Part shown: positions 1-32,350 of the stretch, one piece after another | Position numbering within the stretch: position 1 is the first letter of the stretch | How the letters are laid out: every line of letters begins with the position of its first letter | Origin: Nitrospirota bacterium | Lineage (GTDB): Bacteria > Nitrospirota > Nitrospiria > JACQCE01 | Assembly (NCBI GenBank): GCA_016201765.1 | Contig: JACQCE010000045.1 | Location: 1-32,350 of the forward strand | Reading direction: 5' to 3' | DNA: 32,350 nucleotides | Made by a program: the position numbers and the translations under genes | The notes under the pieces: model-generated | The model's database searches: none | The model's input: the letters and a program-made list of their open reading frames with translations, nothing else | What the model was told of the DNA's origin: nothing

Positions 1-1
1 C

Positions 2-544
2 CGGCAGGCGCCGATCAAGGTTACAATCACCGACATGATCGTCCGAGCCCTGGCGATCACGCTGACCCGCTTTTCACAATTCAACGCATCGTTTCAAGAT
101 GACGCCATTCGCTACCATCAGTCGATCCACATCGGCGTGGCCGTCGGTCTTGATGAAGGACTGATCGTTCCGGTGCTGCGCAATTGCCAGACAAAAGGCC
201 TGCTCCAAATCGCCGAGGAAGCCCGACTGCTCTTCGAACGAGCCAAGACCCGCCGTTTGCAGCCGGACGAATATACGGGCGCCACGTTCAGTCTCTCAAA
301 CCTCGGCATGGAGGACGTGGAACATTTTTCCGCCATCATCACGCCGCCGGAAGCGGCCGTGCTCGCGATCGGCAAGATCACACAGAGACCGGTCGTCGTT
401 GACGGCCGCGTGGCGATCCGCCGCCGGATGATGGTGACGATTTCGTGCGATCATCGCGTCGTGGATGGCCTGCAGGCGGCAAAATTTTTACAGGCCCTCA
501 AGCATGAACTGGAAGAGCCGACGGGATTGTTGCTGCCGTCATGA
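2..544 (+). CDS. 2-oxoacid dehydrogenase E2 acyltransferase, C-terminal part (5' end outside window)
   Basis: This is the catalytic domain of a dihydrolipoamide acyltransferase, the core (E2) of a pyruvate-type dehydrogenase complex, which moves the acyl group from lipoamide to CoA. The frame is open from base 2, so the first ATG at 35 is internal and the lipoyl and E1/E3-binding domains lie upstream of the window. The active-site motif DHRVVDG (His and Asp of HxxxDG) is near the C-terminus, followed by the usual helix. The stop overlaps the lpdA start (ATGA), so the two are translationally coupled. Given E3 and lipA next to it, pyruvate dehydrogenase E2 is most likely. 2-oxoglutarate or branched-chain E2 cannot be excluded from this fragment. 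Confidence 0.93.
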   Translation, partial: RQAPIKVTITDMIVRALAITLTRFSQFNASFQDDAIRYHQSIHIGVAVGLDEGLIVPVLRNCQTKGLLQIAEEARLLFERAKTRRLQPDEYTGATFSLSNLGMEDVEHFSAIITPPEAAVLAIGKITQRPVVVDGRVAIRRRMMVTISCDHRVVDGLQAAKFLQALKHELEEPTGLLLPS

Positions 545-1941
545 CAGAATCTTCCTATGATCTGGTTGTCATCGGCGCCGGCCCCGGCGGGTACGTGGCC
601 GCGATCCGCGCGGCCCAACTCGGCCTTAAAACGGCGATCATCGAAAAAGCCGAAGTCGGCGGCGTCTGCCTGAACCGCGGTTGCATCCCGTCCAAGGCGC
701 TCATCCGCAACGCGGAAGTGCTCACGCTGATCAGGCGGGCGGAAGAGTTCGGCATCCGATACGACAATCTCCGGTATGACTTCGGCGTAGCGGTCGAGCG
801 GGCGCAAGAGGCGGTGCTGCGGCTGACCCGGGGCGTGAAGCATCTGCTCAAGAAAAACAAGGTCGACCTCTTCGCGGGCACGGCGTCGTTTGCGGCAAAA
901 GATCGGATTGCCGTCACCGACGCCTCAGGGAAAACGGCCACATTAACCACGCGAGCGGCGATCATCGCCACCGGCTCGCGCAACAAACCGCTGCCGGGAA
1001 TCGTCCCCGACGGCCGATTGATCATCACGAGCGACGAAGCGCTCAAGCTGAATCCCCTGCCCCAACGGCTCGTGATTGTGGGCGGCGGGGCCACGGGCGT
1101 CGAGTTCGCCTACATTTTCGCCGCCTATGGTGTGCAGGTCACGATAGTGGAAGTACTGGATCGGCTCCTGCCTGGTGAAGACGAGGAAATTTCGAAAACG
1201 CTTCACACCGCATTCAAGAAACAGGGCATCGCCGTCCAGACCAAGAGCAACGTCGCTTCCATCAAACCGGCCGATGGCGGATTGGCCATCCAGACCGAAT
1301 CAACCGAGTCGGCATCGCAGACGATCAACTGCGATCAACTCCTCCTGGCCGCCGGGCGCGCGGGGAATATCGAAGGGCTCGGGCTTGAAACGCTCGGCGT
1401 CAAGACCGAACGAGGCTACATCACGACCAACGAATGGCTGGAGACGACCACCCCCGGCATTTATGCCATCGGCGACGTGGCGGGCAAATCGCTCTTGGCC
1501 CACAGCGCATCGGCCGAAGGGATCACGGTTGTCGAGCGGCTGGCCGGCAACGAAGTGAAACCGATCAACTACCGCCACATCCCCCGCTGCGTCTACTGCC
1601 AGCCGCAGGTGGCCAGCGTGGGGCTGTCGGAGGCTGACGCCCAAGCGGCTGGTTACACGGTGAAGGTTGGGAAGTTTCCGTTTCAGGCGAACGGCAAGGC
1701 GCTGGCGCTGAGCGAGACCGAGGGCTTTATCAAAATCGTCGCCGATGCGAAGTCCGGCGAATGTCTGGGCGTCCAGATGATCGGCGCCGAGGTGACCGAG
1801 CTGATCGGCGAGGCGGTCCTGTTGCAAACAATGGAGGGCACACCGCACGAATTACGCGCCAGCATCCATCCCCACCCGACGCTCTCCGAGGCGGTCATGG
1901 AAGCGGCCGCGGCGGTGTATGGGGAAGCGATTCATATATGA
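541..1941 (+). CDS. lpdA: Dihydrolipoyl dehydrogenase (E3)
   Basis: This FAD-dependent E3 reoxidises the dihydrolipoamide of 2-oxoacid dehydrogenase E2 and reduces NAD+. The 466 residues are normal for the family. Visible are the N-terminal FAD-binding motif GAGPGG (about 12-17), the redox disulfide CLNRGC (C43 and C48), the NAD-binding motif GGGATGVEF near 180, a second FAD motif (AIGDVAG near 310), and the C-terminal HPHPTLSE whose His445 and Glu450 form the catalytic base pair. The ATG start overlaps the E2 stop by 4 nt, and the stop overlaps the next start in the same ATGA fashion, so it is in one operon with its E2. All catalytic residues are present. Confidence 0.97.
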   Translation: MTESSYDLVVIGAGPGGYVAAIRAAQLGLKTAIIEKAEVGGVCLNRGCIPSKALIRNAEVLTLIRRAEEFGIRYDNLRYDFGVAVERAQEAVLRLTRGVKHLLKKNKVDLFAGTASFAAKDRIAVTDASGKTATLTTRAAIIATGSRNKPLPGIVPDGRLIITSDEALKLNPLPQRLVIVGGGATGVEFAYIFAAYGVQVTIVEVLDRLLPGEDEEISKTLHTAFKKQGIAVQTKSNVASIKPADGGLAIQTESTESASQTINCDQLLLAAGRAGNIEGLGLETLGVKTERGYITTNEWLETTTPGIYAIGDVAGKSLLAHSASAEGITVVERLAGNEVKPINYRHIPRCVYCQPQVASVGLSEADAQAAGYTVKVGKFPFQANGKALALSETEGFIKIVADAKSGECLGVQMIGAEVTELIGEAVLLQTMEGTPHELRASIHPHPTLSEAVMEAAAAVYGEAIHI

Positions 1942-2723
1942 TCGCTTCTGATGTTGTCTCTCTGATTCAGAACAAATTGATGGATATCGAGCAGTTCTCG
2001 CATGTTCGCATTTTATATGCCTGCGAATCAGGCAGCCGGGCATGGGGATTTGCATCGAAAGACAGCGATTATGATGTCCGATTTATTTATGTTCACCCGA
2101 AAGATTGGTATCTCTCAATTGAAGAACGGCGGGACGTGATCGAACGCGGCATCGATCAGGGTATTGACATTAGCGGCTGGGACGTGAAGAAGGCGCTTGG
2201 TCTCTTTCGAAAATCCAACCCACCACTGCTGGAATGGCTGAATTCGCCCATCATTTATAGAGATCGGAGCGACTTTGCGAATAAATTGAGAAGGCTGATC
2301 GCGGAATACTATTCCCCCACCGCCTGCCTCCATCATTATCTGCACATGGCCCAGGGAAACCATCGAGAATACCTAAAAGGGCCGACCGTCTGGCTCAAAA
2401 AATATTTTTATGTATTGCGGCCATTGCTGGCCTGCAGGTGGATCAACGAAAACCGTGGTGTCGCGCCGATTGAGTTTGGCATTCTCGTCGAACATATGGT
2501 AAAAGATGAGGCCGTCAAAAAGGAGATCGCCCTGCTGCTGGATCAGAAAATGAGCGGCAAGGAGCTGGATCGCGGCCCTAAAATCTCGCCCTTAAGCGAT
2601 TTTATCGAGCGGGAGCTTGAAGAGCTTTCGCAGCAGTTAAGCGCATCACGCGCGCCGACCGTCGACACCAGAAAGCTGGACGAACTGTTCCGCATGATGC
2701 TGGATGCGCCATGGACCAATTGA
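1938..2723 (+). CDS. Predicted nucleotidyltransferase, YcgL/RlaP type (PF10127-like)
   Basis: This 261-residue protein has the nucleotidyltransferase signature GSRAWGF...DSDYDV (Gly32-Ser33, acidic residues at 42, 44 and 46), which in this superfamily binds NTP and metal. The pattern with Trp and the following VRFIY strand matches the YcgL/RlaP family, whose substrate is not established. The chosen start, ATG at 1938, overlaps the lpdA stop (ATGA). An upstream in-frame start at 1761 would lie deep inside lpdA. The 3' end overlaps lipA by 13 nt. The codon use is visibly AT-richer than in both neighbours (many TTT, ATT, AAA and AAT codons), which suggests acquisition into an existing lpdA-lipA operon. 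No accompanying antitoxin or RNA-processing partner is seen. Confidence 0.85.
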
Positions 2724-3589
2724 TCACCATCGACACGCACCCTGTGGATGCGCCGAAGCGCCTGCCTGAATGGTTCAAGGTCACGCCGAAGCGCGGGGAG
2801 AATTACCTCAAGCTCAAACGGCTCGTGGGCGAGCTCAAGCTTCACACCGTCTGCGAAGAAGCGCGCTGTCCCAATGTCTGGGAATGCTGGAACGCGGGAA
2901 CGGCGACGATCATGATCCTGGGCGAGACCTGCACGCGCAGTTGCGGTTTCTGCGCCGTGAAGACCGGCCGGCCGACCGAGCTCGATCTCGACGAGCCGCG
3001 CCGCGTGGCCGAGGCGATCCAGCAATTGGGGCTGCGCCATGCCGTGATCACGTCGGTCAACCGGGATGAACTGGAGGATGGAGGCGCATCGATCTTCGCC
3101 GAGACGATCCGGCGGACTCGGGCGGCAACGCCGGATTGCACCATTGAAGTGCTGATTCCCGATTTTAAAGGCTCACACGCGGCCCAGGACGCGGTCTTCG
3201 CCGAACGGCCGGATATCCTCAACCACAATACTGAGACCGTACCCCGCCTCTATCGCCCCGTGAGGCCGCAGGGGAAATATCAGTGGAGTTTGGAGTTGCT
3301 GCAACGGGCGAAAACGGCCGGATTGCTGACCAAAAGCGGTCTGATGCTGGGGCTGGGCGAAACGATCGATGAGGTGGAATCAGTCATGCGAGATCTGGTC
3401 GCGCATGGTTGCGACATTCTGACGCTGGGGCAATATCTGCAACCAACCAAGGCGCATCTGCCGGTCGATCGCTATTATCACCCCGATGAGTTCGTTCGCT
3501 TGAAGGAAATCGGTCTACAGCTCGGTTTTCGTCACGTTGAATCGGGGCCTTTAGTCCGCAGTTCGTATCACGCTGAACAGCAGTTGTAA
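2711..3589 (+). CDS. lipA: Lipoyl synthase (radical SAM)
   Basis: LipA inserts two sulfur atoms into protein-bound octanoyl groups, making the lipoyl cofactor used by the E2 encoded upstream. It has the auxiliary-cluster motif CX4CX5C (C48, C53, C59) and the radical SAM motif CTRSCGFC (C74, C78, C81), followed by the SAM-binding region. It ends with the family's typical RSSYHAEQ tail, whose serine ligates the auxiliary cluster. At 292 residues it is of normal length. The ATG at 2711 lies inside the end of the nucleotidyltransferase gene, implying coupled translation. Its 3' end overlaps the convergent reading frame at 3568 by about 22 bp. No lipB octanoyltransferase is seen in the window. Confidence 0.97.
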
Positions 3590-3876
3590 ATCTTTCGTCC
3601 CCCCAACACGGCCAGCGGCCAGACGAGCGTCAGCAGGAACCACCCGGTGCTTCCCGACCGGGGCGGTCCCGGTCGAATCATCCCCAACCCGCACCCTCCC
3701 CCGCTGCTTGCCGCAGGCTGCCCTCCGCCCCCGGCGCTCTGTGTGGTGGCCGCTTCGGCCGGTGACTGCGCCGAGCTGTTGCCCGCCGCATCGTACGCTT
3801 CGACCCGATAACTGTACGTGGTCCCCGCTGCCAACCCAGTATCGCTAAAGCTGGTGCCCGCAATGGTCGCCACCAG
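3568..3876 (-). pseudogene. Frameshifted C-terminal part of the beta-helix/Fn3 protein: half Fn3 domain and C-terminal tag
   Basis: This stretch continues the large protein to its right but in another frame. It encodes the second half of a fibronectin III domain (DGG-LVATIAG, then GLAAGTTYSYRVEAYDAAGNSS), a Gly/Ser-rich linker, the tag GGGCGLGMIRPG, a hydrophobic helix and GGRKIYN before the stop at 3568. The upstream frame breaks right after APTVPA, the first strand of this same Fn3 domain. Compared with the intact paralogous domain coded at about 5850-6100, roughly 30 codons from the first half are missing and the frame is lost. It overlaps the lipA 3' end. It could be a real deletion or a repeat collapse in assembly. 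Confidence 0.75.
3571..3702 (-). other. Putative C-terminal sorting tag 2 (GGGCGLGMIRPG, hydrophobic helix, GGRK)
   Basis: This second copy of the tag has its Cys codon at 3691-3693. It reads GGGCGLGMIRPG, a Pro/Ser linker, WFLLTLVWPLAVL and GGRKIYN, ending at the stop. It shares GGGCG, IRPG and GRK with tag 1 at 5687-5818, although the linker and helix differ, so the shared positions look selected. In the present sequence it is out of frame with the beta-helix protein it should terminate. Confidence 0.5.
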
Positions 3877-6800
3877 GCCGCCATCTGGCCGGCACGGTCG
3901 GCGCCTGGGTATCCGAGGCCGCGAATGTGGCGGCCGTACTACTCGAAGATTGGGCCGACTCATTTCCCGCCGCATCATAGGCGGTCACAGTATAGGTGTA
4001 GCTGGTCGATGCGGTCAGGCCCGTGTTCAGGTAACTAAGGATCGCGCTGGTCCCAATGGAGACGGTCGGCGTGCAGCTCGCGCCCGTGCAGCGGTAGATA
4101 CGATAGCCCGTTACACCCACATTATCAGTGGAGGCTGACCAGACCAGATCAATGCGAGAAGAGGAGACGGCCGTGGCCTGGAGGCCGCCTAGTATCGAAG
4201 GGGCCTGGGTGTCTGGGGCTGGCGCCGCCGCGCCGGTGCCGATGATTTCAGTGCCGGTGATGTATGCCCCCATGTTGACCGGGGCGCCGGAAGACAGCCC
4301 TCCCACCCGGCCGGCGTTGATTAAAGGAGAGCCGCTGGCCAGCTTAAATGCTTCTGGGGCCGGCGTGCCGGTAAGCGGGCCAACAAATTGGGGATCTAAC
4401 GTGAGCGCGTTCAGATCAAAACTTCGGAGTTGCCACTGCGAAAGCGTTTCCCATCCCGCCGATGTGATAAAACCCGCGGATGGAGATGCAGGGGCCTGAT
4501 AGTTGTTGTAGTCGGAGAGAAAATCAGCAGCCACGGGTGTGCCGTTATTCAGGCGGAATGAAATGTGGTTATAGTCCACAGGAGGCGAACCAAGACTGAC
4601 GATATTGTTATACAACCGTATCCCGGAAAGATTGGTGTACTCGATGATCCCTTTCAGCGCATTGACCACGTCATTATTGTAGACGGCGATATTGCCCTCA
4701 TTCGCCGGGTCCCCCAAATTCAAGTTTACGCCCGTGTCGGCATTGACGATAATGTTCTGCCGCACGATATTGTTTTGCACGGGACAACTGCCACAGCGCG
4801 TCGTGACAAAACCCTCAAAGAACACGGCAGGACCGTTCACATCGTGCAAGTAATTCAGTTCATGCACGTTCGAGACGCCGTTTTCTTTATCCAAAATTCC
4901 GGTGTTGACGTTGTAAATTTCATTATTGTGGATATGGGTGTTATCCGTGTCATACAGGACAATGCCCTCTGCATTGGCGGCTGCGCAGTCGGTATAGGAA
5001 ATATTTCGGATGACGTTGTTTCGGATAATGGTGCCGGAAGTCAATTGAACAAAAAGACCGGCATAGTTGCCGTTGCCACAGGCGGTGCCCCCTCCGGCCA
5101 GCGTGCTGGCGCCCTTGTCGATAATTAAGTTTTCAAAAATAGTGCCGATGACCTTTGCGCCCACAGAGCCATACACCTGGGCATTGTTCCAGGGCCCAAG
5201 CTGGAAGCCATCCCACACAATGTAGTCTCGTCCATCGGCAGTGATCACGGGCCTGTTTCCGCCTTGCGGATCTGAACCAGGGCGCGTAATCAGCGGGCGA
5301 TGCCGCGGCCCGCTGAGAGGGGTATACGCCCGGAACGCGATGGGAAGACTTACACTCCCTGAATTGACTGGGGTGAGCGCCGAGGTCACGGAGTATGTGC
5401 CGTTTTTGACCCACACCGTATCGCCGGCCATGATATCCACTCCCAGAGGACTGGCGGCCCGCTGCAACGTGCACCACGGCGCGGCCTCGCTGGTCCCAGG
5501 GTTTGAGTCATTGCAGGCGGGATGGTTTTGATCGATGTAGTAGGTGGCGGCCAACGCGGAGGGGCTCAGGGCAAAAACGACGCCGATCAATACCGACAAT
5601 CCCAAAAAACATGGGAACAGGAGTGATTCAGCCGGTTGCGGATGGCCCACCGTTGTGCTCGCCGAGCCCAGCGCGCTGGAGCGCAATTGACGCCTCAGTT
5701 TTCTGCCTATACTCAGCCCCAGCGGCCCCAGCAGTGCCAGCATCGTGAACACCGCCGTACCTCCAGATGAGGGCGGAGCACCCCCTCCCGGTCGAATCGT
5801 CCCACACCCTCCACCTCCAATACTCATCCCCCCACCGCTGCTCTGTGTTGTGGCCGCTGCGGAGGAACGTGGTGAAGAGTTTGCCGCGGCATCATACGCT
5901 TCCACCTGATAGCTGTAGGTTGTCCCCGCCGCCAGCCCGGTGTCCGTGTGGGTGGTGCCCGCGGGAGAGCCGACCAGCACGCCGTCACGGTAGACGCGGT
6001 AACCCGCCACTCCCACATTGTCCGTGGAGGCATTCCAACTCAGATTGATCTCGCTGGTCGACATCGCCGTGGCCGTCAGGTTCGCCGGCACGGTCGGCGC
6101 CTGGGCATCCGCCGGGGCGGCCGGGGTGGCAGCGGTGCTGCTCGTGGATTTCGCCGACTCGTTCCCCGCGGCGTCATACGCGGCTACGGCATAGGTGTAA
6201 CTTGTCGATGCCGTCAGGCCCGTGCTCTGAAAACTTGTCGGCGCGCTGGTTCCGATGGAGGCAGTCGGCGCGCAGGCCGCCCCGGTACACCGGTAGATCC
6301 GGTAACCGGCCACGCCCACGTCGTCGGTGGAGGCAGTCCACGAGAGGTTGATCTGCGTCGATGAAACCGGCGAGGCGCCCAGCCCCATCGGGACGGAGGG
6401 CGCCGTCGTGTCGGACGGTGGCGGCGTGACGGTTCCGATGATCGTGGGGGTGCCGCCGTTTTCAAAGAGCATATAGGTGTACTGCAACTCGCCCCGATTG
6501 TTGTACAGATAGAAATTGCCCGAGGAGGAATCGAATTTCGTATCGACAAAATGGCCCACGGTGGTATCCGATGTTTCGCGCTGGGTGGTGCTCCCATAAA
6601 TACCCTTGGTGCCGCGATTGAAAAAGTGTTTGGCGCGGTCGTAGAGGGCGTGATCGCCGGTCAGCTTGTATCCATACACGAGACTGTCAACCAGCGAGAT
6701 CGTATAGACAGGATCCCAAAAGGTAGCAGTGGTGGTGCCATTTGAATAATTGTGCCAGATCTGGCCGTTGACGATACCGAATTTGTTGCCGGTATACTGA

Positions 6801-8800
6801 AACGTCGGGTCCATGCCGTACTGATCCACAAAACGCGCCATGGCCACAAGGCGGTTCTTCAGCTCGACGTTGCCGGTCTGCAGATAGGCCCGATAAAATG
6901 CCTCGCTCAAAATCCCGATGTGAAAGGAGGGCACGATGCGCGCGCCGGCGGCATAGGCGCCCGGGGACAGATTGGCATCCGTGTAAAAGTCTCCCGCGAA
7001 ATACATGCCCCGCGCGTCCCAATCGAGCGATTGCAGCCAGAGGGTGATCAACCGGTCCCGCAGCGCAATCCACCGGGCTTTGCCGGTCGCCTCGACCAGA
7101 CGGGTCGCCAGCAGCAAATGGCGCGCGCCCTGGCGGATGCCGTAATAGGCGAACCGGCTCGGGCTGTGCGTTGCGTAGTACGTTTCCAAATCGCCGCCGA
7201 GATTTTCCGCGGCCGCCAGGGACGCCGCGTCACCGGTCAGGTAATACCAATCGATCAGCCCCCACCCGTAGAGATGGTCTGAAATGAATCCGTCCCGGTC
7301 CGCGCAATAGGTCAGGCTGGGCGTCCCGACGCACTGTCGGTAATCGTCTCGAAAGTACCGGGCCCACGCGGTCGCGCGGTCGAGGTAGCCCTGCTGGCCC
7401 GTCCGGCGGTACATCATCACATACGTCCACAGATCGTCCCCTTCGGTGTCGCCATGAATATCGGGGTCGCGCACGGTGTAGGCGGCATCGCCGGTAAAAT
7501 GCGGCTCGACGCTTATCTGCCAGCTCCAGCTCCACGAACGGTAGGTGTTCCGCTCGTCTTCCAGCGAGGGTATGGGCACGCCGCCGGCCTTTTTATACCG
7601 GTACGCCCAGATCTCAAAACCGCTCGGGTCGCCGCCGGCCCCGCCGCCGCCCACACCGTCGATGCGGAGGAAGTAGGCCACGTTGTTAGCGGGATCATAC
7701 CCGAACACGCTCCAGCGCGCGAGCCACGAATTCGAGCTCGTCGGCGTAAGCGACGGCAGCGGCTGCAACGTAAACGTTCCCGATCCGACCCCGCCGTTGT
7801 TGGTCGTTTTTAACGTCCACACGCGCACAGCGCCACCGTTCGGCTCCGCTATTAGGACCACCTGGTTGAGCGAGTCATAGGTGAACGAATTGACGTCGCT
7901 GGCCATGCCGGGGGGTTTGGCCAGGGAGGTCCATTGGTTGCGCAACGCGTCATAGAGGAAGAAAGCGCTTTCTCCAGTCACAATGTTCCGGACGTGGACC
8001 AGGTGCAGTTTCGATGAGGCGTCGTAGGTGCCGTAGATTTGCGGCCACCCGCTGAACGGGAGACCGGCTAGCGCCCCATAGAAGCTCCAGGTGCCGTTCG
8101 AGCCGCTTTCATTGAACTGGAAGACGCCGGGGTTCCCCACAGATACGATTGCAAAGATTTTCTGCAGGTCGGGATCGTACGTCAGATACATGGTGTCGTG
8201 GTCCGGGCCATGGACGGCGCTTCCCGCCGGCGAGAGTTGCGTCCAGCTTTTCGTAACGGGGGAGAAGGCGAAGAGACCATTATTTGCCAGGCCTTGACCG
8301 CGCAGGAGCAGAAACCGGTTAAAACGGGGATCATACGTCATAGTTTGGTAGGTATGCTCCGGCCACGGACGTCCCAGGGGGGAGAGGGAACCGCTGGCAT
8401 CGCCGTTCTTGATCTGGCAGGGATCGGGGCTCGTCGCGCCGGCGCAGTAGGACGGCAGGGGTTCCGGGGTGTATTGGTCCTCCCAGACGTTGCCCCCCAT
8501 ATCGTACAGATCGACATCATTGCCCGAGTAGCTGGCGTGGCCGCCACCGAAGTAGAAAATTTTTCCTCCCCCAAAGACCGCGCCGCTGTACGACCGCTGG
8601 ACGGGATTCGCACTCGTGATGGGGGTAATTGTGGTAAAGGTGGGCGTCTGATAGCGTCCTGTCGGCGCGGGGCTCAGCTTCACCCACGAATTGTCGCCCA
8701 GCGTGGCCAACGCCGGATTGAGCCCGGCCGCGGCCTCACCATGAACCAGACAGACGATCCCCAGAGCGGCCAGACCATGCAGGATCCCATTGCAGCGCAT
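3845..8800 (-). CDS. Giant exported protein: two secreted Fn3 proteins fused in one frame
   Basis: The 1651-codon frame starts at ATG 8800, with GGAGG about 12 nt upstream. Residues 1-25 are a signal peptide. About 30-400 form a Kelch-like propeller (FYFGGGHASYSGNDV, repeated YDP/YD units). About 410-780 look like a helical alpha/alpha-barrel of the carbohydrate-active type. Two Fn3 domains lie at about 797-984, then a Gly-rich tag with Cys999, a hydrophobic helix and GRKLRRQ to 1038. A second signal peptide follows directly (about 1051-1086, ending ALA-ATYYID). A right-handed parallel beta-helix then runs to about 1525 (many NN-I/V-I repeats), with one Fn3 domain at 1528-1625 and a broken Fn3. 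The frame thus reads as two proteins without a stop between them. The role in binding or cleaving polysaccharide is inferred from folds; catalytic residues were not identified. Confidence 0.8.
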   Translation of the reverse strand: MRCNGILHGLAALGIVCLVHGEAAAGLNPALATLGDNSWVKLSPAPTGRYQTPTFTTITPITSANPVQRSYSGAVFGGGKIFYFGGGHASYSGNDVDLYDMGGNVWEDQYTPEPLPSYCAGATSPDPCQIKNGDASGSLSPLGRPWPEHTYQTMTYDPRFNRFLLLRGQGLANNGLFAFSPVTKSWTQLSPAGSAVHGPDHDTMYLTYDPDLQKIFAIVSVGNPGVFQFNESGSNGTWSFYGALAGLPFSGWPQIYGTYDASSKLHLVHVRNIVTGESAFFLYDALRNQWTSLAKPPGMASDVNSFTYDSLNQVVLIAEPNGGAVRVWTLKTTNNGGVGSGTFTLQPLPSLTPTSSNSWLARWSVFGYDPANNVAYFLRIDGVGGGGAGGDPSGFEIWAYRYKKAGGVPIPSLEDERNTYRSWSWSWQISVEPHFTGDAAYTVRDPDIHGDTEGDDLWTYVMMYRRTGQQGYLDRATAWARYFRDDYRQCVGTPSLTYCADRDGFISDHLYGWGLIDWYYLTGDAASLAAAENLGGDLETYYATHSPSRFAYYGIRQGARHLLLATRLVEATGKARWIALRDRLITLWLQSLDWDARGMYFAGDFYTDANLSPGAYAAGARIVPSFHIGILSEAFYRAYLQTGNVELKNRLVAMARFVDQYGMDPTFQYTGNKFGIVNGQIWHNYSNGTTTATFWDPVYTISLVDSLVYGYKLTGDHALYDRAKHFFNRGTKGIYGSTTQRETSDTTVGHFVDTKFDSSSGNFYLYNNRGELQYTYMLFENGGTPTIIGTVTPPPSDTTAPSVPMGLGASPVSSTQINLSWTASTDDVGVAGYRIYRCTGAACAPTASIGTSAPTSFQSTGLTASTSYTYAVAAYDAAGNESAKSTSSTAATPAAPADAQAPTVPANLTATAMSTSEINLSWNASTDNVGVAGYRVYRDGVLVGSPAGTTHTDTGLAAGTTYSYQVEAYDAAANSSPRSSAAATTQSSGGGMSIGGGGCGTIRPGGGAPPSSGGTAVFTMLALLGPLGLSIGRKLRRQLRSSALGSASTTVGHPQPAESLLFPCFLGLSVLIGVVFALSPSALAATYYIDQNHPACNDSNPGTSEAAPWCTLQRAASPLGVDIMAGDTVWVKNGTYSVTSALTPVNSGSVSLPIAFRAYTPLSGPRHRPLITRPGSDPQGGNRPVITADGRDYIVWDGFQLGPWNNAQVYGSVGAKVIGTIFENLIIDKGASTLAGGGTACGNGNYAGLFVQLTSGTIIRNNVIRNISYTDCAAANAEGIVLYDTDNTHIHNNEIYNVNTGILDKENGVSNVHELNYLHDVNGPAVFFEGFVTTRCGSCPVQNNIVRQNIIVNADTGVNLNLGDPANEGNIAVYNNDVVNALKGIIEYTNLSGIRLYNNIVSLGSPPVDYNHISFRLNNGTPVAADFLSDYNNYQAPASPSAGFITSAGWETLSQWQLRSFDLNALTLDPQFVGPLTGTPAPEAFKLASGSPLINAGRVGGLSSGAPVNMGAYITGTEIIGTGAAAPAPDTQAPSILGGLQATAVSSSRIDLVWSASTDNVGVTGYRIYRCTGASCTPTVSIGTSAILSYLNTGLTASTSYTYTVTAYDAAGNESAQSSSSTAATFAASDTQAPTVPARWRPGGDHCGHQL
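5687..5818 (-). other. Putative C-terminal sorting tag 1 (GGGGCG-TIRPG, hydrophobic helix, GRKLRR)
   Basis: Residues 995-1038 of the long frame have the three-part layout of bacterial C-terminal sorting signals: a short motif with Cys999 (GGGGCGTIRPG), a hydrophobic stretch (VFTMLALLGPLGL), and a basic end (GRKLRRQ). The same order occurs at 3571-3702. The motif is not one I recognise among the named CTERM classes; it is nearest in style to Gly-Cys tags. Function is inferred from layout only. Confidence 0.55.
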
Positions 8801-8861
8801 CGTCCTTAGAGTCCTCCGTATTCCCGACTATAAATACCTATAAATGAGGGGGTAAACAGCT

Positions 8862-8890
8862 ACTGTAGCAATAGATTCTCCAACGGTCAA
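8862..8890 (-). promoter_or_regulatory. Sigma70-type promoter of the Fn3 gene
   Basis: On the minus strand TTGACC (8890-8885) and TACAGT (8867-8862) are separated by 17 bp, which places the transcript start about 55 nt before the ATG at 8800. Confidence 0.55.
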
Positions 8891-8891
8891 C

Positions 8892-8905
8892 CCCTCGATC
8901 GAGGG
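8892..8905. promoter_or_regulatory. Perfect 14-bp palindrome next to the -35 box (possible operator)
   Basis: CCCTCGATCGAGGG is a perfect dyad one base upstream of the -35 hexamer of the Fn3 gene promoter. The position suits a regulator-binding site. No regulator gene is adjacent. Confidence 0.35.
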
Positions 8906-9060
8906 AGAAACACAAAAAAACCATAATGTCTTATAAATGTGCAAAAATTAGGCCATTCCCCTACAATCGGTCTCCAATAGGCACAGTGTCGCCCCTGCCC
9001 GACATGGCGCCGCTCAGGCACACCCACCCGTTCGGCCGGGCCGATCCGCCACCGCCGGGC

Positions 9061-9198
9061 GGTAGTGGGTCAGTTTGATGGATTCCACCGTGGCAAAAAT
9101 AGGGACACGTCCCCATTTCCTCGTGCGACGCACGGCACGCAACGAAATTGGGACGTGTCCCTATTTTTGAGCCGGTCGCGGTGAAACTGACCCACTCC
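9061..9198 (+). mobile_element. Palindromic MITE-like element, copy 1
   Basis: The ends AGTGGGTCAGTTT (9064-9076) and AAACTGACCCACT (9184-9196) are perfect inverted repeats. An inner pair of 19 bp at 9095-9113 and 9150-9168 is also perfect, containing GGGACACGTCCC. The element is flanked by the 9-bp direct repeat CCGCCGGGC (9052-9060 and 9199-9207), a typical target-site duplication. It has no coding capacity. It lies about 55 bp before the RND adaptor gene. Two more copies are at 19224 and 23697. Confidence 0.85.
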
Positions 9199-9252
9199 CC
9201 GCCGGGCTGCTGGCTTGCGTTTCCGCCCGGCGGCCTGCTTTAATATTTGTCT

Positions 9253-10358
9253 ATGGCTCTTGTCTTCCATCGTCTGCGCTGGCTGGTCTCCGCGATGCTG
9301 CTGGTGGCGGCCGGCCTCCTGTGGGTGTTGACCGACCACAACCAAAGCACCGGCGCCCAAGCGCCCGGCGGCAAGCCGGGCGCCAATCCAGGCAATAGTC
9401 CGCCCCCGAGGTGGGCGCGGTCGGAACGTTGCAGGCCAACGAATCGGTCGTCATCCGCTCCGAAATCGCCGGCCGCGTGCAGACGATCCATTTTGCCGAG
9501 GGGCAGGCGGTCGCCAGGAACATTCCCCTGCTCACGATCGATCCCGTCGAATATCAGGCGCAATATGACCAGGCCGAGGCCGCCCTGGGATTGAGCCGTC
9601 TGAATTTTGACCGCTCCAAACCGCTCTACGAACAGCAGTTGCTCAGCCAGCAGGCCTATGACGAGCTGGCCGCGAAATTCAAAGAGGCCGAGGCCAACCT
9701 GGCGGTGGCCAGGGCGCGCCTCGACAAGACGAAGATTCAGGCCCCCTTCAGCGGCCGGCTGGGACTGCGGCAGGTCAGCCCCGGCGACTATCTGCAGCCG
9801 GGACAGGCGATCGTGAATCTCGAAGACCTTGATCCGCTCAAGGTCGACTTCCGCGTGCCGGAGGCCTATGTCGGACGGATCAAAGACGGCGGCGCCGTGC
9901 AGGTCGGCGCGGACGCCATGCCGGATCGCCGGTTCAAAGGCACGGTCTATGCCATCGATCCGAGGATCGACGCCGCCACCCGCACGCTCGTCGTCCGGGC
10001 GCGGGTTCCCAACGCCGATGGACGGCTGCGCCCCGGGATGTTCGTGCGCGTCGGCGTCGTCCTGGCCGAGCGGCCTAGGGCCGTCCTGATCCCGGAACAG
10101 GCGATCGTGCCCGTGGGGAATGACACATTCGTCTACCGGATCGTGGACGGGAAAGCGGCCCTGACGAAGGTGACGATCGGGCAGCGGCGCGAGGGCGAGG
10201 TTGAGATCGTGGCCGGCCTCGGCTCGGAGGAGACCGTCATCACGGGCGGGCAGAACAAGCCGATGATCTTCGACGGCGCGCCGGTCATGGTGATTCCCCC
10301 CGGCGGCGGGCCTGCGGGCCCGCCCGCACCGGCTGCGGCCGCCCCCAAGCGGGGCTGA
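9253..10358 (+). CDS. RND efflux periplasmic adaptor (membrane fusion protein), with a frameshift near 9403-9408
   Basis: This is the adaptor subunit linking an RND pump to an outer-membrane channel. The N-terminal signal/anchor (MALVFHRLRWL then a hydrophobic run) starts at ATG 9253 in one frame. The mature part (VGAVGTLQANESVVI onward: biotinyl-lipoyl-like half motifs, a coiled-coil hairpin with SQQAYDELAAKFKEAEANL, then beta-barrel and membrane-proximal domains) lies in the frame of GTG 9411. The switch falls at a run of five C (9403-9407). One more C would restore PPPEVGAVGTL and give about 368 residues, normal for the family. GTG 9411 alone would give a 315-residue protein without an export signal. 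The gene ends 5 bp before the pump gene. A sequencing error or a slippage site are both possible. Confidence 0.85.
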
Positions 10359-10363
10359 TTCCC

Positions 10364-13300
10364 ATGCGGTTGCCCGAGCTCTCCATCCGCCGCCCGGTGT
10401 TGGCCAGCGTGATGAGCCTGCTGCTCATCCTCGTCGGCGCCATCTCCTACTCGCGCCTGGCCGTCCGCGAATACCCCAACATCGATCCGCCGATCGTGTC
10501 GGTCCGCACCGTCTATACCGGCGCCAGCGCGGAAGTCGTCGAAAGCCAGATCACCCAGCCGCTGGAGGATTCCCTGGCCGGCATCGAGGGCATCAGGCAG
10601 ATGAAATCGATCAGCCGGGAGGAGGTCAGCCAGATTTCAGTGGAGTTCACGCTGGACCGGGACATCGACAACGCGGCGAACGACGTCCGGGATCGCGTCG
10701 CCCGCGTCCGCGGCCTGCTGCCCGATGAAACCGATGAACCGGTCATTTCCAAGACCGAGGCGGACGCCTTCCCCATCATCTGGCTTGCCTTCTCCAGCGA
10801 CCGCCACTCGCCGCTCGAAATCACCGATTACGCCGACCGCATCGTGAAGGACCGGCTGCAGACGCTGCCCGGCGTGTCCAACGTCATCATCGGCGGCGAG
10901 CGGCGCTACGCGATGCGCCTCTGGCTCGATCGCGAACGGCTGGCCGCCTACCACCTGACGACGCAGGATGTCGAAGACGCCCTCCGCCGGCAGAACGTCG
11001 AAGTGCCCTCTGGCCGGATCGAAAGCCGGCAGCGGGAATTCACCGTGCTGACGCAGACCGATCTGCGCACACCGCAGGAGTTCGACCGGATCATCATCCG
11101 GAACGCCAACGACTACCCGGTCCGGCTGAGCGACGTGGGCCATACCGAGCTGGGCGCCGAAGACGACCGGAACGCGGTGCGGGTCAACGGCAACCCCGCC
11201 GTCGGCGTGGGCGTGGTCAAACAATCCTCGGCGAATACGCTGGCCGTGGCCCGCGCCGTGAAAGCGGAGATCCCCAAGCTGACCGCCGCCCTGCCGCAGG
11301 GCATGAAGCTGCAGGTCGGGTTCGACAGCTCGATCTTCATCGAAGAGTCGATCACATCGGTGTTTGAAACCCTGGGCGAGGCGCTGGCGCTCGTCGTGCT
11401 GGTCATCTTTTTCTTTCTGCGGTCGGCGCGCGCCACGCTGATTCCGTTCGTCACGATTCCCGTCTCCCTGATCGGGGCCTTCATTTTCGTCTACACCCTG
11501 GGCTTCACCGTCAACGTGCTGACGCTGCTGGCGCTGGTGCTGGCGATCGGCCTCGTCGTGGACGATGCCATCGTGGTGCTGGAAAACATCTACCGCCGGA
11601 TCGAGCGCGGGGTGCCGCCGCTCCAGGCCGCGTTCGAAGGCAGCAAGGAAATCGCCTTCGCCGTGCTGGCCATGACGGTCACCGTGGCGGCCGTGTTTGT
11701 GCCCGTGGCCTTCATGACCGGCCGGACCGGCCAGCTCTTCCGCGAGTTCGCGCTCACCGTGTCCGCCGCGGTGATCGTGTCGGGCTTCGTCGCCCTGACG
11801 CTCACACCCATGATGTGCTCGAAACTGTTGCGCCATGAACGGCAGCACGGCCGGATCTACCGGGCGATTGAGCGCTGGCTGGAGCGGCTCAATACCGGCT
11901 ATCGTGCGCTCCTGGCCCGTTCGCTCAACCACCGCGGACTGATCCTGTCGCTGGGGCTCGCGGCCGCGGGGGCGATTGTCATCCTCTTCATGACCCTCAA
12001 GTCCGAGCTGTCGCCCCTGGAGGATCGCGGCACCATCATCGGCGTCCTCCTGGCCCCGGAGGGGGCCACCATGGCCTACACCGACGGCTACGCGCGGCGC
12101 GTGGAGGAATTTTTCAAGGCAGTGCCCGAGATCAAGACCTCCTTCATGGTCGTCGCTCCGGGACTGGAACGGCCCAACCCGGTCACCTCCGCCTTCGCGT
12201 TTGTCAGCCTCAAACCCTGGTCGGAGCGCCACCGCAGCCAGCAACAGATTGCGGCGGAGCTGATGCCCAAGCTGCTCGGCCTGCCGGGCGTGATGGCCTT
12301 TGCCGTCAATCCGCCGTCGCTCGGCCAGAATTTTCGCAACCCGCCGGTGATGTACGTCGTGCAGGCCTCCACCTATGCCGAACTGCAACGCATGGTTGAC
12401 GCCCTGATGGCCAGGATCCGCCAGTTCCCCGGCCTCGTCAACGCGGATTCGGACCTGAAGCTGAACAAACCGCAATTGACGGTCAGGGTGGATCGCGAGA
12501 AGGCCGCCGATGTCGGGGTGGAGGTGGAAACCATCGGCCGGACGCTGGAAACGCTGCTCGGGGGGCGGCAGGTGACCCGGTTCAAGCGCGAGGGGGAACA
12601 GTACGACGTTATCGTCAAACTGGAGGATAAAGATCGCACGAAGCCCAACGATCTGACCGCCATCTACGTTCGCGGCAAGGATGATCAACTCATTCAACTA
12701 TCCAACCTGGTGCGGCTCGAGGAGACGGTGGCGCCCAAAGAGCTCAACCATTTTAATCGCCTCAGGGCGGCCACCATCTCGGCCAATCTGGCTCCCGGCG
12801 TCGCGCTGGGCGACGCGTTGACGTTTCTGGACAACACCGCCCGTGAGGTGCTGCCGGCCGGGACCCAGACGGCGCTGGACGGGCAGTCGCGCGAGTTCAA
12901 AGAAGCGGGCGCCAGCATGTATGTGGCGTTTGTGCTGGCCTTGATCTTCCTCTACCTGGTCCTCGCCGCGCAGTTTGAGAGTTTCGTCGACCCCTTTGTG
13001 ATCATGCTGTCAGTGCCGCTGGCGGTGACCGGCGCGCTGCTCTCGTTGAAACTGACCGGGAATACGCTCAACGTCTACAGCCAGATCGGCATGGTCATGC
13101 TGGTGGGATTGATCGCCAAGAACGGCATTTTGATCGTGGAATTCGCCAACCAGCTTCGGGAACAGGGGCAGGCCGTGCGGGAGGCCGTCGTGGAGGCCGC
13201 CGGGTTGCGTCTGCGGCCGATTTTGATGACGACGGCCGCCATGATTCTGGGCGCGATCCCGCTTGCCCTGGCCCACGGCGCCGGCGCGGAGAGCCGCCAG

Positions 13301-13492
13301 CAGATCGGCTGGGTGATCGTCGGCGGCCTCCTGCTGGGCACGCTGCTTACGCTCTTCGTCATCCCCACCGCTTACACCCTCCTGGCCCGGCAACGCCGCC
13401 GCCAGGCCCACACGCCCAACGGCGACGGCGAGCCGGATAACATCCCCCGCGCGCTGAAAGCGCATAAAGTCCCCGAGCACCGCCACGTCTAA
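10364..13492 (+). CDS. RND multidrug efflux pump permease (HAE1/AcrB family)
   Basis: This 1042-residue proton-driven inner-membrane pump has full length for AcrB/MexB-type transporters. Helix TM1 follows LSIRRPVLASVM. The proton-relay aspartates of TM4 are at 400-401 (GLVVDDAIVVLENIYRR), and the TM10 lysine is present in MLVGLIAKNGILIVEFA. Both large periplasmic loops are complete. It starts 5 bp after the adaptor gene, so the two form one operon. No TolC-like outer-membrane channel gene and no TetR-type repressor are adjacent, so the channel must be encoded elsewhere. The substrate cannot be told from sequence: multidrug HAE1 is favoured over the heavy-metal HME branch because the DD pair and overall motifs match HAE1. 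Confidence 0.95.
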   Translation: MRLPELSIRRPVLASVMSLLLILVGAISYSRLAVREYPNIDPPIVSVRTVYTGASAEVVESQITQPLEDSLAGIEGIRQMKSISREEVSQISVEFTLDRDIDNAANDVRDRVARVRGLLPDETDEPVISKTEADAFPIIWLAFSSDRHSPLEITDYADRIVKDRLQTLPGVSNVIIGGERRYAMRLWLDRERLAAYHLTTQDVEDALRRQNVEVPSGRIESRQREFTVLTQTDLRTPQEFDRIIIRNANDYPVRLSDVGHTELGAEDDRNAVRVNGNPAVGVGVVKQSSANTLAVARAVKAEIPKLTAALPQGMKLQVGFDSSIFIEESITSVFETLGEALALVVLVIFFFLRSARATLIPFVTIPVSLIGAFIFVYTLGFTVNVLTLLALVLAIGLVVDDAIVVLENIYRRIERGVPPLQAAFEGSKEIAFAVLAMTVTVAAVFVPVAFMTGRTGQLFREFALTVSAAVIVSGFVALTLTPMMCSKLLRHERQHGRIYRAIERWLERLNTGYRALLARSLNHRGLILSLGLAAAGAIVILFMTLKSELSPLEDRGTIIGVLLAPEGATMAYTDGYARRVEEFFKAVPEIKTSFMVVAPGLERPNPVTSAFAFVSLKPWSERHRSQQQIAAELMPKLLGLPGVMAFAVNPPSLGQNFRNPPVMYVVQASTYAELQRMVDALMARIRQFPGLVNADSDLKLNKPQLTVRVDREKAADVGVEVETIGRTLETLLGGRQVTRFKREGEQYDVIVKLEDKDRTKPNDLTAIYVRGKDDQLIQLSNLVRLEETVAPKELNHFNRLRAATISANLAPGVALGDALTFLDNTAREVLPAGTQTALDGQSREFKEAGASMYVAFVLALIFLYLVLAAQFESFVDPFVIMLSVPLAVTGALLSLKLTGNTLNVYSQIGMVMLVGLIAKNGILIVEFANQLREQGQAVREAVVEAAGLRLRPILMTTAAMILGAIPLALAHGAGAESRQQIGWVIVGGLLLGTLLTLFVIPTAYTLLARQRRRQAHTPNGDGEPDNIPRALKAHKVPEHRHV

Positions 13493-13522
13493 CCGTCTGT
13501 AATTATTGGGCTCGCAGCATGA

Positions 13523-13543
13523 TTTTGGCGGCTTGGGCCAAAA
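13523..13543 (+). terminator. Weak hairpin after the RND operon
   Basis: TTTTGGC (13523-13529) and GCCAAAA (13537-13543) can pair around a short loop, 30 bp after the pump stop. There is no proper T-run, so a role as terminator is only a guess. Confidence 0.25.
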
Positions 13544-13566
13544 ATTCCCGTTAAGCAATCCGGATG

Positions 13567-13575
13567 TGGTATACT
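13567..13575 (+). promoter_or_regulatory. Extended -10 promoter of the desaturase gene
   Basis: TGGTATACT is an extended -10 element (TGn plus TATACT at 13570-13575). No good -35 is seen, as expected for this promoter type. The predicted leader is about 45 nt and carries the AAAGGAG ribosome site at 13615-13621. Confidence 0.5.
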
Positions 13576-13629
13576 GATTGTTAATTGTCCGCTACCCGTA
13601 GCACCAAATACTGTAAAGGAGTCGCCCGC

Positions 13630-14499
13630 GTGAATGGAGTGAAAACCGAAACTGTTGTGTCTTTAGCACCCGAGATGAGAACATTGGACTATCCGGTGGT
13701 GTTCCAATTTGCGTTTGTCACCCTGGTGGCGCTGATCGGCGTGCCCCTGTTCGGCTACCTGTATGATTACACCTGGCTGGACTGGACGCTTTTCGGCGTG
13801 CTCTACGTCATCACCGGTCTGGGCATCACGGTCGGTTATCACCGGTTGATTTCCCACCGGAGTTTTGAGTCTCACCGCTGGCTGAAATTCGCGCTGCTGA
13901 TCGCCGGCGGCTGGGCGTTGCAAAACACCGCCATCAAGTGGTCGGCCGACCATGTGCGCCACCACGCCAGGGTCGACCAGGAAGCCGATCCCTACAATGC
14001 CATGCGGGGTTTCTGGTTCAGCCACGTGGGCTGGCTGTTTGTGAGCGATCCGTATGCGGATGACAAATACGAGGCGCAGTTCCGGAAGGACCCCCTGCTG
14101 CTCTGGCAGGAGCGGTATTACGTACCGATCGTGCTCTCCGGGTTTGCCATTCCGTTGCTTGCCGGCTTTCTCCATGGCGGCTGGCGTGAAGCGATCGGCT
14201 GTTTTCTGCTCGCCGGCGTGGGGCGGATGTTCCTCGTCCTGAACTCCACCTTCTGCATCAACTCCGTCTGCCACCTGTGGGGTGATCAACCGCACAGTCA
14301 GGCCAATTCAAGCCGGGACAGCTGGTGGGTGTCGCTGGTCACGTTCGGCGAGGGGTACCACAATTATCACCACGCCTATCAGCGTGACTATCGCAACGGT
14401 CCCATGTGGTACAACTTCGATCCGTCGAAGTGGCTGATTTTTGCCGCCGCTCAACTGGGGCTGGCCAGCAATCTCCAGCGGGCGACGGTCAAAAACTAA
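13630..14499 (+). CDS. Membrane fatty acid desaturase (acyl-CoA delta-9 type)
   Basis: This 289-residue di-iron membrane enzyme introduces a double bond into fatty acyl chains and adjusts membrane fluidity. The three His boxes are complete: HRLISH (H71, H76), HVRHH (H108, H111, H112) and HNYHH (H244, H247, H248). Four hydrophobic membrane segments surround them. The start chosen is GTG 13630, because AAAGGAG ends 8 nt before it; a TTG at 13585 has no ribosome site. The layout resembles stearoyl-CoA desaturases rather than plant-type acyl-lipid enzymes. It is alone on its strand, with its own promoter, and converges on the hydrolase gene across an inverted repeat. Confidence 0.92.
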   Translation: MNGVKTETVVSLAPEMRTLDYPVVFQFAFVTLVALIGVPLFGYLYDYTWLDWTLFGVLYVITGLGITVGYHRLISHRSFESHRWLKFALLIAGGWALQNTAIKWSADHVRHHARVDQEADPYNAMRGFWFSHVGWLFVSDPYADDKYEAQFRKDPLLLWQERYYVPIVLSGFAIPLLAGFLHGGWREAIGCFLLAGVGRMFLVLNSTFCINSVCHLWGDQPHSQANSSRDSWWVSLVTFGEGYHNYHHAYQRDYRNGPMWYNFDPSKWLIFAAAQLGLASNLQRATVKN

Positions 14500-14519
14500 C
14501 CCGCCAACGATTCCCTAAA

Positions 14520-14592
14520 GGGGACAGGCAACTTTTTCACGAATCCAACAACAGATCTCAACGTCCTGTTGATGAAAAAGCAGCCTGTCCCC
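14520..14592. repeat. Inverted repeat GGGGACAGGC...TTTTTCA, possible bidirectional terminator
   Basis: GGGGACAGGC (14520-14529) and GCCTGTCCCC (14583-14592) are perfect inverted ends, each followed inward by a TTTTTC/GAAAAA block. The right half is read as the last codons (GGQAAFSSTGR) of the leftward hydrolase gene. It sits between two convergent genes, so it may also stop transcription. It differs in sequence from the MITE at 9061. Confidence 0.6.
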
Positions 14593-15457
14593 CCGTCTGC
14601 TGCACAAACTCCTCGATCGCCGACGCCACGGCCGGCATGTTGTCGGTCAGGACAAAATGGCTCGCCTCGATGAAGAGCGCCCGTCCGCAGGGCGGCGCCA
14701 CTTGCTGCCCCGGTGATTCAGCCAGATCCGCCTTTTTGCCGTAGATCGAAAGGACGGGACACGTCACCGTCGCCCACGGCGGCCGGTAGGCAAACAACAG
14801 CCGGAACGCCCGCAGATAACTCACCACCGGCATCGTCTGCAGGTCGACCCACGGCCCCATGTACCGCACGGCCGCCCAGAAGGAAGTCAGCCGGGAGCGC
14901 ACCCATTCGTCATAGATCTCGTAGTCGACCAGTCGGAACGTGGTCCGCTTGACGCCGAGCGCGTTGAGCCCCTTCACCGCCACGGCAATCAACCAGAGGA
15001 ACGGCCGCACGACCGCATAGAGCACCCGCAAGCCCCGCCGCAGCGTCTCCACGACAAACGGTTCGATCAATATCAGGCCGGCGATCCGCCCCGGACAACG
15101 GGCCCATGCCCGGACGGCCAGATTGGCCCCCCAACAATGGCCGATGAGGACCGCCCGGCCGGCCCCCTCGTGTGCGAGCAAGGCGCACAGATCGCGGCTG
15201 ATCGTCTCCTCATCGATGCCGCGCCTCGCGTGCGACGCGCCGTGGCCGCGCAGATCGGCCACGATGACGCGGCAGTCCTGCCGGAAGAAGGGTTGGGCGG
15301 TCAATCGGGACCAGCGGGTGCGGTTGCTGCCCAGACCGTGGAGAAAGAGCAGCCGGGGCGCATCGGGATTGTCCCGGCCGCCGATGTAATAATGGATCAA
15401 TTCGCCATCGTCCGCCGCGATGGTCCGATGGCGGAGCGGAGGAGCGTCAGACCCCAT
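14558..15457 (-). CDS. Alpha/beta-fold hydrolase with a cysteine nucleophile
   Basis: This 299-residue protein has the alpha/beta hydrolase layout: oxyanion motif LFLHGLGSN (about 37-45), DLRGHG, and the nucleophile elbow GHCWG with Cys108 in place of Ser. Its acid is near 244 (GKKADL) and its catalytic His is near 267 (EASHFV). A lid-like helical insert with hydrophobic residues covers about 135-170. Cys elbows occur in PHA synthases and dienelactone hydrolases, but the length and other motifs fit neither well, so the substrate is unknown. Its start overlaps the stop of the upstream HExxH gene by 11 nt, so they are one operon. The last 10 or so residues come from the inverted repeat at 14520-14592 and are probably not ancestral. 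Confidence 0.88.
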   Translation of the reverse strand: MGSDAPPLRHRTIAADDGELIHYYIGGRDNPDAPRLLFLHGLGSNRTRWSRLTAQPFFRQDCRVIVADLRGHGASHARRGIDEETISRDLCALLAHEGAGRAVLIGHCWGANLAVRAWARCPGRIAGLILIEPFVVETLRRGLRVLYAVVRPFLWLIAVAVKGLNALGVKRTTFRLVDYEIYDEWVRSRLTSFWAAVRYMGPWVDLQTMPVVSYLRAFRLLFAYRPPWATVTCPVLSIYGKKADLAESPGQQVAPPCGRALFIEASHFVLTDNMPAVASAIEEFVQQTGGQAAFSSTGR

Positions 15458-15845
15458 GCGGTCCGTCGGTCGTCAGCCATCGGCGGTAGCATTGCTCGAC
15501 GGCCCGGCCGTTCACCAGATGGTGCTGCCGGAAGCCGCCTCCCCCGCCAGTCGAAAAACTTTTGGGGATATGCAGCAATTCATGGATGAGTGTTTTGACC
15601 TGTTCATCGGGCGGAAGACGATTGTAATGCTCGGTTACCACCTCGATCACGTAGTGGGCCTTCAGCATCATCGCCGTTTGTAAGATTCGGGGCAGGGCAT
15701 GGCAGCGGGCCAGCGTTCGCCGGCTTTTGGATCCGTAGCTGCGCACACACCGCACGCGGGACAGATCGATGTGATCGAACCCCAGCGCCACGACCAGGCC
15801 GGCGATCTGCGCCTCGACATCGGGCGCCTGTTCATAGTGCATCAT
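15447..15845 (-). CDS. Putative zinc metallopeptidase (HExxH; phage-metallopeptidase-like)
   Basis: This small protein of 132 residues has the zinc-peptidase motif HELLH (H88, E89, H92), preceded by an amphipathic helix (RLPPDEQVKTLI). The sequence FRQHHLVNG soon after may give the third ligand. The early Cys/Arg-rich part (RVRCVRSYGSKSRR...ARCHALP) is characteristic of the 'putative metallopeptidase' family related to PF18894. No signal peptide is seen, so it should be cytoplasmic. Its substrate is not known. The next gene, a hydrolase, overlaps it by 11 nt. A promoter-like pair lies just upstream, back to back with the histone promoter. Confidence 0.8.
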   Translation of the reverse strand: MMHYEQAPDVEAQIAGLVVALGFDHIDLSRVRCVRSYGSKSRRTLARCHALPRILQTAMMLKAHYVIEVVTEHYNRLPPDEQVKTLIHELLHIPKSFSTGGGGGFRQHHLVNGRAVEQCYRRWLTTDGPHGV

Positions 15846-15880
15846 GATCGCATTGAGTCCCGTTGAAACAATCCCGGACT

Positions 15881-15910
15881 ACCGTATCACCGGCGGGACG
15901 GCGCTGTCCA
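15881..15910 (-). promoter_or_regulatory. Promoter of the metallopeptidase-hydrolase operon
   Basis: On the minus strand TGGACA (15910-15905), an 18-bp spacer and TACGGT (15886-15881) preceded by TGA form an extended -10 promoter about 35 bp upstream of the ATG at 15845. Confidence 0.45.
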
Positions 15911-15943
15911 CCACATCACACCCATTCCACCGAGATCGGAGGG

Positions 15944-15971
15944 TTGACAAGCACGCCGGCGCTTTTATATT
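15944..15971 (+). promoter_or_regulatory. Strong sigma70-type promoter of the histone-fold gene
   Basis: There is a consensus TTGACA at 15944-15949, a 16-bp spacer and TATATT at 15966-15971 (TATTCT at 18 bp is an alternative). The leader of about 30 nt ends in GGGAGG (15997-16002). This is one of the best promoters in the window and fits an abundant protein. Confidence 0.6.
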
Positions 15972-16006
15972 CTGCGAGCCTACCATCCACTTACACGGGA
16001 GGCATC

Positions 16007-16189
16007 ATGGCTGAAATTCTGGTTGTGGCTTCGAAGATCAAAAAATTCATCAAAGACAAATCGGGTTTTAATACGTCGGCGGAAATTCTGGACGTGCTGA
16101 GCCAGCGGGTGGAAAATCTCTGCACGGCCGCGATCGAGAAAGCCAAGGCCGACGGCCGCAAAACGGTCAAGGGACGGGATCTGGAGTAA
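16007..16189 (+). CDS. Bacterial histone-fold protein (Bd0055-like)
   Basis: This 60-residue protein is a single histone fold: a short first helix with SKIKKFIKDK, a long middle helix (TSAEILDVLSQRVENLCTAAIEKA), and the loop-strand ADGRKTVKGRDLE, which is the archaeal/bacterial histone signature (GRKTV then Asp). Archaeal-type tails and the extra helices of pseudodimeric histones are absent. Length and order match the small bacterial histones exemplified by Bdellovibrio Bd0055, which bind DNA. The start is ATG 16007, with GGGAGG 4 nt before it. An in-frame ATG at 15863 precedes the promoter and can be ignored. The gene is monocistronic and ends 6 bp from the convergent proB stop. DNA binding here is inferred from the family. 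Confidence 0.85.
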   Translation: MAEILVVASKIKKFIKDKSGFNTSAEILDVLSQRVENLCTAAIEKAKADGRKTVKGRDLE

Positions 16190-16195
16190 CCCGGT

Positions 16196-17329
16196 TTACT
16201 GCAGCACCACCAGATTGTCCCGGTGAATCACTTCATCGTACAGTTTGTATCCGAGACGGCTTGAAATCTCCCGGCTTTTGGCGCCGCGGATTTTCACCAC
16301 CTCGTCCGCCGAGTAGTTGCTCAGGCCCCGGGCCACTTCCCGGCCGTCCGGCCCGACGCAACTGACCGCTTCGCCGGCCTGAAACTTCCCCTCCACTTCC
16401 CGCACGCCTGACGGCAGCAGGCTGCGTCCCTGCTGACGCAGGGCGCGTGCGGCGCCTTCGTCAAGATGAAGCCGTCCCTTGGCGTGCAGCGTATAGGCAA
16501 TCCAGTGCTTCCGGCTTTTGAGCCGTTCCTGGGTCGGCAGAAACAGCGTCCCGATCTCCCCGCCCGCCAGCAGTTCGACCAGCACATTGGGGCGCCGGCC
16601 GCCGGCGATGATCGTCGCCGTTCCGTGCGCCGTCGCCTGCTTCGCGGCGGCCAGCTTGGGCACCATGCCGCCCGTGCCCTCCGCGCTGCCCGTCGCCTTG
16701 GCGTGCGCCTCGAGCAGCGGCGTGATCTCGGTCACCAGCGGGATCAGCGTCGCCGACGGATCACGGGTCGGATCGCCGGTGCAGAATCCCTCCACACCGG
16801 ACAGAATCACAAAGAGTTGCGCGCCGACCAGGTTGGTGACCAGGGCGGCCAGATGGTCATTCTCGCCGAATTTTAATTCCTCGACGGCCACCGTGTCGTT
16901 CTCATTGATGATGGGCACCACGCCCGCCTCGAGCAGAGTCGTCAGCGTCGTCCGGGCGTTCAGAAAGCGCTTGCGGTCGGCCAGATCGCCGTGGGTCAGC
17001 AGCACCTGCGCCACGGTCAGACCGGCGGAGGAGAAGGCCGCGTCATACGCGGCCATCAACCGCCCCTGGCCGACGGCGGCGGCCGCCTGCTTGCGGGCGA
17101 TCGTCGCGGGCCGTTCGGCCAACCCCAACCGCTCGATCCCCGCCGCAATCGCGCCCGAGGAGACCAGAATGACCTCCCGCCCCCCGGCCCGCAACGCGGC
17201 CACATCACGGGCCAGTTGCTCGATCCACGCCGTCTGCAACCCGCGCCCCTTCGGCGCGAGCAGCCCACTGCCGATTTTGACGACTATTCTATGACACGAT
17301 TCGAGCACGTCCTGTCGCAGTGTGTTCAT
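16196..17329 (-). CDS. proB: Glutamate 5-kinase
   Basis: ProB phosphorylates glutamate at the gamma position, the first step of proline synthesis. The 377 residues comprise the amino-acid kinase domain (VVKIGSGLL at 16-24, VSSGAIAAG at 56-64, the substrate loop NENDTVAVEELKFGENDHLAA, and the GTGGMVPKLAAA ATP-binding loop) plus a C-terminal PUA domain, as in the long form of the enzyme. The start overlaps the obgE stop by 4 nt (ATGA), so it is the last gene of the rplU-rpmA-obgE-proB transcript. proA is not within the window. Nothing is missing. Confidence 0.97.
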   Translation of the reverse strand: MNTLRQDVLESCHRIVVKIGSGLLAPKGRGLQTAWIEQLARDVAALRAGGREVILVSSGAIAAGIERLGLAERPATIARKQAAAAVGQGRLMAAYDAAFSSAGLTVAQVLLTHGDLADRKRFLNARTTLTTLLEAGVVPIINENDTVAVEELKFGENDHLAALVTNLVGAQLFVILSGVEGFCTGDPTRDPSATLIPLVTEITPLLEAHAKATGSAEGTGGMVPKLAAAKQATAHGTATIIAGGRRPNVLVELLAGGEIGTLFLPTQERLKSRKHWIAYTLHAKGRLHLDEGAARALRQQGRSLLPSGVREVEGKFQAGEAVSCVGPDGREVARGLSNYSADEVVKIRGAKSREISSRLGYKLYDEVIHRDNLVVLQ

Positions 17330-18366
17330 GCCGTGGCCGCCGCCTCCGCCGCCGTTTTCTCTTCCGTGATCACTCCGACCACCTGATCGCCCAAAAAATT
17401 CAGGAGTGGCTTGAGTCCTTCACCCGTCACGGCCGACACGGCAAAGAACGGAATTTTTTCCTTCTTCGCGTACCGGCGCAGGGCCGCCACATGGCCGGTG
17501 TCGCCCTGCACGTCGATCTTATTGGCCGCCAGCGCCATCGGCTTCTCCGCCAGCTCGGGTTGGTAGGTGGTCAGCTCCCTGCGAAGTGTTTGAAACTCCT
17601 TCACCGGACTGCCCTCTCGACCGACGCCGGCGTCGACCAGATACAGCATCAACCGCGTTCGCTCAACATGCCTGAGGAATTGAAAGCCGAGCCCCTTGCC
17701 TTCGTGCGCCCCTTCGATCAAACCCGGAATATCGGCCACCACGAAGCTGCGGCCGGCGGCATCGCGGGCCACGCCCAGTTGCGGCGTCAGTGTCGTAAAG
17801 GGATAATCGGCGATCTTCGGACGGGCCTTGGAGATGGCCGACAGCAATGTTGATTTGCCCGCGTTGGGGAAGCCGACGATGCCGACATCGGCGAGCAGTT
17901 TCAGCTCCAGCCGCAGCATCCGTTCCTCACCCGGCTCGCCGGGATCGGCCCGTCGGGGAGCGCGGTTCGTCGACGTGGCGAACCGGGCGTTCCCCCGGCC
18001 CCCCCGCCCTCCCTTGGCCACCACCAACGTCTGCTCCGGGACGGCCAAATCGGCGATCAGGTCGCCGGAATCGGCGTCATAGACGATTGTGCCGACGGGC
18101 ACCCGAATGACGCGATCCGGCCCGCCGCGGCCGAAACAATCCTTCCCCTCGCCGTGGCCGCCGCGTTTGGCGCGATACAGTTGCTGATAGGTCAGATCGA
18201 TCAGGGTGTGCAGTTGCGGATCGGCCTTCAGAATAATGCTACCGCCCCGGCCCCCGTCGCCGCCGTTGGGACCGCCCCTCGGGACGTAGGCCTCCCGCCG
18301 AAAGCTGCAACAGCCGTTGCCGCCGTCGCCCGCTTTGACAAAGATCCTGGCCTGGTCGACGAACAT
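17326..18366 (-). CDS. obgE: Obg-type GTPase (ribosome assembly and stress)
   Basis: ObgE/CgtA is a GTPase bound to the large ribosomal subunit, acting in its assembly and in growth control. The 346-residue protein begins with the glycine-rich Obg fold (AGDGGNGCCSFRRE, GGPNGGDGGRGG). The G domain follows with P-loop GFPNAGKST (about 165-173), switch regions DYPFTTL and DIPGLIEGAHEGKGLG, then NKID and SAVTGEG. The short C-terminal tail is Ala/Glu-rich. It stands downstream of rplU and rpmA, as in most bacteria, and overlaps proB by 4 nt. It is separated from rpmA by 73 bp containing a small tandem repeat. Confidence 0.97.
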   Translation of the reverse strand: MFVDQARIFVKAGDGGNGCCSFRREAYVPRGGPNGGDGGRGGSIILKADPQLHTLIDLTYQQLYRAKRGGHGEGKDCFGRGGPDRVIRVPVGTIVYDADSGDLIADLAVPEQTLVVAKGGRGGRGNARFATSTNRAPRRADPGEPGEERMLRLELKLLADVGIVGFPNAGKSTLLSAISKARPKIADYPFTTLTPQLGVARDAAGRSFVVADIPGLIEGAHEGKGLGFQFLRHVERTRLMLYLVDAGVGREGSPVKEFQTLRRELTTYQPELAEKPMALAANKIDVQGDTGHVAALRRYAKKEKIPFFAVSAVTGEGLKPLLNFLGDQVVGVITEEKTAAEAAATA

Positions 18367-18371
18367 TGAAT

Positions 18372-18412
18372 CCGCCTCTGGGAATCTGCCTGTGGGAACC
18401 TGCCTCTGGAAC
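18372..18412. repeat. Three tandem 14-bp units between rpmA and obgE
   Basis: The units CCGCCTCTGGGAAT, CTGCCTGTGGGAAC and CTGCCTCTGGAAC follow one another directly before the obgE start. They overlap where its ribosome-binding site should be, and no separate function is evident. Confidence 0.6.
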
Positions 18413-18439
18413 GGGCCGGGGCCGGAATGCCCCGACCGC

Positions 18440-18739
18440 TTATGACGCGGAAGAAACGGCCGGCTGGGGCTGGTCCGCCGAGGCGGAAACCGGATAGACG
18501 CTGACGCGCGTGCGCCCCTTGCCGTAGGGCTCGAACTTCACGACACCTGGGATCTTGGCGAAGAGCGTGTAGTCGCTGCCGCAGCCGACGTTGAACCCGG
18601 GGTGGATCTGGGTGCCGCGCTGGCGCACGATGATCGTGCCGGCATTGATCACCTGGCCGCCATACCGTTTCACGCCGAGATATTTCGGCTGGCTGTCGCG
18701 CCCGTTGGTGGTGGAGCCTTGTCCTTTTTTATGTGCCAT
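18440..18739 (-). CDS. rpmA: 50S ribosomal protein L27
   Basis: L27 sits by the peptidyl-transferase centre. The protein starts [16 protein letters not shown] and has the family block [20 protein letters not shown] followed by HPGFNVG, all conserved. At 99 residues it is a little longer than usual (about 85) because of an Ala/Ser/Pro-rich tail. The N-terminus has no cleavable extension of the Firmicutes type. It lies 84 bp after rplU in the standard order. Confidence 0.98.
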
Positions 18740-18823
18740 GAGAGTTCCCGTTCAGTTGATGAGGATCACCCGGAGCCAATCGCCCCGGTTCACCTATTCA
18801 GGCCGCCCATTCGGGCCGCCCAA

Positions 18824-19138
18824 TTAGACCGATTGAACGGCCGTGATCTTCACGTCCGTAAAATCCTGCCGGTGGCCCTGCGTCCGCCGGTAGTTCTTGC
18901 GCTTTTTCTTCTTAAAGACGATCACTTTCGGCGCGCGGCCGTGACGGACCACTTCGCCGGTCACCGTCGCCTTGGCAACGGTGGGTGCCCCGACGGCCAC
19001 GTTCCCGTCGCCGCTGACCAAGAGCACCCGGTCAAAGGTCACCGAGGCGCCGACCTCGGCCGGGAGTTTTTCCACCCGGATCGCCGCGCCCGGTTCCACG
19101 CGATATTGCTTGCTGCCTGTTTCGATTATAGCGTACAT
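18824..19138 (-). CDS. rplU: 50S ribosomal protein L21
   Basis: L21 binds 23S rRNA in the large subunit. This 104-residue protein opens [17 protein letters not shown] and ends with the family signature of a basic stretch ([16 protein letters not shown]) and FTDVKI. It is the first gene of the rplU-rpmA-obgE-proB operon. Its promoter lies at 19179-19208, and a MITE copy sits directly upstream of that, so any older upstream control region has been displaced. Confidence 0.98.
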
Positions 19139-19178
19139 GGCATCTCCAAAGTCCCAACACCGTAATTTTGCGTCACAT

Positions 19179-19208
19179 TTTTTACCATACGGCTTGCAAT
19201 CCTGTCAA
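19179..19208 (-). promoter_or_regulatory. Promoter of the rplU operon
   Basis: On the minus strand TTGACA (19208-19203), an 18-bp spacer and TAAAAA (19184-19179) lie about 40-70 bp before the rplU ATG. Confidence 0.5.
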
Positions 19209-19223
19209 CCTTGTCAGTTGACA

Positions 19224-19361
19224 GGTAGTGGGTCAGTTTCACCGCGACCGGCTCACAAATAGGGACACGTCCCAATTTCGTTGCGTGCCGTGCGTTGCAC
19301 GAGGAAATTGGGACGTGTCCCCATTTTTGCCACGTGGAATCCATCAAACTGACCCACTACC
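19224..19361 (-). mobile_element. Palindromic MITE-like element, copy 2 (reverse orientation)
   Basis: GGTAGTGGGTCAGTTT (19224-19239) and AAACTGACCCACTACC (19346-19361) are perfect 16-bp inverted ends. The inside is the reverse complement of copy 1 with few changes, including the GGGACACGTCCC pair. The flanks show a direct repeat GTTGACA (19217-19223 and 19363-19369), or 9 bp with one mismatch. It fills the space between the divergent rplU and cstA genes. Confidence 0.85.
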
Positions 19362-19363
19362 GG

Positions 19364-19393
19364 TTGACACCACCGGAGCGGAATTCTTATGAT
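19364..19393 (+). promoter_or_regulatory. Promoter of cstA, with its -35 box inside the MITE target duplication
   Basis: TTGACA (19364-19369), an 18-bp spacer and TATGAT (19388-19393) make a near-consensus promoter about 20 bp before the cstA ATG. The -35 box is part of the GTTGACA copy flanking the element. Confidence 0.55.
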
Positions 19394-19413
19394 GACGGCC
19401 GATCTGTGACGCG

Positions 19414-21387
19414 ATGATGAAGATTCTGGGGCATCTGTTCTGGGCGGGCGTGGCGCTCCTGTGCGCGGTCGCGTTTGCCATTGTGACCGGTTTTGCGAGG
19501 CCGCAGGAACAGATCAACGCTCTCTGGCTCGTGGTCGCCGCCGCCTGCTTTTACGCGCTGGCCTATCGATTTTACGGCCGGTTTCTGGCCCGCCGCGTGG
19601 TCGAGTTGGACGACCAGCGCGTGCCCCCCTCCTATCGGCTGACGGACGGAAAAAACTACCACCCCACCCACCGGTGGGTGCTGTTCGGCCACCATTTCGC
19701 GGCCATCGCCGGCGCCGGCCCGCTGCTCGGCCCCGTGCTTGCGGCCCAGTTCGGATATCTCCCCGGCTTTCTCTGGCTGGTCATCGGGGCCGTGCTGGCC
19801 GGCGCAGTGCAGGACTTTATCATTCTGGTCGCTTCGATGCGGCGCAATGGACGGTCGCTCCCCCAGATCGCCTGGGACGAAATGGGGCCGGTGACCGGCG
19901 CCTGCACGATGGCGGCGGTGCTGTTCATCGTGATCGTGGCGATCGCCGGGCTGGGATTGGCCGTCGTCAACGCCCTCTATCACAACCCGTGGGGCGTCTT
20001 CACGCTGACGATGACGATACCCATCGCCTTTCTGATGGGGTTTTACCTGCACTACTGGCGGCCCGGCCGCGTGGGCGAGGTCTCCGCGATCGGCGTGGTG
20101 TTGCTGCTGTTCGCCGTGGCGACGGGGCGCTGGGCGGCGCAGCTGCCGCTGGCCGACTGGTTCAATTTCGAGCGCGACACGCTGGTCTGGGCGCTGGCCG
20201 GCTACGGCTTTCTCGCCTCGGCGCTCCCCATCTGGATGCTGCTCCTGCCCCGGGATTATCTCTCCACCTTCATGAAGCTGGCGGTGGTGTTTCTGCTCGG
20301 CGTCGGCGTCATCCTCATGGCGCCGACCATTCACATGCCGGCCGCCACAGCGTTCATTCACGGCGGCGGGCCGATCATCCCCGGCACGCTCTTTCCCTTC
20401 GTCTTCATCACGATCGCCTGCGGCGCGATCTCGGGATTTCATTCCCTCGTCTCGTCCGGCACCACCTCGAAGATGATCCAGCGCGAATCGCACGCGATGA
20501 TCGGCTATGGGGCGATGCTGCTGGAAAGTTTCGTGGGCGTGATCGCGCTGGTGTCGGCCACGCTCTTCATGCCCGGCGACTACTTCGCCATCAACACCCA
20601 CCTGACGCCCGAGGCGATCGCGGCGCTCGGCTTTCCGGTCGCGCACGTGCAGGAGCTCTCGGCGCTGGTCGGCGTGGAACTGGCGGGCCGGCCGGGCGGC
20701 GCCGTCTCCCTGGCCGCAGGGATGGCGTCGATCTTTTCGTCGCTGCCCGGTATGCAGGGGTTGATGACCTACTGGTATCAGTTCGCCCTGCTCTTCGAAG
20801 CGCTCTTTATCCTGACGACGATCGATGCGGGCACCCGCGTCGCCCGGTATCTGCTGCAGGAGGCGGCCGGAGTGGCCCATCCCCGGTTCAAGGATCTGAA
20901 CTGGCTGCCGGGCGCGCTGCTCACCAGCGGCGCGGTGGTGCTGGCGTGGGGCTACCTGATCAGCACGGGGAGCATCTCCACCATCTGGCCGATGTTCGGC
21001 GCGGCCAATCAACTGTTGGGCATGATCGCCCTCTGTGTCGGCACAACGGTGCTGATCAAGATGGGGAAGGCGCGCTATCTTTGGGTCACTGCCGCGCCGA
21101 TGCTCTTCGTCGGCGTCATCACGCTCACCGGATGCTACGAGTTATTGACGCTCTTTCTCGCCAAGGGACAGGCGGCTCCGACGCCGGGACAGGCCTTCAG
21201 CCTCTATCTAAACGCGGCGCTCGTCGCCGTGGTGGCCGGGCTGGCCGTTGTCATTCTGTTGAACGCGTTCCGGCAATGGCATGGCTATCTGGCCCGGAAC
21301 AGACCGTACACCAGCAGCGAAGTGGTCGTCATGGCCGACGGGTCGAAGGATCATTTCGCCCCCGACTCCGGCGGCTCCTGCTGCTAG
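19414..21387 (+). CDS. cstA: Carbon starvation protein A family transporter
   Basis: CstA proteins are inner-membrane carriers for peptides and/or pyruvate. This 657-residue protein has more than a dozen hydrophobic segments and the family's N-terminal signatures: YHPTHRWVLFGHHFAAIAGAGPLLGPVLAAQFG, and GAVLAGAVQDFIILVASMRR with GRSLPQIAWDEMG. It also has GAISGFHSLVSSGTTSKM in the middle and WPMFGAANQLLG late. The start is ATG 19414 or 19417; an in-frame stop at 19393 rules out earlier ones. No clear ribosome site is seen and the predicted leader is very short. No cstA partner (YjiX/BtsT-type small protein) or BtsS/R-like two-component pair is nearby. The C-terminus ends GGSCC. Confidence 0.93.
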   Translation: MMKILGHLFWAGVALLCAVAFAIVTGFARPQEQINALWLVVAAACFYALAYRFYGRFLARRVVELDDQRVPPSYRLTDGKNYHPTHRWVLFGHHFAAIAGAGPLLGPVLAAQFGYLPGFLWLVIGAVLAGAVQDFIILVASMRRNGRSLPQIAWDEMGPVTGACTMAAVLFIVIVAIAGLGLAVVNALYHNPWGVFTLTMTIPIAFLMGFYLHYWRPGRVGEVSAIGVVLLLFAVATGRWAAQLPLADWFNFERDTLVWALAGYGFLASALPIWMLLLPRDYLSTFMKLAVVFLLGVGVILMAPTIHMPAATAFIHGGGPIIPGTLFPFVFITIACGAISGFHSLVSSGTTSKMIQRESHAMIGYGAMLLESFVGVIALVSATLFMPGDYFAINTHLTPEAIAALGFPVAHVQELSALVGVELAGRPGGAVSLAAGMASIFSSLPGMQGLMTYWYQFALLFEALFILTTIDAGTRVARYLLQEAAGVAHPRFKDLNWLPGALLTSGAVVLAWGYLISTGSISTIWPMFGAANQLLGMIALCVGTTVLIKMGKARYLWVTAAPMLFVGVITLTGCYELLTLFLAKGQAAPTPGQAFSLYLNAALVAVVAGLAVVILLNAFRQWHGYLARNRPYTSSEVVVMADGSKDHFAPDSGGSCC

Positions 21388-21427
21388 GGAATCGAGGAGC
21401 ACAGCACAGAGACGAACCGCTCTCTCA

Positions 21428-21599
21428 CTAGCGGGGTGTTGAAAAACACGCTCTCTTGGCAGGCCGGTCAAAAAGTTCCAGCTGCAAGGCCGCAGGCTCC
21501 GAGGGAACCGGAGTCCGACCATCTCGCAGAGCGGTGGTCGGATGAGGATTCCCGAGGGGCCGAGAACGCCGCAGATGGACTTTTTCAACGGCCTGCTAG
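21428..21599. repeat. Second palindromic element, ends CTAGC...GTTGAAAAA
   Basis: The left end (21428-21446, CTAGCGGGGTGTTGAAAAA) and right end (21581-21599) are inverted repeats matching at 16 of 19 bases. A further GGTCAAAAAGTTCCAGCTGC block inside the left arm partly matches the right arm too. It lies between cstA and the convergent NHL gene, whose TAG stop is the CTA at 21596-21598 within the right end. No coding potential is seen, and it is not related in sequence to the element at 9061. Confidence 0.6.
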
Positions 21600-22567
21600 C
21601 GCAGAAACACGCTCTGCGGGCCGACGAACTGCCTGACCCCGGCGCCGATGGCGCCCAGCGTGGACCAGCCGGCTCCGGTGAGGTTCTCCATCCGGACAAT
21701 CCGGTTGTTTCTCGTATCGGCCACATAAATCGATCCGGACGGGTCGACCGCCAGACCGAACGGATTGCCGAGCTGGTTGGTCTTGGAATCGGCCGGACCG
21801 AAGACGGTCCAACCCGCGCCGGTCATGTCATCAATCCGGACGAGCCGGTTGTCGCCCCCGTCGATGACGTCGATTTTGCCCGTCGACTCCACCACGATGC
21901 CGACCGGATACTTGAACTGGTTCGTCCCGTGGCCGCGGCTGCCGAAGGTGGTCCAGCCCGCGCCGGTGATGTTGTCGATCCGGACAATCCGGGCATTACC
22001 CGCATCGATCACGTAGATCTTTCCGCCCGCATCCAGGGCGATGCCGGTCGGACCGCGAAACTGGTTGGCGCCGGTGCCGCCGGTGCCCAGCACGGTCCAG
22101 CCGGCGCCGGCGATCGTGTCCATCCGCACAATCCGATCGTTACCCTCGTCCGTGACGTAAATTTTCCCGGCCTGATCCACCACAATGCCCGTCGGACTGT
22201 AGAACTGATTGACGCCGTTGCCGGGGACGGGGCCTCCGAGTGAGGCCCAGTTCTTCCCCGTCATGTCGTCCATGCGGACGATCCTGGCGTTGTTGGCATC
22301 GGTGACGTAGATGGCCCCGGCGGGATCCACAAAAATGCCCTTCGGAAAGCTGAATTGATTGACGCCGGGGCCGATGGTGCCGAAGGTGGTCCAGCCCGCG
22401 CCGGTGATGTCGTCCATCCGCACGAGCCGGTTGTTGGCCGCGTCGGTCACATAAATGTGCGGCGGGCCGCCGCCGTCGGCGCGCCCGCCAAGCATGAGCC
22501 CCGCGCCCAACAGCAGACCGGGTAATCCGAGATACCACAGAAGTCTGTGAGTCGCCTGTCCGCTCAC
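21596..22567 (-). CDS. Secreted NHL-repeat beta-propeller protein
   Basis: This 323-residue protein has an N-terminal hydrophobic export segment (LLWYLGLPGLLLGAGLML), then six NHL-type repeats of about 45 residues. Each reads IYVTDxxNNRIVRMD, a MTGAGWTTLG-like turn, NQFxxPxGI and a VD..G strand. Together they would form a six-bladed propeller outside the cytoplasm, most likely for binding. No catalytic residues of SMP-30 lactonases are evident. The start chosen is GTG 22567, because AGGAG is 7 nt upstream; a GTG at 22609 has none. The stop falls inside the repeat element at 21428-21599. The repeats are nearly identical to each other, suggesting recent expansion. Confidence 0.85.
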   Translation of the reverse strand: MSGQATHRLLWYLGLPGLLLGAGLMLGGRADGGGPPHIYVTDAANNRLVRMDDITGAGWTTFGTIGPGVNQFSFPKGIFVDPAGAIYVTDANNARIVRMDDMTGKNWASLGGPVPGNGVNQFYSPTGIVVDQAGKIYVTDEGNDRIVRMDTIAGAGWTVLGTGGTGANQFRGPTGIALDAGGKIYVIDAGNARIVRIDNITGAGWTTFGSRGHGTNQFKYPVGIVVESTGKIDVIDGGDNRLVRIDDMTGAGWTVFGPADSKTNQLGNPFGLAVDPSGSIYVADTRNNRIVRMENLTGAGWSTLGAIGAGVRQFVGPQSVFLR

Positions 22568-22612
22568 GCACGCTCTCCTGTCGTGCACCCGCCTGACCGT
22601 CTGATCCACCGC

Positions 22613-22641
22613 AGGATACGCCGAAACGGCTCCGGAATCAA
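22613..22641 (-). promoter_or_regulatory. Promoter of the NHL-repeat gene
   Basis: TTGATT (22641-22636), 17 bp and TATCCT (22618-22613) on the minus strand precede the AGGAG ribosome site and GTG 22567. Confidence 0.5.
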
Positions 22642-22681
22642 CTCTCCCCGGTCACCGGTTGCAGAGCCGCCGGTCCGTTCA

Positions 22682-22711
22682 TTGACATCGGCGACACCGG
22701 GCGACTACCCT
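22682..22711 (+). promoter_or_regulatory. Possible promoter of the membrane protein gene at 22722
   Basis: TTGACA (22682-22687), an 18-bp spacer and TACCCT (22706-22711) end 10 nt before ATG 22722, so the message would have almost no leader. Confidence 0.4.
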
Positions 22712-22721
22712 ACGGATGAGC

Positions 22722-23691
22722 ATGGCTGCCGCACAACACTATCCCGAGCAAACCGGCGTGTCAGCATTGGACTGGTGGATGACGCTCCCGGCACATTCCA
22801 AACCTTGAAACCTTTTTCACCCCGTGGCACGGTGTCCTTTATTCGGGCTTTTTTGCGACCTTCGGCCTGCTTGGCGTGACCGCCTGGCGCCATCACGCCC
22901 GGGGCTGGCCCTGGCTCGAATCGGTCCCGCCCGGTTACCGTCTCTCGCTGATCGGCATGGTGATTTTTTTCGCCGGAGGTCTCGGCGATTTCCTCTGGCA
23001 TACGCTCTTTGGGATCGAAGCCGATATCGATGCCCTGCTCAGTCCAACCCATCTGGTGCTCGCGATCAGCGGCACGCTGATCGGCGCGGGGCCGTTTCGG
23101 GCTCAATGGCATCGGGCAGAATCCGGCAAAGGGCTGCTCGACCATCTTCCCATGCTCCTGTCGCTCACATTCGGCTGGTCGATCCTGACCTTTTTCACCC
23201 AGTTTGCCCATTCGTTCGTCCGGCCGTTCGCGGCGGGCGCTGCGCCCGAAGCCTGGTTCTTTCCCCAGGCGCTGGAGATCGCCGGCATCCTGCTGCAATC
23301 GGCGATCATGATGGGGCTTCTGTTATTGACCGTCCTCCGCTGGCGGCTGCCGTTCGGCAGCCTGACGGTCGTTCTGACGGTCAACAGCGCGCTGATGAGC
23401 TTGCTGGAGTTGCGCGTCGGCTTTATCGCCGTCGGGTTGCTGGCCGGCCTGGCCGGGGATGGGCTGATCGCCCGGCTGCACCCTTCGGCCGACCGGCCGC
23501 CCGCCTTCCGCCTTTTCGCCGCCGCGCTCCCGGCCGTCTACTATGCGCTCTATTTCATGGGTTTGAAGATGACGACCGGCATCTGGTGGTCGCTTCACCT
23601 CTGGACCGGCGCGATCGTCATGGCCGGCGTCACCGGCTGGCTGATCAGTTACCTGCTGCTCCCACCCCGATACAGCTCCGGACCGGCCTGA
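22722..23691 (+). CDS. Polytopic membrane protein of unknown function, with a frameshift near 22790
   Basis: I do not recognise a named family. From GTG 22876 the frame gives 271 residues with about seven hydrophobic segments and conserved-looking polar residues inside them (GDFLWHTLFGIEADIDALLSPTHLV, GWWSLHLWTG). Upstream in the same frame the protein clearly continues (IPNLETFFTPWHGVLYSGFFATFGLLG) until a stop at 22780. A second frame from ATG 22722 supplies the missing start, MAAAQHYPEQTGVSALDWWM. Joining the two requires one base fewer, or two more, in CTCCCGGCAC (about 22785-22794), giving about 322 residues. The stop codon TGA is part of the target duplication of the MITE that follows. 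Whether the frameshift is real needs read data. Confidence 0.7.
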
Positions 23692-23696
23692 TTTCA

Positions 23697-23836
23697 GGTA
23701 GTGGGTCAGTTGAATGGATTCACCCGTGGCAAAAATGGGGACACGTCCCAATTTCGTTGAGCGCCGCGCGCCGCATGAGGAAATGGGGACGTGTCCCTAT
23801 TTTTGAGATAGGTCACGGTGAAACTGACCTGCTACC
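23697..23836 (+). mobile_element. Palindromic MITE-like element, copy 3
   Basis: It starts GGTAGTGGGTCAGTT and ends AAACTGACCTGCTACC, in the same orientation as copy 1, and contains the GGGACACGTCCC / GGGACGTGTCCC pair. It is flanked by a perfect 8-bp direct repeat TGATTTCA (23689-23696 and 23837-23844). The left copy of that repeat holds the stop codon of the preceding gene. The centre is the most diverged part against the other copies. Confidence 0.85.
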
Positions 23837-23851
23837 TGATTTCAGGCCCGC

Positions 23852-23881
23852 TTGACACTTGCCCGGCGGGAGGATTAGGCT
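23852..23881 (+). promoter_or_regulatory. Promoter of the DUF1059 gene
   Basis: TTGACA (23852-23857), 18 bp and TAGGCT (23876-23881) lie 8 bp after the MITE duplication and about 65 bp before the start codon. Confidence 0.45.
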
Positions 23882-23948
23882 ATGGCCCTCTCCGGGTCAT
23901 TCACCCACAAAGGGACACCCCCACGAGGGCACCCACAAGGAGGTCATC

Positions 23949-24155
23949 ATGGCCGCCAAACAATACAAAAAGCTCGGATGCATGGACGTCAACCCGGCCG
24001 GCGGCTGCGCCTTTGAGGTGCAGGCTGAAACCGCGGATGAGGTGATGCGGCTTGCGGCCGATCACGGCAAGAACGCGCACAAAATGACCTCGGTGCCGCC
24101 CGAGATCGCCGCCAAGATCAAATCCGCCATCAAAACGGTGACGGTCAACGTCTAG
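23949..24155 (+). CDS. DUF1059 family small protein
   Basis: This 68-residue cytoplasmic protein begins MAAKQYKKLGCMDVNPAGGCAF, with two Cys (11 and 20). It continues through an amphipathic helix (TADEVMRLAADHGKNAHKM) and ends in SAIKTVTVNV, which matches the DUF1059 family, whose function is unknown. The start is ATG 23949, with an excellent ribosome site AAGGAGGT at 23937-23944. An upstream in-frame start at 23859 lies before the predicted transcript start. It has its own promoter and a strong terminator, so it is a single-gene unit that is probably well expressed. Confidence 0.85.
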   Translation: MAAKQYKKLGCMDVNPAGGCAFEVQAETADEVMRLAADHGKNAHKMTSVPPEIAAKIKSAIKTVTVNV

Positions 24156-24181
24156 CTCCGGCTCTTTCATCTGCAACGAAC

Positions 24182-24227
24182 CACTCCCCCTTGCGGCTCA
24201 CCCCCGCAAGGGGGAGTGTTGTTTTTG
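24182..24227 (+). terminator. Strong rho-independent terminator
   Basis: The 15-bp perfect stem CACTCCCCCTTGCGG (24182-24196) and its complement (24204-24218) have a 7-nt loop and are followed by TTGTTTTTG. It begins 27 bp after the DUF1059 stop and isolates that gene from the cytochrome gene. Confidence 0.92.
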
Positions 24228-24245
24228 TCTCGATACGCCTCTTCA

Positions 24246-24275
24246 TTGACACCGGCCGGCTGTAATTGCTACCGT
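24246..24275 (+). promoter_or_regulatory. Promoter of the cytochrome-barrel gene
   Basis: TTGACA (24246-24251), 18 bp and TACCGT (24270-24275) preceded by TGC form an extended -10 promoter. It ends 9 nt before ATG 24285, so the transcript would be leaderless or nearly so. Confidence 0.5.
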
Positions 24276-24284
24276 GACGTTCCA

Positions 24285-25412
24285 ATGCGGATGCGTGCGC
24301 AGCGTCTGAGCCCCTGGCGCCTCTGGCCGTGGTGGCTGGCCGTCGGCTGGTGTCTCTTTGCCGGCGGGCTGATCGAGCGCGCCGAGGCGGTGCTGGGCGA
24401 TGCCGTGCGCGGCCGGGCGATCTTCGAAAAAAACTGCGTGGCCTGCCACGGCATCGATGCCAAGGGCACGGGCCCTGCGGCCGCCACGCTGCCGGTCAAA
24501 CCGGCCAATCTCACCGATTGCCGCCGCACGGCGGAAGACGACGTGGAGATGCTTGAGAGCATCATCCACCACGGCGGCCCCTACGCCGGCCTGTCGTCCG
24601 TGATGCCGGCCTGGGATAAGACGCTCACCAGCGTGGAGATTGCCGACGTCGCGGCCTATGTGAAATCGCTCTGCGACGATGCCGACTGGGTGCCGGGCGA
24701 ATTGAGTTTTCCCCGTCCGTTGATCACGGGGAAGGCGATCCCGGAACAGGAGGTGGTGCTCGGCGGTCAGCTCATGAGGGCTGTCAGGAACGCGAACCCG
24801 AACGAACAGAGCATGACCTTCAGCGGCGCGGTCGAATATCGAATCAACGGCCTGACGGAGATCGAGCTGGAGGTGCCCGTTTCGGCGATCAACCTCGACC
24901 CCGGTCCTTCCACCGCCGGTCTGGGTGACGTGGCCGTCGCCCTCAAACGGGTCCTCTTCTTCAGTGTCGAGCATTTGACCATCGTGACGGCGGCGTTGGA
25001 GCTGGGATTGCCGACGGGGCGAAGCAGCCGGGGGTTGGGCGGAGGGCAGCTCGTCTGGGAACCCGGCCTGCGCGCCGGCTGGCGATGGAACGATGTGATT
25101 CTCCAGAGCGATCTCCGCCTCGAACTGCCGCAGCAGACGGCCAACACCGAGGCTGCGCTCCTCTACAATGTCGCATTGGGGTACGAGTTCGAGCCGGATC
25201 CCCGGTTGGAGCTCGTACCCATGGTGGAACTAAACACGGAGACCCTGCTGAACGGCGCGGACGGCGGCCGAACTCTTTCCGCCGTGCTGCCGCAATTGCG
25301 CCTCAAGTGGCTCGTCTGGAGCGCGGGCGCCGGCGTCCAGTTCCCCTTCACCCCCGTCAAGGATTTCGATCTCCGTGTGCTGTTTGATCTGACCTACGAG
25401 TACTCGCTCTGA
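24285..25412 (+). CDS. Monoheme cytochrome c fused to an outer-membrane-type beta-barrel
   Basis: This 375-residue exported protein has an N-terminal signal peptide (basic start, then WLAVGWCLFAGGL). A class I cytochrome c domain follows, with heme motif CVACH (C51, C54, H55), the GTGPAA loop and a likely axial Met107 (SSVMPAW). From about residue 155 to the end the sequence turns into alternating polar/hydrophobic strands with Gly-rich turns. It ends TYEYSL, as expected for a beta-barrel of roughly ten to twelve strands. The order heme domain then barrel recalls Cyc2-type outer-membrane cytochromes, although the heme domain is larger here and homology is not shown. The start ATG 24285 fits the promoter; an in-frame ATG at 24216 lies in the terminator. 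The electron partner is unknown. Confidence 0.75.
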   Translation: MRMRAQRLSPWRLWPWWLAVGWCLFAGGLIERAEAVLGDAVRGRAIFEKNCVACHGIDAKGTGPAAATLPVKPANLTDCRRTAEDDVEMLESIIHHGGPYAGLSSVMPAWDKTLTSVEIADVAAYVKSLCDDADWVPGELSFPRPLITGKAIPEQEVVLGGQLMRAVRNANPNEQSMTFSGAVEYRINGLTEIELEVPVSAINLDPGPSTAGLGDVAVALKRVLFFSVEHLTIVTAALELGLPTGRSSRGLGGGQLVWEPGLRAGWRWNDVILQSDLRLELPQQTANTEAALLYNVALGYEFEPDPRLELVPMVELNTETLLNGADGGRTLSAVLPQLRLKWLVWSAGAGVQFPFTPVKDFDLRVLFDLTYEYSL

Positions 25413-25464
25413 CCGTTCTCCGTCGGGCCTCAGGGTTCACCCTCGTGTTTGCACCCGGATTTAA

Positions 25465-25493
25465 TCGACCTTCCCCCCGCGCCGGACTATAAT
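25465..25493 (+). promoter_or_regulatory. Promoter of the HAD phosphatase gene
   Basis: A consensus TATAAT (25488-25493) has TCGACC (25465-25470) 17 bp upstream. It ends 9 nt before GTG 25503, and no ribosome-binding site lies between. Confidence 0.5.
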
Positions 25494-25502
25494 TTTTCCT
25501 CC

Positions 25503-26297
25503 GTGAAGCGTCCGACGCCAAAGCGACCCGCCCCAAAACCCGCCAAGAGTTTTCTGATCGATATGGACGGCGTGCTGGTCCGCGGGCAGGAGCTCGTGCC
25601 AGGCGCGGACGACTTTATCGACCGGCTCACCGCATCAAGCCGCAAATTTCTGATCCTGACCAACAACTCGGAGCGCACACCGAAGGATCTTGAGCACCGG
25701 CTCCGGGAGATGGGGCTCCGGGTCACCGCGAAGCATATCTACACCTCGGCCGTGGCCACGGCCCTCTTTCTCGCGAGCCAGCAACCCAGGGGCACGGCGT
25801 TCGTGATCGGCGAATCGGGGTTGATCGAAGCCCTTCACGACGTCGGTTACGTCATCACCGACCGCCGCCCCGACTACGTCGTCGTGGGCGACAGCCACCA
25901 CTATGACTACGACCGGATCACGCAGGCGATCCGGCTGGTTCACGCCGGCGCGCGCTTCATCGCGACCAACCCCGACGTCACCGGGCCGAGCCGGCGGGGC
26001 ATCGTGCCGGCGACCGGCTCGCTCGTCGCGCTCATCGAAAAGGCAACCGGGCGCCAGGCCTACTTCGTCGGCAAGCCCAACCCGCTGATGATGCGCACCG
26101 CGTTGCACCTGCTCAACGAACATTCGGAGCACACGATCATGGTGGGCGATCGGATGGCGACCGATATCGTCACCGGCATTGAAACCGGCATGGAGACGAT
26201 CCTCGTGCTAACCGGCGTGACCCGCCTGGAGGAGGTGGATCAGTTCCCCTACCGGCCCTCGCGGATCGTCGAATCGGTGAAGGAGATCGCGCTCTGA
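25503..26297 (+). CDS. HAD superfamily phosphatase, subclass IIA (NagD-like)
   Basis: NagD-like HAD enzymes dephosphorylate small phosphorylated metabolites such as sugar phosphates or nucleotides. Motif I is FLIDMDGVLVRG, with the nucleophile Asp and the acid Asp two residues on. Motif II is ILTNNSERTP, motif III the Lys of YFVGKPNP, and motif IV VGDRMATDIVTG. A subclass IIA cap lies between motifs II and III (GDSHHYDYDRITQAIRLV). The start is uncertain. GTG 25503 gives 264 residues and matches the promoter at 25465-25493. An upstream TTG at 25449 would give 282 residues, but it lies before that promoter. It follows the cytochrome gene by about 90 bp; no functional tie is evident. Confidence 0.9.
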   Translation: MKRPTPKRPAPKPAKSFLIDMDGVLVRGQELVPGADDFIDRLTASSRKFLILTNNSERTPKDLEHRLREMGLRVTAKHIYTSAVATALFLASQQPRGTAFVIGESGLIEALHDVGYVITDRRPDYVVVGDSHHYDYDRITQAIRLVHAGARFIATNPDVTGPSRRGIVPATGSLVALIEKATGRQAYFVGKPNPLMMRTALHLLNEHSEHTIMVGDRMATDIVTGIETGMETILVLTGVTRLEEVDQFPYRPSRIVESVKEIAL

Positions 26298-26339
26298 CCC
26301 GCCGCGACTTCATTTCCCCCCATCATCCCCCCTCTTGTA

Positions 26340-26702
26340 TCAGTCATCCCAATAATAGCCCAACCCCAACAGACAAAGCACATAACGATCCGACAGATCG
26401 GAAGAACCATAAAATCTCAACGGTGATCGCCACGGAGCCGGATTGCCCTGCTGATCGAGGACGGGGCGTCCACTGTCAATGAAGCGCTGGGTGGCCCGCC
26501 CCTTCAACGGCGATCTGGCCGGCTCATCCAACGGTCCGGCGCCGGACCTGACCGCCTTCGTCGCCTCAAAGAGACAAAAGTCCATATGCCGGAGCCGGCT
26601 GTCCAACGAATACTCATCGGGCGCAACGAGGGCGTGCGAGGTCCAGGCGCACCCGCCAAGCGCCAGGGCACACACAAACCAGAGCACCCGCAGTCGCCTC
26701 AC
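26340..26702 (-). CDS. Small lipoprotein of unknown function
   Basis: This 120-residue protein starts with a basic, hydrophobic leader ending in the lipobox LGGC, so Cys18 would be lipidated after export. The mature part holds no domain I recognise; it includes LDSRLRHMDFCLFEATKAVR and ends YVLCLLGLGYYWDD. The start is GTG 26702, with GAGGGG 8 nt upstream. It stands alone on its strand, facing the HAD gene tail and back to back with the permease operon. A weak TACGAT box with a 19-bp spaced TTGGGC lies upstream (26729-26759). Confidence 0.7.
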   Translation of the reverse strand: MRRLRVLWFVCALALGGCAWTSHALVAPDEYSLDSRLRHMDFCLFEATKAVRSGAGPLDEPARSPLKGRATQRFIDSGRPVLDQQGNPAPWRSPLRFYGSSDLSDRYVLCLLGLGYYWDD

Positions 26703-26795
26703 CGACCGATCCCCTCAGACCCACGAGCATCGTACCGCCTTCACCGGGCTCGCGCCCAACTCTAAACCGAACCGGAGGGAAAGGCAACCGCCGCC

Positions 26796-26824
26796 TTGCT
26801 TCCCCGCCATCCTTCTGCTACGAT
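26796..26824 (+). promoter_or_regulatory. Promoter of the permease genes
   Basis: TTGCTT (26796-26801), 17 bp and TACGAT (26819-26824) preceded by TGC give an extended -10 promoter about 50 bp before the permease ATG at 26877. Confidence 0.5.
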
Positions 26825-26876
26825 GCCGACCGTTGCGATCAGTCAGGCCAACCCCCGATTGTGCCAATCATTACTG

Positions 26877-27860
26877 ATGCTGCGCTTCTTCCTCCACCGC
26901 TCCGGCCAGTTGCTGATCACGCTGCTGGGCATCACCGTCCTGACCTTCGGCATCATGCACCTGGCGCCGGGCGAGCCGACCGTCGTCCAGAGCGAGATGA
27001 ATCCCAGGGTCTCGGCCCAGGCGCGCGAGCAGTTGCGCAAGCTCTACGGTCTCGACCGGCCGCTCTGGATCCAATATGGCGACTGGCTCCGGCGCATGGG
27101 CACGTTGGATTTCGGCACCGCGTTCACCGACGGCCGGCCGGTGGCCGAGGCGATTGCCGAGAAAATTCCGATCACGCTGACGATCAATCTCCTCTCACTG
27201 GTGTTGATCGTACTGGTGGCCGTGCCGATGGGGATCTATGCCGCCGTCCACCACCATTCCGGATTTGACAAGGCGACGACGGTCTTCGTCTTTCTCGGCT
27301 TCGCCATGCCCACCTTCTGGCTGGCGCTGCTGTTGATGCTCCTGTTCGGCGTCGCCCTGGGCTGGCTGCCGATTTCCGGCTACCAGACGCTCGGCGTCTC
27401 CCTGTCGTTCGGTGAACGGCTGGTCGACTGGACGCGCCATCTGTTGTTGCCCGTGTTCGTGTCGGCCTTCGGGGGATTGGCCGGCTTTTCCCGCTACGTC
27501 CGCTCGTCAATGCTGGAGGTGACGTTGCAGGATTATATTCGGACGGCCAGGGCCAAGGGACTGGACGAGCGGACGATCGTCTATAAGCACGCCTTCCGCA
27601 ACGCTTTGATCCCGATCGTCACGTTGCTCGGCCTGTCGGTGCCGGGACTGATCGGCGGCAGCGTGATTTTCGAAACGATCTACGCCATTCCCGGCATGGG
27701 TCAGCTCTTCTATCAGGCGGTCACCGCGCGCGATTATCCGGTGGTCATGGGGATCACGGTCATCGGCGCGCTCCTCACCCTGCTGGGCAATTTTGCCGCC
27801 GATCTTTCGTACGCGCTGGTTAATCCGAAGGTGAAGGCTCAAAGTGAGGGCCGAAAGTGA
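26877..27860 (+). CDS. ABC transporter permease, peptide/nickel type (DppB-like)
   Basis: This 327-residue inner-membrane permease of the DppB/OppB family has six hydrophobic segments. It also has the conserved N-terminal block ([29 protein letters not shown]) and the ATPase-contact loop [28 protein letters not shown] near residues 220-247. The typical [17 protein letters not shown] follows. The start is ATG 26877, which aligns with the family N-terminus; starts at 26796 and 26823 lie in the promoter. No clear ribosome site is visible. The last codons (AQSEGRK) run into a degenerate repeat. dppC follows after 56 bp. No ATPase genes are in the window, so the transporter needs ATPases from elsewhere. 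Confidence 0.93.
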
Positions 27861-27892
27861 ACGTTCGAAGCAAGGGCCAAAAGTGAAAAGCG
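27835..27892. repeat. Degenerate ~13-bp tandem repeat between the permease genes
   Basis: Units of the form AAAGTGAGGGCCG, AAAGTGAACGTTCG, AAGCAAGGGCCA and AAAGTGAAAAG follow one another across the end of the first permease gene. The stop TGA of that gene is inside a unit. Confidence 0.5.
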
Positions 27893-27916
27893 CCGCGAGG
27901 CCGGACGGGTAGCGTC

Positions 27917-28747
27917 ATGCGGGAGTTCTGGCGCCATTTCCGACGCAATCGACTGGCCGTGGCCGGCGGCGCGATCGTGGCGGCCATGCTGGCGGTGGCC
28001 CTTCTCGCGCCGCTGCTCGCGCCCTACGATCCGTCGGCCATCCAGGTCAGCTCGATCCTGCTGCCCCCGTCGTTCGATCATCTGCTTGGCACGGACGCGT
28101 TGGGGCGCGATGTCCTCAGCCGGATGATCTACGGCACGCAAATCTCGCTGCTGGTCGGCTTTGTCGCCGTCGGCATCTCCGTGGCGATCGGCATCTTCAT
28201 CGGCGCGCTGGCGGGCTATTATCCCGGCCGGGTGGACACACTCTTCATGCGGCTGGTCGACATCATGCTGTCGATTCCGACCTTCTTCCTGATCCTGGCG
28301 GTCATTGCGCTGGTCGGCCCCAACCTGATCAACATCATGATCGTCATCGGCGTCACCAGCTGGATGGGCGTCGCCCGGTTGGTGCGAGGAGAATTCCTGG
28401 CGCTCAGGGAAAGTGATTACGTCAGCGCGGCGCGGGCGCTGGGCGTGCCCGCCCATCGGATCATTTTCAGCCACATTCTGCCCAACGCGATGGCGCCGGT
28501 TTATGTGTCGACCATCCTCGGGATCGCCGCGGCCGTCCTGGTCGAATCGTCGTTGAGTTTTTTAGGACTTGGCGTGCAGCCGCCGACGCCGAGCTGGGGG
28601 AACATTCTGACCGACGGTAAGTCGAACATCGAGATCGCCTGGTGGCTGTCCTGCTTCCCCGGCGTGGCAATTCTGGTCACGGTGCTGGGCTACAACCTGC
28701 TGGGCGAGGGGCTGCGCGACGCGCTGGATCCAAGACTGAAGAAGTGA
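27917..28747 (+). CDS. ABC transporter permease, peptide/nickel type (DppC-like)
   Basis: This 276-residue second permease of the same transporter is of the DppC/OppC family. The N-terminal motif FWRHFRRNRLAVAGG precedes the first helix. LAPYDP and LLGTDALGRDVLSRMIYGTQISL are family signatures, as is the ATPase-contact loop SDYVSAARALGVPAHRIIFSHILPN. It ends ESSLSFLGLGVQPPTPSWG, NLLGEGLRDALDPRLKK, like most DppC proteins. It lies 56 bp downstream of the DppB-like gene. The matching substrate-binding protein is probably the convergent gene at 28899-30524. Confidence 0.95.
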   Translation: MREFWRHFRRNRLAVAGGAIVAAMLAVALLAPLLAPYDPSAIQVSSILLPPSFDHLLGTDALGRDVLSRMIYGTQISLLVGFVAVGISVAIGIFIGALAGYYPGRVDTLFMRLVDIMLSIPTFFLILAVIALVGPNLINIMIVIGVTSWMGVARLVRGEFLALRESDYVSAARALGVPAHRIIFSHILPNAMAPVYVSTILGIAAAVLVESSLSFLGLGVQPPTPSWGNILTDGKSNIEIAWWLSCFPGVAILVTVLGYNLLGEGLRDALDPRLKK

Positions 28748-28894
28748 CAGTGACCAGTGACGAGTGATGAGTGAAGAGAGAAGCCCTCTTCCTGGCTCGT
28801 CACTTGTCACTTGTCACTCGTCACTTGTCACTCGTCACTCGTCACTCGTCACTCGTCACTTGTCACTCGTCACTTGTCACTCGTCACTCGTCAC
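28744..28894. repeat. Inverted heptamer arrays (GTGACGA units, then 14 TYGTCAC units)
   Basis: The right part, 28797-28894, is 14 perfect tandem heptamers of TCGTCAC or TTGTCAC. The left part, 28744-28777, is about five units of the complementary type (GTGACCA, GTGACGA, GTGATGA and so on). A spacer of about 19 bp separates them, so the RNA or single strand can fold back. It fills the whole gap between the two convergent transporter genes and starts at the stop of the permease gene. Confidence 0.9.
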
Positions 28895-28898
28895 TGCA

Positions 28899-30524
28899 CT
28901 ATTGATACCACTCCGCCTTGTTCGCCGGCACATACCACTCCTGAGCAAAATTCCACCAGATCCCCAACTGCGTCACCTTCACCCCTTTAAACCGCTTGTG
29001 CAGGATCGGTGTCGCGTCGGGGTAATAGAGAAACGTATAGGGCTGTTCCTCGTTCATGATCTGATGGAGTTCCCGATAGATCGCCTGCCGCTTCGCCTGG
29101 TCGCACGTTTGCCGCCCGTCGATGAGCAATTGATCGACACGGGCGTTCTTGTAGGAGATGAAGTTAAACTCCGATTCGGCCGTCTTGCTCGAATGCCAGA
29201 TGTCGTAGGCATCGGGATCCCGACCCAATCCCCATCCCAGAATAATCGCCTCGAATTTCCGCTTGTCGATAAAGTCATGTAGAAACGCCTGCCATTCCAA
29301 CACGCGGATCTCCACCTTGACGCCGATCGCGTTGAGGTCGCGCTGGATGATCTCGGCCGTTTTTTTCCGCTCGTCGTTGCCCTGATTGGTCAGGATCGTG
29401 AACGTGAACGGCTGGCCGTTCTTGTCCAGCAACCCGTCGCCGTTGGTGTCCGTCCAGCCGGCCTCGGCCAGGAGCGCCTTGGCCTGGGCGGGATCATAGG
29501 GCAGCGGTTTCACATCGGGATTGTAGGCCCACGACTCCGGTGGAAACGGCCCCGTCGCCACCCGCCCCAGGCCGAGCAGGACGCCGTCAATGACCGACTG
29601 GCGGTTGATCGCCATCGTGAAGGCGCGGCGGACCCTGACATCGGCAAACCGTGGATCTTTGAGATTGTAGCCCAGATAGGTATAGCCAAAGCCCGGATAC
29701 TTGAATTTTTGAAAATAGTTGACCGCCCACGGATCGGAGGTTTGTCGCTGATATTGCACGGGCGTGAGTCCCATGAAATCCAGTCCGCCCGATTTGAGCT
29801 CCAGAAACATCGTCGCGCTATCAGGAATGATCCGGTAGATGTACCGGGCCACTTTTGGCTTGCCCTCGAAGTAATCGGGATTTGCCTCCAGGACGACCCG
29901 CTGGCCGGTGGTCCACTCCTTCATCTTATACGGCCCGGTGCCGATGGGCCTGCGGTTCAAGTCCGACGTGTTCAGATCCTTCCCATCAAGCAGATGCTTG
30001 GGGATCATGCCCATTCCCCAGCTTCCAAGTCCCGGCGCGAAAGGCTCCTTGTAGACCACCCGGAGATGGAGGAGATCGATCACGTTCAACGATTTGATCC
30101 GTTCAAAGTCATCCCGATAGGGGGTCGCGACCTTCGGATCAATCATCCGTTCGTAGGTAAATTTGACGTCATCGGCCGTGAAGGGGGCGCCGTCCTGCCA
30201 CTTCACGTTGGGGCGCAGCGTGAAGTCAACCTGCCTGCAATCGGGCGTCACGGTAAACGATTCGGCCAGCTCGCCGACAAGCTGAAGGTCGGGGTTGTAT
30301 TTGACCAGGCCGTTGAACACCAACCCGGCAATGTCACCGGAGGCCCCATCGGAGGCGAGCATGGGAAGGAGCTTTCTCGCGTCAGCGATCGAGCCGTAGG
30401 TAACCGCCTGCGGATCGGCCGGTTCAATCGCCTTCTGTCGGCTGCAACTGACGGCGGTCAGGGAGAGAATCAAGCCGGCCAGCAGCAACCGGGCAACCGA
30501 TGGCGCCGGCAGGCGATTCCTCAC
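28899..30524 (-). CDS. ABC transporter substrate-binding lipoprotein, peptide type (SBP_bac_5)
   Basis: This 541-residue extracytoplasmic binding protein is of the DppA/OppA family. The signal ends at the lipobox LTAVSC, so it is a lipoprotein. Family features include LVFNGLVKYN, LRPNVKWQDGAPFTADDVKFTYERM, RRPIGTGPYKMKEW, VRRAFTMAINRQSVIDGVLLG, and AKALLAEAGWTDTNGDGLLDKNG. The GTG start overlaps the secG stop (GTGA). It is therefore expressed with pgk-tpiA-secG and not with the permeases, which converge on it across the heptamer array. That it serves those permeases is inferred from proximity. Confidence 0.93.
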   Translation of the reverse strand: MRNRLPAPSVARLLLAGLILSLTAVSCSRQKAIEPADPQAVTYGSIADARKLLPMLASDGASGDIAGLVFNGLVKYNPDLQLVGELAESFTVTPDCRQVDFTLRPNVKWQDGAPFTADDVKFTYERMIDPKVATPYRDDFERIKSLNVIDLLHLRVVYKEPFAPGLGSWGMGMIPKHLLDGKDLNTSDLNRRPIGTGPYKMKEWTTGQRVVLEANPDYFEGKPKVARYIYRIIPDSATMFLELKSGGLDFMGLTPVQYQRQTSDPWAVNYFQKFKYPGFGYTYLGYNLKDPRFADVRVRRAFTMAINRQSVIDGVLLGLGRVATGPFPPESWAYNPDVKPLPYDPAQAKALLAEAGWTDTNGDGLLDKNGQPFTFTILTNQGNDERKKTAEIIQRDLNAIGVKVEIRVLEWQAFLHDFIDKRKFEAIILGWGLGRDPDAYDIWHSSKTAESEFNFISYKNARVDQLLIDGRQTCDQAKRQAIYRELHQIMNEEQPYTFLYYPDATPILHKRFKGVKVTQLGIWWNFAQEWYVPANKAEWYQ

Positions 30525-31006
30525 GGCTTCGAAGGCGACGCCGGAGCGGCGGGGGCGGGCGCATCTGCCGCCGGGGCGGCCGGGGACGGCGCCGTCGACA
30601 TGCCTTCGTGCCCGCCCGGCGCAGCGGGCGTCCCGGCCGGAGCCGGGGCCGATGACGCCGCGGCCGGAGACGTTGCAGCCGTTCCGCCCGTGGCCGGCGC
30701 GGGCGTCGCTGAAGCCGCCGGTTCGGATGGTGTGGAGACGGGGGGCGGTGTCGGCAGTTTGAGCGAGGTGCCCACCGACCGTTGCTTCGACAGAATGGCC
30801 AGCCCCAATGACGTCACCATGAAGACGACGACGCAGCCCCAGGTGAATTTGGTCAAAAATGTCGCCGCGCCGCGGCCGCCGAAAATCGTCTGGCTGGAGC
30901 CGCCGAACGTGGCGCCGATCTCCGCGCCCTTGCCCGATTGGAGGAGAATCGCCCCCACCATGACAAAGGCCGTCAACAGATGAATCACGATCAACAGAAC
31001 ATACAT
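30521..31006 (-). CDS. secG: SecG preprotein translocase subunit with a long Pro/Ala tail
   Basis: SecG is the small accessory subunit of the SecYEG channel. Helix 1 is MYVLLIVIHLLTAFVMVGAILLQ, then the family loop QSGKGAEIGATFGGSSQTIFGGRGAATFLTKFT, then helix 2. Residues from about 85 to 161 form a low-complexity Pro/Ala/Ser/Thr tail that is longer than in most SecG proteins. The start is ATG 31006, with AAAGGAG 7 nt upstream; an ATG at 31066 lies inside tpiA without such a site. It follows tpiA, a common arrangement, and its stop overlaps the start of the binding-protein gene. Confidence 0.95.
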   Translation of the reverse strand: MYVLLIVIHLLTAFVMVGAILLQSGKGAEIGATFGGSSQTIFGGRGAATFLTKFTWGCVVVFMVTSLGLAILSKQRSVGTSLKLPTPPPVSTPSEPAASATPAPATGGTAATSPAAASSAPAPAGTPAAPGGHEGMSTAPSPAAPAADAPAPAAPASPSKP

Positions 31007-31019
31007 CCCCAAACTCCTT

Positions 31020-31811
31020 TCATGATGAGGCCCCACCGCGCGCGATCCGCTGCGCGAGCAGAACAAATTGTTTCGCGTCCAGGCTGGCGCCGCCCACGAG
31101 GGCGCCGTTCACGTCCGGCTGCGCCGCCATCGCCGCGACGTTCTCCGGCGTCACGCTGCCGCCGTAGAGCAGCCGGACCCCGTCCGCCGCGCCACCCAAC
31201 CGGTCCCGCAGCCATTGTCGCACCGCCGCATGAACCTCCTGCACCTGTTTCGGTTCGGCGATCCGCCCCGTGCCGATCGCCCAGACCGGCTCATACGCGA
31301 TGACCAACGGGAGTTCCGGTCCCCGACGCCCCGGTGGCATCCGCGCCGGCGTGACGGCGCCCAGTCCGGCGGCCAGTTGCCGTCCCACCACCTCCAGCAC
31401 ACGGCCGGCCTCCCGTTCCCGCAACGATTCCCCGATGCACCAGACCGGCGCCATCCCATGCGCCAGCACCGTCTGCAACTTTCGGGCGATCTGCTCGTCC
31501 GTCTCGCCCCACTGGCTGCGCCGCTCCGAATGGCCGACGATCACATACCGGCAGCCCAGATCGGCCAGAAAGCGCGCGGCAACTTCACCGGTAAACGCGC
31601 CCTCCTCCTCCCAGTGCACGTTCTGCGCCGCCAGGGCGATCGCCGTCCCGCGCAGCGCGCCGCCCACGGCGTCGAGCGCGGTGAAGGGCGGCGCGATCGC
31701 CCCCTCGCAGCCGGGCCGGTCGGGCCAGAGCCGCCGCAGCTCGTCGATGAAGGCCAGCGCGTCGGCCTTCGTCTTGTGCATCTTCCAATTGGCGACGAGG
31801 AGTGGGAGCAT
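31020..31811 (-). CDS. tpiA: Triosephosphate isomerase
   Basis: TpiA interconverts dihydroxyacetone phosphate and glyceraldehyde 3-phosphate in glycolysis and gluconeogenesis. The 263-residue protein has the catalytic Lys in VANWKMHK, the catalytic His in VIVGHSERR, the catalytic Glu in AYEPVWAIGTG, and the phosphate-binding loops LLYGGSVTPEN and GALVGGASLD. The start is ATG 31811, since homologues begin at LLVANWKM; an in-frame ATG at 31859 lies in the repeat. A short insertion (TPARMPPGRRGPEL) sits before the catalytic Glu strand. It lies between pgk and secG in one operon. No ribosome site is obvious because the upstream spacer is an octamer repeat. Confidence 0.97.
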   Translation of the reverse strand: MLPLLVANWKMHKTKADALAFIDELRRLWPDRPGCEGAIAPPFTALDAVGGALRGTAIALAAQNVHWEEEGAFTGEVAARFLADLGCRYVIVGHSERRSQWGETDEQIARKLQTVLAHGMAPVWCIGESLREREAGRVLEVVGRQLAAGLGAVTPARMPPGRRGPELPLVIAYEPVWAIGTGRIAEPKQVQEVHAAVRQWLRDRLGGAADGVRLLYGGSVTPENVAAMAAQPDVNGALVGGASLDAKQFVLLAQRIARGGASS

Positions 31812-31818
31812 AATCAAG

Positions 31819-31921
31819 GTCGCTAGGTGGTCAGGTTGCTGGGTAGCTAGGAAATCCAATACAAAGCATGCTGTTGTCTCCCTAGCTACCTAGCCACCCA
31901 GCTACCTAGCTACCTTGCTTC
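31819..31921. repeat. Inverted octamer arrays between pgk and tpiA
   Basis: The left block, 31819-31850, is four octamers (GTCGCTAG, GTGGTCAG, GTTGCTGG, GTAGCTAG). The right block, 31882-31921, is five octamers of the complementary type (CTAGCTAC, CTAGCCAC, CCAGCTAC, CTAGCTAC, CTTGCTTC). The 31-bp spacer allows a long hairpin. The pgk stop (31910-31912) falls inside the right block. Confidence 0.8.
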
Positions 31922-32350
31922 ACCATTATCCGGCAACACCTCCAACCCCGGCAACGGACGCCCTTCCAGCAATTGCAGCGCGGCGCCGCCGCCGGTCGAC
32001 AGGAACGTGATGTTCTCGGATTCGTGCGCCCGGTCGACCGCGAGCGCCGTGTCGGCGCCGCCGACTCCCATCGGGCCGTTCCACAGAATCGTCTTGGCAT
32101 TGGCCAGCGCCTCGGTAAAGAGCCGGACGGAGGCGGGGCCGATGTCCAGCCCGATCCAACCCTGCGGGATTTCCTGGATCGGGACGATCTTCGTCTCGGC
32201 GCCGGGCTCCCGGCTGGTGGCGATGACGCAATCGACCGGCAGGTAAAATTTCACGCCGCGCTCCCGCGCCTTCTCGCGCACCGCCCGCGCGAAATCGAGC
32301 ATCGACGGCTCGACCAGCGAGTTGCCGATCTCCAGCCCCAGCGCCTTGAA
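31910..32350 (-). CDS. pgk: Phosphoglycerate kinase, C-terminal part (5' end outside window), with an apparent internal gap
   Basis: Pgk transfers the phosphate of 1,3-bisphosphoglycerate to ADP. The frame is open to the window edge and reads LGLEIGNSLVEPS, DIGPASVRLFTEAL, ILWNGPMGV, GGADTALAVD, LSTGGGAALQLLEG and LPGLEVL, all Pgk signatures in order. Between NGPMGV and GGADT, however, the usual stretch of about 26 residues (which starts with Phe-Glu and includes a helix and strand) is absent, without loss of frame; the junction is near 32068. In known Pgk structures that Glu and the GGGD(T/S) loop contact the nucleotide. The last residues (EAR) lie in the octamer repeat. It is upstream of tpiA in one operon. 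Confidence 0.93.
   Translation of the reverse strand, partial: FKALGLEIGNSLVEPSMLDFARAVREKARERGVKFYLPVDCVIATSREPGAETKIVPIQEIPQGWIGLDIGPASVRLFTEALANAKTILWNGPMGVGGADTALAVDRAHESENITFLSTGGGAALQLLEGRPLPGLEVLPDNGEAR

Follow-up and report, generated by a model that had tools for sequence, protein, structure and literature searches.

In a 32,350-nucleotide stretch of DNA from a bacterium of the Nitrospiria (hereinafter the window), we identified a gene whose product, P0001, joins in a single chain a monoheme cytochrome c domain to what is predicted to be a closed, outer-membrane-type β-barrel, a plan that recalls the iron-oxidation protein Cyc2. A sequence-only reading of this DNA had proposed the Cyc2-like plan and had suggested that the protein might be a separate family with a similar solution. 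The plan stands in the structural model, and, with a profile-profile probability of only 1.3% against Cyc2, the best reading is indeed that P0001 belongs to a separate family of fused monoheme cytochrome c–outer-membrane barrel proteins built independently of Cyc2. The family appears to be new, as we found no report of a COG4313-cytochrome fusion in the open-licence literature, the fused cytochrome-barrel plan as such being already known from Cyc2 and its kin. The open reading frame begins with the ATG at 24285 and ends with the stop codon at 25410–25412, matching the extent of the gene exactly; the features to which we refer below are the following (all positions are those of the window):

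24182–24218, plus strand: strong intrinsic-terminator-like hairpin (15-pair stem, then a T-run) in the gap between the DUF1059 gene and the P0001 gene
24285–25412, plus strand: gene for the fused cytochrome c–12-stranded barrel protein P0001 (375 aa; homologs have the same architecture)
24285–24389, plus strand: probable Sec signal peptide, residues 1–35 (...FAGGLIERAEA), read by eye
24402–24677, plus strand: class I cytochrome c domain, residues 40–131 (Pfam; helical in the AlphaFold2 model)
24435–24449, plus strand: heme-binding motif CVACH, C51/C54/H55 (invariant in 17 of 17 homologs)
24519–24521, plus strand: Cys79, proposed disulfide partner of Cys130 (present in 16 of 17)
24603–24605, plus strand: Met107, proposed sixth heme ligand (invariant in 17 of 17)
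24672–24674, plus strand: Cys130, proposed disulfide partner of Cys79 (from the homolog alignment)
24708–24752, plus strand: junction segment FPRPLITGKAIPEQE, residues 142–156 (conservation; profile match to standalone barrels)
24750–25400, plus strand: predicted 12-stranded β-barrel domain, residues 156–372 (AlphaFold2, Foldseek, PF13557, strand amphipathy)
25011–25019, plus strand: PTG motif, P243-T244-G245 (typical of COG4313 channels and FapF)

Domain architecture of the fused protein

The N-terminus, read by eye, has the basic n-region, hydrophobic core and AEA cleavage motif of a signal peptide, as the sequence-only reading had recognized. It is followed by the single heme domain that was also anticipated there: P0001 has one CVACH motif (residues 51–55), and residues 40–126 are matched by the Pfam Cytochrome_CBB3 model (PF13442; 2.2e-11, with 44.4 bits where the cut-off is 27), with PF00034 likewise above its gathering score (1.2e-10). 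A helical PF13442/PF00034 domain, a CxxCH motif and a distal Met together identify it as a class I cytochrome c. None of the 17 homologs compared departs from these heme ligands, Met107 included, which had been singled out from the sequence as the likely ligand. A further pair of residues, absent from the earlier reading, is Cys79 and Cys130, kept in 16 of the 17 homologs; the one exception (L105) lacks both, and their joint loss suggests that the two cysteines form a disulfide within the cytochrome domain.

For the C-terminal region, AlphaFold2 supplied with a 17-row alignment (A9) predicted the cytochrome helices followed by 12 long strands (pLDDT 88.7, pTM 0.83), providing the strand count that the sequence-only reading had left to structure prediction. 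When this model was compared with solved structures using Foldseek, the amyloid secretion channel FapF was recovered first (5o68, E 1.1e-11, TM 0.66 by target length; PMC5557850), and the next matches, nearly all of them outer-membrane proteins, include KdgM, NanC and autotransporter barrels; a viral structure library yielded generic phage-borne barrels only. FapF differs from P0001 in possessing a coiled coil, a helical plug and a fap operon where P0001 has a cytochrome, and no fap genes occur among the neighbors of P0001. The predicted strands also alternate between lipid- and lumen-facing residues as expected of a barrel wall (mean difference 1.40 versus 0.62 ± 0.12 in shuffles); none of 20000 within-strand shuffles reaches the observed period-two amphipathy, which upholds the earlier description of amphipathic strands ending in TYEYSL. 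The chain terminates in ...FDLTYEYSL, and in most relatives the final residue is F or W.

These results bear on whether the C-terminal part might be a soluble β-rich domain, or the fusion an assembly artefact. AlphaFold2 run on the P0001 sequence alone gave an uninterpretable model (pLDDT 37), a point in favor of this alternative; against it stand the confident 12-stranded model obtained with 17 homologs, the solved matches to outer-membrane barrels, the aromatic C-terminus of most homologs and the repetition of the fusion in 19 genomes, and we regard this alternative as exceedingly improbable. The conservation of the one-chain architecture across phyla in particular argues that it is no artefact of assembly or annotation. 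Neither a soluble β-fold nor a known periplasmic enzyme, the two outcomes named by the sequence-only reading as counting against it, emerged from the tests.

The sole Pfam match in the region from residue ~142 to the end is to PF13557 (Phenol_MetA_deg), which corresponds to COG4313 (PMC9581022). For the P0001 barrel alone this match is weak, its 20.3 bits falling short of the cut-off of 22; two homologs, from G007 and G837, exceed the gathering score with 30.0 and 30.4 bits, and 9 of 13 family members match at E 0.01, so that the suggested comparison with MetA-type porins appears right for the barrel. In the solved COG4313 member Pput2725, the N-terminus reaches into the lumen of a 12-stranded barrel (PMC4493636). 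The PTG motif conserved in COG4313 and common to FapF (PMC6173800; the motif is also described in PMC4493636) is found in at least 13 of 17 aligned sequences of the fused family, the rest having PVG, PSG or PLE. P0001 thereby resembles the COG4313/PF13557 channels (Pput2725, TcpY, SphA) in its 12 predicted strands, the PTG motif, a conserved segment before strand 1 and, for the family rather than for P0001 alone, a Pfam match; unlike the known channels, which are without a cytochrome, it bears a heme domain ahead of the N-terminal segment.

That segment, the junction FPRPLITGKAIPEQE, with the pattern F-P-R-P-L-x-T-x-K-A-x-P-E, is among the best-conserved stretches of the family, T148, K150, A151 and E154 being invariant. 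Cytochrome-free barrels from the same class (L043–L045) and L104 align with the family through it (profile probability 99.5%). On sequence grounds we take the junction segment to be the counterpart of the N-terminal segment of these cytochrome-free barrels and, by analogy with Pput2725, probably also of the lumen-inserted COG4313 N-terminus. Because the alignment continues through the junction, the fusion is one in which a cytochrome was set directly before a complete COG4313-like barrel, its own N-terminal segment included. A check for a split cytochrome partner near the standalone barrels of family f12 found none.

Phyletic distribution and comparison with Cyc2

We recovered the same fusion from 19 genomes, comprising 7 Nitrospiria, 1 genome from a gammaproteobacterial class and 11 of another phylum. 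The Nitrospiria were sampled by whole-genome profile searches with the barrel over 270 genomes of the class, of which seven are carriers (G000, G007, G059, G189, G195, G202 and G222); in the other Nitrospirota classes sampled, the profile search gave no full-length match. The homolog from G837, in the class of a gammaproteobacterial MAG, is 28% identical, and the remaining 11 carriers lie in the phylum that holds Proteobacteria bacterium DTSAM18. The closest homolog, 53% identical over residues 34–374, is encoded on contig JAJDBU010000043.1 of the Nitrospirota MAG OFTM244, from the same class as the source genome, itself a 1.96-Mb assembly that is 86% complete. In the tree, a fully supported split separates the Nitrospiria sequences from the others; G934 calls for caution because of its long branch. 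Two copies (L078 in G189 and L080 in G222) have frameshifts or internal stops, which may be assembly errors or signs of decaying genes, and were excluded from the full-length alignments. Scans of genome contigs had a poor yield because their search patterns derived from the cytochrome: P0001 alone found no homolog and a two-sequence alignment only one true homolog. A tblastn search of plasmids returned ccoP matches only, none with a barrel.

The likeness to Cyc2 and Cyc572 is one of plan: in a chain of similar length, a signal peptide precedes one heme domain with a single CxxCH, and an outer-membrane barrel makes up the C-terminal part. P0001 indeed has the lone CxxCH, the N-terminal domain fused to a barrel and the length of at least 365 aa that are expected of Cyc2. 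The hallmarks of Cyc2 are an AxPxFAR[QK][TY] motif upstream of the CxxCH, a PxL downstream of it and a 16-stranded porin (PMC8406198). In contrast, PxFAR is absent from P0001 and all 17 homologs, P0001 has no PxL 4 residues past its CxxCH (CVACHGIDAKGTGP), and 12 strands are predicted in its family. Likewise, an hhalign comparison with ten Nitrospiria Cyc2 sequences gave a probability of 1.3%, with the CxxCH region alone aligned. The heme segment of Cyc2 is short, whereas that of P0001 is a full class I domain of ~95 residues, in which a Met ligand is accompanied by a proposed disulfide; thus, the earlier observations that the heme domain is larger and the barrel smaller than in Cyc2 both hold.

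It is hence very hard to maintain that P0001 is a divergent Cyc2 iron oxidase, a possibility to which we assign next to no probability: the order of parts, the single CxxCH and the 375-aa length are alike, and in G059 a true Cyc2 adjoins a homolog of P0001, but the missing motifs, the strand number and the failed profile-profile match led us to rule out homology. The common plan with different parts is most likely a case of convergence. We also considered co-occurrence with Cyc2 as functional evidence and dropped it, as strong Cyc2 matches are frequent in this class and our sample is small.

The MtrAB/MtoAB systems and the Geobacter Omb-Oma-Omc and Ext conduits likewise combine cytochromes with an outer-membrane barrel; they differ from P0001 in that separate proteins assemble into a complex, in which many hemes and a larger barrel allow conduction across the membrane. 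With one heme, 12 predicted strands and a single chain, P0001 falls outside the Mtr/Mto/Pcc type, in which a multiheme cytochrome lies inside a ~26-strand barrel.

Gene neighborhoods

In the window, the neighbors of the P0001 gene, with a DUF1059 gene upstream, a HAD hydrolase gene downstream and CstA, include no redox genes. In light of this and of the terminator-like hairpin at 24182–24218, the gene is probably its own, single-gene transcription unit. Scanning the window with Rfam and for tRNA genes returned no match. Elsewhere in the window we observed four near-copies of an element around ATGGGGACGTGTCCCNATTTT (9096–9116, 19307–19327, 23732–23752 and 23783–23803), where none is expected by chance; two of the four are just upstream of the DUF1059 gene, and similar encoded peptides (GRVPIF) occur in other contigs of the genome. 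The gap between an ABC permease gene and a solute-binding protein gene (28796–28895) holds ~14 copies of the 7-base repeat CTCGTCA, and the minus strand at 3845–8800 codes for a protein of 1651 aa that carries kelch and fibronectin type III repeats and seems to be frameshifted or cut short at its C-terminal end.

In other genomes, the fused gene has neighbors of a more suggestive kind. In four genomes of the phylum that accounts for the 11 further carriers, G967, G908, G1068 and G1076 (L122, L125, L126 and L127), a conserved gene for a pentaheme cytochrome abuts or overlaps its stop codon; the encoded proteins are of ~530 residues and 46–49% identical to the G967 copy. Their match to the NCBI ExtKL model (2e-12) is well below the model cut-off, and by this comparison they would be at most remote ExtKL relatives; in Geobacter, ExtKL is a pentaheme cytochrome of the periplasm that belongs to the ExtHIJKL outer-membrane conduit cluster (PMC6148476). 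At 7 of the 11 non-Nitrospirota loci there is no adjacent pentaheme gene, and no homolog of this partner was found in the source genome (86% complete) or in the other Nitrospiria tested. In G059 (L077, 10917–14040), three genes follow one another on one strand, namely cyc2 (14040–12652; AIPAFARKYDFACNVCH), a gene for a DUF2231 membrane protein (12454–12011) and the fused gene (12014–10917), the last two overlapping by 4 bp; this row is possibly a combined metal-oxidation operon. The source genome itself gave no Cyc2 match at 1e-6, its assembly being incomplete. In G195 the fused gene is surrounded by several cytochrome c genes and a di-heme (cytochrome c) peroxidase gene, and in G202 a VIT1-family gene lies 3′ of it.

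Two further loci are recorded here as side observations. In G007 (L009, 2655–3990; L082, 13967–15996), genes for ApbE-like, DUF3570 (2.5e-132) and thioredoxin-like proteins lie upstream of the fused homolog on the same strand, and the combination of ApbE and DUF3570 hints at an extracytoplasmic flavin system. On contig C72 of the source genome (L142, 7321–9636), a standalone barrel with weak similarity to that of P0001 (E 0.15) is followed by copC- and copD-like genes; barrels of this kind may be associated with copper handling.

Proposed function and its alternatives

We lean, if only modestly, towards the view that the P0001 family acts as an outer-membrane station for electron transfer or redox entry, Cyc2-like in plan. 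The Pfam-recognized cytochrome c, the predicted 12-stranded barrel, the invariant heme ligands and the recurrence of the fusion in 19 genomes speak for this, as do the pentaheme gene in four genomes, cyc2 and DUF2231 in G059 and the cytochrome genes in G195. On the other side of the ledger, the neighbors in the window are non-redox and a terminator-like hairpin sets the gene apart, the pentaheme partner is missing from the source genome and the Nitrospiria tested as well as from 7 of the 11 other loci, and one heme with a narrow, occluded COG4313 lumen (PMC4493636) means that a donor must diffuse in. From the heme and the gene contexts we infer that P0001 resides in the outer membrane and exchanges electrons with periplasmic cytochromes.

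After export, heme would be attached to C51 and C54, and H55 and Met107 would serve as its axial ligands. The C79–C130 disulfide probably staples the cytochrome domain, which would be stationed at the periplasmic mouth of the COG4313-type barrel, the N-terminal segment of which would fill the lumen. In COG4313 barrels the lumen is narrow (~10–12 Å), occluded and nearly closed by the barrel's own N-terminal segment (PMC4493636), too narrow for a ~95-residue cytochrome domain, and for this reason the periplasmic mouth is the most likely site of the heme domain. One heme is not enough to span the membrane; as has been argued for Cyc2, the donor would therefore need to be small and to reach the heme by diffusion. 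Such a redox partner, whether Fe2+, Mn2+ or an organic molecule of small size, would approach the heme on the barrel side, with the electron going to or coming from periplasmic cytochromes, in some genomes the co-encoded pentaheme cytochrome. Passage through the barrel is presumed in this scheme, and the favored direction would be that in which the donor is oxidized and electrons move inward. Possible, if speculative, donors are Fe(II), Mn(II) and organic shuttles of a kind that would fit a COG4313 channel; Fe(II) oxidation by the family is accordingly no more than a possibility.

The near-closure of COG4313 barrels by their own N-terminal segment (PMC4493636) also agrees with a simpler arrangement, in which the barrel merely anchors the cytochrome at the inner face of the outer membrane and nothing redox-active traverses it. 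The cytochrome, a standard class I domain whose gene-order partners are cytochromes of periplasmic type, would then serve periplasmic partners such as multiheme cytochromes or peroxidases. A pure anchor would have no need of the channel-shaping junction segment and PTG region, both of which are conserved, and the cyc2 gene next to it in G059 suggests a place at the cell surface; we consider this arrangement unlikely on balance, albeit worth serious attention.

The kinship of the barrel raises another alternative, that of a redox-coupled uptake channel. TcpY and SphA, of the same barrel family, are COG4313 channels implicated in chlorophenol and sphingosine uptake, respectively (PMC4493636, PMC9581022), and the PTG patch, a proposed lateral gate, is retained in P0001. 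The barrel would accordingly import a small hydrophobic or aromatic molecule, such as a phenolic, quinone or humic shuttle, and the heme would oxidize, reduce or gate it at the periplasmic exit. Yet no aromatic-catabolism genes were recognized beside the fused gene in the loci examined (most neighbors being judged by eye), COG4313 substrates are diverse, and the barrel of P0001 is divergent, as its sub-threshold PF13557 score attests, and we see only a slim chance that uptake is its role.

Returning to the electron-transfer station, we tentatively offer an evolutionary scenario that we regard as possible rather than probable: a COG4313 uptake channel, from a family whose known cargo is hydrophobic and aromatic, may have been turned into an electron port independently of Cyc2, its heme exchanging electrons with a small molecule or metal ion at the barrel mouth and relaying them to periplasmic cytochromes, and may have been put to use beside Cyc2 or ExtKL-like pentaheme cytochromes. 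If true, this would add one more class, and a widespread one, of single-heme proteins for redox entry at the outer membrane, with a spread that probably covers three phyla. P0001 is itself a test protein for possible electron entry in an uncultured Nitrospirota genome (86% complete) in which no Cyc2 was found. Cyc2 serves as a marker gene for iron oxidation, and Cyc2 models would miss an unrelated lineage built on the same plan. Such a lineage would also be independent evidence that one heme and one barrel make a workable link between the cell surface and the periplasmic electron chain.
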